Shown: positions 1 to 64,000 of the stretch, one piece after another | Numbering within the stretch: position 1 is the first letter of the stretch | Layout of the letters: every line of letters begins with the position of its first letter | DNA from: Micromonospora peucetia | GTDB taxonomy: Bacteria > Actinomycetota > Actinomycetes > Mycobacteriales > Micromonosporaceae | Assembly (NCBI RefSeq): GCF_900091625.1 | Contig: NZ_FMIC01000002.1 | Coordinates: 3,100,001-3,164,000 of the forward strand | Direction: 5' to 3' | DNA length: 64,000 nt | Notes under the pieces: model-generated | Seen by the model: only the letters and a program-made list of their open reading frames with translations | Database searches by the model: none | What the model was told of the DNA's origin: nothing | Translations under genes and position numbers: made by a program

Positions 1-60
1 GCCGGCCACCGGGGTCGTTTTGCGGCGACGGGGGTAGGTGGGATACCGTATAGAAACCGA

Positions 61-137
61 CGCGGGGTGGAGCAGCTCGGTAGCTCGCTGGGCTCATAAC
101 CCAGAGGTCGCAGGTTCAAATCCTGTCCCCGCTACCA
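61..137 (+). tRNA. Initiator tRNA-fMet (CAT), copy 1
   Basis: A complete 77-nt cloverleaf with anticodon CAT and an encoded 3' CCA. Two initiator hallmarks are visible: the acceptor end starts with C facing A, a mismatch rather than a Watson-Crick pair, and the anticodon stem carries three consecutive G:C pairs (GGG CTCATAA CCC). It therefore delivers formyl-methionine to the ribosomal P site and is not an elongator tRNA-Met. An identical copy lies at 528-604. Confidence 0.96.
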
Positions 138-142
138 CGATC

Positions 143-178
143 GGAACGGCTCCGAGGATATCTCCTCGGAGCCGTTCC
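143..178 (+). terminator. 16-bp hairpin after tRNA copy 1
   Basis: Perfect 16-bp stem (143-158 with 163-178) around the loop TATC, starting 6 nt after the tRNA CCA end. There is no clear T-tract, as is common for actinobacterial terminators. It probably ends the tRNA transcript. The same hairpin follows the second copy. Confidence 0.8.
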
Positions 179-180
179 GC

Positions 181-527
181 TTTCCACGACCGCCTGCCTC
201 GCGACCGTCGGCCGCCCGCCTCGCGGGTCTGGTGTCGGCCTTGCCCGGTGTATGCCGGAGCGTCCGCGCCTCCCGCCGGCGTGCTGCCGTCGCCGTCCTT
301 CAACGTTCCGGATCGTCCGTGGATTGTGTGGCCCCGGTCACTTCTCGCGGAAATCTTCGCCTGATGTGGCGGGGAACCGGGCGTCGAGTGATGGGCGACG
401 GGCTGCGGGTCGTGGGCGCACTGCGACGGCTGGCAGGCTGTTTGCGCTGGTCGGGGGCGGTGGCCTCAGTCGGTTGGGGGGTCCGCTGATCATCGCGACG
501 TCGGGTGCGCTACTGTTAACGAGCCGA
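181..527. other. Gene-free spacer between the two tRNA genes
   Basis: About 350 bp without a convincing coding region. The open frames here lack ribosome binding sites and a family resemblance. The last part before the second tRNA is less GC-rich (for example GTGCGCTACTGTTAACG near 504-520) and may hold the promoter of copy 2. Confidence 0.5.
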
Positions 528-604
528 CGCGGGGTGGAGCAGCTCGGTAGCTCGCTGGGCTCATAACCCAGAGGTCGCAGGTTCAAATCCTGTCCCCGCT
601 ACCA
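528..604 (+). tRNA. Initiator tRNA-fMet (CAT), copy 2
   Basis: Identical in all 77 nt to the copy at 61-137, including the C:A acceptor mismatch, the GGG/CCC anticodon stem and the encoded CCA. Identity extends about 4 nt upstream and through the downstream hairpin, so a unit of roughly 124 bp has been duplicated 467 bp apart while the spacer is unrelated. Both copies appear functional. Confidence 0.96.
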
Positions 605-609
605 CGATC

Positions 610-645
610 GGAACGGCTCCGAGGATATCTCCTCGGAGCCGTTCC
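610..645 (+). terminator. 16-bp hairpin after tRNA copy 2
   Basis: Same perfect stem-loop as after copy 1 (stem 610-625 with 630-645, loop TATC), 5 nt after the tRNA end. Here it is followed by CATTTCC, a weak T-rich tail. Likely transcription terminator. Confidence 0.8.
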
Positions 646-802
646 GCATTTCCGGGCTCCGACGTCGCCGTCTGCACCTGCCGGCTGCGCACCCCACCGG
701 AGCATCGGGCCGGGCCGACCGGCGGGGCCGTCGCCGGACCCGGCGGTACGTTCCCGGGCCGACCGACGTGCCGAGGTTGCGGTTGTCGGCGAGGATGTGG
801 AC

Positions 803-1051
803 ATGTCTTCTTTTGGTAAGTGGTGGGGCCGGTTGACCGCCGTCCTCGGTGTTGTCGTGTTGTCGGTGTTCGTGCCCGTCGCGGCCTGGGCGTCCACCGG
901 CACTGGTGAGCTCGTGGTGGAGGCCGCGCGGCGGCGGCGCGGTGGCGGGTTCGGCTTCATCGGCCTGCTCTGCTGCCTGGTCGTGGTCGCCGGCGTCGTC
1001 TTCCTGTTGCTGCGCATGATGCGCAACCGCCGGGGCGGCCCGCCGCGCTGA
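803..1051 (+). CDS. Small secreted or membrane protein, unknown function
   Basis: Predicts 82 residues. An N-terminal hydrophobic segment ending in an Ala-rich stretch (residues 9-30) looks like a signal peptide or first membrane anchor. An Arg-rich loop follows, then a second hydrophobic helix (about 51-69) and a short basic tail. I chose ATG 803 because GAGG lies 8 nt upstream; GTG 797 in the same frame is too close to that site. The gene faces the sugar-ABC lipoprotein gene convergently. I do not recognise a named family; short two-helix proteins of this kind are frequent in Micromonosporaceae. Function unknown. Confidence 0.6.
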   Translation: MSSFGKWWGRLTAVLGVVVLSVFVPVAAWASTGTGELVVEAARRRRGGGFGFIGLLCCLVVVAGVVFLLLRMMRNRRGGPPR

Positions 1052-1204
1052 GTCGCGGCACCGCCGCCGAGCCGGCCCGAGGCAGCACGCTGCGGCCCCA
1101 TCGCGCCGCGCCGGGAGCACCACGCCCCGGTTACCACCGCGCCGCCCCAGGCTGGAGCCGCACGCCCCGGTACCCGTCGGGTGCTGCCTTCGCGGCGACT
1201 GGGC

Positions 1205-2536
1205 CTATCCGGCCAGCGCGGCGTTCGCCTGGGCCATGAAACGGGCCGTGGCCGCCCGGGTGCCGGCCGCGCCGCCACGGACGTTCTCGGCGGCCTCCAG
1301 CAGCAGCGCCCGCACCCGGGGATGGCCCTGCGGCGGTGGGTTGGGCGCCGGCCCCAGCCGGTTGGCCAGCGCGGTGCCGAGGGCCGCCGCGCGCCGCTGC
1401 GTCGGATCGGTGATGCCGGCCTCGACGTAGCTGCGCACGGCGAGGCTGGGGCTGAGCCCGCGCTCGTGACCGAGCACGGCGCCCGCCTCGCCGTTGCCGG
1501 TCAGGAAGTTGATCACGTCCGCGACCAGGGCGGGTTGCCGGGTGCCCCGGAAGGCCGCCCAGTACATCGACGCCCGGTGCCACTGTGCCCCCGGAGGACC
1601 TGGCAGGGCGGCCAGGCCGAGTTCGGTGTCGGTGAGCCGCTGGAGTTCCGGCAGTTGGTGTGACCAGGCGAACGAGGCGGCAGTGGCGCCGGTGACCACG
1701 AGCTGCCGGGCCGGTTCGCCGCCGTCGGCCTGCTCGACCAGGGCGGCACTCGGGGTGGCCCGGCCGGACCGGGCGCGACGCCACAGCTCGAACCACTCGA
1801 TCAGCGCGTCGGCACCGAAGCCGAGCTGTCGATCCCGGTAGAGCTCGTCGCCCCGGCCGCGCAGCCAGAGCCAGAATGCCCGGTAGTCGCCGGACGGGTC
1901 CATCGTGCCGGCCACCCGGCCCTCGCCGGCCCGGGTGACCCGCCCCGCCCAGGCGACGTACTCGGCCCAGGACATTCCGGTGCTCGGCTCGGGCAGCCGC
2001 AGCCGGCGCAGCAGCGTGCGGTCGTAGACCACGGCGGCGGCGGTCTGCGCCGCGGCGACGCCGACCGTGCGCCCGTCGACCTGCCCGTACCGGACCAGGC
2101 CCGCGGGCAGGGTGCGCAGGTCCAGGCGGTGGTCGGCGACGTACTCGCTGAGGTCCAGGACGATCTCGCGGCGGGCGTACTCGGTGAGCATGCTGTCGTC
2201 GAGCTGGATCAGGTCGGGCACGTTGCCGCCCACGGCCTGGGTGGCCAGCCGGTCGTAGTAGCCGTCGGGGCCCTGCCAGGTGACCCGGAAGCCGACGCGG
2301 GGGTTGCGGTCGGTGTAGAGCCGCAGCACCCGTTCGGTGAGCTCGGCCCGCTTCGCCCCGCCGTACCAGAACACCGACAGCTCGACCGGCTCGGTCTGCA
2401 CCGGGGCCGCCCGGTCCTCGCCGCACCCGGTGAGCCCGCCGGTGGCGAGCACCGGGGCGCCCAGCAACGCGGCGAGCAGCCGCCGCCGGCCCGGATCCGC
2501 TCCGGCGCGGAGCAGCGGGGAACGGACAGCGGACAC
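1205..2536 (-). CDS. ABC transporter sugar-binding lipoprotein
   Basis: 443 residues. The N-terminus has a twin-Arg-like run (GRRRLL), a hydrophobic stretch and the lipobox LTGC with Cys38, so the mature protein should be lipid-anchored outside the cell. The body fits the family 1 extracellular solute-binding proteins that feed carbohydrate ABC importers (features such as GGNVPDLIQLDDSM and YDRTLLRRLRLP). GTG 2536 is preceded by AGGAG at 5 nt; more upstream starts would push the signal peptide deep into the chain. No permease or ATPase gene is adjacent, so it is either an orphan or works with a transporter encoded elsewhere. The substrate cannot be read from sequence. Confidence 0.88.
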   Translation of the reverse strand: MSAVRSPLLRAGADPGRRRLLAALLGAPVLATGGLTGCGEDRAAPVQTEPVELSVFWYGGAKRAELTERVLRLYTDRNPRVGFRVTWQGPDGYYDRLATQAVGGNVPDLIQLDDSMLTEYARREIVLDLSEYVADHRLDLRTLPAGLVRYGQVDGRTVGVAAAQTAAAVVYDRTLLRRLRLPEPSTGMSWAEYVAWAGRVTRAGEGRVAGTMDPSGDYRAFWLWLRGRGDELYRDRQLGFGADALIEWFELWRRARSGRATPSAALVEQADGGEPARQLVVTGATAASFAWSHQLPELQRLTDTELGLAALPGPPGAQWHRASMYWAAFRGTRQPALVADVINFLTGNGEAGAVLGHERGLSPSLAVRSYVEAGITDPTQRRAAALGTALANRLGPAPNPPPQGHPRVRALLLEAAENVRGGAAGTRAATARFMAQANAALAG

Positions 2537-2702
2537 GAAAACTCCTGGCGGACCGGTGGGGCGGGCGGCCGGATCATTCACGCAGGCGTCGCGGGAGGGT
2601 GTCAACGTACGTCCGGCCACACCGCGGTGCCCCAGCCGTACGCATCGATGCCAGCGGCCACCGGGGGAGGCCGTACGCGGCCCGCATGGTGTACTAACGC
2701 GC

Positions 2703-3536
2703 GTGGAACTTCTGCACTCGGGCAAGGTCAGGGACGTCTACGCCGACGGCGAGGACCTGATCCTGGTCGCCTCCGACCGCATCTCGATCTACGACGTGGT
2801 GCTGCCGACGCCGATCCCCGACAAGGGCAAACTGCTCACCGCGCTCTCCCTGTGGTGGTTCGAGCAGTTGGCCGACGTGGTGCCGAACCATGTCATCTCC
2901 GCCACCGACGTGCCGGCGGAGTTCGCCGGTCGGGCGATCCGCTGCCGGCGGCTGGAGATGGTTCCCGTCGAGTGCGTCGCCCGGGGCTACCTGACCGGCG
3001 GCGGCCTGAAGGACTACCAGCGCACCGGGGCGGTTTCCGGCGTCGAGCTGCCGCGCGGCCTGGTCGAGGCGTCCATCCTGCCCGAGCCGATCTTCACCCC
3101 GTCGACCAAGGCGCCGGTGGGTGAGCACGACGAGCCGATCACCTTCGCCGAGGTGGTGGACAAGGTCGGCGCCGAGACCGCCGAGCGGCTGCGCCGGATC
3201 ACGATCGACGTCTACCGCCGGGGCGCCGAGCTGGCCGCCGACCGGGGCATCCTGGTCGCCGACACCAAGATCGAGCTGGGCTGGGCGCCGGACGGCACCC
3301 TGACCGTCGGCGACGAACTGCTCACCTCCGACTCGTCCCGGTTCTGGCCGGCGGAGTCGTACCAGCCGGGCCGGGCGCAGTTCTCCTACGACAAGCAGTA
3401 CGTCCGGGACTGGGCGGTGCAGAGCGGCTGGGACAAGCAGGCCCCGGCGCCCGAGGTGCCGGCCGAGGTGGTCGAGGCGACCCGGGCCCGCTACGTGGAC
3501 GTGTACGAGAAGCTCACCGGCAACCGCTGGAACTGA
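2703..3536 (+). CDS. purC: Phosphoribosylaminoimidazole-succinocarboxamide synthase (SAICAR synthetase)
   Basis: 277 residues, close to the usual length. It catalyses the ATP-dependent joining of CAIR and aspartate to SAICAR in purine synthesis. The family signature is complete: the start LLHSGKVRDVY, then DRISIYDV, the GYLTGG region and a C-terminal half with DTKIELG. GTG 2703 is chosen because the conserved N-terminus begins there. No good Shine-Dalgarno is present, so a very short leader is possible. It stands alone, divergent from the sugar-binding lipoprotein and convergent with glpK (13 bp between the stops). Confidence 0.96.
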   Translation: MELLHSGKVRDVYADGEDLILVASDRISIYDVVLPTPIPDKGKLLTALSLWWFEQLADVVPNHVISATDVPAEFAGRAIRCRRLEMVPVECVARGYLTGGGLKDYQRTGAVSGVELPRGLVEASILPEPIFTPSTKAPVGEHDEPITFAEVVDKVGAETAERLRRITIDVYRRGAELAADRGILVADTKIELGWAPDGTLTVGDELLTSDSSRFWPAESYQPGRAQFSYDKQYVRDWAVQSGWDKQAPAPEVPAEVVEATRARYVDVYEKLTGNRWN

Positions 3537-3549
3537 GCCCGCACGGCGG

Positions 3550-5034
3550 TCAGTTCTCCCAGTCGAGGGTGCGCTGGACGGCCTTGCGCCAGTTGCGCAG
3601 CTCCCGCTCCCGGTGCGCCGGCTCCATCGTCGACTCCCACTGCGCGTCGGAGCGCCACTGGCCGCGCAGCGTCGCCAGGTCCGGCCAGAAGCCGACCGCC
3701 AGGCCGGCCGCATACGCGGCACCGAGGCAGGTGGTCTCGGTGATCCGGGACCGGACCACCGGCACGTCGAGCACGTCGGCGAGGAACTGCATCAGCAGCC
3801 GGTTGGCCGTCATCCCGCCGTCCACCCGGAGCCGGCGCAGCGCTACGTCGGAGTCGGCGTTCATCGCGTCGACCACCTCGCGGGTCTGCCAGGCCGACGC
3901 CTCCAGCGCCGCCCGGGCCAGGTGCCCCTTCGTGATGTAGCCGGTCAGGCCGGCGATCACCCCGCGTGCGTCGCTGCGCCAGTGCGGGGCGAACAACCCG
4001 GAGAAGGCCGGCACGACGTAACAGCCGCCGTTGTCGTCGACGGTGCGGGCCAGCTCCTCCACCTCGGGCGCGGTGGAGATCAACCCGAGGTTGTCGCGCA
4101 GCCACTGCACCAGCGAACCGGTGACCGCGATCGCCCCCTCCAACGCGTACGCGGCGGGCTGGCCGTGGATGCGGTAGGCGACCGTGGTGAGCAGGCCGTG
4201 GGTGGAGGGGACCGGGCTGGCACCCGTGTTGAGCAACAGGAAGGCGCCGGTGCCGTAGGTGCACTTGGCCTCGCCCGGCTGGAAGCAGGTCTGCCCGAAC
4301 AGGGCGGCCTGCTGGTCACCGAGCGCGCTGGCCACCGGCACCCCGGCCAGCACCCCGGTGGCCTCCCCGTAGACCTCGGCGGAGCTGCGGATCTCCGGCA
4401 GCATCGCGGCCGGCACACCCATCGCGTCGAGCAACTCCGGGTCCCAGTCGAGGGTGGCCAGGTCCATCAGCAGGGTGCGGCTGGCGTTGGTCACGTCGGT
4501 GACGTGCCGGCCGGTCAGCTTCCAGATCAGCCAGCTGTCCATCGTGCCGAAGAGCACCTCGCCGGCCTCGGCGCGCCCACGCAGCCCGTCGACGTGCTCC
4601 AGCAGCCAACGCAGCTTCGGCCCGGCGAAGTAGGTGGCCAGCGGCAGCCCGGTGCGGGAGCGGAACCGTTCCTCGCCGTACGCCTGATCCAGCTCGCGCA
4701 GCAGCGGCCCGGTGCGGGTGTCCTGCCAGACGACGGCGTTGGCCACCGGGCGGCCGGTGGCCCGGTCCCAGACGAGCGTGGTCTCCCGCTGGTTGGTGAT
4801 GCCCACGGCGGCGAGGCCGGCGGCGTCGGTGCCCGCGGCGTGCAGCGCCTCCCGGACCACCCGCTGCACGTTGTCCCAGATCTCCTCGGCGTCGTGCTCC
4901 ACCCAGCCCGGCCGGGGGAAGATCTGCCGGTGCTCCCGCTGGGCCACGGAGACGATCTCCCCGGCCCGGTCGAAGACGATGCACCGTGAGGAGGTGGTGC
5001 CCTGGTCGATGGCGGCGACGTACTGGGGGGTCAC
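3550..5034 (-). CDS. glpK: Glycerol kinase
   Basis: 494 residues, full FGGY-family length. It phosphorylates glycerol to sn-glycerol 3-phosphate with ATP. The N-terminus [11 protein letters not shown] is the phosphate-binding loop of the family. The substrate and hinge motifs [25 protein letters not shown] and [12 protein letters not shown] are present, and the second FGGY-type signature ([15 protein letters not shown]) is intact. The GTG start is set by conservation. No glpF or glpD gene is beside it. It is convergent with purC and divergent from the PRPP synthetase-like gene. Confidence 0.97.
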
Positions 5035-5120
5035 GGCAGCACCGTACCCGGACCGGCCGCCTTCCGCCTTCCGCCGGCCGACCGGGCCCGGCCCGGTTCC
5101 CGTCCGTACGATGTGCAGAC

Positions 5121-6059
5121 GTGCGTGACATCGCCGTTTTCAGTGGAACCGCCCATCCCGAACTCGCCGCCGAGATCTGCGCCCATCTCGGCGTGCCGCT
5201 ACATCCGGTACGGGTGTCCCGGTTCGCCAACGACTGCCTGGAAGTGCAACTACAGGCCAACTGCCGGGAGCGGGACGTCTTCCTGATCCAGCCGCTGGTG
5301 CCGCCCGTGCAGGAGAACCTGGTCGAGCTGCTGCTCATGATCGACGCTGCCCGGGGCGCCTCGGCCGGCCGGATCACCGTGGTGCTGCCGCACTACGCGT
5401 ACGCCCGGTCGGACAAGAAGGACGCGCCGCGCATCTCGATCGGCGGACGGCTCGTCGCCGACCTGCTCACCTCGGCGGGCGCGGACCGGGTGCTGGCGAT
5501 GACCCTGCACTCGCCCCAGGTGCACGGCTTCTTCAGCGTGCCGGTCGACCACCTGCACGCGCTACGTGAGCTGGCCGACCACTTCACCCGCTACGACCTG
5601 AGCAACACGGTGGTGGTCTCGCCGGACCTCGGCAACGCCAAGGAGGCGGCGGCGTTCGCCCGGCGGCTCGGCACCCCGGTGGCCGCCGGGGCGAAGCAGC
5701 GGTTCAGCGACGACCGGGTCAAGATCAGTGCGGTGATCGGCGACGTGGCCGACCGGGACGTGATCGTGCTCGACGACGAGATCGCCAAGGGCAGCACGGT
5801 GATCGAGCTGATGGAGCACCTGCGCGAGCGGAAGGTCCGCTCGATCCGGCTGGCCTGTACGCACGGCCTCTTCTCCAGTGGCGCGTTGCAGCGGCTGAGC
5901 GAGCAGGAGGGTGTGCTGGAGATCGTCTGCACCAACACGGTGCCGATCCCCGCCGACAAGCGGGTGCCGAAACTGGAGATCCTCTCCGTGGCGCCGGCCC
6001 TGGCCGAAGCGATGCGCCGCATCCACAACGGCGAATCCGTGAGCACCCTCTTCTCCTGA
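5121..6059 (+). CDS. prs: Ribose-phosphate diphosphokinase (PRPP synthetase), divergent paralogue
   Basis: 312 residues. The fold and order of motifs are those of PRPP synthetase, which makes PRPP from ribose 5-phosphate and [14 protein letters not shown], the flexible-loop region [20 protein letters not shown] and a C-terminal PRPP-binding loop. That loop reads DDEIAKGST rather than the canonical DDxxDTGGT, so this is probably a second, divergent enzyme and not the main housekeeping one (usually beside glmU). The start is GTG 5121, preceded by TACGAT at 8 nt, which suggests a nearly leaderless transcript. Biochemical activity is not certain. Confidence 0.85.
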
Positions 6060-6095
6060 CCCGCCCCCGCGCCCCGCCCCGCCCCGCGCGCGTCG

Positions 6096-6167
6096 GCGAT
6101 CTTGCACTTTTGGCCCTCCGTATGGGCGCTCTGTCCAGGTTTGTCGGGGCAGAAACTGCAAGATCGC
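6096..6167. repeat. GCGATCTTGCA inverted-repeat element, copy 1
   Basis: 72-bp imperfect palindrome, 37 bp after the prs stop. The arms are GCGATCTTGCACTTT (6096-6110) and the complement of GCGATCTTGCAGTTT (6153-6167), with one mismatch. Inner GCCC and GGGGC blocks extend the pairing. Copies occur at 18973-19041 and 56179-56249. It could act as a 3' hairpin or terminator, or be a small mobile repeat. The rest of the 6060-6276 spacer is G-rich with short GGGGATCGCGGG repeats. Confidence 0.85.
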
Positions 6168-6276
6168 GGGGGCGGGGATCGCGGGCCAGGGGTGGGCGGG
6201 GATCGCGGGCACGGGGACGAGGTGCGCGGGGGCCGAGGTGTACGGGGTGGGGTGAAGGTGCGGGGGTGTGGGTGGG

Positions 6277-6744
6277 TCAGCCCCGGCGGTGGCGGGCGGT
6301 GTGTTGCGGGGCTGCGACGGCGGTGCTGATGCGGACCGTCGTGCCGTTCGTGCCGGTCTCGACGTCCATGCTGTCGCTCATCTCCCGGGCCAGCCAGAGG
6401 CCCCACCCGCCGGCGGTGTGCGCGGCGGGGCGGCTCCGGTCGCCCAGCCGCTGCGTGCTGATTCCCTGCCCGTGGTCGGATACCTCGCAGAACAGCTGAC
6501 CCGACTGCCGCCACATTCGCAGCCAGCCCCGTCCGCCGCCGTGCCGGACCGCGTTGGTGATCAGCTCGTTGACCGCCAGCACGAAGTCGTCCAGGCGCTG
6601 CCCGCTCAGTCCTACCGCATGCGCACATGAGGTGACCGAGTGGCGAAGCTCGGTCACCTGAGCCTGCTCGAAGGCTTCGGCGATGAGAAGGGAGGGTTCG
6701 ATGGGCACAACCGTACGCTGTGCACCGGGTTCCGCATTCGTCAT
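6277..6744 (-). CDS. Anti-sigma-type ATP-binding protein (HATPase_c)
   Basis: 155 residues, the size of single-domain RsbW/SpoIIAB-like kinases. The N-box is clear (AVNELITNAVRHGG, about 57-70), followed by SDHGQG as G1 and GGWGLWLAREMSD as G2. These proteins bind ATP and usually bind or phosphorylate an anti-sigma antagonist or sigma factor. ATG 6744 is the first start before the conserved part. It is divergent from the MacS-like kinase with 108 bp between. No sigma factor or antagonist gene is adjacent, so its partner must be elsewhere. Two other HATPase/STAS genes of this kind lie at 9346-10113 and 35405-35815. Confidence 0.85.
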   Translation of the reverse strand: MTNAEPGAQRTVVPIEPSLLIAEAFEQAQVTELRHSVTSCAHAVGLSGQRLDDFVLAVNELITNAVRHGGGRGWLRMWRQSGQLFCEVSDHGQGISTQRLGDRSRPAAHTAGGWGLWLAREMSDSMDVETGTNGTTVRISTAVAAPQHTARHRRG

Positions 6745-6852
6745 GGCCCCGTCCCGACAGCGGATCGCGGAGATTTTCGCGGCTTTTCTACCGTACGTCA
6801 GGATTTTCCGGAGCGCATCCGCCGGCCCACCGGCCGGTCCGCCGGCTGTGGC

Positions 6853-7992
6853 ATGGTGACGGGCGTGCCGACGCCGCCCGGTGGTTTCGAGGTCCCGCTC
6901 TGGCGGGCGATCGCCGTGTTCCGGGTCGCCTCCCTGGCGTACGTCTGCGTGCTGGCGCTCCGGGACGCCGACCGGTACGCCCATCCGCTCGCTGCCGGCG
7001 GTCTGGTCCTGCTGATGGCGGCCTGGACCGGCGTGACCGCCGTCGGCTACGCCGACCCGACGCGCCGGGGCTGGCCGCTGCTCCTGGCGGACCTGGGGGT
7101 CGTCCTCGGCATCATGCTGGCCACCCCGTGGGTGATCGGACGGGCGGCGCTCGCCGCCGGTGTGCCCACCCTGGCGGTGGCGTGGCTGGCCGGTCCGGTG
7201 CTGGCCTGGGCGGTCTCCGGCGGTCGGCGCCGGGGGACCGTCGCGGCCCTGGCGCTCGGCGCGGCGGACCTCGCCACCCGCGAGCGGATCGGCCAGTCGT
7301 CGCTCACCGGGGTGATTCTGCTGCTGCTCGCCGGGGTGGTGGTCGGGCACGTCGCCCGGCTGGCCGTGACCGCCGAGGAGCGGCTGCACCGGGCGGTGGA
7401 GTTGGAGGCCGCCTCCCGGGAACGGGAGCGGCTGGCCCGGGACATCCACGACTCGGTGCTCCAGGTGCTCGCGTTGGTGCAGCGGCGCGGCGCCCACCTG
7501 GACGGCGAGGCAGGTGAGCTGGCCCGGCTCGCCGGGGAGCAGGAGGCCGCGCTGCGTGCCCTGATCGGCGGCGCCGCGCCGGTCGGGGCCACCGCCGACG
7601 GCAGGTCGGTGGACCTGCTCGGGCTGCTCGGCCGGTACGCCTCGGCGACGGTCTCGCTGTCCGCACCGGCCACCCCGGTGCCGCTGCCCGGACGGATCGC
7701 GCACGAGTTGGCCGCCGCGACCGCCGCCGCCCTGGACAACGTGGCCCGGCACACGGACGGGCGGGCCTGGGTGCTGGTCGAGGACGAGGGGGCGACGGTG
7801 ACCGTGTCGATCCGCGACGAGGGGCCGGGGTTCCCGGACGGCCGGCTGGAGGAGGCCGCCGTCGAGGGGCGGCTCGGCGTCGCCCGGTCGATCCGGGGCC
7901 GCCTCACCGACGTCGGCGGGACCGTGCGGATCACCTCCGCTCCGGGCGTCGGCACCGAACTGGAACTGACCGTCCGGAGGGAGGACCCGTGA
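6853..7992 (+). CDS. macS: MacS-like sensor histidine kinase
   Basis: 379 residues. The N-terminal half has several hydrophobic segments (about 20-36, 48-65, 78-95, 100-122, 150-168) forming a membrane sensor without a large outer domain. It is followed by a HisKA_3 dimerisation domain with phospho-acceptor His199 in RDIHDSVLQ, and a HATPase with the N-box around LDNVARH and G-boxes DEGPGF and GVG. This architecture and the pairing with a NarL-type regulator fit the MacRS system of Streptomyces (morphology and antibiotic control); that name is by resemblance only. ATG 6853 starts before the first helix. The stop overlaps the next gene by GTGA, so the two are co-translated. Confidence 0.85.
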   Translation: MVTGVPTPPGGFEVPLWRAIAVFRVASLAYVCVLALRDADRYAHPLAAGGLVLLMAAWTGVTAVGYADPTRRGWPLLLADLGVVLGIMLATPWVIGRAALAAGVPTLAVAWLAGPVLAWAVSGGRRRGTVAALALGAADLATRERIGQSSLTGVILLLLAGVVVGHVARLAVTAEERLHRAVELEAASRERERLARDIHDSVLQVLALVQRRGAHLDGEAGELARLAGEQEAALRALIGGAAPVGATADGRSVDLLGLLGRYASATVSLSAPATPVPLPGRIAHELAAATAAALDNVARHTDGRAWVLVEDEGATVTVSIRDEGPGFPDGRLEEAAVEGRLGVARSIRGRLTDVGGTVRITSAPGVGTELELTVRREDP

Positions 7993-8669
7993 CCGGTGTA
8001 CGGGTGATGGTGGTGGACGACCACCCGATGTGGCGGGAGGGGGTGGCCCGGGACCTCGCCGAGGCCGGGCATGTCATCGTCGCCACCAGCGGCGAGGGTC
8101 GGCAGGCCGTCCGGGTGGCCGCCGCAGCCCGGCCCGACGTGGTGGTCCTCGACCTGCAACTGCCGGACGTCTCGGGAGTGGAGGTGATCCGCGGGCTACG
8201 GGCCGTGCTGCCGCAGGTGCGGGTGCTGATGCTCTCGGCCAGCGGCGAGCAGCAGAGCGTGCTGGACGCGGTGAAGGCGGGTGCCACCGGCTACCTGGTG
8301 AAGTCGGCCGCCCCGGCGGAGTTCCTGGAGGCGGTGCGCCGGACGGCGGCGGGGGAGCCCGTCTTCACGCCCGGCCTGGCCGGGCTGGTCCTCGGCGAGT
8401 ACCGCCGGCTCGCGGCCGACCCGGGAGGGGCCGGCCCGGCCGCCGGGCGGGACGCCCGGGGCGTCGGTTCGGCGCCCCGGCTCACCGACCGGGAGACCGA
8501 GGTGCTGCGCCTGGTGGCCAAGGGGATGTCCTACAAGCAGATCGCCGAGCGGCTCGGGCTGTCTCACCGTACGGTGCAGAACCACGTGCAGAACACGCTC
8601 GGCAAGCTTCAGCTGCACAACCGGGTGGAGCTGACCCGGTACGCGATCGAGCGGGGCCTGGACGACTGA
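7989..8669 (+). CDS. macR: MacR-like NarL/LuxR-family response regulator
   Basis: 226 residues. The receiver domain (about 4-120) has the acidic pair DD (10-11), phospho-acceptor Asp55 in VVVLDLQLPD and the Lys of GYLVKSA. The output domain is a LuxR-type helix-turn-helix near the C-terminus (LTDRETEVLRLVAKGMSYKQI, then RTVQNHVQNTL). It should be phosphorylated by the kinase encoded immediately upstream, whose stop it overlaps by 4 nt (GTGA). Target genes cannot be told from sequence. Confidence 0.92.
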   Translation: MTGVRVMVVDDHPMWREGVARDLAEAGHVIVATSGEGRQAVRVAAAARPDVVVLDLQLPDVSGVEVIRGLRAVLPQVRVLMLSASGEQQSVLDAVKAGATGYLVKSAAPAEFLEAVRRTAAGEPVFTPGLAGLVLGEYRRLAADPGGAGPAAGRDARGVGSAPRLTDRETEVLRLVAKGMSYKQIAERLGLSHRTVQNHVQNTLGKLQLHNRVELTRYAIERGLDD

Positions 8670-8720
8670 GGGGCCGCCGGGGAACCTCCCCCCGAAGGGT
8701 TCCCCGACAGCCCCGGCCAC

Positions 8721-9293
8721 TCAGACCGAGTGTGGCGGTCGCGTCTCGTGGATGGCCAGTTCCTCGGCGCTCGCGCCACCGCCGGCCGAACCCGCGTCGT
8801 ACGCCACCGAGTCGGTCTCCTGGTCGGTGTGCGCCCCCTCGTCCGGTTCGACGAGCCGGCCGACCTGGCCGTCGGCGACCGTGCCGAGCCTGCCGTGGTC
8901 GTAGACGGAGACCGGCGAGTTCGGGTCGGAGGTGGGGCCGGGGTCGATCACGTCCGCGTCGAGCTGGGCCTGCGCCGCGGCCTCCTCGCTGTCGGCCTCG
9001 GCGGCGATGTCCGGGTCGACGGGCCCGGCCAGCGGGTCGTCGGCCGGGCGTTCGAGCTGCTCCCGGTCGAGCTTGTAGTCCAGCGACTCGCCGTCGAGCT
9101 GCTCCTCGGCGGTGGTCCCGAACCGGTCCACCGCGACCGGCGTCCGGTCACCGGGCAACTGGGCCGGCTCCGGGCCGTCCGCCTCGCGCCCGGTCAGGAC
9201 GTCGTCGTTGGCGCTCGAGTCGTCGTCGGCGGTGTCGGGCAGGCCCTCCGCCTCGGGGTCGGACACGGGGGTCGGGTACTCGTCGTCGCGCAT
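8721..9293 (-). CDS. DUF5709 domain protein
   Basis: 190 residues, highly acidic (many Asp, Glu and Ala) with no membrane segment. The C-terminal part has the pattern I associate with DUF5709: VGRLVEPDEGAHTDQETDSVA followed by SAEELAIHE. The N-terminal half is low-complexity and acidic, with two similar RFG..AEEQLDGESLD and QLERPADDP blocks. Such proteins are common in actinobacteria and have no known function. The gene is convergent with the MacR-like regulator and just downstream of the STAS-ATPase gene on the same strand. Confidence 0.8.
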   Translation of the reverse strand: MRDDEYPTPVSDPEAEGLPDTADDDSSANDDVLTGREADGPEPAQLPGDRTPVAVDRFGTTAEEQLDGESLDYKLDREQLERPADDPLAGPVDPDIAAEADSEEAAAQAQLDADVIDPGPTSDPNSPVSVYDHGRLGTVADGQVGRLVEPDEGAHTDQETDSVAYDAGSAGGGASAEELAIHETRPPHSV

Positions 9294-9345
9294 GGCAGAT
9301 CACTACCCACTGCCCTCCCGGCATAACCGGTACCGCCCGTGGCCA

Positions 9346-10113
9346 TCAGGGCGAAAGGGGCACGTCGGGGGACGGAAGGGCCGGATCGGGGCGGCGGGCC
9401 GCGGCCTCGTCGTCGGCGTGCAGCACACACCAGACGACCTTGCCGTCCGGGACCCGGCTGCTGCCCCAGCTACGGGCGACGGTGTCGATCAGCAGCAGGC
9501 CCCGCCCGCCCGCGGTGTCCAGCGGGGCCGACCCGGTGAACGTCGGCTGCCGGGACGAGTGGTCGCGTACCGCCAGGTGCAGGGTGTCGTTCCGGGGCGC
9601 CAGGCGGACCGTCATCGTGGTGTGCGCGTGGGCGACGACGTTGTTCACCATCTCGGTGACCGCGATGCAGGCCGGCTCGACCAGCTCGTGCAGGTTCCAG
9701 CGGTCACACCCCTCGGCCACGAGCTGCCGGGCCTGCCGGGCGGCCCCGACGACGGGCGGAAGGTCGGCGCCGACCACCGCGGCCGGCGGCGTGGCGGCCA
9801 GCCCGGCCCTCGCCCCGGCCAGGGTGGGCCAGGCCGGCACCCCCTCGACGGCGCCGGTCGGATCACAGAGCAGCAGGTCGGCGGCGGGCCAGTCGCGTAT
9901 CTCCCGGCGCACCTCGGCGAAGACGCCCCCGGCCACCGGGTCGGCCACCCGCAGGCCGGTGAGGTCGGCGACCACCGGGCCGGGCCGGCCGCAGAGCCGG
10001 GCGAGCAGGCCGTCGCGCACCACGTCGACGCCGGACCGGTCGAGCACTCCGGTCAGCCGGACCACCTCGGAGGCCTCGTCGGTCTCCACCCGGCAGCGCA
10101 CATCGGTCGGCAT
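9346..10113 (-). CDS. STAS domain fused to anti-sigma-type ATPase
   Basis: 255 residues with two regions. Residues 1-105 resemble a STAS domain (anti-sigma-antagonist fold: VRLTGVLDRSGVDVVRDGLLA, VVADLTGLRVAD). Residues 120-235 form a HATPase module with N-box AVTEMVNNVVAHAH, G1-like AVRDHSSRQP and G2 GGRGLLLIDTVARSWG. Joining antagonist and kinase-like folds in one chain suggests a self-contained switch in sigma-factor or stress control. The ATG start at 10113 is clear. Downstream of the SDR gene in the same direction (59 bp apart). Confidence 0.82.
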   Translation of the reverse strand: MPTDVRCRVETDEASEVVRLTGVLDRSGVDVVRDGLLARLCGRPGPVVADLTGLRVADPVAGGVFAEVRREIRDWPAADLLLCDPTGAVEGVPAWPTLAGARAGLAATPPAAVVGADLPPVVGAARQARQLVAEGCDRWNLHELVEPACIAVTEMVNNVVAHAHTTMTVRLAPRNDTLHLAVRDHSSRQPTFTGSAPLDTAGGRGLLLIDTVARSWGSSRVPDGKVVWCVLHADDEAAARRPDPALPSPDVPLSP

Positions 10114-10172
10114 GATCGCCCCATTGTGCACCGCCGGCCCGGATCGCGCACCCGACCGCTCGGCCCCTGGCA

Positions 10173-11171
10173 TCAGCGGTCCGTCCGCGCTCGGCGGGTC
10201 ATCGCGGCCACCGTCCCGACAGCCGTCCCCGCCGCCGCCAACCCGAAGGCGGCGGTCATCCGGACCAGGTGCCGTCGCCGGCCGTGCCAGTCGCCCCCGC
10301 GCCGTGCCGCCGCGTCCGCGTGGAAGACGTTGCCGGTGCTGTCCGGCCGAGGGGCGGGCCCGAACTGGGTGCGGTGCGCGTACCAGCCGAGGACCCGCTC
10401 GGCGAGCGCCGGGGCGAGCCGCCACTGGAGGCCGATCAGCCGGGCGGCCCCGCCGGCGTACGCCTCGCGCCGGGGGCGGCGCAGCAGCCGGACGATCGTC
10501 TCGGCCACCACCTCCGGCGGATAGACCGGGGGCGGCGGCACCAGTTCCCGGCCGCTGTGGTTGGCGGCGTGCCGGAAGAACGGGGTGTCGATGGTGGCCG
10601 GCAGCACCGTACAGATCGAGACGTTGCCCCGCCCGGTGACCCGCATCTCCTGGCGGACCGTGTTGGCGAGCCCGCGGATGCCGTGCTTCGTGGCGTTGTA
10701 CGCCGACTGGTAGGGCATCGCCACCTCGGCCAGCACCGAGGCGTTGTTGACCAGCACCCCGCCACCCGCCGCGCTCAGCTGGGGCAGGGCGGCCCGGGTG
10801 CCGTACGCGGCACCGAGCAGGTTCACCTCCAGCACCCGCCGGAACTCCTCCACCGGAATCTCGTCGAAGAGCCCGACCACGCCGACCGCGGCGTTGTTGA
10901 CCCAGCCGTCGATCCGGCCGAACTCGGCGACCGCGCGGGCGGCGAGCCGTTCCACGGCCGCCGGGTCGGTCACGTCGGTCGGCACCACCAGTGCCCGCCC
11001 GCCCAGCTCCCGGCACCGCTGGGCGACCTCCTCCAGGGCCACTTCGCTCCGGGCGGCCAGCACGACGGCGGTGCCGCGCCGGGCGAGGGCGTACGCGGTG
11101 GCCGTACCGATGCCGCTGGAGGCGCCGGTGAGCACGACGGTGGCGTCGGCGAGGCTGCGGGTGAGAGGCAT
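10173..11171 (-). CDS. Short-chain dehydrogenase/reductase with C-terminal extension
   Basis: 332 residues. The first 250 are a classical SDR: dinucleotide loop TGASSGIGTATA, VNNAAVG, active-site Ser in NNASVLAEVAM and the YNATKHG catalytic Tyr/Lys. The remaining 80 residues form a basic tail with a terminal hydrophobic helix (about 305-322), which could anchor it to the membrane. Substrate unknown; SDRs with this tail are often annotated as SDR family oxidoreductases. The start ATG 11171 is placed by the conserved N-terminus. Confidence 0.85.
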   Translation of the reverse strand: MPLTRSLADATVVLTGASSGIGTATAYALARRGTAVVLAARSEVALEEVAQRCRELGGRALVVPTDVTDPAAVERLAARAVAEFGRIDGWVNNAAVGVVGLFDEIPVEEFRRVLEVNLLGAAYGTRAALPQLSAAGGGVLVNNASVLAEVAMPYQSAYNATKHGIRGLANTVRQEMRVTGRGNVSICTVLPATIDTPFFRHAANHSGRELVPPPPVYPPEVVAETIVRLLRRPRREAYAGGAARLIGLQWRLAPALAERVLGWYAHRTQFGPAPRPDSTGNVFHADAAARRGGDWHGRRRHLVRMTAAFGLAAAGTAVGTVAAMTRRARTDR

Positions 11172-11377
11172 TCTTCGCCCGTACCCCCGCTGACATGGCT
11201 CATGCGACCGACGTCGGCCGGATGACCGTGCAGCCGGGCGGCATCCGGCAACAGTTGCCGTCGCGCAAGTACCTGCCGGGCTCTTCCCGATCTGCCAGGT
11301 TTCGGCTCCCGGGGGTTCGGTTAATGGGACCCTCTGACCGAGGACCACCACTTGAGAAGATCGCATGGAGGTGACCC

Positions 11378-12580
11378 ATGCGCGTCGGCCTCGTCTGCGC
11401 GCACGCCGGCCCGCCCAGGGGCGCCGACGGCCTGACCGTCGGCACCCACCAGCACATCGCCCGGGTCGCCGCCGAACTCGCCGCGCGGGGCCACGACGTC
11501 CGGGTGTACGAACGCCGGGACGACCCGGACCTGCCGGAGACGGCGACGGTCGACGGCTACCGGGTGGAGCGGGTGCCGATCGGCCCGGCCGCCCCGCTGC
11601 CCACCGCGGAGCTGGTGCCGCACGTGTCCGCGTTCGGCGCCTGGCTGGCCGACCGGTGGGCGGGTGACTGGCGTCCCGAGGTGGTGCACGGGCACTACTG
11701 GATCGGCGGGCTGGCCGCCGCGCACGCCGTCCGCGAGACCGACGTCCCGGTGGTGCAGACCTTCCACTCCCTCGGCGTCGAGCAGCTGCGCCACCTCGGC
11801 CGACAGTACGACGGGCCGGGGGAGCGGATCCCGCTGGAGCGGGCGCTGACCCGGGCGGTGGACATCGCGGTCGCCCAGTGCAACGACGAGGTCGACGAGC
11901 TGACCCGGATGGGACTGCAACGCGCCTCCGTGGCGATGGTGCCGGCCGGCGTCGACACCGCGCAGTTCCACCCCGACGGCGAAGCCGCCCCCCGCGACCA
12001 GCGGGCCCGGATCCTCTCCGTCGGCGGGCTCTCGCCCGGGCACGGCCAGGAGGACCTGATCCGGGCCATGCGGCTGGTCGGCGACGCCGAACTGGTGATC
12101 GCCGGCGGCCCGCCCGCCGGGCAGCTCACCAACCACGCCGAGGCCCGGCGGCTGGGCGAGCTGGCCGAACGCAACGGGGTGGCCGAGCAGGTGAAGCTGG
12201 TGGGTGCGGTGCCGCACGACCAGATGGCCACCTGGTACCGCTCGGCGGACGTGGTCGCCTGCACCCCGCGCTACTCCTCCGCCGGCCGGGTGTCGCTGGA
12301 GGCGATGGCCTGCGGGGTGCCGGTCGTCGGCTACGCCATGGGCGGGATCGCCGACGCGGTGGTCGACGAGGTCACCGGCCGGCTGGTGCCGCCGGGCGAC
12401 GTCCGCACGCTGGGCGTGACGCTGCGCCGGCTGCTCGGTGACAACGCCGGGCGGTTCGCGTACGGGCACGCCGCCGTGGACCGGGTGCGGTGCAGCTACA
12501 CCTGGGAACGGACGGCGGGCGCGCTGGAGCGCCTCTACGAGCGGGTGGTGAGCCGCCGCAAGCCGGTCGAGGCGGCCTGA
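11378..12580 (+). CDS. Glycosyltransferase, GT4-like
   Basis: 400 residues in two Rossmann halves (GT-B fold). N-terminal motifs include VCAHAGPP, GTHQHIARVAAELAARGHDV and VVHGHYWIGGL. The C-terminal nucleotide-sugar site includes SVGGLSPGHGQEDLIRAM and the retaining EX7E-type region around SLEAMACGVPVVG. It transfers a sugar from a nucleotide donor to an unknown acceptor. The start has a good GGAGGTG site. It is divergent from the SDR, and the 206-bp spacer between them is otherwise empty. The residues of MshA that set substrate choice cannot be judged here. Confidence 0.88.
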   Translation: MRVGLVCAHAGPPRGADGLTVGTHQHIARVAAELAARGHDVRVYERRDDPDLPETATVDGYRVERVPIGPAAPLPTAELVPHVSAFGAWLADRWAGDWRPEVVHGHYWIGGLAAAHAVRETDVPVVQTFHSLGVEQLRHLGRQYDGPGERIPLERALTRAVDIAVAQCNDEVDELTRMGLQRASVAMVPAGVDTAQFHPDGEAAPRDQRARILSVGGLSPGHGQEDLIRAMRLVGDAELVIAGGPPAGQLTNHAEARRLGELAERNGVAEQVKLVGAVPHDQMATWYRSADVVACTPRYSSAGRVSLEAMACGVPVVGYAMGGIADAVVDEVTGRLVPPGDVRTLGVTLRRLLGDNAGRFAYGHAAVDRVRCSYTWERTAGALERLYERVVSRRKPVEAA

Positions 12581-12591
12581 CGGACCGTCCT

Positions 12592-13488
12592 CTACAGCGG
12601 GCGGCCGGGCACCCCGACGCCGACCATGCCCCGGTCCCGTTCCCCGGCGACGGCGTGGTGGTGCTGGGGTTCGGCGTACCGGGTGAGACCGATGACCGCG
12701 GCGAGGGTGACCAGGAACCCGACCGCGGCGAGCCACTCCCGCCCGGGCCAGATCTTGTCGTTGAGCAGCAGCAGACCGACGATCGCGGCGGGCACCGCCC
12801 CGGCGGCGTCCATCGCCGCCACGGCGGCCGTGGTCGAGCCGCGCTGCATGGCCAGGCCGAGCAGTAGCTGACCGACGATCGAGTGGGCGATCAGCAGGTA
12901 GAGCAGCGGGTCCTGGACGAAGGCCTCCGGCGTCGGGGCGGAGGCCAGCGGTCGGGCGGCCACCGCGGCGGCGGAGAACGCCAGCCCGGCCAGCGCGCCG
13001 AGGGCCACCGAACCGGGCGCCCCGTGCAGGCGTACCGCGAAGAAGCCGACCACCGCGATCACGCCGAGCGTCACCGCCAGGACGATCATGCCGGCGGTGC
13101 CGAGCGGCTTCGCCGGCGCGGGCTCGGCGGAGAGCACCAGCGCGGTGATCCCGGCGAACAACAGCACCAGCAGGGCCACCTCGGCGGCCGGCAACCGCCA
13201 CTTCAGCACCAGCACGCCGAACAGGGCGGTGACCCCGAGCCCGGCGGCGACGCTGGACTGGACCAGGAAGAGCGGCAGGTCCCGGCGGGCCAGCAGGGCC
13301 AGCACGAAACCGGCCACCTGACAGCCCAGCCCGATCAGGTAGGTGCGGTGCCCCGCCAGCCGCAGCAGCAACCCCGGGTCGAAGGTGTGGTGCACGGTGG
13401 TGCGGGCGGCGGCCACCGACTGGAACAGGTTGGCTACGCCGTACGCGACGATCATCGCCGCGAGGAAACACCAACCGGAGGAGACCAC
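12592..13488 (-). CDS. DMT-superfamily membrane transporter (EamA-like)
   Basis: 298 residues with about nine or ten hydrophobic helices in two halves, typical of drug/metabolite transporters. GTG 13488 begins just before the first helix; ATG 13455 is an alternative. The last 25 residues are hydrophilic and His-rich (QHHHAVAGE). It lies 26 bp after hisN in the same direction and may be transcribed with aroA-rsgA-hisN. The substrate is unknown. Confidence 0.8.
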   Translation of the reverse strand: MVSSGWCFLAAMIVAYGVANLFQSVAAARTTVHHTFDPGLLLRLAGHRTYLIGLGCQVAGFVLALLARRDLPLFLVQSSVAAGLGVTALFGVLVLKWRLPAAEVALLVLLFAGITALVLSAEPAPAKPLGTAGMIVLAVTLGVIAVVGFFAVRLHGAPGSVALGALAGLAFSAAAVAARPLASAPTPEAFVQDPLLYLLIAHSIVGQLLLGLAMQRGSTTAAVAAMDAAGAVPAAIVGLLLLNDKIWPGREWLAAVGFLVTLAAVIGLTRYAEPQHHHAVAGERDRGMVGVGVPGRPL

Positions 13489-13514
13489 CTGGCGAGGATA
13501 GAGGCTGCCGGAGG

Positions 13515-14333
13515 TCAGTGCTCGGTTGGCTGACCCAGCCGGGAGAGGATGTCGGCGTGCAGCGCGCCGTTGCTGGCCACGGCGCTGTTCTCGGTGCCGG
13601 CGTCGCCGGAGGGGGCGGGCCGGCCGGCCAGGTCGGTGAACGTTCCGCCCGCCTCGGTGACGATCGGCACCAGCGCGGCGACGTCCCACAGCGACAGCTC
13701 CGGCTCCACCATCACGTCCAGCGCGCCCTCGGCCAGCAGCATGTAGCCGTAGAAGTCGCCGTACGCCCGGCTGCGCCAGGTGTCCCGCATGAGCTGGAGC
13801 ATCGCGTCCAGCCGGCCGGTGGACTCCCAGCCGGTCAGGGACGAGTAACAGATGCTGGCGTCGGCGAGATCCCGGACCGCGGAGACCCGGATCGGGGCGC
13901 CGCCAGCGGCGTCCGGGCCCGCGTACGCGCCCTCGCCGAGCGCGCCCCACCAGCGGCGGCCGAGCGCCGGCGCGGAGACCAGCCCGGCGACCGGGCGGTC
14001 GGACTCGAGCAGCGCGATCAGGGTGGCCCAGACCGGCACGCCGCGGATGAAGTTCTTCGTGCCGTCGATCGGGTCGACCACCCAGCGCCGGCCGTCCGGG
14101 CCGCTGGCCGGCTCCTCGCCGTACTCCTCGCCGAGCAGGCCGTCGCCCGGCCGGTGCGCGGCCAGCAGCGCGCGGATCTCCCGCTCCACGGCGGTGTCCG
14201 CGTCGGAGACCGGGGTCAGGTCGGGTTTCGCCTCGACCCGCAGGTCGAGCGCGCGGAACCGGGCCGTGGAGACGGCGTCGGCGGCGTCGGCGAGCAGGTG
14301 GGCGAGGGCGATGTCGTCGGCATACCCGGGCAT
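13515..14333 (-). CDS. hisN: Histidinol-phosphatase, inositol monophosphatase family
   Basis: 272 residues. It carries the IMPase metal sites: GEEYG, the DPIDGTKNF motif and WDVAALVPIVTEAGG. In actinobacteria the member encoded beside aroA and rsgA is HisN, which removes phosphate from L-histidinol phosphate in histidine synthesis. Location and length support that assignment over a plain inositol phosphatase. ATG 14333 is preceded by TACCGT at 6 nt and no Shine-Dalgarno, so the mRNA may be leaderless from an internal promoter; a TTG two codons upstream is the alternative. Confidence 0.88.
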   Translation of the reverse strand: MPGYADDIALAHLLADAADAVSTARFRALDLRVEAKPDLTPVSDADTAVEREIRALLAAHRPGDGLLGEEYGEEPASGPDGRRWVVDPIDGTKNFIRGVPVWATLIALLESDRPVAGLVSAPALGRRWWGALGEGAYAGPDAAGGAPIRVSAVRDLADASICYSSLTGWESTGRLDAMLQLMRDTWRSRAYGDFYGYMLLAEGALDVMVEPELSLWDVAALVPIVTEAGGTFTDLAGRPAPSGDAGTENSAVASNGALHADILSRLGQPTEH

Positions 14334-14357
14334 ACGCAAACGGTAGCGACGCCTGGG

Positions 14358-15446
14358 TCACGACCCGGCGAGTGGGTCGCCCGGATTCCGCTGGTCGGGC
14401 TCGCCGCGGGCGTCGCCCTCCCCGGACCGGGAGGCCAGCAACCGGCGGTACGACGCCAGCCGGCGCGGGTCGGCCCTGCCGGCGGCCACCCAGGCGTCCA
14501 GGCCGCAGTCGGTCGCGTCGGGCGTGTGCGGGCAGTTGGCGGGGCAGTCGACCGTCCCCTCGACCAGATCGGGGAAGCCGTGCAGCAGGCTGTCGGCCGA
14601 GACGTGTGCCAGCCCGAAGCTGCGTACGCCCGGGGTGTCGACGATCCAACCCGCGTCGTCGTCGCGGTCGGGCAGCCGGGGCAGTCGCAGCGCCACCGCG
14701 CTCGTGGAGGTGTGCCGGCCCCGGCCGATCGCGCTGACCGTGCCGACCGCTCGGGCGGCGTCCGGCACGAGGCGGTTGACCAGCGTCGACTTGCCCACCC
14801 CGGAGTGCCCCACCATGACCGAGATCCGCCCGGCGAGCAGGCTGCGCAGGGCGTCGAGGTCGGACTCTGGGCGGATCAGCACGTACGGCAGTTCCAGCTC
14901 GGTGTAGTAGCCGAGCACGGTCTCGGGGCCGGCCAGGTCGGCCTTGGTGAGGCAGAGCAGCGGCTCGATGTCGGCGTCGTACGCGGCCACCAGGCACCGG
15001 TCGATGAAGCCGGTGCGCGGTGGCGGGTCGGCGAGTGCGCTGACGATGACCAACTGGTCGGCGTTGGCGACGACCACCCGTTCCAGCCGCCCCTCGGCGG
15101 TGGTCTCGTCGTCGTCGGCGGTGCGCCGCAGCACCGACGTACGCTCGGCGATCCGGACGATCCGGGCCAGCGCCCCGGCCGCACCGGAGGTGTCCCCGAC
15201 CAGGCCGACCCGGTCGCCGACCACCACCGACTTGCGTCCCAGCTCCCGGGCCCGCATGGCGGTGATCATGGGCGCGTCCGGCCCGGTGCCGGGCAGCACG
15301 CACGTGTAGCGGCCCCGGTCGACGGCGATCACGAAGCCGTCCACCGCGTCGGAGTGCCGGGGTCGGGTGCGGGTACGCGGGCGCGACGATTTGCCGGGCC
15401 GAACCCGGACGTCGTCCTCGTCGTACTCCCGCTTTCTGGTCGCCAG
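14358..15446 (-). CDS. rsgA: Ribosome small-subunit GTPase RsgA, possible CTG start
   Basis: Circularly permuted GTPase that matures the 30S subunit. An OB-fold comes first, then TKAD (G4), GHSGVGKST (P-loop), DTPG (G3) and a zinc site of the form C-x4-C-x-H-x6-C near the end. The usual actinobacterial N-terminus (REYDEDDVRVRPGK) is present and in frame, but no ATG, GTG or TTG precedes it after the upstream TGA. The only plausible start is CTG 15446, 7 nt after a run of seven Gs. The next standard start, GTG 15344, would remove 34 conserved residues. Length is 362 from CTG or 328 from GTG. Confidence 0.9.
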   Translation of the reverse strand: MATRKREYDEDDVRVRPGKSSRPRTRTRPRHSDAVDGFVIAVDRGRYTCVLPGTGPDAPMITAMRARELGRKSVVVGDRVGLVGDTSGAAGALARIVRIAERTSVLRRTADDDETTAEGRLERVVVANADQLVIVSALADPPPRTGFIDRCLVAAYDADIEPLLCLTKADLAGPETVLGYYTELELPYVLIRPESDLDALRSLLAGRISVMVGHSGVGKSTLVNRLVPDAARAVGTVSAIGRGRHTSTSAVALRLPRLPDRDDDAGWIVDTPGVRSFGLAHVSADSLLHGFPDLVEGTVDCPANCPHTPDATDCGLDAWVAAGRADPRRLASYRRLLASRSGEGDARGEPDQRNPGDPLAGS

Positions 15447-15465
15447 GACCTGCCCCCCCGTCGTG

Positions 15466-16767
15466 TCAGCTCTTGCCGGTCACCATTGCCGACCATAGCG
15501 CCGGGAACTCGGGCATGGTCTTCGAGGTGCACGCCACGTCGCTCAACTCGATACCCGGCACGGCCAGGCCGGCCACCGCGGCGGCGTGCGCCATCCGGTG
15601 GTCGTGGTAGGTCTCGAACACCCCGCCGTGCAGCGGCCGGGGCCGGATCTCCAGCCCGTCCGGGGACTCGGTGATGTCGGCCCCGAGCGCGGCGAACTCC
15701 CGGGCCAGCGCGGTCAGCCGGTCGGTCTCGTGGCCCCGGATGTGGCCGACCCCGGTGAACCGGGACGGCGAGTCCGCGAGCATCGCCAGCGCGGTCAGTG
15801 CCGGGGTCAGCTCGCTGACGTCGGAGAGGTCGGCGTCCAGGCCGTGCACCACGCCGGTGCCCCGGACCGTCAGCCCGGCGGTGGAGAGCGTCACCTCGCC
15901 GCCCATCCGTTGGAGCAGCGAGCGGAGCTGCTCGACGGGCTGGGCGCTGCTGCGCGGCCAGCCCTGGAGGGTCACCTCCCCGCCGGTGACCAGGGCGGCG
16001 GCGAAGAACGGCACGGCGCCCGACAGGTCGGGCTCGATCTCCCAGCCGCGCCCCGTCAACGGGCCCGGCTCGACCACCCACACGTCGGGGGTGCCGTCGT
16101 CGACCGCCGCGCCGGCGGCCCGGAGCATCTGCACCGTCATCCGCAGGTGCGGCGCGGAGGGCACCGGCGGGCCCACGTGCCGGACCACCACGCCCCGGTC
16201 GAAGCGAGGCGCGGCCAGCAGCAGCCCGGAGACCAGCTGGCTGGAGGCGGAGGCGTCGATCACCACCTCGCCGCCGGTCACCCGCCCGGTGCCGAGCACG
16301 GTCAGCGGCAGGCTGCCGGTGGCGGGGGCGTCGACCCGTGCGCCGAGGGAGCGCAGCGCCCCGATCAGCGGCCCGAGGGGCCGGGTGCGGGCCTGCGGGT
16401 CGCCGTCGAAGGTGATCCGTCCGTCGGCCAGGCCCGCCACCGGCGGGACGAAGCGCATCACGGTGCCGGCCAGGCCGACGTCGACGTGCGCCGGGCCGAC
16501 CAGCGGGTGGGGGCGGACCAGCCAGCGCTCGTCGTCGCTGATCGACATGTGCGCGCCCATCGCGCGCAGCCCGGCGGCCATCAGTTCGGTGTCCCGGGCG
16601 CGCAGCGGCCCGGCCAGGGTCGACGGGCCGCTGGCCAGCGCGCTCAGCACCAGGGCACGCGCGGTCATCGACTTGGACCCGGGCAGGCGCAGCGTCGCCT
16701 CGACGGGATCGGAGGCGGTCGGAGCGGTCCACGGCTGCGGCGGCCGGGTCGCGATGAGGTTCCCCAC
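15466..16767 (-). CDS. aroA: 3-phosphoshikimate 1-carboxyvinyltransferase (EPSP synthase)
   Basis: 433 residues. It transfers enolpyruvate from PEP to shikimate 3-phosphate. The family motifs are intact: LPGSKSMTARALVLSALA, the PEP-site loop LAGTVMRF (here GLAGT where many enzymes have GNAGT), SSQLVSGLLL and the C-terminal YHDHRMAHA. It is first in the aroA-rsgA-hisN run, with 19 bp to the rsgA start proposed here. GTG 16767 has CAGAAT 6 nt upstream and no ribosome site, so leaderless initiation is likely. Divergent from the SRAP gene. Confidence 0.96.
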   Translation of the reverse strand: MGNLIATRPPQPWTAPTASDPVEATLRLPGSKSMTARALVLSALASGPSTLAGPLRARDTELMAAGLRAMGAHMSISDDERWLVRPHPLVGPAHVDVGLAGTVMRFVPPVAGLADGRITFDGDPQARTRPLGPLIGALRSLGARVDAPATGSLPLTVLGTGRVTGGEVVIDASASSQLVSGLLLAAPRFDRGVVVRHVGPPVPSAPHLRMTVQMLRAAGAAVDDGTPDVWVVEPGPLTGRGWEIEPDLSGAVPFFAAALVTGGEVTLQGWPRSSAQPVEQLRSLLQRMGGEVTLSTAGLTVRGTGVVHGLDADLSDVSELTPALTALAMLADSPSRFTGVGHIRGHETDRLTALAREFAALGADITESPDGLEIRPRPLHGGVFETYHDHRMAHAAAVAGLAVPGIELSDVACTSKTMPEFPALWSAMVTGKS

Positions 16768-16869
16768 GCCTACATTCTGCCGTGTCCCGGGGCGGGTGAG
16801 GCCGGCCGACGCCCGTACTCCCGGTCAGCGGGACAGCTGGGCGGCCTGCGGCGGGTTAGCGTGTGCGGC

Positions 16870-17580
16870 ATGTGCGGGAGGTATGCGACGACCCGGAGCG
16901 CGGGCGACCTGAGCGCGATGTTCGAGTCCCACGACGAGACCGACGGCCGGGTCGGCCCCGACCGCAACGTCGCGCCCACCGATCCGGTGCCGCTGGTGCG
17001 GGTCAGCCCGGAGGGCCACCGCGCGTTGTCGGTCGGCCGCTGGGGGCTGGTCCCGTCCTGGTCCCGGTCGCCCGCCGGCGCCGCCCGCATGATCAACGCA
17101 CGCGCGGAGACGGTCGTCACCAGCCGGGCGTACGCGAGGGCCTTCGCCCGCCGCCGCTGCCTCGTCCCGGCCGACGGCTGGTACGAGTGGGTCCGCTCGG
17201 CGGACGGGCGCAAGCAGCCCTACTACATGACCCCGCTGGACGGCTCGGTGCTCGCCTTCGCCGGCATCTGGTCGGTCTGGGAGGGCTCCGGCACTCCGCT
17301 GCTGACCTTCAGCGTGCTCACCACCGCCGCGTCGGGCGAGCTGGCCGAGGTGCACGACCGGATGCCGCTGCTGCTGCCCCGGGAACGCTGGGGGGCGTGG
17401 CTGGCGTCGACCGGTGAGCCGGAGGGGCTGCTCGCCCCGCCCCCGCCCGACTGGCTGGCGACGCTGGAGATCCGCCCGGTGGGGACGGCGGTGGGGGACG
17501 TACGCAACGACGGGCCGGAGTTGACCGTGAGAGTGCCGCTCGCCCGGGCCGCCACGCCGGAGGAAATGACGCTTTTCTGA
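16870..17580 (+). CDS. SRAP-family peptidase (YedK/HMCES-like)
   Basis: 236 residues. The protein begins Met-Cys-Gly-Arg-Tyr; after Met removal, Cys2 is the residue that crosslinks to abasic sites in single-stranded DNA in this family. Other family features are present: NVAPTDPVPLV, WGLVPSW, NARAET, CLVPADGWYEW and the late HDRMPLLL. It shields abasic lesions and forms DNA-protein crosslinks. ATG 16870 has TAGCGT exactly 7 nt upstream, a leaderless arrangement. The N-terminal Cys requirement fixes this start. Confidence 0.94.
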   Translation: MCGRYATTRSAGDLSAMFESHDETDGRVGPDRNVAPTDPVPLVRVSPEGHRALSVGRWGLVPSWSRSPAGAARMINARAETVVTSRAYARAFARRRCLVPADGWYEWVRSADGRKQPYYMTPLDGSVLAFAGIWSVWEGSGTPLLTFSVLTTAASGELAEVHDRMPLLLPRERWGAWLASTGEPEGLLAPPPPDWLATLEIRPVGTAVGDVRNDGPELTVRVPLARAATPEEMTLF

Positions 17581-17583
17581 CAG

Positions 17584-17600
17584 CCCGACACATAGTCGGG
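17584..17600 (+). terminator. Small hairpin after the SRAP gene
   Basis: CCCGAC-acata-GTCGGG, a 6-bp stem 3 nt after the stop, followed by TGTGATTTG. Weak but well placed as a terminator. Further on, GGGTGAA (17620-17626) and TTCACCC (17641-17647) form another inverted repeat upstream of the whiB promoter that could be an operator. Confidence 0.45.
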
Positions 17601-17664
17601 TGTGATTTGCCAGAGTTGCGGGTGAAACGTCGCATCGTTGTTCACCCATATTTGCCGTGAAGTC

Positions 17665-17694
17665 TTGTCCCGATGTCCGTAAGTGCGATACAAC
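17665..17694 (+). promoter_or_regulatory. Candidate promoter of the WhiB gene
   Basis: TTGTCC (17665-17670) and TACAAC (17689-17694) separated by 18 bp, a good match to housekeeping actinobacterial -35 and -10 boxes. It would give a 5' leader of about 75 nt before ATG 17775. An inverted repeat GGGTGAA/TTCACCC lies just upstream. No experiment is implied. Confidence 0.5.
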
Positions 17695-17774
17695 ACAGCG
17701 CCGGTAGTGGGCGCGACTCGCACGGGGCGGACGACGCACACCGATCTTGCCGGTCCCACGGGGGAGGTGGGTGG

Positions 17775-18167
17775 ATGACACGGGCACGTATGCCCCGGCC
17801 GCACGAGGTGGCCACCGCACGACGAGATCCGCGGCTGTTGCGGGCGCTGCGGGAAAGGCGACAGGACGAGGCGTGGCGGACCAGGGGAACCTGTCAGAAC
17901 GTCGACCCGGAAACGTTCTTTCCGGCGCCGAACGAGCCGGCCGACGCGGCCGTGGCGCTCTGCCGAAGTTGCGACGTGCAGGGCTCCTGCCTGGCCTGGG
18001 CGCTGGACGTGGGTGACTGCCACGGCGTCTGGGGCGGCACCACCCCGCGCGAACGGCGGGCGATGCTGGTCGCCTGGCGCGACGAGGTGCAACCGGATCC
18101 GGACGCCGTCGACGAGGCTGGCCCGCCGGTCCGGGACCAGCTGCTCACGCTGGTGCCGCTGAGTTGA
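17775..18167 (+). CDS. WhiB-family iron-sulfur regulator
   Basis: 130 residues. Cys40, Cys63, Cys66 and Cys72 form the [4Fe-4S] ligand set (C...CxxC...C), followed by the G-V-W-G-G turn (84-88) and an Arg-rich segment for DNA or sigma contact. An additional Cys82 precedes the GVWGG turn. ATG 17775 has a strong GGAGGTG site; longer frames upstream lack one. The tail is acidic, not basic as in WhiB1. It is distinct from the whiB1 gene at 33269-33526. Target genes unknown. Confidence 0.9.
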   Translation: MTRARMPRPHEVATARRDPRLLRALRERRQDEAWRTRGTCQNVDPETFFPAPNEPADAAVALCRSCDVQGSCLAWALDVGDCHGVWGGTTPRERRAMLVAWRDEVQPDPDAVDEAGPPVRDQLLTLVPLS

Positions 18168-18189
18168 CCGTCGGCTGAACCCGGTCGCA

Positions 18190-18217
18190 GCCGGCCCGCC
18201 GCAACTGGCGGGCCGGC
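18190..18217 (+). terminator. 11-bp GC hairpin after the WhiB gene
   Basis: Perfect stem GCCGGCCCGCC (18190-18200) with its complement (18207-18217), loop GCAACT, 23 bp after the stop. No T-tract follows. Likely terminator for the WhiB transcript. Confidence 0.65.
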
Positions 18218-18252
18218 TGTCCGTCGTGCCCCGGACACCGCAGAATGGGTCG

Positions 18253-18912
18253 GTGCCGCAGGACGACGAGCTTCCTACCCCGCGTGGGCCGGCCAGGGCC
18301 GACCAGGACGACGAGCTTCCCACCCCGCGCGGGCCGGCCAGGGTCGACACCGACGTGCCGACGGGTGCGCCGAGCGCCCTGCTGGTGCTCGGCCACGGCG
18401 CGGGCGGTGACGTCGACGCCCCCGACCTGCGTGCGCTGCGGGACGCGGCGGTCGGCGCCGGGCTGGTGGTGGCCCGGGTGACCCAGCCGTACCGCGTCGC
18501 CGGCCGGCGCGCGCCAGCTCCGGCGGGGCACCTCGACGAGGCGTGGACCGCCGTGCTCGCAGTGCTGCGGCAGCGGCATCCCGGCGTACCCCTGCTGGTG
18601 GGTGGGCGCTCCAGCGGCGCGCGGGTGGCCTGTCGCACCGCGCCGGCGGTGGGCGCCGCCGGGGTCGTCGCGCTCGCGTTCCCGCTGCATCCGCCCAGCA
18701 GTCCGGAGCGGTCCCGGGCGGCGGAGCTGGCAACCGGCCTGCCGACCCTCGTGGTCAACGGCGACCGTGACCCGTTCGGGGTGCCGGAGCCAGGGCCGGG
18801 AGTGAGCGTGGTGACCCGCCCGGGAGAGCGGCACGACCTGCGGAAAGACCCGGCCGGCACGGCCGCGCTGGTGTGCGACTGGCTCCACAGCCAGGCCTGG
18901 ACGCAAACCTGA
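18253..18912 (+). CDS. Small alpha/beta hydrolase (KANL3/Tex30-like)
   Basis: 219 residues. After an N-terminal tail the core shows LVLGHGAGG, nucleophile Ser in GGRSSGAR, acid Asp in NGDRDPFG and His in ERHDLR, the catalytic order of a dienelactone-hydrolase-like protein. The tail contains a duplicated block (DDELPTPRGPAR twice, encoded by a roughly 45-bp tandem repeat at 18262-18350). I prefer GTG 18253 because CAGAAT stands 6 nt upstream, a leaderless pattern; GTG 18226 is possible. Substrate unknown. Confidence 0.78.
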   Translation: MPQDDELPTPRGPARADQDDELPTPRGPARVDTDVPTGAPSALLVLGHGAGGDVDAPDLRALRDAAVGAGLVVARVTQPYRVAGRRAPAPAGHLDEAWTAVLAVLRQRHPGVPLLVGGRSSGARVACRTAPAVGAAGVVALAFPLHPPSSPERSRAAELATGLPTLVVNGDRDPFGVPEPGPGVSVVTRPGERHDLRKDPAGTAALVCDWLHSQAWTQT

Positions 18913-19260
18913 CCCCGCACCCCACGCCCCGCTCCTGCACCCACGCCCCGCACCCCCGCACCCCCGCACCCGCGATCTTGCAGTTTGTGCCCGGACAAAA
19001 GGGGCTATTCGTGCATTCGGGGGGCCTGAAGTGCAAGATCGGCGGGGTTGGGGGCGGAAGCTCGGCTTGCTGATGGCGCTGGGGGCGGGTGCCAAGGGGG
19101 TGGGGGGTGGAGCGGGGCCGTGTCCGGTGGTGGCGGCGGGTCGTTGCATCGGATGGCGCCGCGTGCCCCGCTCGGGCGGGCGGCGACGGTCCTCCCAGGC
19201 CCTTCCTGGTCCCAGCGTCGGCCCGTCTCGGCGCCGGGGCCAGGAACGGGGGAGGGCGGC
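18913..19260. other. Gene-free stretch before sigR
   Basis: No convincing coding region between the hydrolase stop and the sigma-R promoter. It holds a C-rich run with repeats of CCCCGCAC, the second copy of the 70-bp palindromic element and a G-rich stretch. Open frames on the minus strand here lack start signals and known motifs. Confidence 0.6.
18973..19041. repeat. GCGATCTTGCA inverted-repeat element, copy 2
   Basis: 69-bp imperfect palindrome 60 bp after the hydrolase stop. The arms CGATCTTGCAGTT and the complement of CGATCTTGCACTT differ at one position. Inner GTGCCC and GGGGGGCCTG blocks match the pattern of the copies at 6096-6167 and 56179-56249, while the loop sequences differ. Confidence 0.85.
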
Positions 19261-19287
19261 GGAATGCCCTGCCCTGTCGAGGGCGTT
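19261..19287 (+). promoter_or_regulatory. Sigma-R (SigR/SigH-type) autoregulatory promoter
   Basis: GGAAT (19261-19265) and GTT (19285-19287) separated by exactly 19 bp, a perfect match to the GGAAT-N18/19-GTT consensus recognised by sigma-R of Streptomyces and SigH of mycobacteria. It lies 40 nt before GTG 19327, the start of the extended sigR frame. This predicts positive feedback: released sigma-R transcribes its own gene. Confidence 0.82.
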
Positions 19288-19326
19288 GCACCCTCCGGAC
19301 GACATTTCTGGCGAGGGGGGAGACCG

Positions 19327-19527
19327 GTGCCGACCGAGACACGGGCCCGGGAACGGGACGAGCGGGGAGCGCGGCAGGTACAACGGTTGCTGGGCGGCCC
19401 GGACTGGCCCGCGGTGCCGCCGCCGGTCGGCCCGGCCGCGGTGAGCACAAGCACACCCGCCGGAAGTGAATCTGCCGGCACGTCCGTACGCGTATCCTCG
19501 GCGGGAAAGCATCCGACGCGAGGGGAT
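19327..19527 (+). other. In-frame N-terminal extension of sigR (sigma-R prime)
   Basis: GTG 19327 is preceded at 4 nt by the purine run GAGGGGGGAG and reads in frame through sigR, adding 67 residues rich in Pro, Ala, Ser and Arg. In S. coelicolor an isoform with a 55-residue extension is made from the sigma-R-dependent transcript and is quickly degraded by Clp protease, giving delayed negative feedback. The same layout here (stress promoter, strong upstream start, internal start) predicts the same isoform. The extension itself shows no recognised domain. Confidence 0.72.
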
Positions 19528-20151
19528 GTGCGGTTGACCACCGAAAAGACGGACGAGCGCAGGGCCCGCTTCGAGCGGGACGCGATGCCCTTCGTCGATC
19601 AGCTCTACGCTGCCGGGCTGCGGATGACCCGCAACCCGGCGGATGCCGAGGACCTGGTCCAGGAGACCTACCTGAAGGCGTACGCCGCCTTCCACCAGTT
19701 CGAGCAGGGCACGAACCTGAAGGCCTGGCTCTACCGGATCCTGACCAACACCTACATCAACACCTACCGGAAGCGGCAGCGCCAGCCGATCCAGGCGCCG
19801 ACCGAGGAGATCACCGACTGGCAGCTCGCCGAGGCCGAGTCGCACACCTCCAGCGGGCTGCGCTCGGCCGAGACCGAGGCGCTGGACCGGCTGCCGGACA
19901 GCGACGTCAAGGAGGCCCTCCAGGAGTTGCCGGAGGAGTTCCGGTTGGCCGTCTACCTCACTGATGTCGAGGGCTTCTCCTACAAGGAGGTCGCCGAGAT
20001 CATGGGTACGCCGATCGGCACGGTCATGTCGCGCCTGCACCGCGGCCGTCGTAATCTGCGCAAGCTGCTTGAGCAGTACGCCGCCGAGCGGGGCTTCAGC
20101 GCCGCGGCGTCGAAGAAGGGCTCGACTGCTGCCGCCAGCCGGGAGGTGTGA
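19528..20151 (+). CDS. sigR: RNA polymerase sigma factor SigR (thiol-oxidative stress)
   Basis: 207 residues from GTG 19528 (TTG 19534 is equally well spaced from AGGGG). Group IV sigma factor with region 2 ([37 protein letters not shown]) and region 4 ([44 protein letters not shown]). It directs RNA polymerase to genes for thioredoxin, mycothiol and proteolysis when thiols are oxidised. The anti-sigma gene rsrA follows after 1 bp, so the pair is co-transcribed. The extended form starts at 19327. Confidence 0.95.
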
Positions 20152-20152
20152 C

Positions 20153-20440
20153 GTGAGCTGTGGGAAGCCGCACGAGACGGACTGCCGAGAGATCATCGCG
20201 GAGGTCTACCTCTACCTGGATCTGGAGTGTGTCGAGGAGCGGCGCACGCTGATCCGGCACCACCTCGACGAGTGCGGGCCGTGCCTGCGCGAGTACGGCA
20301 TCGAGCAGGAGGTGAGGGCGTTGGTGGCCCGCTGCTGCGGCAACGAGACCGCGCCCGACCAACTGCGGGAGCGGCTGCGGCTGCGCCTCACCGAACTGGT
20401 CGTCTTCGAGAGCACCGAGTCGAGGGAACTGACCGACTGA
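20153..20440 (+). CDS. rsrA: Zinc anti-sigma factor RsrA
   Basis: 95 residues. It holds sigma-R inactive through a zinc site and releases it when disulfides form. The ZAS motif H37-x3-C41-x2-C44 is intact, as are Cys3, Cys11, Cys61 and Cys62; these positions coincide with those of S. coelicolor RsrA, including the redox pair Cys11/Cys44. The GTG start is 1 nt after the sigR stop region and is preceded by GGGAGGTG. Confidence 0.95.
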   Translation: MSCGKPHETDCREIIAEVYLYLDLECVEERRTLIRHHLDECGPCLREYGIEQEVRALVARCCGNETAPDQLRERLRLRLTELVVFESTESRELTD

Positions 20441-20531
20441 GGTCGGGCCGGGACGGCAGTCGACTGCGATCGCCCGACGCCGGCCCACCGGGTGCCTCGC
20501 CCGTTGGCCCGGGCCCACGCAGACAGCAAAC

Positions 20532-20602
20532 GGACCGCGGCCGGGGTCACCTCGACGCACTCGTCCTCACGGCAGAACTCGAGGGCCTGCTCCAGTCGTC
20601 AG
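20532..20602 (-). pseudogene. Fragment resembling the 3' end of typA
   Basis: Read on the minus strand, this 71-bp segment encodes EQALEFCREDECVEVTPAAV, which resembles the C-terminus of the GTPase TypA/BipA in actinobacteria. Just before it, an extra A appears to break the frame (CTGACG-A-CTGGAG), and after VRL the resemblance stops. It is bounded by 11-bp direct repeats AGACAGCAAAC at 20521-20531 and 20603-20613. No other part of typA is nearby. I infer a small relic left by recombination. The typA match is from memory and needs a search. Confidence 0.5.
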
Positions 20603-20612
20603 AGACAGCAAA

Positions 20613-20647
20613 CCGGTGGCCCGGGTCGTCCCGACCCGGGCCACCGG
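20613..20647 (-). terminator. 15-bp hairpin downstream of the bL37 gene
   Basis: Perfect 15-bp stem (20613-20627 with 20633-20647), loop GTCCC. In the minus direction it is followed by TTTGCTGTCT, a T-rich tail, so it should terminate transcription of the bL37 gene. It may also stop readthrough from rsrA on the other strand. Confidence 0.75.
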
Positions 20648-20694
20648 CATTTCCGCTGACTGCTCGACGCCGGGCCGTGGGGCCCGGCAGCTGG

Positions 20695-20769
20695 TCAGGA
20701 GTTGGGGCGCTTGCCGTGGTTCGCGCCGCTCTTCTTACGGGCCTTCTTCTTACGGGCCTTCTTCGCCAT
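20695..20769 (-). CDS. 50S ribosomal protein bL37 (24 residues)
   Basis: A very short gene: 24 residues, about half Lys or Arg, beginning MAKKARKKKARKK and ending NHGKRPNS. This is the pattern of bL37, a tiny actinobacterial large-subunit protein first seen in mycobacterial ribosome structures. ATG 20769 has a textbook AGGAGG site 5 nt upstream, and a strong hairpin follows the stop. It sits between rsrA and the TB7.3-like gene, opposite in strand. It would normally be missed because of its size. Confidence 0.85.
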   Translation of the reverse strand: MAKKARKKKARKKSGANHGKRPNS

Positions 20770-21096
20770 GGTGACCTCCTCGTGATGGTCGGATCCGCCT
20801 GCGCACGAGCTCGGCGCCGGTGCACGCACCGGTCCTCCCGGCGCCGGGGTCCGACCCGCTGATGCTAGTGCGGCCGGCACCCGCCGTTGTCCGCCGGGGC
20901 GGCCGGCCTCACGACACGCCGTGGGCCACGCAGGCCCGGAGCCGATCAGCGGCGCCCGGCCCGGAGCCGAGCCGGCCCGGAGCCGAGCCGGCCCGGAGCC
21001 GAGCAGCTACCCGCTGCGGGCCGCTCCACGCCCGCCGGAGGGCACCCGCATGATTGGATACGTCGGCAGGCAGTCGCGAGAGGGAGGGCTCTGAAG

Positions 21097-21312
21097 ATGG
21101 CCGAGGAGATCCGCGCCGAAATGGTGGCGAACGTCTGGAAGGTCGTCGCGTCGGCCGGGGACACCGTGTCCGAGGGGGACACGCTGGTGATCCTGGAGTC
21201 GATGAAGATGGAGATCCCGGTCATCGCCGAGTCCGACGGTGTCGTCAAGCAGCTGGCGGTCAACGAGGGCGACGTCGTGCAGGACGGCGACCTGATCGCG
21301 GTGATCGATTGA
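21097..21312 (+). CDS. Biotinyl/lipoyl attachment protein (TB7.3-like)
   Basis: 71 residues, a single biotinyl domain: MVANVWKVVASAGDTVSEGD, the modified Lys in ESMKME and a closing half GVVKQLAVNEGDVVQDGD. The M. tuberculosis homologue TB7.3 is also encoded next to the sigH-rshA pair, so the neighbourhood is conserved. Its partner enzyme is unknown. ATG 21097 has GGGAGGG upstream. Its stop is inside the TTGA of the next gene. The region before it (20950-21003) has three copies of a 16-bp GAGCCGAGCCGGCCCG repeat. Confidence 0.88.
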   Translation: MAEEIRAEMVANVWKVVASAGDTVSEGDTLVILESMKMEIPVIAESDGVVKQLAVNEGDVVQDGDLIAVID

Positions 21313-21818
21313 CCGGCCTGTCGGTCCGCCCGGCCGGGCCCGCCGACTTCCCGGCGGTGGCCCGGCTGACGGTCGCCGCCTACGAGGCGGACGGTCAGCT
21401 CAAGGGCGAGCACGGCTACGCCACCGTGCTGGCCGACGTGGTCTCCCGGGCGGAGGGCGGTGAGGTGCTCGTCGCCGCCGACGACGTCACCGCCGAGCTA
21501 CTCGGCTCGGTGACCTTCGTCCTGCCCGGCAGCCGGTACGCCGAGATTTCCGGGCCGGGCGAGGCGGAGTTCCGGATGCTGGCGGTGGACCCGGCCGGGC
21601 AGGGGCGGGGCGTCGGCGCGGCGCTGGTCGAGGCCTGCGTGTCGCGGGCGGCCGAGCTGGGCTGTTCCGCCGTGGCCATCTGCGTCCGCAGCGGCTTCGC
21701 CGCCGCCGCCCAGCGGCTCTACCTGCGGCGCGGCTTCGTGCGGGTGCCCGAGCGGGACTGGGCGCCCCTGGACGGGGTGGAACTGCTCGGCCTCCGGCTG
21801 GAGCTCACCGGCGGGTGA
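21309..21818 (+). CDS. GNAT-family N-acetyltransferase
   Basis: 169 residues. The acetyl-CoA loop is seen in MLAVDPAGQGRGVGAALVEACV, preceded by the FRML strand, and the fold ends with AAQRLYLRRGFVR. TTG 21309 overlaps the stop of the TB7.3-like gene (TTGA) and starts the conserved LSVRPAGPADFPAV segment, so the two genes are translationally coupled. The acceptor substrate is unknown. Confidence 0.82.
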   Translation: MTGLSVRPAGPADFPAVARLTVAAYEADGQLKGEHGYATVLADVVSRAEGGEVLVAADDVTAELLGSVTFVLPGSRYAEISGPGEAEFRMLAVDPAGQGRGVGAALVEACVSRAAELGCSAVAICVRSGFAAAAQRLYLRRGFVRVPERDWAPLDGVELLGLRLELTGG

Positions 21819-21871
21819 GGCGCCGCCGGGAATCGCGGGCTCGGAGTTGACTCGGGCCGGGGCGGACCGCC

Positions 21872-23683
21872 TCACCGGCTCGTGAGGCGCCGCCAGAGAC
21901 GGCGCAGGCGGGAACGCGGCCGGGGCGCCGGGCGGGTGGCAGCCAGCGAGGCGGCCAAGGCCGCTGTCTCCGGGTCCAGGGCCGGGCTGGCCAGGGCCAG
22001 GTGTGCCAGGGACAGCGCGATCGGCACCGCACGGGTCCGGGCGACCGCCGCCACGTCGGCCAACCGCTCGGTGACCACCCGGGCCACGTCGGGGCGTACC
22101 GCCGGGTCGACCCAGGCGGCGGTGACCAGGGCGAACAGTGCCGCCTCGGTGACCCAGTCCTCGACACCCCAGACCAGGTCCAGCAGCACCCGGCGCCGGG
22201 TCGACTCCGCCCACGGCTCGTCGGTGCGGTGGTGCAGCAGGCCGAGGCACGCCCACACCTGGACGCAGCGCACCCAGAGCGAGGGATCGTGCCCGAGCAC
22301 CCGGCCCAGCGCGGTGGGCGGCACCTCCGGGGGGTGCGCCAGCAGTCCGAGCAGGTCGGCGAGTTCCAGGGTGGCCAGGCCCACCGCCGCGTCGTACGCC
22401 GCCGGCGGGTGCGGCCACGCCGGGTGGGCGAGCTGCCGTAGCCGCGCGGTCGCCTCCGGCGAGGGCGGCGGCACGGCGGGCACGACCGTCGTACCGTCGT
22501 GCCGCCAGAGCTGCGAGGCGACCGGCCGCCGGGGCTCGCGCGGGTCCGGGTCGGGCACGCCGGCCACCTCGATGCGCAGCCCGGGCGCGAACGTCGCGGC
22601 GGTACGCGTCGCGCTGGGCGGCGCGGGCGAGTCCAGCCGTACGGCGCCGAGGCCGACGTGCTCGTCGGTGACGGCCTGACGCAGCGCGTCCACCACCGCC
22701 CCGATGGCGGGGGTGACCTGCCCGAGCCAGGGCCGGCTACGGCAGCTCTCGGCCAGGTCGCCATGTTCGTGCGTGTCGTCGGGATGGTCCCGGACGAAGT
22801 CGGCGAGCGCGACCAGGTGCGCCACGTCGCCGTCGCGCTGGTGCCGCAGCCGGTGCGCGGTGTGCACGGCGCAGTCGAAGGAGGGGTCCCGGGCCAGCGC
22901 CCGGTCTATCCAGTCGAGCGCCTCGTCGAGCCGCCCGTTGTCGGCGAGGGTCCCGGCGAGGTCGGCGTAGACGGTGAGGTCGTCGGGTTCGTGCTCCACG
23001 GCGCGGCCGAGCGCCGCCAGCGCCTCCCGGGTACGGCCGGCGCTGCGGTACGCGTACCCGAGCCACACCTCACCGATCTTCGACGGCTCGACGCGTACGC
23101 CTCGGGCTGCCCAGCGGATCGCCAGGTCGACCTCGCCGACCCGCCGGGCCAGCGCGGACGCCGCGCCCAGCAGCAGGCCGTGCTCGGGATGGACGGTGAC
23201 CGCGTTGCGGGCCAGCGCCAGGTAGGGGGCGAGGGCGGCCCGGCCGGCCCGGGGCACCGGGTCGGACACGGCGGCGCAGACCTGCATCAGGATCCGGGCG
23301 GTCCGCTCCGGTTCGAGGCGCTCGGCGAGTTCCGGGGTGGTCACCCAGGGCACTCCGGCCCAGTCCGTTCCCGGGGCGTGGCCGGTCGCCGCGACCAGTA
23401 GGTCCAGCCCTTCCGCCGGCCGACCGGTGGCGGCGAGCAGGTGGGCGCGGGCCACCACGGCACCGACGTAGGCCTGGCCCTGGAGTGGGAAGAGATCGAC
23501 GCCGCCCGCGCCGTCGGCGGCGGCGAGCCGGGCGAGGATCTCGTGCACCTCGGGCAGGGTCGGGGCCTGGGCCAGCGCGGCGGCGACGTGACCGGCCGCG
23601 TGTGCCAGGTCGCCGTCGTCCATGGCCAGGCGGGCCAGGGCAAGTTCCTCCGCCGCGGACAGCGACCGGTCGTCCTCGGGCAC
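21872..23683 (-). CDS. Tetratricopeptide-repeat protein
   Basis: 603 residues, no signal peptide or membrane helix. TPR units are clear in the first half, for example the 34-residue units ending in GRAVEHEPDDLTVYADLAGTLADNGRLDEA and LDWIDRALARDPS. The C-terminal half is helical and Leu/Trp-rich, ending in a very basic tail (RPRSRLRRLWRRL). TPR proteins act as scaffolds; nothing here names a partner. The stop region repeats 24 bp of the preceding GNAT gene end (CTCACCGGCnnGTGAGGCGCCGCC at about 21803 and 21872), a small duplication at the convergent junction. Confidence 0.8.
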   Translation of the reverse strand: MPEDDRSLSAAEELALARLAMDDGDLAHAAGHVAAALAQAPTLPEVHEILARLAAADGAGGVDLFPLQGQAYVGAVVARAHLLAATGRPAEGLDLLVAATGHAPGTDWAGVPWVTTPELAERLEPERTARILMQVCAAVSDPVPRAGRAALAPYLALARNAVTVHPEHGLLLGAASALARRVGEVDLAIRWAARGVRVEPSKIGEVWLGYAYRSAGRTREALAALGRAVEHEPDDLTVYADLAGTLADNGRLDEALDWIDRALARDPSFDCAVHTAHRLRHQRDGDVAHLVALADFVRDHPDDTHEHGDLAESCRSRPWLGQVTPAIGAVVDALRQAVTDEHVGLGAVRLDSPAPPSATRTAATFAPGLRIEVAGVPDPDPREPRRPVASQLWRHDGTTVVPAVPPPSPEATARLRQLAHPAWPHPPAAYDAAVGLATLELADLLGLLAHPPEVPPTALGRVLGHDPSLWVRCVQVWACLGLLHHRTDEPWAESTRRRVLLDLVWGVEDWVTEAALFALVTAAWVDPAVRPDVARVVTERLADVAAVARTRAVPIALSLAHLALASPALDPETAALAASLAATRPAPRPRSRLRRLWRRLTSR

Positions 23684-23760
23684 GTGGTCCTCTCGCTCGT
23701 CGGTGCTCCGGTGGGCCGGGCAAGCCTAGGTGATGTTGCGCCGACATGGTGATCATCTGC

Positions 23761-23800
23761 GCACTTGTGCTCGTTCAATTGCTCTGATCAGTTCAAAGGT
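23761..23800 (+). promoter_or_regulatory. AT-richer control region before the SIS gene
   Basis: A short stretch of clearly lower GC content 50-90 nt upstream of the SIS start. GTTCAA occurs twice, 18 bp apart (23773 and 23791), and TGCTC twice, 12 bp apart (23768 and 23780). Such direct repeats suggest a promoter with a regulator site. I do not match it to a known operator. Confidence 0.35.
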
Positions 23801-23850
23801 GCAAGACTGAGCAGGAAACGCGCGGCAATCGCGCAGTGGGAGGGGTTTCC

Positions 23851-24903
23851 GTGACACGTGCAGGGGCTGGCATGGCCGCCGACATCGACGAGCAGCCGGC
23901 GGGCTACGAGCGGTTGCTCTCCGCCGAGCACGCCGGGCCCATCGCCCGGGTGGCGGCGGTCATCGCGCAGCGTCGCCCCCGGCACGTGGTCTTCACCGCC
24001 CGGGGCACCTCCGACCACGCCGCGCTCTACGGGGCGTACCTGACCGAGATCCGGCTCGGCCTGCCCGCCGGCCTCGCCTCACCCAGCGCCGTCACCGTCT
24101 ACGGCGCCCGGCCGGACCTCTCCGACGCGCTGGTCGTCGGCGTCAGCCAGAGTGGCGGCTCGCCCGACCTCGCCGAGGTGCTGCGGACCGCCCGGGACTC
24201 GGGCGCGCTCACCCTCGCGGTCACCAACGCGCCCGACTCCCCGTTGGCCGGCGTCGCCGAGCTGAGCGTCGACATCGCCGCCGGGCACGAGCGCGCGGTG
24301 GCCGCCACCAAGACCTACACCGCCGAACTGCTCGCCCTGCTGCTGCTCGTCGAGGGCATCCGGGCCGGCGACGGCGCGCTGCCCGCCGACGAGCGCGCGG
24401 CGCTCGCCGCCCTGCCCGAGCTGGCTGCCCGGACCCTGGAAGACCCCACCCCGACGCAGCTCGCACCCCGCTACCGGTTCGCCGGCCAGCTCGTCACCAC
24501 CGGCCGGGGGTACGCGTACCCGACCGCCCGGGAGGCCGCGCTGAAGCTGATGGAGACCTCCTACCTGCCGGCGCTCGCGTTCTCCGGCGCCGACCTGCTG
24601 CACGGCCCCCTCGCCATGACCGACCCGGACGTGCCGGTGCTCGCCGTGGTCGGCTCCGGGCCGGGTGGGCGGTCGATGGGCGAGGTGCTGCCCCGGCTCG
24701 GCGAGCGCCGTGCCGATGTGGTGGTGGTCGGCTCCGCCGACGTCGAGGGCGCCACCCGGATGGCCGTCCCCGAGGTCGACGAGCGGTACGCGCCACTGCT
24801 GGACATCCTGCCGTTGCAGCGCCTGGCGCTGGCGCTGGCGCTGGCCCGGGGCGAGAACCCGGACGCGCCGCGTGGGCTGAAGAAGGTCACCGCGACGATG
24901 TGA
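23851..24903 (+). CDS. SIS-domain sugar-phosphate isomerase/deaminase (GlmS isomerase-like)
   Basis: 350 residues with two SIS domains and no glutaminase domain. The first has ARGTSDHAALYGAYLTE, GVSQSGGSPDL and TKTYTAELLAL. The second has GRGYAYPTAREAALKLMETS and LLHGPLAM. This is the layout of NagB-II/AgaS-type enzymes that deaminate or isomerise hexosamine phosphates, so a role in amino-sugar use is likely. GTG 23851 has GGAGGGG at 5 nt; ATG 23872 is an alternative. It stands 25 bp before the PdtaS-like gene and may be co-transcribed with it. Confidence 0.85.
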   Translation: MTRAGAGMAADIDEQPAGYERLLSAEHAGPIARVAAVIAQRRPRHVVFTARGTSDHAALYGAYLTEIRLGLPAGLASPSAVTVYGARPDLSDALVVGVSQSGGSPDLAEVLRTARDSGALTLAVTNAPDSPLAGVAELSVDIAAGHERAVAATKTYTAELLALLLLVEGIRAGDGALPADERAALAALPELAARTLEDPTPTQLAPRYRFAGQLVTTGRGYAYPTAREAALKLMETSYLPALAFSGADLLHGPLAMTDPDVPVLAVVGSGPGGRSMGEVLPRLGERRADVVVVGSADVEGATRMAVPEVDERYAPLLDILPLQRLALALALARGENPDAPRGLKKVTATM

Positions 24904-24928
24904 CGCCCGTCGTGGCACGCTGGTCAGC

Positions 24929-26617
24929 GTGTCCACGCTGCGCAACCTCGCCGAGGAGCACACCCGCCTCCGCCCGGCCGACATCGACCACCTGCACCGG
25001 ATCGCCGGCGACTGGCAGTTGCTGTCCGATCTGTCCTTCGCCGACCTGCTGCTCTGGGTACCCGTGGACGCTGACGGGACGTTTCTGTGCGTCGCCCAGG
25101 TCCGGCCGACGACCGCACCCACCGCGTACCTGGACGACCAGGTGGGGCGGATCGTCGGCGGGCCCGAGGTGGCGCACCTGGAGGTGGCCCACCGGCAGGG
25201 CCGGATCTGGCGGGAGGGCGACCCGGTCTGGTACGGCGACGTGCCCGCCCGGCACGAGGCGATCCCGGTCCGGCTGCGCACCACCGACGGCGAGGCCGGC
25301 GAGGTGATCGCCGTGGTGGGGCGGGACACCAACCTCTCCACCGCGCGCACCCCGAGCCAGCTGGAGCTGAACTACCTCACCACCGCCGACGACCTGGCCC
25401 AGATGATCGCCGACGGGACCTTCCCGCCACCACGCCATCCCGGGGAGACCACGTCGGCCCCGCGGGTCGGCGACGGGCTGGTCCGGCTCGACGCCGGCGG
25501 CAAGGTCACCTACGCGAGCCCGAACGCGCAGTCGGCGTACCGTCGGCTGGGCTACGCCTCCCACCTGGTGGGCGAGGATCTGGCGGCGCTGCACCGCCGG
25601 CTGGCCGGCGACCCGCTGGAGGGCACGGACGCCGCGAACGGCATCCTCGCCGCGCTGCGCGGCGAGGCGCCGCCCCGCCGGGAGATCGACGCGCGCGGCG
25701 CGACGATGCTCACCCGGGCGCTGCCGCTGATGCCCGCCGGAGTGCCGATCGGCGCGCTGGTCCTGGTCCGCGACATCACCGAGGTACGCCGCCGCGACCG
25801 TGCCCTGATCACCAAGGACGCCACCATCCGGGAGATCCACCACCGGGTGAAGAACAACCTCCAGACCGTCGCCGCCCTGCTGCGTCTCCAGGCCCGCCGG
25901 GTCTCCATGCCGGAGGCCCGGGTCGCCCTGGAAGAGTCGGTACGCCGGGTCGCCTCCATCGCGCTGGTGCACGAGACCCTCTCCATGTCCAGCGACGAGG
26001 CGGTCGAGTTCGACGGCATCGTCGACCGGGTGGCCAGCGCGGCGACGGAGGTGGCCGCGACCGAGTCGACGGTCGGGATGCGACGCGAGGGCAGCTTCGG
26101 GGTGCTGCCCGCCGAGGTCGCCACGTCGCTGGTGATGGTGCTGAACGAGTTGCTGCTCAACGCCGTCGAGCACGGCTTCCCGCCAGCCCTCGATACGACC
26201 ACCGGCCCGACCGGGCCTGGAACGCCCGCCCCGGCCGTGCCTGTTCCGGCCGTGCCTGTTCCGGCCGTGCCTGGTTCGGCGGTGCCTGTTTCGGCCGTGC
26301 CGGAGCCGCCCGCCTCGGCCGTGCCGGAGCCGCCCGCCTCGGCCGTGCCGGAGCCGGCTGGTCCGCCGGAGGTGGTGGTGTCGGTGCATCGGTTCCGGAA
26401 GATGCTGCACGTCTCGGTCACCGACAACGGGCGCGGGCTGCCGTCCGACTTCGACGCCGACCGGGGTGGCAACCTCGGGTTGCAGATTGTCCGGGCGCTG
26501 GTCACCGGCGAACTACGCGGCACCATCGAGCTACGCGACGGCGCGAAGGGCGGCACCGAGGCCACGCTCGTCGTCCCGCTGGCCCGCAACGCCCCCGAGG
26601 GCCGCTCCGCCGGCTGA
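24929..26617 (+). CDS. pdtaS: PdtaS-like sensor histidine kinase with a repeat insert
   Basis: 562 residues. N-terminal GAF-like region (about 1-170), PAS-like region (180-290), then a HisKA_2 domain with the tandem His304-His305 in EIHHRVKNNLQT, and a HATPase with N-box NELLLNAVEHGF (406-417), DNGRG (499-503) and GGNLGL (513-518). The M. tuberculosis PdtaS, which signals to the RNA-binding antiterminator PdtaR, has the same order but about 501 residues. The extra 60 are a Pro/Ala/Val repeat between the N-box and G1 (418-480). It starts at GTG 24929, with CACGCT 7 nt before it. Confidence 0.88.
   Translation: MSTLRNLAEEHTRLRPADIDHLHRIAGDWQLLSDLSFADLLLWVPVDADGTFLCVAQVRPTTAPTAYLDDQVGRIVGGPEVAHLEVAHRQGRIWREGDPVWYGDVPARHEAIPVRLRTTDGEAGEVIAVVGRDTNLSTARTPSQLELNYLTTADDLAQMIADGTFPPPRHPGETTSAPRVGDGLVRLDAGGKVTYASPNAQSAYRRLGYASHLVGEDLAALHRRLAGDPLEGTDAANGILAALRGEAPPRREIDARGATMLTRALPLMPAGVPIGALVLVRDITEVRRRDRALITKDATIREIHHRVKNNLQTVAALLRLQARRVSMPEARVALEESVRRVASIALVHETLSMSSDEAVEFDGIVDRVASAATEVAATESTVGMRREGSFGVLPAEVATSLVMVLNELLLNAVEHGFPPALDTTTGPTGPGTPAPAVPVPAVPVPAVPGSAVPVSAVPEPPASAVPEPPASAVPEPAGPPEVVVSVHRFRKMLHVSVTDNGRGLPSDFDADRGGNLGLQIVRALVTGELRGTIELRDGAKGGTEATLVVPLARNAPEGRSAG
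26180..26368 (+). repeat. Tandem repeat array inside the PdtaS-like ATPase domain
   Basis: Two in-frame repeat types. A 15-bp unit (AVPVP) appears two to four times with variants near 26236-26300. A 24-bp unit (SAVPEPPA) appears about 2.5 times near 26300-26360. All units keep the reading frame, so the array varies linker length without destroying the kinase. Such arrays expand and contract by slippage. Confidence 0.85.
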
Positions 26618-27112
26618 CCCCGGGCGCCGGTGGCGGTGACGGTGGTCGGGTGCGGGTGCGGGTGCGGGTGCGGCTGCACAGGATGCGGGGGCGGGGTGTG
26701 TCGACGCCGTCCGGCAGTTGCATGCCCGGCGTCACGACCGGTACGGCCGGCGTATGGGGGTGTGGTGGGCGTTGTGCGTTGTGCGGTGGAAGCTGTGCGG
26801 TGCGGGGTGTGCGGTGTGTGCGGTGTGGGGGGTGTGCGGTGTGCGGTGTGTGGGGTGCGGGGTGTGCGGGGCGCCGGTGGTGCCGGCGGCGGGGCGCCAT
26901 GATCAGTTGATCGGGAGCCGGCCCGGAAGCACTCGCCACACCGGCCCACCATCAAACGATCGAGCCGGGGACGGGGAGTCGGGCGGAGGTCGGGGCGGGG
27001 AGTTGGGACGGGGGTCGGGGCGGGAGTGCGGGGGTTGGGGCGGGGGAGTTGGGCGGGGGCGGGAGTGGGGAGGTAGGAGGCAGGGAGGCAGGTGGGTCAG
27101 CGGGTCAGCGGG
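26618..27112. other. Gene-free G/T-rich convergent spacer
   Basis: Nearly 500 bp between two convergent genes. The plus strand is dominated by irregular repeats of GTGCGGTGTG and GGGGTGTGCGG (26760-26880), then GGGGCGGGAGT-type runs, and ends with GGGTCAGC repeated in tandem (about 27095-27120). A short motif CATGATCAGTTGATCG (26899-26914) recalls the arms of the palindromes at 40998 and 47133. Reading frames here are artefacts of simple repeats. It probably ends both transcripts. Confidence 0.65.
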
Positions 27113-28606
27113 TCAGCGGGTTAGTAGGGCGACGGTCAGTCCCGGGCGTGGCCAGACTCGCTCGACCGTGAAGTCGGCACGTAGCGCGTCGCCCTTGGCG
27201 CCGGGGACGGCGGCCAGCGGATCCTCGCGGCGGCCGGTCACGACCAGCCAGACCCGATCCATGCCGGCCAGGCACTCGGCCGGGCGGGCGCACTCGGCGG
27301 CCCACAGGTCGCCCCGGCGGGCCTGGTCCTCGGTCACCAGCACGTCGCGGGGCCGACGGTCGCCCAGGTGGTACGCGAGACCCAGGTCGAGGAAGAACCA
27401 GCTCTCCCGGGGCGAGTAGACGATCACGTCGCCCGGCCGTTGACCGTCGGCGACGATCCGGGCCGCGCCCCGGTAGTCCACCGTCGCGCTGCGTGGCCAC
27501 TCGTGGGTACGCCGCAGCGATGCCTGGTCGGGTAGGCCGAGCAGCCCGGCCAGGGCGACGACGGCGAGCGCCGGTGGTAGCGGCACAGTGGCGAGCGCCG
27601 CGCCGGCCAGCAGGCAGGCGAAGGGCACCACGAAGACGAGGTACCGGGGCACCCAGAGCGGCACGACCAGCCCCGCGGCGAAGAGCAGCAGCACGGGCAG
27701 CAGTACGGCCAGCCCGGGCAGCAGGGCACGCCGGCCCAGTCGTGCCGCGCCGAGCGCCGCGAGACCCACCAGCAGCCCGCCCACCACCCCGCTCTGTGCC
27801 ACCCCGCCCGCGAGCGCGGCCAGGTCGTCGGGACGGGCGGTCTCCACCCAGCCGAGCTGTCGGGACCGCTGTCCCCGGGCGAGCAGGACCAGCGGGGTCA
27901 GCAGCAGCACGGTCGGCAGCAGGGCGAGCACCCAGCGCAGCGGACGGTTTCCGGGCCCCGTACGCCGGGTGGCGAGCACCGTCACGGCGTGTGCGGCGAG
28001 CAGGGTGAGCGCGACCAGGTGGGTGAGCCCGAGCGCGGCCACGGCGACGGCGTACCCGGCCCAGCGCGTCCACCCGGGCCGGGCCAGCGCTTCGACCAGC
28101 AGCAGGGTCGCCAGTACCGCCAGGAAGGTGGCCAGCGCGTACGGGCGGGCCTCCTGGCCGTACCGCGAGGTGCCCGGGAGGACCGCGAAGAGCAGCCCGG
28201 CGAGCAGCCCGACCCGGGCGCCGACCAGCCGCTGCCCGAGGACCGCGGTCAGCCCGGCCGTGGCGGCCATGGCCAGTGCGGCGGGCAACCGCAGCGCGGT
28301 CACCGAGTCGCCGAAGACGGCCACCCAGGCATGCATGAACAGGTAGTACGGGCTGGTGGCGGCGTCGATGGTGCCGGCGAGCCGGACGAGGTCACCGAGC
28401 GGCCGGCTCGCCGCGCTCCAGGTGGCCAACTCGTCGCGCCACGGCTGCGCGTGACCGATCCCGGTCAGTACGACGGCCAGGGTGGCCAGACTCGGCCCGA
28501 TCCAGATCAGCCGGCCCGTGCGATCCGGCCCGCCCTCCGCCTCGCGCACCGGCGGGACGCGGTCGCTGGGCGGATCAGCGGAACCGGTCACGTACCGTAG
28601 CGTCAC
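27113..28606 (-). CDS. Membrane glycosyltransferase, GT39/ArnT-like
   Basis: 497 residues with about ten membrane helices. The outer loop after the first helix carries Asp-Glu in QPWRDELATW, the catalytic acidic pair expected in polyprenyl-phosphate sugar transferases (GT-C fold). SPYYLFMHAWVAVFGDS and RYGQEARPYALA are typical of this class. The last 130 residues form an outer globular domain. It likely transfers mannose or another sugar from a lipid carrier to protein or envelope glycan. GTG 28606 begins 35 residues before helix 1. Confidence 0.83.
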   Translation of the reverse strand: MTLRYVTGSADPPSDRVPPVREAEGGPDRTGRLIWIGPSLATLAVVLTGIGHAQPWRDELATWSAASRPLGDLVRLAGTIDAATSPYYLFMHAWVAVFGDSVTALRLPAALAMAATAGLTAVLGQRLVGARVGLLAGLLFAVLPGTSRYGQEARPYALATFLAVLATLLLVEALARPGWTRWAGYAVAVAALGLTHLVALTLLAAHAVTVLATRRTGPGNRPLRWVLALLPTVLLLTPLVLLARGQRSRQLGWVETARPDDLAALAGGVAQSGVVGGLLVGLAALGAARLGRRALLPGLAVLLPVLLLFAAGLVVPLWVPRYLVFVVPFACLLAGAALATVPLPPALAVVALAGLLGLPDQASLRRTHEWPRSATVDYRGAARIVADGQRPGDVIVYSPRESWFFLDLGLAYHLGDRRPRDVLVTEDQARRGDLWAAECARPAECLAGMDRVWLVVTGRREDPLAAVPGAKGDALRADFTVERVWPRPGLTVALLTR

Positions 28607-28690
28607 ACAACCCGGACCTCCCGTGCGCCGATCCGCCGATCGGGCACCGCCGGGCGACGAAGCTCTCGTGCCGGACGGCCGGCCTGGGCG

Positions 28691-29152
28691 TCAGCCCTCG
28701 ATCGTGACCCCGTGCTTCCCGCACGCTGCCACGAAGTCGGGCAGCGCCTCGCGCAGCGACTGCCGGTAGAACTCGGCCCCCGGGCCGGTCTCGCCGCGCA
28801 TGCGCTGGACCCGTTCCACCAGGCCGACCGTGGTGAACCCGACCTTGGCCAGGTGGGGGTCCGCCGACGCCTCGAAGAGCTCGGTCAGTTCCACCAGCTT
28901 CTCGCGGGGCACGATGGGCCCCTGCTCACCGTGGATCAGCACCCCGCTGGAGCGGCACGCGCGTACGCCGCTGTCCTCGTCGGCGGGCGACGCGAAGCTT
29001 TGGTACGCCAGCACCGCGCCGACCCCTACCAGGACGAGCCCGAGCAGGGCGGCCGTGGCCACCACGCCGCGGCGGCGCCGCCGGAGCGGGCCGGCGGACG
29101 GCGCGGTCGTGGTGCCGGCGTCCGGGGCGGGGTCGACGTGCGGGTTGGCCAT
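28691..29152 (-). CDS. Membrane-anchored protein, unknown function
   Basis: 153 residues: a short Pro/Ala-rich tail, a basic patch (LRRRRRG), one membrane helix (about 30-50) and an outer domain of about 100 residues with two Cys (66 and 144) that could form a disulfide. The outer part begins SGVRACRSSGVLIHGEQGPIV. The start ATG 29152 has AGAGA upstream but no ideal site. I do not recognise the family. It diverges from the sulfur-assimilation leader peptide. Confidence 0.7.
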   Translation of the reverse strand: MANPHVDPAPDAGTTTAPSAGPLRRRRRGVVATAALLGLVLVGVGAVLAYQSFASPADEDSGVRACRSSGVLIHGEQGPIVPREKLVELTELFEASADPHLAKVGFTTVGLVERVQRMRGETGPGAEFYRQSLREALPDFVAACGKHGVTIEG

Positions 29153-29277
29153 GGGGGTTCTCTCCGTTCGGGTGGCGGCGGAGCCTAGCACCGGCGGTGG
29201 CCGGCAGGTCGCCCGTGATGTGGGATGCCACACGCGCTCGTTGGCCGGTCCCTGGTGGGTGTGGCAGCATGACTTCC

Positions 29278-29364
29278 ATGACCGCCGCTGTCGTCCGCCG
29301 CTTCGTGGCTCGCCGCCACGTCGATTACGGCCGCGTGCGCAGCGCGATCTGTCCGGCCGACTGA
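29278..29364 (+). CDS. Cys-containing leader peptide before the sulfite reductase
   Basis: 28-residue frame (31 from ATG 29269) of the form ...RRHVDYGRVRSAICPAD with a single Cys near the end. Short peptides with RRHVD...SA.C occur in front of sulfur and other operons in Streptomyces, and Cys-codon leader peptides act as attenuators of sulfur genes in mycobacteria. CAGCAT (29265-29270) stands exactly 7 nt before ATG 29278, predicting a leaderless mRNA; TTGGCC (29241) fits a -35. Between its stop and the sulfite reductase lie 133 nt with small hairpins (for example CCCGT-tctg-ACGGG at 29429-29442). The expected role is slowing of ribosomes when Cys is scarce. Confidence 0.7.
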   Translation: MTAAVVRRFVARRHVDYGRVRSAICPAD

Positions 29365-29497
29365 CGACGCCCGACCACTCTGTCTCGGGCGCGCCTCGCG
29401 CCGGCTGCTTCGACACCGTTGTCGCCAGCCCGTTCTGACGGGTCGGCCGCGCGCCTTGCGTGTCTCTGGGGCACCTCAGACAACGGAGGACGCCGCC

Positions 29498-31213
29498 ATG
29501 GCGGTCAGCAGCATCCCGGCCCGGGCCGGGGACCCCACGTCCCCCCGACCGGCCCGGACCCCCCGCCGGCCCCGTGGGGAAGGTCAGTGGGCGCTCGGTC
29601 ATCGCGAGCCGCTCAACCCCAACGAGCGGATCAAGAAGGACGACGATCCGCTGAACGTACGGGCCCGGATCGAGCACATCTACGCCCACCACGGGTTCGC
29701 CTCGATCGACCCGCAGGATCTGCGCGGCCGGTTCCGCTGGTGGGGCCTCTACACCCAGCGCAAGGCGGGCATCGACGGCGGCCGTACCGCCGTGCTGGAG
29801 CCGCACGAGCTGGAGGACGAGTTCTTCATGCTCCGGGTCCGGGTCGACGGGGGCCAGCTCAACCTGGCTCAGCTCCGGGTGGTCGCGGACATCTCCCGCG
29901 AGTTCGCCCGGGACACCGCCGACATCACCGACCGGCAGAACATCCAGTACCACTGGATCCGGGTCGAGGACATGCCGGAGATCTGGCGCCGGTTGGAGTC
30001 CGTCGGCCTGCAGACCACCGAGGCGTGTGGGGACTGCCCCCGTATCGTGCTGGGCAGTCCGGTCGCCGGGGTGGCCCGCGACGAGCTGGTCGACCCGACC
30101 CCGGCGATCGACGAGATCGTCCGCCGGTACGTGGGCGACAAGGCGTACTCCAACCTGCCGCGCAAGTTCAAGACTTCCATCTCCTGGCTGGTCGACACCC
30201 CGTACGAGGCGAACGACATCTCCTTCCTCGGGGTGGACCACCCGGACCACGGCCCGGGCTTCGATGTCTGGGTCGGCGGTGGCCTGTCCACGAACCCCAT
30301 GCTGGCCCAGCGGCTCGGCGTCTGGGTGTCGCTGGACGAGGTGCCGGACGTCTGGGCCGGCGTGGTCGGCATCTTCCGTGACTACGGCTACCGCCGGCTG
30401 CGTAACCGCGCCCGGCTGAAGTTCCTGGTCGCCGACTGGGGCGTGGAGAAGTTCCGCGAGGTGCTGGAGAAGGAGTACCTGGGCCAGGCCCTGCTCGACG
30501 GCCCGGCCCCCCAGTTGCCCGACCGGCCGGTGGACCACATCGGGGTGCACCCGCAGCGCGACGGGCGCCACTGGGTGGGTGCCGCCCCGGTGGTGGGACG
30601 GGTCTCCGGCGGGCAGCTCGCCCGCCTGGCCGACGTGGTCGAGGCGCACGGCAGCGGGCGGGTGCGACTCACCCCGTACCAGAAGCTGTTGGTGCTGGAC
30701 GTGCCGCCGGAGCGGACCGACTCGCTGGTGCGGGAGCTGCGCGGGATCGGCCTGGAGGCGCAGCCGTCGGCCTGGCGGCGCGGCACCATGGCCTGCACCG
30801 GCATCGAGTACTGCAAGCTGGCCATCGTCGAGACCAAGGCGCGCGGCGAGGAGTTGGTGGCCCGGCTGGAGGAGCGGCTGCGCGACTTCGACGCCGACAT
30901 CTCCATCCACCTCAACGGGTGCCCCAACGCCTGCGCCCGCACCCAGGTCGCCGACATCGGTCTCAAGGGCCAGTTGGTGGTCGGCCCGGACGGCCAGCAG
31001 GTGGAGGGCTTCCAGGTCCACCTCGGCGGCGGGCTCGGCATGGCCGCGGGGCAGACCGCCGGGTTCGGCCGCAAGCTGCGCGGTCTGAAGACCACCGCCG
31101 AGGAGCTTCCGGCGTACGTGGAGCGGCTGGCCCGGCGCTACCTGGCCGGCCGGGTGGCGGGCGAGACGTTCGCCAACTGGGTGATCAGGGTCGACGAGGA
31201 GGAACTCCGATGA
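29498..31213 (+). CDS. sir: Ferredoxin-dependent sulfite (nitrite/sulfite) reductase
   Basis: 571 residues, full length for the assimilatory siroheme enzyme. Two ferredoxin-like half domains and two siroheme domains are visible. The cluster ligands are in MACTGIEYC (C-x5-C) and NGCPNAC (C-x3-C), the order that binds [4Fe-4S] next to siroheme. The nearby cysH and sirohydrochlorin chelatase genes favour sulfite reduction over nitrite. ATG 29498 has GGAGG upstream. The stop lies in an ATGA that now leads into a repeat cassette and not directly into the next gene. Confidence 0.94.
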   Translation: MAVSSIPARAGDPTSPRPARTPRRPRGEGQWALGHREPLNPNERIKKDDDPLNVRARIEHIYAHHGFASIDPQDLRGRFRWWGLYTQRKAGIDGGRTAVLEPHELEDEFFMLRVRVDGGQLNLAQLRVVADISREFARDTADITDRQNIQYHWIRVEDMPEIWRRLESVGLQTTEACGDCPRIVLGSPVAGVARDELVDPTPAIDEIVRRYVGDKAYSNLPRKFKTSISWLVDTPYEANDISFLGVDHPDHGPGFDVWVGGGLSTNPMLAQRLGVWVSLDEVPDVWAGVVGIFRDYGYRRLRNRARLKFLVADWGVEKFREVLEKEYLGQALLDGPAPQLPDRPVDHIGVHPQRDGRHWVGAAPVVGRVSGGQLARLADVVEAHGSGRVRLTPYQKLLVLDVPPERTDSLVRELRGIGLEAQPSAWRRGTMACTGIEYCKLAIVETKARGEELVARLEERLRDFDADISIHLNGCPNACARTQVADIGLKGQLVVGPDGQQVEGFQVHLGGGLGMAAGQTAGFGRKLRGLKTTAEELPAYVERLARRYLAGRVAGETFANWVIRVDEEELR

Positions 31214-31363
31214 GCGAGCGCAGCGAGCGAATCAGCAGGTGCGGTGCCATGGAGCCTCGTCGCGGTGCCGAGCGCAGCGAGGTGACGCGATGAGCGAGCG
31301 CAGCGAGCGAATCAGCCGGCTCCGGGGCCCTCGTCGCGGTGCCGAGCGCAGCGAGGTGACGCG
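31210..31363 (+). repeat. Two tandem start-stop (MSERSER) cassettes
   Basis: Units at 31210-31289 (80 bp) and 31290-31363 (74 bp). Each begins ATGAGCGAGCGCAGCGAGCG and ends with a GAGCGCAGCGAGGTGACGCG block. Each is a complete mini-frame (27 and 25 residues beginning MSERSERISR), whose TGA overlaps the ATG of what follows. The first ATG overlaps the reductase stop and the last TGA overlaps ATG 31364. Removing both units would rejoin the reductase and the zinc-ribbon gene at a single ATGA. ATGAGCGAG recurs at both ends like a 9-bp target duplication. Confidence 0.88.
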
Positions 31364-31522
31364 ATGAGCGAGACCCGGTCCGCGCCGCTGTACTGCCCGT
31401 ACTGCGGCGAGGAGGACCTGCGTCCGAGCGAGGCTGGCCACGGCGCCTGGGAGTGCCACGCGTGCGCCCGGGTGTTCACGGTGAAGTTCACCGGCCTGCT
31501 CGGCAGGGCGGTGGCCCGGTGA
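31364..31522 (+). CDS. Small zinc-ribbon protein of the sulfur operon
   Basis: 52 residues. Two Cys pairs, CPYC near residue 11 and CHAC near 34, form a zinc-ribbon. The C-terminus is FTVKFTGLLGRAVAR. Small proteins of this kind sit between the sulfite reductase and cysH genes in other actinobacteria as I recall, but their role is unknown. ATG 31364 lies in ATGA, overlapping the stop of the second repeat cassette. Its own stop overlaps the cysH start (GTGA). Too short for many gene finders. Confidence 0.8.
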   Translation: MSETRSAPLYCPYCGEEDLRPSEAGHGAWECHACARVFTVKFTGLLGRAVAR

Positions 31523-32319
31523 GCGGGGGCACGGGCGACCAGCCGGGCCTCGTCTCGGCGGCAGGCCTGGGCCTGGTCGGCCTGGGCCTGGTCGGCCTGG
31601 GCGGTCCGGCGCCGGCCGACCCGGCCCGGCGTGGCGCCGACGAGCTGCGCGCGCTGGCCGAGGAGGCCGGCCGGGAGTTGGAGGGCGCGCCCGCGCTGGA
31701 GATCGCGCGCTGGGCGGCCGAGACGTTCGGCGACCGGTTCTGCGTCACCAGCTCGATGGCTGACGCCGTGCTGGCCCACCTGGTTTCCCGGGTCGCCCCG
31801 GGGGTGGACGTGGTCTTCCTCGACACCGGCCTGCACTTCCCGGAGACGCTCAGGGTCCGTGACGAGGTGGCCCGGACGCTGCCGGTGAACGTTCGGTCAA
31901 TCCGGCCGCGACTGACCGTGGGCCAGCAGGACGGCCAGTACGGCCCCCGCCTGTTCAACAAGGCCCCGGACGACTGCTGCCAGTTGCGCAAGGTGGAGCC
32001 GCTGGAGCGGGCCCTCGCCGGCTACGACGCGTGGGCCGCCGGGCTGCGCCGGGACGAGTCGCCGACCAGGGCGAACACAGCGGTGGTGACCTTCGACGCC
32101 CGCCGGGGCAAGGTCAAGGTCAACCCGATCGCGGCGTGGCGGCAGGCCGACGTGGACGCCTACGTCGCCCGCTGGAACGTGCCGGTCAACGAGCTGTTCA
32201 AGCAGGGCTACGGCTCGATCGGCTGCTGGCCCTGCACTCGGCGCACGAAGGCGGGGGAGGATCCGCGGGCCGGCCGCTGGGCCATGTTCGAGAAGACCGA
32301 GTGCGGTCTGCACCTCTGA
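31519..32319 (+). CDS. cysH: Adenylyl-sulfate (APS/PAPS) reductase
   Basis: 266 residues. It reduces activated sulfate to sulfite with thioredoxin. The nucleotide-site region SSMADAVLAHL and FLDTGLHFPET are clear. The two Cys pairs CC (in DDCCQLRKVEPL) and C-x2-C (in GCWPCTRR) mark the [4Fe-4S] type that uses APS. The catalytic Cys is in the C-terminal ECGLH. GTG 31519 overlaps the zinc-ribbon stop. The first 40 residues include a GLGLV repeat encoded by tandem DNA and look dispensable. Confidence 0.94.
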   Translation: MSGGTGDQPGLVSAAGLGLVGLGLVGLGGPAPADPARRGADELRALAEEAGRELEGAPALEIARWAAETFGDRFCVTSSMADAVLAHLVSRVAPGVDVVFLDTGLHFPETLRVRDEVARTLPVNVRSIRPRLTVGQQDGQYGPRLFNKAPDDCCQLRKVEPLERALAGYDAWAAGLRRDESPTRANTAVVTFDARRGKVKVNPIAAWRQADVDAYVARWNVPVNELFKQGYGSIGCWPCTRRTKAGEDPRAGRWAMFEKTECGLHL

Positions 32320-33170
32320 CCGGGCCGGTCCCGGGCTCTCTCGCGTGGGGAGCGCCCGGGCCGTCCGGTGCGGCCTGGCCGGGAACACCAGGGCTGTCCG
32401 GTGCGTCCTGGCCGGGAGCGGCCGACCCGGTGGTTCTGGTCGCGCACGGCAGCCGGGACCCGAGGGCTGCCGAGGCGACCAGGGCACTGGCCGGTGCCGT
32501 GTCGGCCGCCCGGCCGGGGGTGACGGTGCTGGCGAGCTGGCTGGACCACACCGAGCCGGGACCGACGACGGTGCTGCGGGACCTGGCCGCCACCGGGCAC
32601 CCCCGGGCGGTGCTGGTGCCGCTGCTGCTCACCGCCGCGTACCACCGGCGGGTGGACATTCCGGCGGCGGTCGCGGCAGCCCGGGAGACGGGCCCACCGA
32701 TCGCGGTACGGGTGACCGACGTGCTCGGCCCCGCCGACTGTGAGGTGGACGCCGGGCTGTTGGCGGGCCTGTACCGACGGCTGGGTGAGGCGAGGCCGGG
32801 GCGGTTCGACGGGCTGGTGCTCGCCGCGGCGGGCACCAGGGACGCCCGGGCGCGTAGGTCGGTGGGCCGGGTGGCCGCCGCGCTGCGCGCCGGTCTGGGC
32901 GTGCCCACCCGGGTGTCGTACGCCTCGGCGGCCCCGCCTGCCGTCGAGACGGCGGTGGCGCGGCTGCGGGCCTGTGGTGCCCGGCGGGTGGCGGTGTCGG
33001 CGTACTTCCTGGCTCCCGGCCTGTTCCACGACGCCGTCGTCGCGGCTGCGCGGGGCGCCGGGGCGGTGGCGGTGTCCGACCCGTTGACCGACGCGCCGGA
33101 GCTGGCCGATCTGGTTCTGCGGCGGGTGGACGCCGTGAGCCGGGTGGCCGGGTTCACAGCCCGTCCATGA
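32301..33170 (+). CDS. Sirohydrochlorin chelatase-like protein (CbiX/SirB)
   Basis: 289 residues. Two CbiX-like halves: the first with VVLVAHGSRDP (metal-binding His) and PLLLTAAYHRRVDIP, the second with LAAAGTRDARAR and AYFLAPGLFHD. These enzymes insert Fe or Co into sirohydrochlorin, here presumably iron to make the siroheme needed by the reductase upstream. GTG 32301 lies within the cysH end (19-nt overlap). The first 45 residues are low-complexity Gly/Pro/Ser/Trp. Later starts cannot be excluded. Confidence 0.83.
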   Translation: MRSAPLTGPVPGSLAWGAPGPSGAAWPGTPGLSGASWPGAADPVVLVAHGSRDPRAAEATRALAGAVSAARPGVTVLASWLDHTEPGPTTVLRDLAATGHPRAVLVPLLLTAAYHRRVDIPAAVAAARETGPPIAVRVTDVLGPADCEVDAGLLAGLYRRLGEARPGRFDGLVLAAAGTRDARARRSVGRVAAALRAGLGVPTRVSYASAAPPAVETAVARLRACGARRVAVSAYFLAPGLFHDAVVAAARGAGAVAVSDPLTDAPELADLVLRRVDAVSRVAGFTARP

Positions 33171-33268
33171 TCGGAAGAGGGGTCCGACGGGTATGAGGAT
33201 GGTGGGCGGACAGCAGTACGCCCCGGCGGGCGTACCCGGCCGGGGCGTATCGCTGGTGTGTGGGGGAT

Positions 33269-33526
33269 TCAGGCGGAGTGAGCGCGCAGCACCCGGAGGC
33301 CACCGCGCCGCTTGACGGCGCGCCGTTCCTCCTCGCTCATCCCGCCCCAGACGCCGGCGTCCTGACCGGACTCCAGCGCCCACTGCAGGCACTGGTCGGT
33401 CACGGAGCAGCGCCTGCAGACGGCCTTGGCCTGCTCGACCTGCAGGAGAGCCGGTCCGGACGTCCCGATCGGGAAGAACAGTTCCGGGTCCTCGTCGCGG
33501 CAGACAGCATGGTGACGCCAGTCCAT
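33269..33526 (-). CDS. whiB1: WhiB1-type iron-sulfur regulator
   Basis: 85 residues, almost the length of M. tuberculosis WhiB1 (84) and very similar from MDWRHHAVCRDEDPELFFP onward. Cluster ligands are Cys9, Cys37, Cys40 and Cys46, followed by GVWGG (58-62) and the basic MSEEERRAVKRRGG. In mycobacteria it is essential, senses nitric oxide and binds the housekeeping sigma factor. ATG 33526 has AGGAGT 9 nt upstream. A 450-bp gene-free region with a CRP-type palindrome precedes it. Confidence 0.95.
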   Translation of the reverse strand: MDWRHHAVCRDEDPELFFPIGTSGPALLQVEQAKAVCRRCSVTDQCLQWALESGQDAGVWGGMSEEERRAVKRRGGLRVLRAHSA

Positions 33527-33976
33527 GGCGGCAACACTCCTCATTCTGGATGGGTGGCAGATATCGCTCTGTTTGCTTTTCCTATATGCATCCGCAGCGC
33601 CGACAGTGACGGTTCGCGTCCGGCTATTCGGCAGTGCGTGAGCAGGCTGTGTCAGCCCCGTGGACCTGCTGGAACAGCTCAACCTGCCGAGCATATCCAG
33701 GCAATGTCCCGGTAACTCAAGTTCGCTTGTGAATACTTTCACGAACGCCTGGGATGTCAAGGGTGACGCTCGGAAAAACTCCGGGCGGTGAGCAAGCCCA
33801 CAACCCCTTTGTCCGGATTCCAGCGCCTTCCTGGTTACCCGGCGTACCACTGTCGAGGATCAATATAGTACAGTCCGCGTGACATTGCTGACATTTCCGG
33901 CACCTGCCCCTCGGTGTGGCGGTCGTCGCATCGGTGTGGCGACCCGACCTCGTCGACCTAGGGCAGTACCCGAGAG
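33527..33976. other. Long regulatory region upstream of whiB1
   Basis: 450 bp without a gene and with visibly lower GC than its surroundings. It contains the candidate promoter and CRP-type site at 33690-33743, a leader of about 157 nt before whiB1, and AT-rich patches near 33570-33600 and 33855-33900. The far end borders the stop of the lipid-kinase gene. A longer open frame through it on the minus strand is only the upstream extension of whiB1. Confidence 0.6.
33690..33743 (-). promoter_or_regulatory. CRP-type palindrome and promoter of whiB1
   Basis: TGTGAATACTTTCACG at 33728-33743 matches the TGTGA-N6-TCACA operator of CRP proteins with one changed base, and flanking GTTCG/CGAAC extends the symmetry. 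Reading toward whiB1, TTGAGT and TATGCT (19 bp apart) follow, the latter at 33690-33695, placing the palindrome about 53 bp before the start of transcription. M. tuberculosis whiB1 is also controlled by CRP (Rv3676) from this kind of position. Confidence 0.62.
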
Positions 33977-34927
33977 CTAGCAGATTACTCTCAGTGCGGC
34001 GGGAATGGATGTGAATCTAACTTTTTCCCGTTCGCCAAGATAGTCGCCGTCGAGCTGGAACCCCTGCGGCCGGGCCGAGAGCAGGGTGAACTCGGCGACA
34101 TCGTGCAGCCGCAGCACCTGAGGGCCGTGCGGATCCGGCGTTCGGGAGAAGAACTGCGTCACTGTGCGTGTCGTGCTGGCCACCCGGAGCTGCCGCAGGG
34201 CCAGCACGTCCAGGCCCAGATCGAAGGACGCCTCCGGATTCGGGTTGACCTCGCGGTCACCCAGATAGGTCCACGGCGCGGTGTTCTGGATGATGGCAGT
34301 CGCCAGCTCACCCTCCGCCGGCTCGCCCGGGCGCTCCAGGCTGATCGCCGGGTGGCGGCGGTCGGAGTTGAGGAAGTACTGGGCGGCGGTGGAACGGAAG
34401 TAGAGGGCGGGCGTCGAGACCCGGCCCCGCCGCCGCGCCTGCTCCACCCGGTGGATGACCGCCGCGTCGATCCCGAAGCCCGCGCAGAAGGTGAAGTAGC
34501 GGTCGTCGGCCCGGCCGAGCCCGATCGTCCGGTGCCGGCCCAGCCGCAGACCCTCCAGGATCATGCTGGTCCCGTCCGGCCAGTCCCGGGGCAGGCCCAG
34601 CGCCCGCGCGAAGACGTTCGTGGAGCCCCCCGGAACCGTCGCGAGGGCGGGCAGCCGCTCCGCCGTCGTGGCGCCCGTCGGCATGGTCGGCGGCTGCGCC
34701 GTCATCAGGCCGTTGACCACCTCGTTGACCGTGCCGTCGCCACCGAGCGTGACGACGACATCGACGCCCTCCTCGGCCGCCTCGCGTGCCAGCGCGGTCG
34801 CGTGCCCCCGCCGCCGGGTGTAGCGCACCGAGAGGTCGACTTCGCTGCGCAGCGCCCGGACCAGGACGTCCCGGCTGCGCTCGCTGGTGGTGGTGGCCTT
34901 CGGATTGACCACCAGGACGGCCCGCAT
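33977..34927 (-). CDS. Diacylglycerol kinase-family lipid kinase
   Basis: 316 residues. The catalytic DAGKc domain is marked by VVTLGGDGTVNEVVNGL and TVPGGSTNVFARALGLP, with VVNPKATTT at the start. Such bacterial enzymes phosphorylate diacylglycerol or a related lipid. ATG 34927 begins immediately before the conserved strand. The gene is divergent from a small membrane protein, with 43 bp between starts. Confidence 0.88.
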   Translation of the reverse strand: MRAVLVVNPKATTTSERSRDVLVRALRSEVDLSVRYTRRRGHATALAREAAEEGVDVVVTLGGDGTVNEVVNGLMTAQPPTMPTGATTAERLPALATVPGGSTNVFARALGLPRDWPDGTSMILEGLRLGRHRTIGLGRADDRYFTFCAGFGIDAAVIHRVEQARRRGRVSTPALYFRSTAAQYFLNSDRRHPAISLERPGEPAEGELATAIIQNTAPWTYLGDREVNPNPEASFDLGLDVLALRQLRVASTTRTVTQFFSRTPDPHGPQVLRLHDVAEFTLLSARPQGFQLDGDYLGEREKVRFTSIPAALRVIC

Positions 34928-34970
34928 GGGCGGCACTGTACCGCGTGGTAGCCCGGGTATCGTGGCGCGC

Positions 34971-35360
34971 GTGACCATCGACTCCGACCCGATCCCCGTC
35001 ACCCTCCGCTGGGCGGCCCGGTTGCTGCGGGCCGAGGCGGTCGGTGTGGGGCTGGTCGCCGCGTGGCTGGTCTGGGCCGATCTCACCGCCGCCACCACCG
35101 ACGTCACGTCGGCGTTGCTGGTGACCGCGTTCGCGATCGGCGCGGCGGCGGCCCTCTGGGCGCTGGGCGGCGCGCTGACGCGCCGGAAGGCGGGAGCCAG
35201 GGCCCCGGCGATCGTGCTCCAGCTCATGCTGCTGCCGATCGGGTGGTTCATGATCCAGGGCGGGGTGGCGTGGCTCGGCGTACCGCTGATGGCGCTCGGC
35301 CTCGGTGTGACCGCACTGCTGGTCAGCACCCCCACCACCCGGGCCCTCGGCTTCGAGTGA
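34971..35360 (+). CDS. Small four-helix membrane protein
   Basis: 129 residues with four hydrophobic segments (about 21-41, 47-65, 78-95, 99-116), cytoplasmic ends and no known motif. GTG 34971 has TATCGT exactly 7 nt upstream and no Shine-Dalgarno, so it is probably translated from a leaderless mRNA. It is divergent from the lipid kinase, which may hint at a membrane-lipid link but proves nothing. Family not recognised. Confidence 0.75.
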   Translation: MTIDSDPIPVTLRWAARLLRAEAVGVGLVAAWLVWADLTAATTDVTSALLVTAFAIGAAAALWALGGALTRRKAGARAPAIVLQLMLLPIGWFMIQGGVAWLGVPLMALGLGVTALLVSTPTTRALGFE

Positions 35361-35404
35361 CGCCCCGCCGGCACCGACCCGACCGGCGCGGTGCGGGCGG
35401 GCGG

Positions 35405-35815
35405 TCAGTAGCCGGAGGCGCGACGGGTGAGCAGCGAGATGGTGGCCCGACCGTCGGTGGCCGTCGCGGCCGCCGACGTGGTCAGCGCGGTGAGCACCTT
35501 CCAGGCGAAGGACGACTCGGCGGGAAGCGTGGCACCGCGGACGGTCGGCACCGTCACCTCGACGGTGAGCGCGTCCTCGGTGACCGCGAAGCGGCAGTCG
35601 AGCTCCGCGTCGCGGGTGGCGATGGCGAGCAGCATCGCGCACGCCTCGTCGACGGCGATGCGTAGGTCCTCGATCTCGTCGAGGGCGAACTGCAGCCGTG
35701 CCGCGAGCCCCGCGGTGGCGGTACGTAGCACCCCGAGGTAGCCCCCGTCCGCAGGCACGGTGAGGTGCACGACATCGTCGTCGGTCATCGGCTGTCCGGT
35801 CAGTTGAGTCACCAC
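35405..35815 (-). CDS. Anti-sigma-type ATP-binding protein
   Basis: 136 residues with an RsbW-like pattern: DLRIAVDEACAMLL as the N-box region and a degenerate ATP lid, then FAWKVLTALTTSAAATATDGRATISL near the end. The glycine boxes are weak, so ATP binding is uncertain. GTG 35815 has a run of six Gs upstream; ATG 35788 is the alternative. It lies 21 bp after the GNAT gene, apparently the last gene of the sodN run. Confidence 0.75.
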   Translation of the reverse strand: MVTQLTGQPMTDDDVVHLTVPADGGYLGVLRTATAGLAARLQFALDEIEDLRIAVDEACAMLLAIATRDAELDCRFAVTEDALTVEVTVPTVRGATLPAESSFAWKVLTALTTSAAATATDGRATISLLTRRASGY

Positions 35816-35836
35816 TCATCCCCCCGGTCGGGGACT

Positions 35837-36418
35837 CTACCCGCTCGGCGGTCCGGATGTGTGGGGACCGCCACGTGCCTGTGTGGCGAGGCCGGTCAGG
35901 GCGTCCCCGCTGAGCCGGTAGGGGACCCACTCCTTCATCGGCTGGGCGTCGATCGAGGCGTAGAAGCCGGCGGCCGGGTTCCAGTCGAGCATCCACCACT
36001 CCAGCCGCTGGTAGCCCCGCTCCACACAGATCGCGGCCAGGGTGGCCAGCAGCGACCGGCCCGCCCCGGTGCCGCGCGCGACCGGGCGGACGTAGAGATC
36101 CTCCAGGTAGATGCCGTGCACGCCGGCCCAGGTGGAGAAGTTGAGGAACCAGAGGGCGAACCCGATCGGCTGGTCCTGGCCGTCCACGGCCACGTGGCCG
36201 TGCAGCGCCGGCGCCGGGCTACGACTGCTCCAGCCCGGCGCGTCTGACGCCGCGCCGCGACCTGGAGCAGTCGCGAACAGGGCGGCGGTGAGCTGTTCCT
36301 CGGTGAGGTGGCACTGGTCGGCGGCGCGTTCGTACTCCGCCAGCTCGTGCACCATGGCGACGACGGCCGGCACGTCCTCGGGACGTGCCGGCCGGATCGA
36401 CGGACCGGTGAGGGTCAC
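35837..36418 (-). CDS. GNAT-family N-acetyltransferase
   Basis: 193 residues. SIRPARPEDVPAVVAMVHELAEYERA opens the fold. LEDLYVRPVARGTGAGRSLLATLAAICVERGY holds the acetyl-CoA loop, and WWMLDWNPAAGFYASIDAQPMKEWVPYRL matches diamine/polyamine acetyltransferase-like enzymes. A stretch around residues 55-75 is Ala/Ser/Pro-rich and probably a loop. The GTG start overlaps the sodN stop by 4 nt (GTGA), so it is translated with sodN. Substrate unknown. Confidence 0.82.
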   Translation of the reverse strand: MTLTGPSIRPARPEDVPAVVAMVHELAEYERAADQCHLTEEQLTAALFATAPGRGAASDAPGWSSRSPAPALHGHVAVDGQDQPIGFALWFLNFSTWAGVHGIYLEDLYVRPVARGTGAGRSLLATLAAICVERGYQRLEWWMLDWNPAAGFYASIDAQPMKEWVPYRLSGDALTGLATQARGGPHTSGPPSG

Positions 36419-36819
36419 GCCTGCTTGGTCTCCCAGAAGATCTTGGAGATCTCGTCGATCTTCTGGAGCAGCTCGTCGGCCTTGGACGGGTCGGTGCCGC
36501 CCTTGGCGCCGGCGGCGCCGGCCAGCTTGGTGGCCTCGTTGAACAGCTGGTGCAGGTGCGGGTACTTCTCGAAGTGGGCCGGCTTGAAGTAGTCGGTCCA
36601 GAGCACCCACAGGTGGTGCTTCACCAGTTCGGCGCGCTGCTCCTTGATCAGGATGGCGCGGGTGCGGAACTCGGGGTCGGTGTTGGCCTGGTACTTCTCG
36701 CAGATCGCCTTGACCGATTCGGCCTCGATCCGGGCCTGGGCCGGGTCGTAGACGCCGCAGGGCAGGTCGCAGTGGGCGCTGGCGGTCACGCGGGGCGTAA
36801 GGATGCGCGGAAGTCGCAT
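36415..36819 (-). CDS. sodN: Nickel superoxide dismutase
   Basis: 134 residues. A 15-residue propeptide is followed by the mature N-terminus His-Cys-Asp-Leu-Pro-Cys-Gly-Val-Tyr, the nickel hook that binds Ni through the His amine and side chain, Cys2 and Cys6. The rest is a four-helix bundle. It removes superoxide in the cytoplasm. ATG 36819 has GGAGGAT at 5 nt. Its maturation protease gene, sodX, is divergent 86 bp away, the usual arrangement. Confidence 0.97.
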   Translation of the reverse strand: MRLPRILTPRVTASAHCDLPCGVYDPAQARIEAESVKAICEKYQANTDPEFRTRAILIKEQRAELVKHHLWVLWTDYFKPAHFEKYPHLHQLFNEATKLAGAAGAKGGTDPSKADELLQKIDEISKIFWETKQA

Positions 36820-36905
36820 CAGGATCCTCCATGGGAAGTTTGCGATGATCCAAGACGACATTACTCCTGGACGCGGTCCGGGGAGGCCGGGTGGAGGGGA
36901 AACCG

Positions 36906-37256
36906 ATGGGGGCTGATCACCCGACGGGAGCGCCCCGGCTGCGGTGGCCGCTGACCGCCGTACTGGTGACCGGTCCGTCCATGTCGCCCACGCTGCGGCA
37001 CGGCGACGCGGTGCTGGTCCGCCCGGGAGACCGGGCCGTGCGCCCCGGCGACGTCGTGGTCGCGGTCTTCCGCAGCCGCCCCGACCTGCTCGTGGTCAAA
37101 CGCGCGGTCCGGGCCCAGGACGGCGGCTGGTGGCTACGCGGCGACAACGACCTGGTCACCGACGACTCCCGGGCGTACGGGGTGGCTGACGTGCGGGGCC
37201 GTGTGGTGGCCCGCTACTGGCCCCGGCCCGCGCGGGTGCGCCCGCGTCGGATATGA
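36906..37256 (+). CDS. sodX: Nickel superoxide dismutase maturation protease
   Basis: 116 residues, a short S26-family signal-peptidase-like enzyme. Catalytic Ser25 lies in VTGPSMSPTL and Lys65 in LLVVKRAV. The GDN motif follows in RGDNDLVTDDSRAYG. It cleaves the SodN propeptide so that the nickel hook can form. ATG 36906 has GGAGGGG at about 7 nt; the in-frame GTG 36891 lies upstream of that site and is less likely. No membrane helix is obvious, consistent with a cytoplasmic substrate. Confidence 0.93.
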   Translation: MGADHPTGAPRLRWPLTAVLVTGPSMSPTLRHGDAVLVRPGDRAVRPGDVVVAVFRSRPDLLVVKRAVRAQDGGWWLRGDNDLVTDDSRAYGVADVRGRVVARYWPRPARVRPRRI

Positions 37257-37401
37257 CCCCGCTCACATCGGCGTGACGGTGGCGACACTATGCTCGAAAG
37301 GTGCCCGGGTGACCCCCGCACCGCGTGTCGCCGCTCGGCGCCTCACCTCACCTCGCGTCCGCGCCGGCCGCCCCGTCTGCTCGACAGATCCTGGAGTCAC
37401 C

Positions 37402-38577
37402 ATGTCATCGTCCACCGTGGACCCCGCTGATCCCGTCTTCCGGCTGCACCGTGGCGGCAAGATGGCCGTCGCCTCGACCGTCCCGCTGACCAGCCGGGAG
37501 GACCTCTCCCTCGCGTACACCCCGGGGGTGGCCCGGGTCTGCGAGGCGATCGCCGCCGACCCGACACTCGCCGACGAGTACACCTGGGCGTCGCACACCG
37601 TCGCGGTCGTCACCGACGGCTCGGCCGTGCTCGGGCTCGGCAACATCGGCCCGCGCGCGGCGCTGCCGGTGATGGAGGGCAAGGCGGTGCTGTTCAAACA
37701 GTTCGCCGGGGTCGACGCGGTACCGGTCTGTCTGGACACCCAGGACGTGGACGAGATCGTGGCCGTGGTGCGCGCGCTGGCGCCGTCGTTCGGTGGGATC
37801 AACCTGGAGGACATCAGCGCCCCGCGCTGCTTCGAGGTGGAGCGCCGCCTGGACGAGGCCCTGGACATCCCGGTCTTCCACGACGACCAGCACGGCACGG
37901 CGATCGTCGTGCTCGCCGCCCTGCGCAACGCCGCCACGCTGCTCGACCGCAAGCTCGGCGACCTGCGGGTGACGGTCAGCGGCGCCGGCGCGGCCGGGGT
38001 CGCGGTGACGAAGATGCTGGTCGCCGGCGGCGTGAACCCCGACCAGGTGGTGGTCTGCGACTCCAAGGGGATCATCGGCCGGCACCGGCTCGAACTGACC
38101 GGCGCCAAGGCCGAGCTGGCGGCGAGCACCAACGCCGCCGGTCGCGAGGGCGACATCACCGAGGCGCTGCGCGGGGCGGACGTGCTGATCGGCGTCTCGG
38201 GCGGGCAGATCCCGGAGGCGGCCGTCGCCGGCATGGCCCCCGGCGGCATCGTCTTCGCGCTGGCCAACCCGACGCCCGAGGTGCACCCGGAGGTGGCCGC
38301 CCGGCACGTGGCCGTCGTCGCCACCGGCCGCAGCGACTACCCCAACCAGATCAACAACGTGCTGGCCTTCCCGGGCGTGTTCCGGGGTGCCCTGGACGCC
38401 CGGGCCACCCGGATCACCGAGGGGATGAAGGTCGCCGCCGCCGACGCCATCGCCGGCGTGGTGGCCGAGTCGCTCACCGCCGAGGCGATCGTCCCGTCCC
38501 CGCTCGACCCCCGGGTCGCCCCCGCGGTGGCCGAGGCGGTGGCCGAGGCCGCCCGCCGCGACGGCGTCACCCGCTGA
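37402..38577 (+). CDS. NAD(P)-dependent malic enzyme
   Basis: 391 residues, the short bacterial form. It converts malate to pyruvate and CO2. Family motifs are YTPGVARVC, TDGSAVLGLGNIGPRAALPVMEGKA, EDISAPRCFEVE, FHDDQHGTAIVVLAAL and the second nucleotide region VSGAGAAGVAVTKML. ATG 37402 has GGAG upstream; longer frames add only unrelated residues. Pairing with pta-ackA and kgd nearby fits a block of central-metabolism genes. A perfect palindrome starts 4 nt after the stop. Confidence 0.94.
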   Translation: MSSSTVDPADPVFRLHRGGKMAVASTVPLTSREDLSLAYTPGVARVCEAIAADPTLADEYTWASHTVAVVTDGSAVLGLGNIGPRAALPVMEGKAVLFKQFAGVDAVPVCLDTQDVDEIVAVVRALAPSFGGINLEDISAPRCFEVERRLDEALDIPVFHDDQHGTAIVVLAALRNAATLLDRKLGDLRVTVSGAGAAGVAVTKMLVAGGVNPDQVVVCDSKGIIGRHRLELTGAKAELAASTNAAGREGDITEALRGADVLIGVSGGQIPEAAVAGMAPGGIVFALANPTPEVHPEVAARHVAVVATGRSDYPNQINNVLAFPGVFRGALDARATRITEGMKVAAADAIAGVVAESLTAEAIVPSPLDPRVAPAVAEAVAEAARRDGVTR

Positions 38578-38581
38578 AAGC

Positions 38582-38635
38582 GTGGGGAAGGGCCCTTTCC
38601 TGTCGCCCGGGCGACAGGAAAGGGCCCTTCCCCAC
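38582..38635. repeat. Perfect 54-bp palindrome
   Basis: Two 27-bp arms with no mismatch and no spacer, beginning GTGGGGAAGGGCCC and centred at 38608/38609 (CCCGGG). It sits 4 nt after the malic-enzyme stop and 47 nt before the next start. As RNA it would form a very stable hairpin, so termination is the simplest role. Its perfect symmetry, with smaller AAGGGCCCTT palindromes inside each arm, suggests a repeated element and not a chance terminator. Confidence 0.92.
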
Positions 38636-38681
38636 ACCGGTGCCCTTCTTGTCGAGGGCTCGGCTTGTTACCGTGCCGATC

Positions 38682-39635
38682 ATGCGTGCCGCCTTCGTCT
38701 CCCGCTTCGACGACGCCAACCCGCTCGCCGCGCTCGCCGTCGGCGAGCAGCCCGAGCCGACCCACCCGGCCGACGACTGGGTGACCGTGCAGGTGCGGGC
38801 CAGCTCCCTCAACCACCACGACCTCTGGTCGCTGCGGGGGGTCGGGCTGCGCGCGGAACAGCTGCCGATGATCCTCGGCTGCGACGCTGTCGGGGTGGAC
38901 CCGGACGGCAACGAGTTCGTCGTCTATCCGGTGATCCCCACCCCGGGCGACCCGCGCGGCATCTCCATCCTCTCGGAGCACTTTCCCGGCACGCTGGCCG
39001 AGCGGGTCGCCGTACCCCGGTCGAACCTGCTGCCGCTGCCGGCGGGCCTGGCGGCGGCGGACGCGGCCTGCCTGCCGACCGCCTGGCTGACCGCGTGGCG
39101 GATGCTGACCACCGTGGGCCGGGTCGACGGGGCCGACGCCGTGCTGGTCCAGGGTGCCGGCGGCGGCGTGGCCACCGCGGCCGTCGTGCTCGCCGCCGCG
39201 ATGGGCAAGCGGGTGTACGCGACCAGCCGCGACGCGGCCAAGCGGGAGCGGATCGCCGAGCTGGGCGCCACCGCCGTCGAGCCCGGCGCCCGGCTGCCGG
39301 AGCGGGTCGACGTGATCATCGAGACGGTCGGCGCGGCCACCTTCGACCACTCGCTGAAGTCCGCGGCGCCGATGGCCCGGATCGTGGTCTCCGGCGCCAC
39401 CGCCGGGCACGAGCCGAAGGTCAACCTGCGCCGGGTCTTCGCCATGCAGCTGGAGATCCTGGGCACCTCGATGGGCACCCCCGACGAGCTGGCCGCCCTG
39501 CTCGCGTTCTGCGCCGAGCGTGACGTGCGCCCGGTGGTGGACACCGTCGTGCCGTTCAGCGGGGTCGCCGACGCCTTCGCCCGCCTGCACTCCGGCGACG
39601 TCTTCGGCAAGGTCGTCGTCGACCACACCGCCTGA
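38682..39635 (+). CDS. Zinc-binding dehydrogenase / quinone oxidoreductase-like
   Basis: 317 residues, MDR superfamily. SSLNHHDLWSLRG is the substrate-site region, and VLVQGAGGGVATAAVVLAAAMG is the NADPH-binding loop (in place of GxGxxG it reads GAGGGVA). The enzyme has no Cys-rich structural zinc lobe, so a reductase role is likely. ATG 38682 has TACCGT exactly 7 nt upstream and no Shine-Dalgarno, a leaderless pattern. Substrate unknown. Confidence 0.86.
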   Translation: MRAAFVSRFDDANPLAALAVGEQPEPTHPADDWVTVQVRASSLNHHDLWSLRGVGLRAEQLPMILGCDAVGVDPDGNEFVVYPVIPTPGDPRGISILSEHFPGTLAERVAVPRSNLLPLPAGLAAADAACLPTAWLTAWRMLTTVGRVDGADAVLVQGAGGGVATAAVVLAAAMGKRVYATSRDAAKRERIAELGATAVEPGARLPERVDVIIETVGAATFDHSLKSAAPMARIVVSGATAGHEPKVNLRRVFAMQLEILGTSMGTPDELAALLAFCAERDVRPVVDTVVPFSGVADAFARLHSGDVFGKVVVDHTA

Positions 39636-39735
39636 CACGTCTCGGTCCGCCCCCACCCTCGCCCGCCCGCGGGGCGGATCTTGAGAAGGGCCGGGGGCGC
39701 GGGCGGATCTTGCGGAGGCGCCGTGGCGGGGTGGT

Positions 39736-40740
39736 TCAGAGGCGGTTGTCGAGGGTGGCGATGCCGTCGCGGGCGGCGTCGGTGGGGATGCGGCTCTTGG
39801 CGGCCCCGTCGCCGTAGAGCGACCAGCGCAGGAACTCGACCGTGGTGTCCGAGACCACCCGCAGCGCGGCGCCGTCGCTGAGCAGCGCCCGGCCGTGGTC
39901 GCCCTTCGGCAGGCTCAGCATCGCCTTCGGCCACGGCACCTTGTCGTAGGCGGCCTTGCCGGCGGCGTACTCGACCACCTCGTCGGCCTCGCCGTGCACG
40001 AAGAGCTGCGGGGCCACGGCGCCCGCGAAGGCGGTGCCCACACCGAGCGCCGTGCCGGCGAAGACGACCCCGGCGTCCAGCCGTTCGTCCCGGTTGGCGG
40101 TGAACAGGCCGATGGTGGTCACCCCGCCGGCCGAGTGCCCGGCCGCGGCCACCCGGTCGGTGGCCAGCCGGCCGCGCAGCGGGTCGCCGGCCTTCGCGTC
40201 GAGGGCGAGCACCTGGGTCAGCACGTACGACACGTCGGCCGGCTGGTTGAGCACGTCGAGCACGTTGCCGTCGCCGCCCTGGGAAGTGTGCGGGAAGGTC
40301 GGCGCGGCCACCACGAAGCCGGCCGCCGTCCAGCGGGTCAGCAGCGTCGCGTAGTCGGCCGGTCGTGCGCCCAGCCCGTGGCTGAACATCACCACCGGGA
40401 ACTTCCCCCCGGCGGCGTCCGCCGACCGCGCGGGCTTGGCACCGGCCTTCCCCGCGGCCGGATACCAGACGGTCACCGGCAGGGGCCGCTTCCCGTCGCG
40501 GTTGAGCCTCATCTCGCGTACGCCGACGGCGAAGGCCTTGTCGGGCGCTGTTCCGGCGGGCACCTGTGGCGTCGGGGCGGCGGCCAGCGGTGTCGGGGTA
40601 ACCGCCTGCGTGGGCGGTGCCGGGGCGGTCACCTGCGGGGCGGTCGCCTGCGGGGCGGGCCCGGCGTCGTCGGAGCAGCCGACCAGACCGACGGTGAGCA
40701 GTGCGGTGGCGAGCAGGGCGGAGGCGACACGACGCGGCAT
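39736..40740 (-). CDS. Lipoprotein alpha/beta hydrolase (PET-hydrolase/lipase-like), paralogue 1
   Basis: 334 residues. A signal peptide ends in LVGC (lipobox, Cys22). A Thr/Pro/Ala-rich linker (about 25-65) follows, then a hydrolase with nucleophile Ser in AAGHSAGG, Asp in HGEADEVV and His in GDHGRAL. VVMFSHGLGARPADY is the oxyanion-side strand. It should be anchored on the cell surface. A shorter relative lies at 41755-42645 (WTAAGFVVAAPTFPHT against WAAAGFVVAAPAYPHT). Substrate unknown; bacterial platelet-activating-factor acetylhydrolase-like enzymes share this fold. Confidence 0.84.
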   Translation of the reverse strand: MPRRVASALLATALLTVGLVGCSDDAGPAPQATAPQVTAPAPPTQAVTPTPLAAAPTPQVPAGTAPDKAFAVGVREMRLNRDGKRPLPVTVWYPAAGKAGAKPARSADAAGGKFPVVMFSHGLGARPADYATLLTRWTAAGFVVAAPTFPHTSQGGDGNVLDVLNQPADVSYVLTQVLALDAKAGDPLRGRLATDRVAAAGHSAGGVTTIGLFTANRDERLDAGVVFAGTALGVGTAFAGAVAPQLFVHGEADEVVEYAAGKAAYDKVPWPKAMLSLPKGDHGRALLSDGAALRVVSDTTVEFLRWSLYGDGAAKSRIPTDAARDGIATLDNRL

Positions 40741-41059
40741 GGGACTGATTCTGCCTTCCGCGCGCTCCCGCCCGTCGGCGACCGACGCGGTGCGCTCGTT
40801 GCCGCCCGCCCACCCCCGGGGCCCTGCCTCCAAGCTGCCGTACGCCCACCCCCGGGGCCTGCCTGCCTCGCCGCAGCCCTCGGTGTGCCCCAGCCCACGT
40901 CCGTTGATCGCCTCTCGCTGACCCCGGTGCGTACGCGCCAGCCCGCGCCAGTGATCCGGCCTCGCCGCCCCCGGTGCGTGCGGGCCAGGCCCGCATCCAT
41001 GATCGGTTGACGCTGGCCCGGGCGGGACGCGGCCCAAAGCCCGGCGGATCGTCAACCGA
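40741..41059. other. Gene-free spacer with direct and inverted repeats
   Basis: 319 bp without a gene. CCCACCCCCGGGGCC occurs twice (about 40809 and 40846) in a direct repeat of about 37 bp. The inverted-repeat element at 40998-41064 closes the spacer beside the nucleotidyltransferase stop. No coding signal or family match. Confidence 0.6.
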
Positions 41060-41064
41060 TCATG
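40998..41064. repeat. CATGATCGGTTGACG inverted-repeat element
   Basis: Perfect 15-bp arms at 40998-41012 and 41050-41064 around a 37-bp GC-rich centre that itself contains GGCCCGGGCGGGACGCGGCCC. It begins inside the spacer and overlaps the last codons and stop of the nucleotidyltransferase gene. It resembles in size the palindromes at 47133 and the GCGATCTTGCA elements, but the arms differ. Possible hairpin terminator or small repeat. Confidence 0.85.
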
Positions 41065-41593
41065 AGTGGACCTCGGGGACACCGGTGGCGCGGAGGCGGG
41101 TCAGGTCGGCGGCGTCCTTCGCACGCCGGGGCCGGTCCGGCATCCAGACGGGAAACATCTCCTTGAACTCGACCTGGGCGGCCACCGAGATCATCGGGAC
41201 GGTCAGCGGGCCGATCCGACCGAGCGGGCCGGCCAGCATCCCGTCCGGAAGCGCCGTGCCCGCCCAGGGGCCGGCACCCACCACCACCTGCCCCGCCGAG
41301 TTCCGGGCCAGATACGCGACGCTCATCTCGACGTCCTCGCGGACGAGATCGAGCTGCACGTCGACAGGCATCCCGGGATCGGGCCGCCAGCCGTGTCCGC
41401 GAAGCAGGCCGGCCAGCCGGTCGGCGTCGGTCCGCCAGCAGTACCAGTCGACGTCGACGTGCGGCCGGGTCACCTCGCCGAGGTGGAAGTCCATCGCCCA
41501 GCCGCCCCGCAGCCACACCTCGATGCCGGCCGCCGATGCCAGCCCGGCCAGCTCGGCGATTCCGTCCAGTTGCCGCCCCGCGAGACCTTCCAC
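41060..41593 (-). CDS. Nucleotidyltransferase-fold protein (ANT(2'')/Lin-like)
   Basis: 177 residues. The motif RGGWAMDFHLG followed by HVDVDWYCW is the split metal-binding pattern (G-G-W-A ... D-x-D) of small nucleotidyltransferases that adenylylate aminoglycosides or lincosamides. The family also includes many with unknown substrates. GTG 41593 precedes the conserved LDGIAELAGLASAAGIEVWLRGG. The last residues overlap the palindrome at 40998-41064. No resistance neighbours are present, so a drug role is only a possibility. Confidence 0.75.
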   Translation of the reverse strand: MEGLAGRQLDGIAELAGLASAAGIEVWLRGGWAMDFHLGEVTRPHVDVDWYCWRTDADRLAGLLRGHGWRPDPGMPVDVQLDLVREDVEMSVAYLARNSAGQVVVGAGPWAGTALPDGMLAGPLGRIGPLTVPMISVAAQVEFKEMFPVWMPDRPRRAKDAADLTRLRATGVPEVHS

Positions 41594-41754
41594 AGCGGCA
41601 CCGTAGCCCGCTGGCCGTCCTTCGTGCCATGGCGTTGCTCCGGCGGTCGTCCTCCGTGGCACCCGGTCCGGCCGCGTCGCCCCACTGCGGGCCCGGATCG
41701 AACCGCCTTCCTGCGGTGTCCGGGCTTCGGGGGCGGCGGCGGGCGGGGGACGGG

Positions 41755-42645
41755 TCAGCGGGCGGGGCGGGTCTCGATCGCCGTCACGCCGGGGCGGCTG
41801 GCGTTGCCGGGCAGGCGGCGGCCGGCGGCCAGGTCGCCGTAGAGCGTCCAGCGGAGAAAGTCGGTGGTGGTGGCGAGAACCTGGTCGAAGCCCGGCAGCC
41901 CCGGGGTCAGGTACTCGCCGTGGCCCTGCCCGAGCAGGCTCAGGAAGTAGGCCGGGCCGGTCGTGCGGTGGTATGCGGCGCGGCCGACCGTCACCGGCAC
42001 GATCCGGTCCGCCGTCCCGTGTACGAAGAGCAGCGGGGCCGCCGGCCCGGCGAAGCTGCCCGCTGTCCCGCCGCCGGCGATCACGATGCCGGCGCGCAGC
42101 CGCCCCGACCGCCCGGAGGTGAACATGCCGGCTGTCGTGAAGCCGCCCGCCGAGTGGCCGGCGGCGGCGAACCGGGCGACGTCGAGGTGCCCGGCGAGCG
42201 GGTCTCCGGGCCGGGCGTCGAGGCGCACCAGGTGCCGGATGACCCGCCAGCCGTCGGCTGGCTGGTGGCGTACGTCGGCACGGCTGAACCGGGCTGCGCC
42301 GCGTCGGGTGTGCGGGTAGGCCGGGGCGGCCACCACGAACCCGGCGGCGGCCCAGCGGGCGGTCAGCCCGGCGTGCAGCTCGGGCAGGCTGTACAGCCCA
42401 TGGCTGTAGATCACCACGGGGAACCGCCCGGAGGCCACCGCGCCGCCGTCCGCCGGGTACCAGACGGTCACCGGCAGGGGGCGCGCCGAGGCCGGGTCGA
42501 CGGTGAACGTGCGTACGCCCACGGCGTAGGCCGCCGCGGGCACCGGACGGGCCGGTGGCGGTGCGCCGGGCGCGGCGGTGGCCGCCGGGGCGCAACCGGC
42601 CAGCAGCGTCGTCATCAGTACGGCGACCAGCCGCTTGATCCCCAC
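41755..42645 (-). CDS. Lipoprotein alpha/beta hydrolase, paralogue 2
   Basis: 296 residues. The signal peptide ends in LLAGC (Cys18). The core has VVIYSHGLYSLPELH, nucleophile Ser in AAGHSAGG, Asp in HGTADRIV and a late His in GQGHGEYL. It resembles the protein at 39736-40740 along its length and likely arose from a duplication; the nucleotidyltransferase gene now separates them. Extracytoplasmic lipid-anchored hydrolase with unknown substrate. The start ATG 42645 fits the short basic n-region MGIKR. Confidence 0.84.
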   Translation of the reverse strand: MGIKRLVAVLMTTLLAGCAPAATAAPGAPPPARPVPAAAYAVGVRTFTVDPASARPLPVTVWYPADGGAVASGRFPVVIYSHGLYSLPELHAGLTARWAAAGFVVAAPAYPHTRRGAARFSRADVRHQPADGWRVIRHLVRLDARPGDPLAGHLDVARFAAAGHSAGGFTTAGMFTSGRSGRLRAGIVIAGGGTAGSFAGPAAPLLFVHGTADRIVPVTVGRAAYHRTTGPAYFLSLLGQGHGEYLTPGLPGFDQVLATTTDFLRWTLYGDLAAGRRLPGNASRPGVTAIETRPAR

Positions 42646-42803
42646 CGCTCAACGGTAGGTCTCCGGCCGCCCGGATCGTCCCCGCCGTCCGGACCGGACA
42701 CCCCCGCCACCTGGCCGGATCACCTCCACCGGCCGGCTCGACCTGACCCCGGGCTGCGCGCGGCGGACGGTGGTGCGGATCCGGTTTGGCTAGGGTCACC
42801 GCC

Positions 42804-42974
42804 ATGCCTGAGAACCACACCGACCCGAGCGGCAACACAGCGGCGTTCCGCGCCTTCGCCCACACCGTCGAGCCCGAGACGCCGGCCGGCGCGTCCCGGA
42901 CGCCGCTGCTCGTCGGCGCGGCGGCGGTCGTGGTCGTGCTGGTCGCCCTGCTCGCCTGGCTCGCACTGAGCTGA
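42804..42974 (+). CDS. Small single-pass membrane protein
   Basis: 56 residues: about 33 polar residues, then one membrane helix (LLVGAAAVVVVLVALLAWLA) to the end. ATG 42804 has TAGGGT exactly 7 nt upstream (42791-42796) and no Shine-Dalgarno, so the mRNA should be leaderless. It is 5 bp from the next gene. Family not recognised; I call it real because of the promoter and helix. Confidence 0.6.
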   Translation: MPENHTDPSGNTAAFRAFAHTVEPETPAGASRTPLLVGAAAVVVVLVALLAWLALS

Positions 42975-42979
42975 ACGGC

Positions 42980-43639
42980 GTGCAGCCACCAGGCGACCCG
43001 GGGCCGGGCGCGGCCCAGTCGCCGCCCGGTGCGGAGCGTCCGGAGCGCGCCCCGGGGCGGTGGAGAAAGCTCCGCTCCGGTCTTCACAACATCCACCGCG
43101 GCAGCGCCGCCCTCGGCCTGGTACTGCTGCTTGCCGGGCTGACGTACGCGGTGGCCATCGGTGCGTACAAGTGGCACCTGCACGCCAAGGCGGAGCGGTT
43201 GCGGGCGGACGGCGTCCCGGTCCAGGCCACCGTGACCGACCGGCGTGACAACGTCGGGCGCGGCGGCGGCACCGACACCGTCCAGGTCTGGTACGACTAC
43301 GAGGGCGTCCAGCACAACGAGCGCATCCTCTGCGGCTCGGCCGGCGGCTGTGTCCACGAACCACCCGAGGTGATGATGCTCTGGGTCGACCCGGAGCGCC
43401 CCGGGGAGTTCGTCGCTGCCAACGGCAACACCGACGACTCGGTGTTCTTCCTCAACGCCTGGGGCGGCATCCCGTTCGGGCTGCTGGTCGCCGCGTTGGG
43501 CGGGGTGTTCATCTTCGCGGCTCTCGTCCCGACCGGGATGTTCGACGGGCCCGCACCCGCACCACGCCGAAAGGGGCCGGGACGCGACCGGGTCCGGCGT
43601 ACCCGAGCCGCCCGGCGCCGCGGTAAGGCCCGGCGCTGA
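42980..43639 (+). CDS. DUF3592-like membrane protein
   Basis: 219 residues. A Pro/Gly-rich start, membrane helix 1 (about 44-62), an outer domain with VQATVTDRRDNVGRGGGTDTVQVWYDYEGVQH and two Cys, helix 2 (about 160-182) and a basic tail. The VxATVTDR...YxxxG pattern is that of DUF3592 proteins, of unknown function. GTG 42980 has no clear ribosome site, so coupling to the small gene 5 bp upstream is plausible. Confidence 0.75.
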   Translation: MQPPGDPGPGAAQSPPGAERPERAPGRWRKLRSGLHNIHRGSAALGLVLLLAGLTYAVAIGAYKWHLHAKAERLRADGVPVQATVTDRRDNVGRGGGTDTVQVWYDYEGVQHNERILCGSAGGCVHEPPEVMMLWVDPERPGEFVAANGNTDDSVFFLNAWGGIPFGLLVAALGGVFIFAALVPTGMFDGPAPAPRRKGPGRDRVRRTRAARRRGKARR

Positions 43640-43804
43640 GGCCGGCGGCGACCGCACGCCGCCTCGACCAGAAGCGGTGTGAACGTCCGTCGCCAGGGCG
43701 GCCTCCGGGCCGGCGTCCGGTAGCCGGCACGGGCGTACCGACCGCCCGTGCCATGCGCGTTTCGGCGTTGCTGTCCACGCGGATCAGCCCGCCCGGCTGG
43801 CCGG

Positions 43805-45010
43805 TCAGCCGGCCGCGTCGACCACCGCGCGGGTCTGGAGGGCGATCTCGCGTTCCTCGTCGGTGCCGACGACGCAGACGGTCACCTCGGCACCCTCCGG
43901 CGAGATGACCCGGTCGCCGGTGCCGGCGTTGCGCCCCGGGTCCACGGCGATACCGAGCCGGTCCAGCCCGGCCAGGGCGGCGGCGCGGACCGGCGCGGCG
44001 TGCTCGCCGACGCCGGCGGTGAAGGTGACCGCGTCCACCCGGCCGAGCAGGGCGTAGTACGCCCCGACGTAGCCGGTGATCCGCCGGCAGTAGACGTCGA
44101 AGGCGAGCGTCGCCGCCGGGTCGCCGTCCGCCCGGCGGGTGAGCACCTCGCGCATGTCGTTGGCGCCGGTCAGCCCGAGCAGCCCGCTGCGGTGGTTGAG
44201 CAGGTCGTCGATCTCGTCGACGGAGAGCCCGCCCTCGCGACGCAGGTGGAAGATCACGGTCGGGTCCAGGTCGCCGCTGCGGGTGCCCATCACCAGGCCC
44301 TCCAGCGGGGACATCCCCATCGAGGTGGCCACGCTCCGGCCGCCGGCCACCGCGCAGGCGCTCGCGCCGTTGCCGAGGTGCAGGGTGATCGTGTTCACCT
44401 CCGCGTACGGGCGGCCGAGCAGTTCGGCGGTGCGCCGCGACACGTACGCGTGCGAGGTGCCGTGGAACCCGTACCGTCGGATGCCGTACCGCTCTGCGGT
44501 GTCCCGCTCGATCGCGTAGGTCGCGGCGGCCTCGGGCAGGGTGTGGTGGAACGCGGTGTCGAAGACGGCCACCTGCGGGACCTCCGGCAGCGCCGCCCGG
44601 GCGACCTCGATGCCGGCGAGGTTGGCGGGGTTGTGCAGCGGCGCGAGCGGCACCAGGTCGCGGATCGCGGTCAGCACCGCGTCATCGATCAGTACCGGCT
44701 CGCCGAACCGCTTCCCGCCGTGCACCACCCGGTGCCCGACGGCGGCCAACCCGCTCAGGTCGAGCCCGCCGAGGATGCCCCGGACGGCCGTCTCGTGGTC
44801 GGCCGGCCCGCCGCCGTCCTCGCCGATCCGCTCCACGGTGCCCTTGTCGACCACCCGATCACCGTCGAAGAGCCGGAACTTGACCGACGACGACCCGCAG
44901 TTGAGCACGAGGACCCGGTCCGCCGGTCGTTCCTGCGCGGCGTCGCTGGCCGGCGCGGTTGCGCGGTCCGCCGGTCGCTCCCGCACGGGACTGCTGGCCG
45001 GCGTGTTCAT
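43805..45010 (-). CDS. ackA: Acetate kinase
   Basis: 401 residues. It makes ATP from acetyl phosphate. ASKHA-fold motifs: LVLNCGSSSVKF, HRVVHGG, DTAFHHTLP, RRYGFHGTSHAYV, LHLGNGAS, MGTRSGDLDP and TAGVGEHA. The first 30 residues are a repeat-like tail (RERPADRATAPAS...QERPADR) absent from most family members. The ATG start overlaps the pta stop by 4 nt (ATGA), so pta and ackA are coupled. Confidence 0.97.
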   Translation of the reverse strand: MNTPASSPVRERPADRATAPASDAAQERPADRVLVLNCGSSSVKFRLFDGDRVVDKGTVERIGEDGGGPADHETAVRGILGGLDLSGLAAVGHRVVHGGKRFGEPVLIDDAVLTAIRDLVPLAPLHNPANLAGIEVARAALPEVPQVAVFDTAFHHTLPEAAATYAIERDTAERYGIRRYGFHGTSHAYVSRRTAELLGRPYAEVNTITLHLGNGASACAVAGGRSVATSMGMSPLEGLVMGTRSGDLDPTVIFHLRREGGLSVDEIDDLLNHRSGLLGLTGANDMREVLTRRADGDPAATLAFDVYCRRITGYVGAYYALLGRVDAVTFTAGVGEHAAPVRAAALAGLDRLGIAVDPGRNAGTGDRVISPEGAEVTVCVVGTDEEREIALQTRAVVDAAG

Positions 45011-47079
45011 GACGACTCCTCGGCGGCTGCGGCCTGGATGGCGGTGATCGCCACGGTGTTGACGATGTCCGGCACGGTGGCGCCCCGGGACAGGTCGTTC
45101 ACCGGCCGGCGCAGGCCCTGCATCACCGGCCCGACGGCCACCGCCCCGGCCGAGCGTTGCACCGCCTTGTACGTGTTGTTGCCGGTGTTCAGGTCCGGGA
45201 AGATGAAGACCGTGGCCCGGCCGGCGACCTCGCTGCCGGGCAGCTTGGTCGCCGCCACCGCCGGATCGATGGCCGCGTCGTACTGGATCGGCCCCTCGAC
45301 GAGCAGGTCGGGCCGGCGCTCGCGGACCAGCTTGGTGGCAGCCGCGACCTTCTCCACGTCGGCGCCCGCCCCCGAGCTGCCGGTGGAGTAGGAGAGCATC
45401 GCGACCCGTGGCTCGATGCCGAACCGGGCGGCGGTGTCCGCCGAGGAGATGGCGATGTCGGCGAGCTGGGCGGCGTCCGGGTCGGGGTTGACCGCGCAGT
45501 CGCCGTAGACCAGCACCCGGTCGGCGAGCAGCATGAAGAAGACGCTGGAGGCGACCGAGACGCCTGGCACGTTCCGGATGATCTCGAACGCGGGGCGGAT
45601 GGTGGCGGCGGTGGTGTGGGTCGCGCCGGAGACCATCCCGTCGGCGTGCCCCGTCTGCACCATCAGCGTGCCGAAGTAGTTGGGCTGGGCGACGATGTCG
45701 TGGGCCAGTTCGGCGGTGACGCCGCGATGCTTGCGCAGTTCGGCGTACGCGGTGGCGAACTCGTCGCGCCACTCGCTGGTGACCGGGTCGACCACCCGCG
45801 CGCCGGTGATGTCGATGCCCAGTTCGCGGGTGCGCCGTGCGATGTCGTCGGGGCGGCCGAGCAGGGTGATGTCGGCGACGCCCCGGCGCAGCAGGATCTC
45901 CGTCGCCCGCAGGATCCGTTCCTCCGTCCCCTCGGGCAGCACGAGGTGCCGGCGCCGGGTCCGGGCCCGGTCGATCAGGTCGTACTCGAACATCAGCGGG
46001 GTGACCCGCTCGGAGCGGCTGACCCGCAGCCGGCGGGCCAGGTCGTCGGTGTCCACGCAGCGTTCGAACGCGCCGAGCGCGGCCTCCACCTTGCGCGGGT
46101 TGGCCGCGCTGGGCCGGCCCTCGATCCGGCTGGACGCGGCCACCGTGTCGTAGCTGTCGCTGGGCACGGAGAGCACCGCGAGCCCCGTGTTGAGCCCCTC
46201 GACCAGCCGCATCGCCCGCGGGTCCGGCTGCTCGCCGAGGGTCAGCACCAGCCCGGAGATCGAGACCTGCCCCGCCACGTGCGCGGCGCTCGCCGCCACC
46301 ATCAGGTCGGCCCGGTCGCCGGGGGTGATCACCAGGGCGCCTTCGGTCAGGTGGTCCAGCAGCGTCGGGACGTGCGCCGCGCCGACCACGTAGTCGAGCA
46401 CGTCGCGGCTGAGCGCGTCGTCGTCCCCGGCGAGCAGGGTGGCGCCGAGCGCCGCCGCCACCTCGGCCACCGTCGGCGCCGACACGGTCGGCACCTCCGG
46501 GATGGCGTACGTGGGGACGGGCAGCTCCGGCAGCGTCATCGGGCCGGGGACCCGGTTGGCGATCACCGCCAGCACCGTCGCCCCGAGGTCCTCCAGATCG
46601 TGGTACGCCCCGCGCGCCGCCGCCGCGATCGTCGCCGGCTCCTGCCCGAAGCCGTCGACGACGGGCACCACCACGCTGCCGAACTCGGTGGCCAGCCGGG
46701 CGTTGAAGGCCAGCTCGCGGGGACCGGCCCGGTCGCCGCCGTCGGCGAAGTCGCTGCCCACCACGACCACGGCGGGGCAGCGCCGCTCGACCTCCCGGTA
46801 GCGTTCGATGATGCTGGTGATCAGCTTCTCCCGCTGGCCGTCGGCGACCAGCGCGGTCGCCTCGGCGTAGCTGGTGCCGCTCAGGTCGGCCAGCGGCAGC
46901 TCGATCCGGTAGCGCTCGCTGAGCAGGGCGAGAATCGGGTCAGGCCCGTGCCCGCCGACCAACGGCCGGAACGCGCCGATCCGCTCGACCTGCCGGGACA
47001 ACAGCTCCGCCAGCCCGAGGGCGACGGTCGACTTCCCGCCGCCGGACCCCACACTGGTCAGGTACACACTCCGCGCCAC
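45007..47079 (-). CDS. pta: Phosphate acetyltransferase
   Basis: 690 residues, the long form. An N-terminal P-loop-like domain (SVGSGGGKSTVALGLAELL) and a DRTGG-type middle region precede the catalytic PTA domain (VLPEGTEERILRA, GTLMVQTGHADGMVSGA, SSGAGADVEKV, FPDLNTGNNTYKAVQR). It converts acetyl-CoA and phosphate to acetyl phosphate for AckA. The DRTGG domain often has a regulatory role in the long form. GTG 47079 starts the conserved P-loop region. Confidence 0.97.
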   Translation of the reverse strand: MARSVYLTSVGSGGGKSTVALGLAELLSRQVERIGAFRPLVGGHGPDPILALLSERYRIELPLADLSGTSYAEATALVADGQREKLITSIIERYREVERRCPAVVVVGSDFADGGDRAGPRELAFNARLATEFGSVVVPVVDGFGQEPATIAAAARGAYHDLEDLGATVLAVIANRVPGPMTLPELPVPTYAIPEVPTVSAPTVAEVAAALGATLLAGDDDALSRDVLDYVVGAAHVPTLLDHLTEGALVITPGDRADLMVAASAAHVAGQVSISGLVLTLGEQPDPRAMRLVEGLNTGLAVLSVPSDSYDTVAASSRIEGRPSAANPRKVEAALGAFERCVDTDDLARRLRVSRSERVTPLMFEYDLIDRARTRRRHLVLPEGTEERILRATEILLRRGVADITLLGRPDDIARRTRELGIDITGARVVDPVTSEWRDEFATAYAELRKHRGVTAELAHDIVAQPNYFGTLMVQTGHADGMVSGATHTTAATIRPAFEIIRNVPGVSVASSVFFMLLADRVLVYGDCAVNPDPDAAQLADIAISSADTAARFGIEPRVAMLSYSTGSSGAGADVEKVAAATKLVRERRPDLLVEGPIQYDAAIDPAVAATKLPGSEVAGRATVFIFPDLNTGNNTYKAVQRSAGAVAVGPVMQGLRRPVNDLSRGATVPDIVNTVAITAIQAAAAEESS

Positions 47080-47132
47080 GCACCCACCCTAGAAGATCGC
47101 TGGAAACCCGGCTCGGGTCCTTCGCCCTGTTT

Positions 47133-47195
47133 CGTTGATCATGAAGTTGTCGTCACGACACGCCGGGGCGGGTGGTGGGAACCTCATGATCAACG
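47133..47195. repeat. CGTTGATCATGA inverted-repeat element
   Basis: 63 bp with 12-bp arms (47133-47144 and 47184-47195) extended by AAGTT/AACC. It lies in the spacer between pta (start 47079) and the DUF6104 gene (stop 47213), both on the minus strand, so it follows the DUF6104 gene. Possible terminator or repeat. TTGATCATGA-type arms also appear in part at 26899. Confidence 0.82.
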
Positions 47196-47212
47196 GCGCT
47201 GGCCGGGTGGGT

Positions 47213-47389
47213 CTACTCGTCGTCGTCGTCCAGGCGGGCCAGCCAGGTGGCGAAGCGTTCGATCGGGGCTTCGAACTCGGGGTTCAGGTCTACGAAGTCG
47301 CGCAGGCGCTCGCCGAGCCACTCCACGCTGACGGACTCCTCGCCGCGCCGCTGCACCAGTTCCTCGATACCACGGTCCGTGAAGTACAT
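47213..47389 (-). CDS. DUF6104-type small protein
   Basis: 58 residues: starts MYFTDRGIEELVQRRGEE, then VEWLGERLRDFVDLNPEFE and an acidic end (LDDDDE). A small protein of this kind sits directly beside kgd in Streptomyces as well, so the pairing is conserved although its function is unknown. ATG 47389 has AGGAA 7 nt upstream. It follows kgd-side DNA on the same strand, 181 bp after the kgd stop region. Confidence 0.82.
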   Translation of the reverse strand: MYFTDRGIEELVQRRGEESVSVEWLGERLRDFVDLNPEFEAPIERFATWLARLDDDDE

Positions 47390-47570
47390 GCTGTCGTTCC
47401 TCGCTCGTCGGTGTGCGGGGTTGGGTATACGGGGTGCGGGGTGGGGCTGGGTGGGTCTGCGTCGATCGGCGCTGGCCGGGACCGCCCGGGTGCGGGCGGG
47501 GCCGGACGTCGATCGGGGCAGAGTCGTCGTGGTGACGGTCCCTGCCCCGGTCGGCGGTGTTGCGGTCAGG

Positions 47571-51344
<3,774 letters not shown>

Positions 51345-51575
51345 GGCCGGTAATCGCCTCTTTCACGCGGGTTTGTGTGTCACGCGGTGTCCCGGCGACG
51401 CCCAGCCTGCGAGCGCACACGAGACGGCTCCCAGGCTACGCCGTACTGATGCCGCAGGCATTTCCGCCTCCATCGGGTGGCCCGTTTCACAGAAGATGCC
51501 AGAAGTTCGCCAAACGCTGCGTGTCCGGTCGACTGCTGGTAGGACCCGGTGGGTGGGTGAGCCCCCGTCGCGACG

Positions 51576-51610
51576 CGGGCGGGGGTGGTGCCGAGCACCA
51601 CCCCCGCCCG
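51576..51610 (-). terminator. 16-bp GC hairpin after the ABC exporter genes
   Basis: Perfect 16-bp stem (51576-51591 with 51595-51610) and a CGA loop, 13 bp after the permease stop in the direction of transcription. No T-tract. Terminates the ABC operon or protects its 3' end. The rest of 51345-51623 is the kgd upstream region with no gene. Confidence 0.78.
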
Positions 51611-51623
51611 TCGTCCGTCCGGG

Positions 51624-52432
51624 TCAGGAGACGTCACGCCGCCGGGTGATCAGGATGCCGGTGACCCCGCTCACCACCGCGTAGCCGATCAGCACGAGCG
51701 CGCCGACCCACCACGCGGGGGTGAAGTCCGTCTGGCCCTCGCTGACCATGACCGTCGAGGCGACGGCCGGCCAGATCACCTGCCACTTGATCACGGCCTG
51801 GCTGTCCAGCAGGTTCGCCAGCAGCATGAACAGCAGCCCCACCACCTGCGTGCCGACCAGGTAGAGCACCGCGGCGGTGATCACCGCGCCGAGCTGGTTG
51901 GTGATCAGCGTGCCGATGCCCACGCCGAGGACCGTCCAGATGGCGTACGCCAGCAGGTTGAGCAGCAGCGCCCGCTGCACGGCCCACTCGCCGAGCAGGG
52001 CGCCGTGGCCGTTGGCCGACAGGAACACCGAACCGGCGATCAGGTCGATCACCGTGGTCACCAGCCAGAACCCGAAGCCCAGCAGGCTGGCCGCGATGAG
52101 CTTGCTGACGATGACCGACGTACGCCGTGGCGTGGCCAGGAACGTCGTGGTCGCCGTCTGGTGGAAGAACTCGTTGGTGACCATCAGGATGCCGATCAGC
52201 ATCACGAACATCAGGCCCAGGTACTGCCCGGAGGTGTAGAGGTTCGCCGCCTGCGCCGCCGCGGACGCCTGGTCGCCGGTGAGGCCCAGGTCCTCGCCCT
52301 TGCCATTCAACGTCTCGTTGGCGACCCAGGCGTTGAACGCGAAGGCCAGCACGATCGACAGAAACGCGGCGATGGCCAGCCACCACCACGCGCTGGTGGT
52401 ACGGATCTTGAGCAGCTCGGATCGGACGAGAT

Positions 52433-52436
<4 letters not shown>
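51624..52436 (-). CDS. ABC transporter permease (ABC-2 type)
   Basis: 270 residues, six membrane helices. The first cytosolic segment SELLKIRTTSAWW and the loop ATPRRTSVIVSKLIAA are typical of ABC-2 permeases that export drugs, lipids or peptides. ATG 52436 overlaps the ATPase stop by 4 nt (ATGA), so both are translated together. Substrate unknown. Confidence 0.9.
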
Positions 52437-53368
<932 letters not shown>

Positions 53369-53459
53369 TGCTCTCCTTCGTGCGGTGGCGTCGGGGTACG
53401 CCGTGACACAGCGTGGCGGGCGGGCGCAACCAGGTCAATCAGGCGCGCTTCCTAGATCG

Positions 53460-53481
53460 ACCTCCGCCTCAGGCAGGAGGC
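53460..53481 (-). terminator. Small hairpin after the hotdog-like gene
   Basis: CCTCCGCC and GGC-a-GGAGG pair with one bulged A around a TCA loop, 19 bp after the stop at 53500. Weak, no T-tract. Its position suggests a terminator for the minus-strand pair. Confidence 0.35.
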
Positions 53482-53499
53482 CCTCATCCCCAGGGACGA

Positions 53500-54162
53500 T
53501 TATCGGGCTTCGTCCGCCACCGCGATCCAGGTTGCCCGGGCCGAGGCCAGGAGGGTGCCGTCGGGGGCGTACAGGCTGGTGTGCACGAGCGCCTTGCGTC
53601 CCTCGCCGCCGACCATGACGCCGGTCACCACGCACTCGTCGCCCGGCTCCGGCAGCGCCGCGACCACCGCCGCGATCCGGCCGAGGACGTACGGGCGGCC
53701 GGGAGCGATCACCGCCCAGCCCCCGGGACAGTCCAGCGCGGCCCAGACGGTGGGCATCGTGACCGACCCGGGCACCCGGAACGGCGCGGCGGTGCGGCCG
53801 TCCGGCAGCCGCCCGGGAAAGATCCGCAGCCCGTCGACCCGGTCCGGGCCGCAGACGTAGCAGCCGGGGAAGGGGTGGTCGACCAGCCCGGCGTACGCCG
53901 CCGAGGCGGCCCGCGCGGCCGGCAGGTCCACCGGCGGCACCACCGCGTGGGGGTCCTCCGTGGGGCGGACCTGGGCGACGACCAGGCCCGCCGGGTCGCG
54001 GACCTCTCCGTCGACGAGAGTGAGCGGGATCTCCAGCGGGGGCGGGCGCCGCAGGGTCACCTCGACCGGCCCCGGGGCGCCGGACCCGACGGCGAAGACG
54101 CCGGCGCTCCAGCCGCCGTTGCCCGAACCGGGCGGCCCGTTGAAACGCGACTCGATGATCAT
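53500..54162 (-). CDS. Hotdog-fold thioesterase-like protein
   Basis: 220 residues. A segment with HPFPGCYVCGPDRVDGLRIFPGRL holds the Cys-x2-Cys pattern seen before the hotdog helix in some acyl-CoA-binding proteins. It is followed by VWAALDCPGGWAVI, consistent with the long hotdog helix, and ends in TSLYAPDGTLLASARATWIAV. No catalytic set is certain. ATG 54162 is the only sensible start. Lies 3' of the SRPBCC gene with a 41-bp repeat array between them. Confidence 0.68.
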   Translation of the reverse strand: MIIESRFNGPPGSGNGGWSAGVFAVGSGAPGPVEVTLRRPPPLEIPLTLVDGEVRDPAGLVVAQVRPTEDPHAVVPPVDLPAARAASAAYAGLVDHPFPGCYVCGPDRVDGLRIFPGRLPDGRTAAPFRVPGSVTMPTVWAALDCPGGWAVIAPGRPYVLGRIAAVVAALPEPGDECVVTGVMVGGEGRKALVHTSLYAPDGTLLASARATWIAVADEAR

Positions 54163-54192
54163 CAGATACCTCCGGCGACGACGCCCGGCCCC

Positions 54193-54336
54193 GTCGCCGG
54201 CACGCCCCGGGCAGCCTCGCACGCTGTCAGCCCGTCGCCGGTACGGGCCGGGCAGCCTCGGACGCTGTCGGCCCGTCGCCGGCACGGGCCGGGCAGCCTC
54301 GGACGCTGTCGGCCCGTCGCCGGCACGGGCCGGGCA
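54193..54336. repeat. 41-bp tandem repeat, about 3.5 copies
   Basis: Copies begin at 54193, 54234, 54275 and 54316 with GTCGCCGGCACGGGCCGGGC. The second and third are nearly identical, the first differs at a few bases and the last is cut short. Each has an inner inverted repeat around CCGGCACGGGCCGG. It fills most of the spacer between the SRPBCC stop and the hotdog start. A minus-strand frame across it is a repeat artefact. Confidence 0.88.
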
Positions 54337-54338
54337 CC

Positions 54339-54830
54339 TCAGGGCCGCCGTCGGCGGACCAGTGACCGAAGGAGCCGGACCCACGGCGTCCAGCGGTTCG
54401 GGGTCGGCACCGCCACTCCCAGGTGGCGGGCCGCCGTGTCCAGACTGTCTTCGATGAGGGCGTCGTGCAGCGGGCGGTAGACCACCGGCCAGCTCAACCA
54501 CGCCGGCCACCGCGTGGTCATGACGAGTGAGTGACGCAGCAGGCAGCGTTCGTCGGTGTCTGGCAGGACCTCGTACTCGTGGTAGCCGTGGAAGCCGGCC
54601 GGCGCGGAGAACTCGAACCGGATCCGGGTCCCCGGCTGGTAGGCGACGACGGTGTAGCCGATCGGCCCGTGTCCGCCGCGGGCGCCGACGTCGAGTGGGC
54701 GGTCGAACCGCATGGCTGGCCACTGCTCGCGCGGCCACAACCGGTCTTCCGGGGTGGCCAGGGAGTCGATCAACGCGCCGACCGCTGCGCAAGGTGCCGC
54801 GAGCTGCCGCTCGTGGATGTTGCGGACCAT
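54339..54830 (-). CDS. SRPBCC (START-like) family protein
   Basis: 163 residues. Pattern of a helix-grip lipid-binding fold: IHERQLAAPCAAVGALIDSL at the start, PIGYTVVAYQPGTRIRFEFSAPAGFHGYHEYEV in the middle and a long C-terminal helix with HDALIEDSLDTAARHLG. Likely binds a hydrophobic ligand. ATG 54830 has AGGAGAG at 3-7 nt. It is divergent from the TetR gene and probably controlled by it. Confidence 0.8.
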   Translation of the reverse strand: MVRNIHERQLAAPCAAVGALIDSLATPEDRLWPREQWPAMRFDRPLDVGARGGHGPIGYTVVAYQPGTRIRFEFSAPAGFHGYHEYEVLPDTDERCLLRHSLVMTTRWPAWLSWPVVYRPLHDALIEDSLDTAARHLGVAVPTPNRWTPWVRLLRSLVRRRRP

Positions 54831-54856
54831 TACTCTCCTAGAGAGCATTCGCTAGT

Positions 54857-54882
54857 TGAAGTAGTGGGTAGTCTCTACTTCA
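54857..54882. promoter_or_regulatory. TetR-type operator between divergent genes
   Basis: TGAAGTAG (54857-54864) and CTACTTCA (54875-54882) form an 8-bp palindrome with 10 bp between, ending on the A of the TetR start codon. TAGTCT (54869-54874), the likely -10 of TetR, is inside it. A second short palindrome CTCTC-cta-GAGAG (54833-54845) covers the SRPBCC ribosome site. This fits autorepression and control of the SRPBCC gene. Confidence 0.65.
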
Positions 54883-55481
54883 TGCCGCAGCCGGTCAAGC
54901 ACTCGACGGACGTGATGCTCGACGCCGTACGTGCTCTGGTGCTCTCGGGCGGGCCGGCCGCCGCTTCCGCCCGTGCCGTCTGCCTGGCCACCGGTGCATC
55001 CAGCGGTTCGGTCTACCACCGCTTCCCCCGTCGCGACGACCTCGTCGCCGCCGCCTGGCTGCGTGCGCAGGACCGCTTCCTCCGCGGCTACCTGGATGCC
55101 CTCGCGCCCGCCGACGCGCAGGCCGGCGTCCGCGCCGCGGTGGCCGTCCTGACCTGGTGTCGTACCGACCCTGAGGACGCGGCCCTCCTGCTGCGCCACG
55201 CACTGCGCGACCTGCTGCGCGGCGACACCTCACCCGCGCTCGCCCAGCAGGCGCAGACTCACCACCGCGCCCTCGGCGACGCCCTCACCACGGTGGCCCA
55301 CGCCACCGGGCACCGCCTGACCGACGTCGTGCTGGCCCTCGTCGACCTGCCATACGCGGTCGCCCGCCGCGCCATGCGCGACCACGGAACTCCCGGCGAC
55401 GAGGACATCGCCGCCGTACGGCGAGCCGTCACCCTGCTGCTGCCCGCCACCCCGGACTCCTCGCCGTGCCCCTCGTCATGA
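54882..55481 (+). CDS. TetR-family regulator
   Basis: 199 residues. The N-terminal helix-turn-helix is seen in MLDAVRALVLSGGPAAASARAVCLATGASSGSVYHRFPRRDDLVAAAW; the rest is an all-helical ligand and dimer domain. ATG 54882 lies 7 nt after TAGTCT with no ribosome site, so it is leaderless. It is divergent from the SRPBCC/hotdog pair and a palindrome covers the shared spacer, so it probably represses them and itself in response to a hydrophobic ligand. Confidence 0.9.
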   Translation: MPQPVKHSTDVMLDAVRALVLSGGPAAASARAVCLATGASSGSVYHRFPRRDDLVAAAWLRAQDRFLRGYLDALAPADAQAGVRAAVAVLTWCRTDPEDAALLLRHALRDLLRGDTSPALAQQAQTHHRALGDALTTVAHATGHRLTDVVLALVDLPYAVARRAMRDHGTPGDEDIAAVRRAVTLLLPATPDSSPCPSS

Positions 55482-55596
55482 CCCGTGGGCCCGCGCGATC
55501 GGCGCCGGTCGCACCGCGACAGGGCCGGACCGAGGCATCGTTGCAAGGCGGCCCACCAGTCGGCGCCCGGCGTCCTCGCGGTCCCGGGTCACTGTG

Positions 55597-56109
55597 ATGG
55601 CTGTGCCCAGCACCTCCCTGCCGGCCAGCCCGACTCGCGAGGCGGCCCGGCGTCGGCTCCGCTCACTCGTCGGGTGGGAACTGCTGAACGTTCCCCTCCA
55701 GGCGTGGCTTTGGTTCCGGGTGGTGGGCGTGCCGCTGACGGCGGTGAATCTCGCCGGCTTCGGGGCGTTCGCGGCCCTGCTCGTGGTGGGCGCGGCGTAC
55801 TGGGCGCTCAAGCTCCGGCAACTGCGCCGCAGGGAGCCGCGCCTCCCCGGCCGGCGCCACTTCGCCACCGCGCGCGCCGCCCTACCGATCCTGCTGGCCG
55901 CCGTGGTCACCGCATGCGCCGTGGCCGTGGTGCGGGCACCCGGCGCGCAGTCGTACCCAGGGTTGGCCTTCGGCATCTTCGCCGCGCTCGAGTACGTCAA
56001 CTACTTCCACGTCCAGCTCATGCACGACAACTGGGCCGACCTGCGACGCCTGGCCACGGTGGGATTCCGGCGCTCACATCTCGCCCGGGACCTGCGCATA
56101 ACCCGCTGA
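55597..56109 (+). CDS. Membrane protein, unknown function
   Basis: 170 residues with four hydrophobic segments (about 30-50, 52-72, 90-110, 122-140) and Arg-rich loops. The last part (EYVNYFHVQLMHDNWADLRRLATVGFRRSHLARDLR) is amphipathic and conserved-looking. ATG 55597 or GTG 55594 are both possible starts. It follows the TetR gene by 115 bp. A 70-bp palindromic element follows its stop by 70 bp. Family not recognised. Confidence 0.7.
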   Translation: MAVPSTSLPASPTREAARRRLRSLVGWELLNVPLQAWLWFRVVGVPLTAVNLAGFGAFAALLVVGAAYWALKLRQLRRREPRLPGRRHFATARAALPILLAAVVTACAVAVVRAPGAQSYPGLAFGIFAALEYVNYFHVQLMHDNWADLRRLATVGFRRSHLARDLRITR

Positions 56110-56178
56110 AACGAGCGCCGCGCCGCGCCCGCCCCCGCCCGCGCTCGCCCGCGCCCGCCCCCGCGCGCTCTCGGCTCG

Positions 56179-56249
56179 GCGATCTTGCACTTTATGCCCG
56201 GGCGTATCCGACATAAAGGTTGGATCGGGGGCCGAAAGTGCAAGATCGC
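56179..56249. repeat. GCGATCTTGCA inverted-repeat element, copy 3
   Basis: 71 bp with perfect 15-bp arms GCGATCTTGCACTTT (56179-56193) and its complement (56235-56249), the best-preserved of the three copies. The inner part (ATGCCCGGGC ... GGGGGCCG) follows the same pattern with a different loop. It lies 70 bp after the stop of the membrane-protein gene. Confidence 0.88.
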
Positions 56250-56257
56250 GGCTGGTG

Positions 56258-56302
56258 GAGTGCGGGAGTGCGGGAGTGCGGGAGTGCGGGAGTGCGGGAG
56301 TG
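56258..56302 (+). repeat. 9-bp tandem repeat (GAGTGCGGG), five copies
   Basis: Five consecutive units from 56258, the last one altered (GAGTGTGCG), immediately after the palindromic element. A simple-sequence repeat of a kind also seen in the spacer near 26760. Likely slippage-prone and without coding function. Confidence 0.85.
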
Positions 56303-56303
56303 T

Positions 56304-56735
56304 GCGTCGGGGGTGCATGGTGTGGGTGTCGAGTTGCTTCGCCTTCCGTCCCGCCAGCGTCTTCATCCGCCCGATCATGTTCTGGGTCATCCGGGTTCTC
56401 GACTGGGTCACCTGCGGCGGGTGGCTGTGGATCGAGGGACACGAACTGGATGCGAAGGGCTGTGACGTCCCGGCGTTCGCTCTTCGTGTGACCCGCCGGG
56501 CTGTGCTGGATGGCCCAGCCCTCGGTGGGCAGGAGGCCGCGACGTCAGCCGACGCGCAGCAGGCGCTGTCGATCTATCTCGCCGGCCTGTTGTGCGAGGC
56601 GATGCGCGATCTCTGCCACCTCAACGCGCACGACGGGTCCCAGCCCTCGCCACCTGTTCGACCGTTTTCGTGGCCTGGGGCCCGTACCGCCGGCCGATTG
56701 TGGAACCGCCGACGTGAAGGTGTCCGCGCTACCGC
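56304..56735. other. Gene-free stretch before the DUF4097 gene
   Basis: About 430 bp. An open frame on the plus strand runs through it in phase with the next gene but lacks a ribosome site, and codon use is less GC3-rich than in neighbouring genes. It may hold a decayed gene. I cannot name one and leave it unannotated. Confidence 0.45.
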
Positions 56736-56765
56736 TTGTCGTATCGCGATGTATCGCGTTAGTGT
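56736..56765 (+). promoter_or_regulatory. Promoter with operator-like repeats of the DUF4097-PadR pair
   Basis: TTGTCG (56736-56741) and TAGTGT (56760-56765) with an 18-bp spacer. The spacer contains GTATCGCGAT-GTATCGCGTT, two 10-bp near-identical repeats (TATCGCG twice). Repeats of this type between promoter boxes are where PadR-family repressors commonly bind, and a PadR gene is second in this operon, so autorepression is likely. Confidence 0.58.
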
Positions 56766-56817
56766 GCTGTCATCCGACGCGCCGGTGATGGCGGCGCGTC
56801 GTCGGAGGGAGGGCCCG

Positions 56818-57648
56818 ATGGCCGACTGGACCGTGCACGCGCCGCAGCGGATCACGCTGGACGAGGGGGTCACCCGACTCGATGTCCACCTGATCACCGG
56901 CCGGCTCAACGTGGTGGCCACCGACGGCCCCGCCCGGGTCGACATCACCCGGGTCGGGCGCCGGCCGGTCCTGGTGGAGCACCGCGACGGCCGGCTCTCC
57001 GTACGCCAGCAGCGGCGCTGGCGGCTCTCGGACCACGTCTTCTGGCTGGGGCCGCTGTCCCGACTGCCCCGGGTCGACGTCTCTCTCGCGGTCCCCGCCG
57101 ACGTGCTGGCCGACCTGGAGCTCGTGCAGGGCTCGCTGGTCGCGTCGGGCCTGTGCGGCGAGACCCGGGTGGAGATGACCGCCGGCCAGATCACCCTGAT
57201 GGGGTTGCGCGGCCGGACGTCGGCGAAGATCACGGCGGGTCCGGTCGAGGCGCTCGGTGTGGCCGGCGACCTCCACCTGGAAACGGTCTCGGGCGAGGTT
57301 ATCCTCGCCGACAGCGCGGCCGGGCAGGTCCGCGCGCAGACCGTCTCCGGTGCCATCACCTGTGACCTGGACAATCCACGGCGCAGCGACATCCGGCTCA
57401 GCACGACCTCCGGCAGCATCACCGTCCGGGTCCGCGTGGACAGCGACCTGGCCGTCCGCCTGCACACCACGTCGGGCCGGATCACCAGTGGCTTCCCCCA
57501 GGTGCGGGGCAACGCCCGGCCGGGAGTCGTGATGGACAGCGAGGGTGTGCTCGGCACGGGTGAAGGTAGGCTCTCCGCGTCCGCCACGTCGGGCAGCATC
57601 GCGCTGCTCGCCCGTCCGGTGGGTGACGACGACGAGGAGCTGCCGTGA
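56818..57648 (+). CDS. DUF4097-family beta-helix protein
   Basis: 276 residues, no signal peptide. The second half is built of short repeats of the form ...SGEVILADSAAGQVRAQTVSGAITCDL and TTSGSITVRV, the strand pattern of DUF4097 (adhesin-like right-handed beta structures). Function is unknown; such proteins are often paired with PadR regulators or membrane sensors in actinobacteria. ATG 56818 has GGAGGGAGGG upstream. Its stop overlaps the PadR start (GTGA). Confidence 0.86.
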   Translation: MADWTVHAPQRITLDEGVTRLDVHLITGRLNVVATDGPARVDITRVGRRPVLVEHRDGRLSVRQQRRWRLSDHVFWLGPLSRLPRVDVSLAVPADVLADLELVQGSLVASGLCGETRVEMTAGQITLMGLRGRTSAKITAGPVEALGVAGDLHLETVSGEVILADSAAGQVRAQTVSGAITCDLDNPRRSDIRLSTTSGSITVRVRVDSDLAVRLHTTSGRITSGFPQVRGNARPGVVMDSEGVLGTGEGRLSASATSGSIALLARPVGDDDEELP

Positions 57649-58373
57649 CCGCCGTGTTCAGTCACGGGCGGCTCCGGCTCTACCTGCTCAAGCTTCTCGA
57701 CGACGGCCCGAAGCACGGCTACGAGCTGATCCGCCTGCTGGAGGACCGCTTTCTCGGCCTCTATGCGCCCAGCGCCGGCACCATCTACCCCCGGTTGCAG
57801 CGGCTGGAGGCCGACGGGCTGGTAACCCACACCGCCGCCGGTGGCCGCAAGGTCTATGAGATGACCGAGGCGGGCCGCGCCGAGCTGCGGCAGCGGGCCG
57901 GCGAGCTGACCGCCCTGGAGTCGGACATCGCCGCCTCCGTGGAGGATCTGTCCGCGCTGGCCGGAGAGATCCAGAGCGAGGTACGCGGCTCGGTCCGCGA
58001 CCTGAAGCGGGAGCTGCGCGAGGCGGCCCGACAGACCCGCCGTCCCCGCTGGGCGGCCCCCGGATTCGGCCCCATGCCCGCCCCCGGTCCGACACCCGAT
58101 CCCTCGCCCGGCCCGTCGCCGTCGCAGCCCGCCCCCGGCCTGACGCCCGGCTTCGCCCCCGGCTCTTCGCCGGCAACCGGCCTGTCGTCGGTGCCTGGGG
58201 CGTCGTCCATGCCCGGATCGACGGCGCTCGCCGAGTTCGACCAGCGGCTGGCTGCCTTCGCTGTCGAGGTGGGCGCCCTGGTGCGGGCCCGCCGGCTGAG
58301 CGATTCGCAGTTGCGTACCGCCGTCCGGCTGCTCGACGGCGCGCTGGACGGCCTGCGCCGACTGCTGCGCTGA
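57645..58373 (+). CDS. PadR-family regulator with Pro-rich linker
   Basis: 242 residues. The N-terminal winged helix is plain: LRLYLLKLLDDGPKHGYELIRLLEDRF, then SAGTIYPRLQRLEADGLV and GGRKVYEMTEAGRAEL. A coiled helix follows (about 85-135), then a 50-residue Pro/Ser/Gly linker (PAPGPTPDPSPGPSPSQPAP) and a C-terminal helical segment (about 190-242). The linker and tail are additions to the usual 110-180 residues. It is coupled to the DUF4097 gene by GTGA and likely represses the pair. Confidence 0.9.
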   Translation: MTAVFSHGRLRLYLLKLLDDGPKHGYELIRLLEDRFLGLYAPSAGTIYPRLQRLEADGLVTHTAAGGRKVYEMTEAGRAELRQRAGELTALESDIAASVEDLSALAGEIQSEVRGSVRDLKRELREAARQTRRPRWAAPGFGPMPAPGPTPDPSPGPSPSQPAPGLTPGFAPGSSPATGLSSVPGASSMPGSTALAEFDQRLAAFAVEVGALVRARRLSDSQLRTAVRLLDGALDGLRRLLR

Positions 58374-58387
58374 GCCCGACAGCCCTC

Positions 58388-58405
58388 TCACAGGTTATTT
58401 CCAGC
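58388..58405 (+). promoter_or_regulatory. PhoP-type heptad pair upstream of the response-regulator gene
   Basis: TCACAGG (58388-58394) and TTCCAGC (58399-58405) separated by 4 bp, an 11-bp period on one face of the helix. It matches the form TCACAGC-N4-TCACAGC bound by PhoP-type regulators. It is 44-62 nt before ATG 58450. Related heptads lie in front of htrA at 60709-60737, so autoregulation by the encoded regulator is likely. Confidence 0.55.
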
Positions 58406-58449
58406 AAGTGCCCAGCGCGGACGCAGCGAGAGCGCGGAAGATGGGCGGC

Positions 58450-59151
58450 ATGGCCGCTACCCAGACCGAGGCGCGACTGCTCGTCGTCGAGGACGACCCC
58501 AACATCCTCGAACTGCTCTCCGCGAGCCTACGCTTCGCGGGCTTCGACGTGGCCACCGCGACGAGCGGCAGCGCCGCCCTCACCGCCGCCAAGGACCACC
58601 GGCCCGACCTCGTGGTGCTTGACGTGATGCTGCCCGACCTGAACGGCTTCGAGGTCATCCGGATGTTGCGCGAGGGCGGCACCCGTACGCCGGTGGTCTT
58701 CCTCACCGCCCGGGACGCCACCGACGACAAGATCCGCGGGCTCACCCTGGGCGGGGACGACTACGTCACCAAGCCGTTCAGCCTGGAGGAGTTGACCGCC
58801 CGGATCCGGGCGGTGCTGCGGCGCACCAGCAGTGGCGAGCAGGCCCCCTCCCGGCTGACCTTCGCCGACCTGGAGCTGGACGAGGAGACCCACGAGGTGC
58901 ACCGGGCCGGTCAACGGGTGCAGCTCTCGCCGACCGAGTTCAAGCTGCTGCGCTATCTGATGCTGAACGCCAACCGGGTGCTCTCCAAGGCGCAGATCCT
59001 CGACCACGTGTGGAACTACGACTTCCGGGGCGACGACAACATCGTCGAGTCCTACATCTCCTACCTGCGCCGCAAGGTGGACAACACCCAGCCCCGGCTG
59101 ATCCACACGCTGCGTGGAGTCGGCTACGTGCTGCGCAAGCCGGCGGCGTGA
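58450..59151 (+). CDS. OmpR/PhoP-family response regulator
   Basis: 233 residues. Receiver domain with the acidic pair EDD (14-16), phospho-acceptor Asp58 in VVLDVMLPDLNG and Lys of DDYVTKPFSLEEL. A winged-helix output domain has LSPTEFKLLRYLMLNANRVLSKAQILDHVWNYDFRGDDNIVESYISYLRRKVD. Closest in pattern to PhoP/TrcR of mycobacteria. ATG 58450 begins the conserved part; ATG 58441 and GTG 58408 are in frame but less likely. Overlaps its kinase gene by GTGA. Confidence 0.92.
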   Translation: MAATQTEARLLVVEDDPNILELLSASLRFAGFDVATATSGSAALTAAKDHRPDLVVLDVMLPDLNGFEVIRMLREGGTRTPVVFLTARDATDDKIRGLTLGGDDYVTKPFSLEELTARIRAVLRRTSSGEQAPSRLTFADLELDEETHEVHRAGQRVQLSPTEFKLLRYLMLNANRVLSKAQILDHVWNYDFRGDDNIVESYISYLRRKVDNTQPRLIHTLRGVGYVLRKPAA

Positions 59152-60707
59152 ACTCGCTCGACCAGGGGAAGGCGCGACTGCGCGGCGTCCCGCTCCGGGT
59201 CAAGCTGGTCGCTTCCGTCCTCGCCCTGGTCACCGGAGCGCTGGTGGTGATCAGCGCGTCGACCACCTTCTTCCTCCGCAGCTACCTTGAGGGCCAGGTC
59301 GACGATGACCTCCGGCTGGCCGAGAGCACCCTGTCCCGGGCGGTCGACCTGGTCCTGCAGGGCAAGACGACCCAGGTCGGTCTGCCCAGCGAGTTCATCG
59401 TGCTGGCGGTCGACGTCAACGGCGTGCCCAGGGATGACTACTTCAACCCGACAATCCGCCCGGAGGACCTGCCGCCGTGGCCGACGACCGAGCAGGGCTT
59501 CGCGGACCTGATCGGCGACCCTTTCACCGTCCGTTCCCGCGACGGCCACAGCCGTTGGCGGATGCTCTACACCCAGCTGCCGAACGGCCAGATGGGTGCG
59601 GTGGGACTGCACCTCACCGACGTGGACCTGGCCGTCAAGCGCCTGGTCTGGATCGACGTGCTCGCTGGCACCGCCGTGCTGATCCTGCTCGCCTCCATCG
59701 GGGCGGCGATCGTCCGGACCAGCCTGAAACCGCTGGTGGAGATAGAGCGTACGGCCGCCGCCATCGCCGGTGGCGACCTCACCCGGCGGGTGCCCGACCC
59801 GGAGGAGGGGCAACCTGTTCCGACCTCGGAGCTGGGCCGGCTCTCCCGGGCACTGAACGCGATGCTGACGCAGATCGAGGCGGCCTTCACCGCGCGGGCC
59901 TCCTCGGAGACCGCCGCCCGGTACGCCGAGGCTGCCGCCCGGGACGCGGCCGGGTCGGCGCGGGCCTCCGAGGCGCGGGCGCGCCGTTCGGAGGAACGGA
60001 TGCGGCAGTTCGTGGCGGACGCCTCGCACGAGCTGCGGACGCCGCTGACCACGATCCGGGGCTTCGCCGAGCTCTACCGGCAGGGCGCGGCGAGCGCGCC
60101 GGAGCAGACCGCCGACCTGCTGCGCCGGATCGAGCAGGAGGCGGCCCGGATGGGGCTGTTGGTGGAGGACCTGCTGCTGCTGGCCCGGCTGGACCGGGAA
60201 CGACCGCTGTCCCTCGCGCCGGTGGAGTTGCCCGTGCTGGCCAGTGAGGCGGTCGAGGCCGCCCGGGTGGTGGCGCCGGAACGCCGGATCGAGCTGGAGA
60301 TCAGGCCCGGCTCCGGCCCACTGGTGGTCTACGGCGACGACGCCCGGCTGCGTCAGGTGATCGGCAACCTGATGACGAACGCCCTCACGCACACCCCGCC
60401 GGACGCCTCGGTGACCCTGCGGCTGCGCGCCGAGCCGGGGAACCTGGCCGTGGCGGAGGTGGCGGACACCGGACCCGGTCTCACCCCCGACCAGGCGGAA
60501 CGGGTGTTCGAGCGTTTCTACCGGGTGGACGCGGCGCGTACCCGGCGGGCCGGCGGCAACACCGGCACCGGGCTCGGGCTGGCCATCGTCGCGGCGCTGG
60601 TGCGTGCCCACCACGGCACCGTCGAGGTGGCCGAGACCCCCGGCGGGGGAGCGACCTTCCGGGTGCGACTGCCGCTCGTGCCCGACGACAACGGTGATGG
60701 CGAGTGA
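59148..60707 (+). CDS. Sensor histidine kinase (HAMP, HisKA, HATPase)
   Basis: 519 residues. Two membrane helices (about 20-44 and 167-190) flank an outer sensor of about 120 residues. Then come HAMP (191-245), a coiled-coil of Ala/Arg/Glu (about 245-285) that is longer than usual, the HisKA phospho-acceptor His294 in DASHELRTPL, and a HATPase with DTGPGL and GTGLGLAIV. It phosphorylates the regulator encoded upstream, with which it overlaps by 4 nt. The signal is unknown; the htrA gene downstream hints at envelope stress. Confidence 0.93.
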   Translation: MNSLDQGKARLRGVPLRVKLVASVLALVTGALVVISASTTFFLRSYLEGQVDDDLRLAESTLSRAVDLVLQGKTTQVGLPSEFIVLAVDVNGVPRDDYFNPTIRPEDLPPWPTTEQGFADLIGDPFTVRSRDGHSRWRMLYTQLPNGQMGAVGLHLTDVDLAVKRLVWIDVLAGTAVLILLASIGAAIVRTSLKPLVEIERTAAAIAGGDLTRRVPDPEEGQPVPTSELGRLSRALNAMLTQIEAAFTARASSETAARYAEAAARDAAGSARASEARARRSEERMRQFVADASHELRTPLTTIRGFAELYRQGAASAPEQTADLLRRIEQEAARMGLLVEDLLLLARLDRERPLSLAPVELPVLASEAVEAARVVAPERRIELEIRPGSGPLVVYGDDARLRQVIGNLMTNALTHTPPDASVTLRLRAEPGNLAVAEVADTGPGLTPDQAERVFERFYRVDAARTRRAGGNTGTGLGLAIVAALVRAHHGTVEVAETPGGGATFRVRLPLVPDDNGDGE

Positions 60708-60708
60708 C

Positions 60709-60737
60709 TTTCAGCCAACATTCAGGTGCGTTCCAGG
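60709..60737 (+). promoter_or_regulatory. Three phased heptads upstream of htrA
   Basis: TTTCAGC (60709-60715), ATTCAGG (60720-60726) and TTCCAGG (60731-60737), each 4 bp apart, an exact 11-bp period. The shared core is CAG, preceded by T-rich positions. The same type of heptad lies upstream of the response-regulator gene (58388-58405). It is 33-61 nt before the htrA start, so the two-component system encoded just upstream probably activates htrA. Confidence 0.62.
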
Positions 60738-60769
60738 CAGATCGCAGTGGTACGCGTCAAAGTGGTGGC

Positions 60770-62524
60770 ATGACCGAGCACGAGTCCGACCCGCAGCGCC
60801 GGCCGGCCCACACCGACGCCGAGCCGTCGCACCCCACCGCCGAGCTGCCGCGCGTCGAGCGCGCGCAGTCCGACTCCGACCCGATCGCCCCGCCCGCCGG
60901 CGACTCCGCTCCCACGGTGGGCTTCACCGCCCCCGCCACCGACGGCCCCGCCCCGACCGCTCCCTTCGCTGGCGAGGCCGCCCCGACCGTTCCCTTCGCC
61001 GGTGGCTCCGCCCCGACCGCTCCGATCGCCGGTGAGGCCGTCCCGGTGCGCGACGAGGTGCCCCGTACCGCGGAGTCGGGCCCCGCTGCCGACGGCGCCC
61101 TCGGTGCCGCCGAGTCCGCCCGCGCGCCCGAGGGCGGCGGCACGTCCGCCCAGCCCACCCCGCCGGGTCCCTTCGCGCCCGCCCCGGCGGCGCCGCAGTA
61201 CCCGGTCTCCGGCCAGTCCCAGCCCGGCTACCCGCAGGCCGCCGGCCACTCCGGTTACCCGCAGGCCGCCGGCCAGGGTGGTTATCCGCAGATCGCCGGC
61301 CAGCCCGGTGCACCCTGGTACGGCCAGCAGTCCGGCTGGAGCGGCGGGGGCCAGCCGGGACAGCCGTACGGCCACCAGCCGCAGCACCCGGGCCAGCCGC
61401 AGCACCCGGGCCAGCCGCAGCACCCGGGCCAGCCGGGGCCGCCGTGGGCGGCCCCGCAGGAGACGGGCCCCCGGCCGGGCCGGATCGCCAAGTTCGCCGG
61501 CGCCGGCGTCGCGGTGTTCGCGCTGATGCTCGGCTCGGGCGTCGCCGGCGGGGCGCTCGCCCTCGCCCTCGACGGCGACTCGGGCATCACCCGCACCTAC
61601 TCGGCCGCGCCGGTCATCAACAGCGCCGACCTGCCCCGGATCGCCGCCTCCGTGCAGCCCAGCGTCGTCTCGATCGGCACCGACAACGGCGAGGGCTCCG
61701 GCGTGATCCTCACCGCCGACGGCTTCGTGCTCACCAACAACCACGTGGTCGCCTCCGCCACGGAGGGCCGCGTGGTGGTGACCTTCGCCGACGGGAAGAC
61801 CGCCCAGGCCAAGATCGTCGGCACCGACCCGAAGACCGACCTGGCGGTGGTGAAGGCCAACGGCGTCAGCGACCTGAAGGCCGCCACCTTCGGCGACAGC
61901 GACGCCATGCAGGTCGGCGACCAGGTGCTGGCCCTCGGCAGCCCGCTGGGCCTACAGGGCTCGGTCACCGCCGGCATCCTCAGCGCCCGGGACCGCACCA
62001 TCCAGGCGGGCAGCAACGAGCAGCGGCAGGAGTCCAACCAGGGGGCCAGCTCGATCGCCGGGCTGCTCCAGACCGACGCGCCGATCAACCCGGGCAACTC
62101 CGGCGGCGCCCTGGTCAACACCCGGGGCGAGGTGATCGGCATCAACACCGCCATCGCCACCGCCGGGCAGGGCAGCAGCGGCAACATCGGCGTCGGCTTC
62201 GCGATCCCCAGCAACAAGGCCAAGGACGTGGCCGGCAAGCTCCAGCGGGGCGAGAAGGTCAGCCACCCGTCGCTCGGGGTCAGCGTGACCGCAGCCGAGG
62301 GCGGCGGGGCACTGGTCGCCGCCGTCACCCCGGGCAGCCCCGCCGAGAAGGCCGGGTTGCAGCGTGGCGACGTGATCACCCGGTTCGGCGACAAGGCGGT
62401 CAACGATTCGGACGACCTGGTCGGCGCGGTGCAGGCCGGCAAGGTCGGCGACCGGGTCGGGGTGACCTACAAGCGCAACGGCACCGAATCCAAGGCAACC
62501 GTGACGCTCGCCGAGACGTCGTAA
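60770..62524 (+). CDS. HtrA/DegP-family serine protease
   Basis: 584 residues. A long cytosolic Pro/Gln/Ala-rich tail (1-235) with GYPQAAG and QHPGQP repeats, one membrane helix (about 240-268), then a trypsin-like domain with His325 (TNNHVV), Asp357 (KTDLAVV) and Ser444 (NPGNSGGAL), and a PDZ domain (about 495-580). The catalytic part faces outward and degrades damaged envelope proteins. ATG 60770 is the start before the conserved tail. The 18-bp QHPGQP repeats (61377-61435) may vary in number. Likely target of the two-component pair upstream. Confidence 0.93.
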   Translation: MTEHESDPQRRPAHTDAEPSHPTAELPRVERAQSDSDPIAPPAGDSAPTVGFTAPATDGPAPTAPFAGEAAPTVPFAGGSAPTAPIAGEAVPVRDEVPRTAESGPAADGALGAAESARAPEGGGTSAQPTPPGPFAPAPAAPQYPVSGQSQPGYPQAAGHSGYPQAAGQGGYPQIAGQPGAPWYGQQSGWSGGGQPGQPYGHQPQHPGQPQHPGQPQHPGQPGPPWAAPQETGPRPGRIAKFAGAGVAVFALMLGSGVAGGALALALDGDSGITRTYSAAPVINSADLPRIAASVQPSVVSIGTDNGEGSGVILTADGFVLTNNHVVASATEGRVVVTFADGKTAQAKIVGTDPKTDLAVVKANGVSDLKAATFGDSDAMQVGDQVLALGSPLGLQGSVTAGILSARDRTIQAGSNEQRQESNQGASSIAGLLQTDAPINPGNSGGALVNTRGEVIGINTAIATAGQGSSGNIGVGFAIPSNKAKDVAGKLQRGEKVSHPSLGVSVTAAEGGGALVAAVTPGSPAEKAGLQRGDVITRFGDKAVNDSDDLVGAVQAGKVGDRVGVTYKRNGTESKATVTLAETS

Positions 62525-62607
62525 CCGGTAACCGAAGACATTCCTCCTCCCTCCGGCGGCGGGTGGCGGGGCCAAGGGGGTTGGCTCCGTCACCCGCCGC
62601 TCCCTCT

Positions 62608-62644
62608 TGACGGCGGTTCACCCGGTGCGGGTGAACCGCCGTCA
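62608..62644 (+). terminator. 16-bp hairpin after htrA
   Basis: Perfect 16-bp stem (62608-62623 with 62629-62644) around GGTGC, 84 bp after the htrA stop. No T-tract. It ends the htrA transcript before the BON gene. Confidence 0.75.
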
Positions 62645-62702
62645 CCCGTCGCGCCGGCACCGTCGGAGAGGCAGGACCCGGCGAGGCGTACGGAGGGGTG
62701 CG

Positions 62703-63374
62703 ATGACCACGGCAGCGGCCGTCCGGACGGACGGGCGGATCCAGCAGGACGTGCTCGACGAGCTGGCCTGGGACGCCCAGGTGCAGCCGAACGAGATCGG
62801 GGTGACCGTCGCCGAGGGCGTGGTGACCCTGACCGGCTGGGTGGACGGGTACGCGCGGAAGTGGGCGGCGCAACGCTGCGCGCAGCGCGTACGGGGGGTG
62901 CGGGCGGTCGCCGACGACGTCGAGGTGCGCCTGCCCGGCGAGGCGGGGCGTACGGACGCCGAGATCGCGATCGCGGCGAGCCGGGCGCTGGAGTGGGACA
63001 GCTTCGTCCCCGCCGAGCGGCTGGACGTCACCGTGGCCAACGGTTGGGTGATGCTGCGTGGCGAGGTGGAGTTCGGCTGGCAGCGGCGTACCGCCGAACG
63101 GGAGCTGCGCCGGCTGCGGGGCGTACGCGGCGTGACCAACCTGGTCGAGGTGCGGCCCGCCGCCAGTCCCGACGCCGAGCGGGCCCGGCGTGACCTCCAA
63201 CGGGCGTTGGGGCGCGGAATCGGCACGGAACGGGTGACCGTCGAGCTGGACGGGGACACGGTCGTGCTGACCGGGGTGGTCCGGTCCTGGTGGGAGCGGG
63301 ACGAGGCGGAACGGGTGGCCTGGTCCGCCGAGGGGGTGCGGGCGGTGCGGGACCGCCTCCTCGTGGGCGGATGA
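62703..63374 (+). CDS. Triple BON-domain protein
   Basis: 223 residues with three BON-like units (about 10-75, 86-150, 158-223). Each has the strand pattern I-x-V-x-V-x-x-G-x-V-x-L-x-G-x-V (for example IGVTVAEGVVTLTGWVD, LDVTVANGWVMLRGEVE, VTVELDGDTVVLTGVVR). BON domains bind phospholipid or other surfaces; there is no signal peptide here, so the protein may be cytosolic. ATG 62703 has GGAGGGG at 4-8 nt. Function unknown. Confidence 0.86.
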   Translation: MTTAAAVRTDGRIQQDVLDELAWDAQVQPNEIGVTVAEGVVTLTGWVDGYARKWAAQRCAQRVRGVRAVADDVEVRLPGEAGRTDAEIAIAASRALEWDSFVPAERLDVTVANGWVMLRGEVEFGWQRRTAERELRRLRGVRGVTNLVEVRPAASPDAERARRDLQRALGRGIGTERVTVELDGDTVVLTGVVRSWWERDEAERVAWSAEGVRAVRDRLLVGG

Positions 63375-63504
63375 CCGCCCCGGGCGTCCGGTTTGGTGAT
63401 GCCGCCGGCGGGAAACCGTGGCCGATCCCGCCGAGCAGCGGGGGCCGGTCGCGGTGCGACGGGCCCGCTGACCGATCCACAGCAGTGACCGACGGGGAGG
63501 AACC

Positions 63505-64000
63505 GTGGCCGTGAACCACCTGTCGCCCGACCGACCGGCGGAGCCGCCGTTGCGGATCGCGATGGTGGTGCCGCCATGGCTGTCGGTGCCGCCGCCCGGC
63601 TACGGCGGGCTGGAACACGTGGTGACCGGCCTGGTGGACGGGCTGGTGGACAGGGGTCACGCGGTGACCGTCTTCGGGGCGGGCCGGGAACACGGGACCG
63701 GTGCCGCGTTCGTCTCCACGGTGCCCGAGCTCCAGTTCGAACGGCTCGGCGAGGCGCTGCCCGAGCTGGCCCACCTGGCCCGGGTCAACCACCGGGTCCA
63801 CGCCGGCGACTTCGACGTCGTCCACGACCACACCACCATCGGCCCGCTGATCGCCGGTCACCGGGCGGTGCCCACCCTGGCCACCGTGCACGGCAACCCC
63901 GTCGGCGAGTACGGCGACGTGCTCAGCGAGACCGACCGGGGCGTCGGGCTGGTGGCCGTCTCGCACGCCCAGCGCCGGCTCAACCCGGGGCTACCCTGGG
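63505..64000 (+). CDS. Glycosyltransferase, GT4-like (cut by window end)
   Basis: First 165 codons only. LRIAMVVPPWLSVPPPGYGGLEHVVTGLVDGLVDRGHAVTVFG is the N-terminal Rossmann half of a GT-B enzyme with the gly-rich loop PPPGYGG. DFDVVHDHTTIGPLIA and VATVHGNP-like strands follow. The C-terminal donor domain lies beyond the window. GTG 63505 has GGGGAGG at 4 nt; GTG 63511 is an alternative. Distinct from the complete glycosyltransferase at 11378-12580. Confidence 0.85.
   Translation, partial: MAVNHLSPDRPAEPPLRIAMVVPPWLSVPPPGYGGLEHVVTGLVDGLVDRGHAVTVFGAGREHGTGAAFVSTVPELQFERLGEALPELAHLARVNHRVHAGDFDVVHDHTTIGPLIAGHRAVPTLATVHGNPVGEYGDVLSETDRGVGLVAVSHAQRRLNPGLPW

What the first reader, a model, noticed from the sequence alone, without database searches (positions are those of the whole stretch)
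31210..31363. Start-stop repeat cassettes inserted exactly at an ATGA gene junction
Two tandem units of 80 and 74 bp lie between the sulfite reductase and the zinc-ribbon gene. Each unit starts with ATG inside the stop of the gene before it and ends with a TGA inside the ATG of what follows, so translational coupling is kept across the chain reductase - mini-frame - mini-frame - zinc-ribbon. Deleting both units would restore a plain ATGA overlap, and ATGAGCGAG is repeated at both edges like a target duplication. I recall MSERSER-type repeats as common in Micromonosporaceae, but an element that inserts into ATGA junctions and rebuilds the junction each time would be a new kind of repeat.
Basis: partly seen in the sequence, partly recalled or inferred. 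Interest (0 to 1): 0.8.

Follow-up and report, generated by a model that had tools for sequence, protein, structure and literature searches.

The report
MIRU-like start-codon repeats in Micromonospora
Two tandem copies of a short, mobile-looking repeat sit exactly at a gene's start codon and carry a tiny reading frame that would hand ribosomes on to the gene; this kind of repeat is known from mycobacteria, but this family adds a conserved folded structure at each end in which the start codon itself is base-paired.

Summary
Units 31210-31289 (80 bp) and 31290-31363 (74 bp) each run from one ATGA to the next and hold a 27- or 25-codon frame whose TGA overlaps the next ATG. The genome has at least 17 such units at 15 sites. 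Orthologous junctions without the unit exist at all four sites tested; 50 of 59 readable sulfite-reductase junctions are empty. Named copies occur in many actinobacterial genera. Unit lengths mostly change in threes, keeping the overlap frame. The principle is not new: a 2025 review says mycobacterial MIRUs appear mobile, insert at start codons and couple an internal ORF at -4 nt. What I met in none of my ten paper searches is the structure: both ends form hairpins with the start codon as one strand, supported by covariation that includes the downstream gene's start base and codon 2. G.U far outnumber A.C pairs, so the sense strand folds. No mobilising enzyme was identified; Y1 transposases do not track the repeat. 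Verdict: new variant of a known kind.

The parts
29456..31213 (+). nitrite/sulfite reductase gene (upstream partner; true start codon not determined); its TGA 31211-31213 lies inside the first ATGA
   Evidence: ORF; Pfam NIR_SIR 4.7e-53 and NIR_SIR_ferr 1.2e-38 on window 29495-31210
31210..31289 (+). unit 1, 80 bp; mini-ORF of 27 codons whose TGA (31291-31293) overlaps the next ATG
   Evidence: R1 match E 2.1e-10
31210..31232 (+). HP1 of unit 1: hairpin with the mini-ORF start codon in its 5' strand (RTGAGY with RCGAAY, tandem G.A steps, GNA loop)
   Evidence: family covariation; not recovered when this copy is folded alone
31256..31294 (+). HP2 of unit 1: hairpin with the next start codon (31290) in its 3' strand
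   Evidence: RNA fold; family covariation
31279..31282 (+). Shine-Dalgarno-like GAGG, 7 nt before ATG 31290
   Evidence: read from the sequence
31290..31363 (+). unit 2, 74 bp; mini-ORF of 25 codons whose TGA (31365-31367) overlaps the zinc-ribbon ATG
   Evidence: R1 match E 1.3e-14
31290..31312 (+). HP1 of unit 2
   Evidence: same sequence as HP1 of unit 1
31330..31368 (+). HP2 of unit 2: CTCGTCGCG/CGCGATGAG stem holding the zinc-ribbon start codon
   Evidence: RNA fold
31353..31356 (+). Shine-Dalgarno-like GAGG, 7 nt before ATG 31364
   Evidence: read from the sequence
31364..31522 (+). 52-aa zinc-ribbon-like gene (downstream partner)
   Evidence: ORF; two CxxC motifs read by eye; no Pfam family at 1e-3

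Best explanation
The two units are tandem copies of a dispersed, MIRU-like repeat that sits at gene start codons. Each unit brings its own start, a frame of usually 24-28 codons, a Shine-Dalgarno-like GAGG/GGAG and a hairpin that buries the next start codon; the frame ends in a TGA overlapping that start. Ribosomes that finish sulfite reductase (or, at other loci, use the original ribosome-binding site) translate mini-frame 1, then mini-frame 2, open each hairpin and re-initiate on the zinc-ribbon gene, so that an insertion is nearly silent for the host gene. Shown: anatomy, frame conservation, filled and empty sites, distribution, covariation of both hairpins including the start codons. Inferred: that the frames are translated, that coupling is by termination and re-initiation, and that the repeat moves by insertion with the help of an enzyme not identified here.
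For: (1) At least 17 units at 15 sites plus a shortened copy in the same genome (some of these sequences are in R1 and match by construction). Of 18 pattern hits (2 hits for the reversed pattern), 16 have a mini-frame whose TGA overlaps an RTG. (3) Empty sites: sulfite reductase 50 of 59 parsed loci (60 read, one unparsed); zero-length inserts in 7 of 30 fah-like, 8 of 30 RidA-like and 7 of 30 trpB loci, trpB with 15 more within 8 nt. (4) Frame: 114 of 132 named copies close before codon 45 in a TGA overlapping ATG or GTG (for a few, such as L034, L077 and L103, that overlap is not the gene start). With the gene start chosen without regard to frame, 82 of 92 lengths are 2 mod 3, and 38 more copies gave no candidate. 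RidA-site inserts of 29 nt or more: 16 of 17 are 2 mod 3. Sulfite-reductase site: all 10 units or remnants are 2 mod 3. (5) HP1: columns 1:23 p 7e-14 and 6:18 p 9e-12 among 132 copies; in 150 listed rows from the family search, mutual information 0.437 and 0.293 bits against at most 0.082 for the other pairs of variable positions. (6) HP1 and HP2 together on 65 distinct units: 95.9% of cells paired (HP2 main helix 94.0%), at most 47.5% when slid by 1-3 columns; 108 double-change cells against 26.8 in shuffles, 0 of 500. RNAalifold, not told the structure, gives both hairpins. (7) G.U against A.C cells 67 to 10, or 43 to 5 without pairs 1:23, 50:82 and 51:81: the sense strand pairs. (8) Published precedent, MIRUs.
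Against: No mobilising enzyme found: Y1_Tnp in 18 of 61 genus genomes, in 4 of 15 high-copy and 2 of 15 zero-copy genomes, and no motif in 20 Y1 loci. One unit as query found no phage or plasmid record. No target duplication beyond RTGA is shown, and gain was not polarised against loss with a tree; remnants show that loss happens too. No expression or ribosome data. Frame rule is not universal: at the fah-like site many inserts are 0 mod 3 (18, 57, 114 nt and others) and extend or replace the gene's start; five RidA-site inserts of 9 or 12 nt are 0 mod 3; dpp copies L034 and L103 are 1 mod 3 with the stop 4 nt inside the gene; six named copies are fused to their gene. HP2 in the register of A1 was seen in units selected for a GCGNAGC core at columns 63-69; over all 62 named 80-nt units pairing is 0.68 against at most 0.53 slid. 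Folded alone, window units and HP1 are no more stable than shuffles (z -0.9 to 0.8). The p-values count related copies as separate; on the 20 distinct 27-mers alone the tests are not significant.
Confidence: 0.82

Rival explanations
1. Sense-strand single-stranded-DNA element: HP1 and HP2 are the element's ends and their internal arms (RCGAAY, CTCRY) are guides that choose RTGAGY targets by pairing, as in IS200/IS605-type transposition, mobilised in trans. This would add a mobility mechanism to the best explanation.
For: Mirror arrangement target-hairpin-guide ... guide-hairpin-target. In 91 single copies the HP1 guide letters also track the downstream gene's start base and codon-2 third base (odds ratios 9.8 and 9.1, p about 4e-4). 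In named copies with a CTCRY arm, its last base is T with ATG 42, T with GTG 1, C with GTG 11, C with ATG 5. Column 47 tracks codon 2 of the gene (CG 58, GC 2, UA 2, other 3); L108 (Virgisporangium) and L123, whose genes start ATGACC, carry GGTCAT.
Against: No Y1 enzyme tracks copy number and 20 Y1 loci lack the motif. The same covariation is expected if the hairpins act only in mRNA. Other transposase families were not tested.
Confidence: 0.27
2. Cis-regulatory leader: hairpins and leader frames selected for regulation of each gene; presence and absence reflect duplication, deletion and recombination, not insertion of a mobile repeat.
For: Frame and structure are conserved; tandem copies at 80-bp period (five neighbouring matches at G001:C124); the 17- and 26-nt remnants fit deletion between the internal GAGCGNAGCGAG stretches.
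Against: Copies stand before unrelated genes; the same site is empty in most relatives; the part after the first 27 nt differs by genus, which fits spread within lineages.
Confidence: 0.1
3. Chance recurrence of an MSERSER coding motif in GC-rich DNA.
For: Such codons are common in GC-rich genomes (recalled).
Against: Reversed-pattern control 0 in 121 family genomes; R1 matches; filled and empty orthologues.
Confidence: 0.01

Closest known systems
MIRU, mycobacterial interspersed repetitive units (review PMC12548453, passages read; Supply 1997 recalled, not held)
   Same: Short dispersed repeats that appear mobile, lie at start codons, and hold an ORF coupled to the gene with -4 nt spacing, thought to limit the cost of insertion. 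Tandem 77-bp and 53-bp units between senX3 and regX3 (PMC4213456, passages read). Recalled: 46-101 bp, DTGA sites.
   Different: Other hosts (Micromonosporaceae, Nocardia, Kitasatospora, Nocardioides and others). No MIRU sequence was at hand for comparison. The passages I read do not mention start-codon hairpins.
ATGA translational coupling by RNA unfolding and re-initiation (review PMC12548453, passages)
   Same: TGA overlaps ATG; the next start lies in a hairpin that an upstream ribosome would open.
   Different: Here the coupling is carried by a repeat placed between the genes.
IS200/IS605 and REP/RAYT elements (recalled)
   Same: Terminal hairpins and an internal stretch that pairs with the insertion-site sequence.
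   Different: No Y1 transposase association; start-codon target; reading frame inside the repeat.

Membership tests
MIRU | short unit, dispersed and in tandem | tested here: met
   mostly 71-83 nt; at least 17 units at 15 sites, two of them tandem; neighbouring matches at 80-bp spacing
MIRU | at start codons with an internal ORF coupled at -4 nt | tested here: met
   114 of 132 named copies; 16 of 18 own-genome hits
MIRU | occupied and empty sites, as expected of a mobile repeat | tested here: met
   four sites; movement itself is inferred
MIRU | sequence homology with mycobacterial MIRUs | not tested
   no MIRU sequence held. R1 found 0 of 34 genomes of unnamed genus g2 and 6 of 6 of g3 (only 109 candidates per genome scored); one g2 genome, G820, has two strict-pattern hits; a MAG titled Mycobacterium has the 27-nt module (L077)
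IS200/IS605 or REP/RAYT | associated Y1 (HUH) transposase | tested here: not met
IS200/IS605 or REP/RAYT | terminal hairpins with guide pairing to the target | tested here: inconclusive
   hairpins and pairing present; a role in DNA is not shown
IS200/IS605 or REP/RAYT | cleavage and strand transfer beside a short target sequence | not testable with these tools
   needs biochemistry

The most novel reading that the evidence does not exclude
An actinobacterial class of non-autonomous elements that choose insertion sites by pairing internal guides with start codons (RTGAGY) on the sense strand, both ends being built as target-hairpin-guide, and that survive because the same hairpins, read in mRNA, form an in-frame translational relay. 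Mycobacterial MIRUs would be one branch.
Probability: 0.25. Interest if true: 0.85.

Novelty: new variant of a known kind. Interest (0 to 1): 0.6.

Why it matters
How MIRU-type repeats move, and why they lie at start codons, is to my knowledge still open (recalled). This family offers many genera with filled and empty sites and a precise, testable structure: the start codon paired with an internal arm at both ends. It also warns annotators that MSERSER mini-frames are often repeats, and that fused copies give genes repeat-derived N-termini.

Tried and rejected
Rfam scan of 31000-31600: one match, a miRNA family at E 0.26, 19.9 bits against a gathering score of 80. Y1 transposase as mobiliser: no association. 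Phylum-wide pattern scan: 2 of 396 genomes, a sample made mostly of distant taxa. Phage and plasmid records: no match with one unit as query. Target duplication: the two edges agree more often than shuffles at -1, -2, -4, -5, +1 and +6, not at -3, -6, -7, -8, but tandem copies and relatedness were not removed there, and the fah-like site does not bear it out beyond ATGA. A 6-mer that can pair with the 3' start anywhere in the unit: 100 of 110 copies against 62 in shuffles; weak, so replaced by the register-fixed tests. Fisher tests on the 20 distinct 27-mers alone: not significant. Strings such as MSERSER and GAGCGNAGCGAG in papers: 174 papers, the 20 listed are irrelevant by title. Correction made on checking: the two shortest remnants at the sulfite reductase site are 17 nt, not 20 as I first counted; this changes no conclusion (17 is also 2 mod 3).

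Full report
What is there. The window lies in a genome of 7,365,767 bases in 2 contigs. Its genus is very probably Micromonospora: the sulfite-reductase junction of L068, titled Micromonospora maritima, carries the same unit as L157 from G023, listed as same genus. Between a sulfite reductase and a 52-aa zinc-ribbon-like ORF, which is followed by a PAPS reductase, lie two units of 80 and 74 bp. Each starts at ATGA and ends just before the next ATGA. The mini-frames are 27 and 25 codons and end in the TGA of the next ATGA. GAGG stands 7 nt before each next ATG.

Copies in the genome. Searches list related places (one search scored 40 of 108 candidates, so the list may be incomplete). Model R1 scores 17 units at 15 sites, and a shortened copy in L010, among the own-genome loci given to it (several of these sequences are in the model). 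In 16 of the 18 places the mini-frame ends in a TGA overlapping an RTG. The others are L027, which looks like a chance match, and L029, a shortened copy whose frame runs into the gene. The genes behind the units are unrelated to one another; names such as trpB, RidA-like, fah-like and transport permease are by eye from translations and were not tested.

Empty sites. One search covered 61 genus genomes with the junction, and 60 loci were read. One (the window's) has two units, five have one full unit (L152, L153, L156, L157, L171), three have remnants of 26, 17 and 17 nt (L193, L202, L203), one was not parsed (L155, filled by the spans) and 50 are empty with a plain RTGA overlap. The most similar relative, G025 (97% over 269 bases), is empty and reads as the window would without the units, apart from one letter inside the gene. 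The remnants fit deletion between the two GAGCGNAGCGAG stretches of a unit and still keep the frame. Three other sites were treated in the same way: 7 of 30 fah-like, 8 of 30 RidA-like and 7 of 30 trpB loci have zero-length inserts; others hold 80-nt units, shortened ones, other inserts, or sequence that I could not relate. At the fah-like site the gene begins ATGACC in 7 of 7 empty loci, and ATGAGC in 7 of 8 loci with inserts of the 80-nt family (L268-L272, L284, L287; the window's genome, L267, keeps ATGACC); the remaining 15 loci, with other inserts, are mixed. L267 and L268 appear to share the insertion but differ there, so a substitution after insertion is possible; the trend would suit pairing of HP2 with codon 2.

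Frame. The 114 named copies that close in an overlapping TGA have lengths 80 (63), 77 (29), 74 (6), 104 (3), 83 (3), 71 (2) and eight single values. As that count requires the overlap, I also chose the gene start without regard to frame: 82 of 92 lengths are 2 mod 3, 8 are 1 and 2 are 0; 38 more copies gave no candidate. Six of the ten exceptions are picks of the internal CTCRTGAC word and two are dpp-site copies whose stop lies 4 nt inside the gene. Chance would give a third. At the RidA-like site 16 of 17 inserts of 29 nt or more are 2 mod 3, while five inserts of 9 or 12 nt are 0 mod 3; at the fah-like site many inserts are 0 mod 3 and run in frame into the gene (18, 57, 114 nt). The class that would carry ribosomes past the gene start out of frame is rare. 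This is the main argument that the mini-frames are translated; it is inference, not measurement.

Where copies lie. The titles shown name Micromonospora, Nocardia, Kitasatospora, Streptomyces, Nocardioides, Aeromicrobium, Kribbella, Phytohabitans, Virgisporangium, Plantactinospora, Asanoa, Kutzneria, Actinopolymorpha, Pseudonocardia, a MAG titled Mycobacterium and Acidimicrobiales or Acidimicrobiia MAGs. The highest count was 42 (G539). The first 27 nt are shared across genera while the rest differs, which fits spread within lineages. Of 112 non-tandem copies, 73 lie where the first TGA ends an upstream frame of at least 100 codons, against 1210 of 5570 RTGA words in the same loci. Gene overlaps are thus frequent sites, but 39 of 112 copies are not at overlaps.

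Structure. In the 27-nt module RTGAGYGAGCGNAGCGARCGAAYCATC, base 1 covaries with 23 and base 6 with 18. In 150 listed rows of the family search the same two pairs carry 0.437 and 0.293 bits, all other pairs of variable positions at most 0.082; the two samples may overlap. Both pairs belong to one antiparallel register, HP1: 1:23, 2:22, 5:19, 6:18, 9:15, 10:14, two tandem G.A steps and a GNA loop (GCGNAGC is recalled as an unusually stable mini-hairpin). HP2 is longer and includes the next start: columns 47-52 and 54-59 pair with 80-85 and 73-78, above them a GCGNAGC tip. On 65 distinct units (A1), HP1 and HP2 together have 95.9% of cells paired, slid versions at most 47.5%, 11 pairs with double changes, and 0 of 500 shuffles reach any of the five measures. 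The shuffles do not remove relatedness, so this is not a probability. RNAalifold finds both hairpins without being told. The gene's start base pairs with column 51 (UA 40, CG 16, UG 2, other 7) and its codon-2 base with column 47 (CG 58, GC 2, UA 2, other 3). Over all 62 named 80-nt units, not selected for the tip, HP2 pairing is 0.68 against at most 0.53 slid. Unit 2 of the window folds into CTCGTCGCG/CGCGATGAG with the zinc-ribbon start inside, although the whole unit is no more stable than shuffles; an isolated HP2 of L043 type is (z -5.3 as DNA, -4.8 as RNA). G.U cells outnumber A.C cells 67 to 10, or 43 to 5 without pairs 1:23, 50:82 and 51:81, so the coding-sense strand folds, as mRNA or as single-stranded DNA.

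How it most likely works. Ribosomes arriving at the stop of the upstream gene, or initiating at the old ribosome-binding site, translate the mini-frame, melt HP2, terminate at the TGA and re-initiate on the overlapping start, helped by GAGG. An insertion is then nearly neutral. How the repeat moves is open. The mirror symmetry of the ends, each with a start codon as one strand, suggests that start-codon pairing takes part in target choice. A Y1 enzyme was tested and does not track the repeat (18 of 61 genus genomes; 4 of 15 high-copy against 2 of 15 zero-copy genomes), and none of 20 Y1 loci holds the motif. Other enzyme families were not tested.

Known or new. The review PMC12548453 (passages read, not the whole text) states that MIRUs appear to be mobile, insert at start codons, and couple an internal ORF at -4 nt, citing Supply 1997. 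That is the same principle. PMC4213456 (passages read) describes 77- and 53-bp MIRUs between senX3 and regX3 and says that those exist only in M. leprae and the M. tuberculosis complex. The 1997 paper is not held and is cited from recall. Ten paper searches (listings only) showed no report of such repeats in Micromonosporaceae or of start-codon hairpins; the library holds open-licence papers only. R1 finds units in 6 of 6 genomes of unnamed genus g3 and 0 of 34 of g2 of the same order (with 109 candidates scored per genome), while one g2 genome has two strict-pattern hits (G820). Homology with mycobacterial MIRUs is neither shown nor excluded. I file it as a new, MIRU-like variant.

Noticed in passing
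RidA-site orthologues L301, L302, L304, L307, L308, L310: A different start-codon insert (GTGAGCGCGAGGAGTG...CCCCGCAGTCGCGA..., 59 nt and variants, doubled in L310) occupies the same junction in other species; five of the six lengths are 2 mod 3.
   Followed up: partly
fah-site orthologues L273, L275, L280, L281: A 57-nt insert (ATGAGCGAACGC...) that is 0 mod 3 and runs in frame into the gene; doubled (114 nt) in L280.
   Followed up: partly
L037, L057, L082, L109, L119, L150: The 5' module MSERSER(I/T)I is fused in frame to genes of about 300-760 codons, so some N-termini are repeat-derived.
   Followed up: no
G001:C124:6703-7108: Five neighbouring matches at exact 80-bp spacing, a possible variable-number tandem array; sequence not read.
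   Followed up: no
window 31565-31603: Short tandem repeat of 15 bp (CTGGGCCTGGTCGGC, about two and a half copies) in the N-terminal part of the PAPS reductase frame.
   Followed up: no
L077 (MAG titled Mycobacterium), 5918-6212: Shorter units at 66-nt spacing with the same 27-nt module, partly masked by N; a possible bridge to mycobacterial MIRUs.
   Followed up: no
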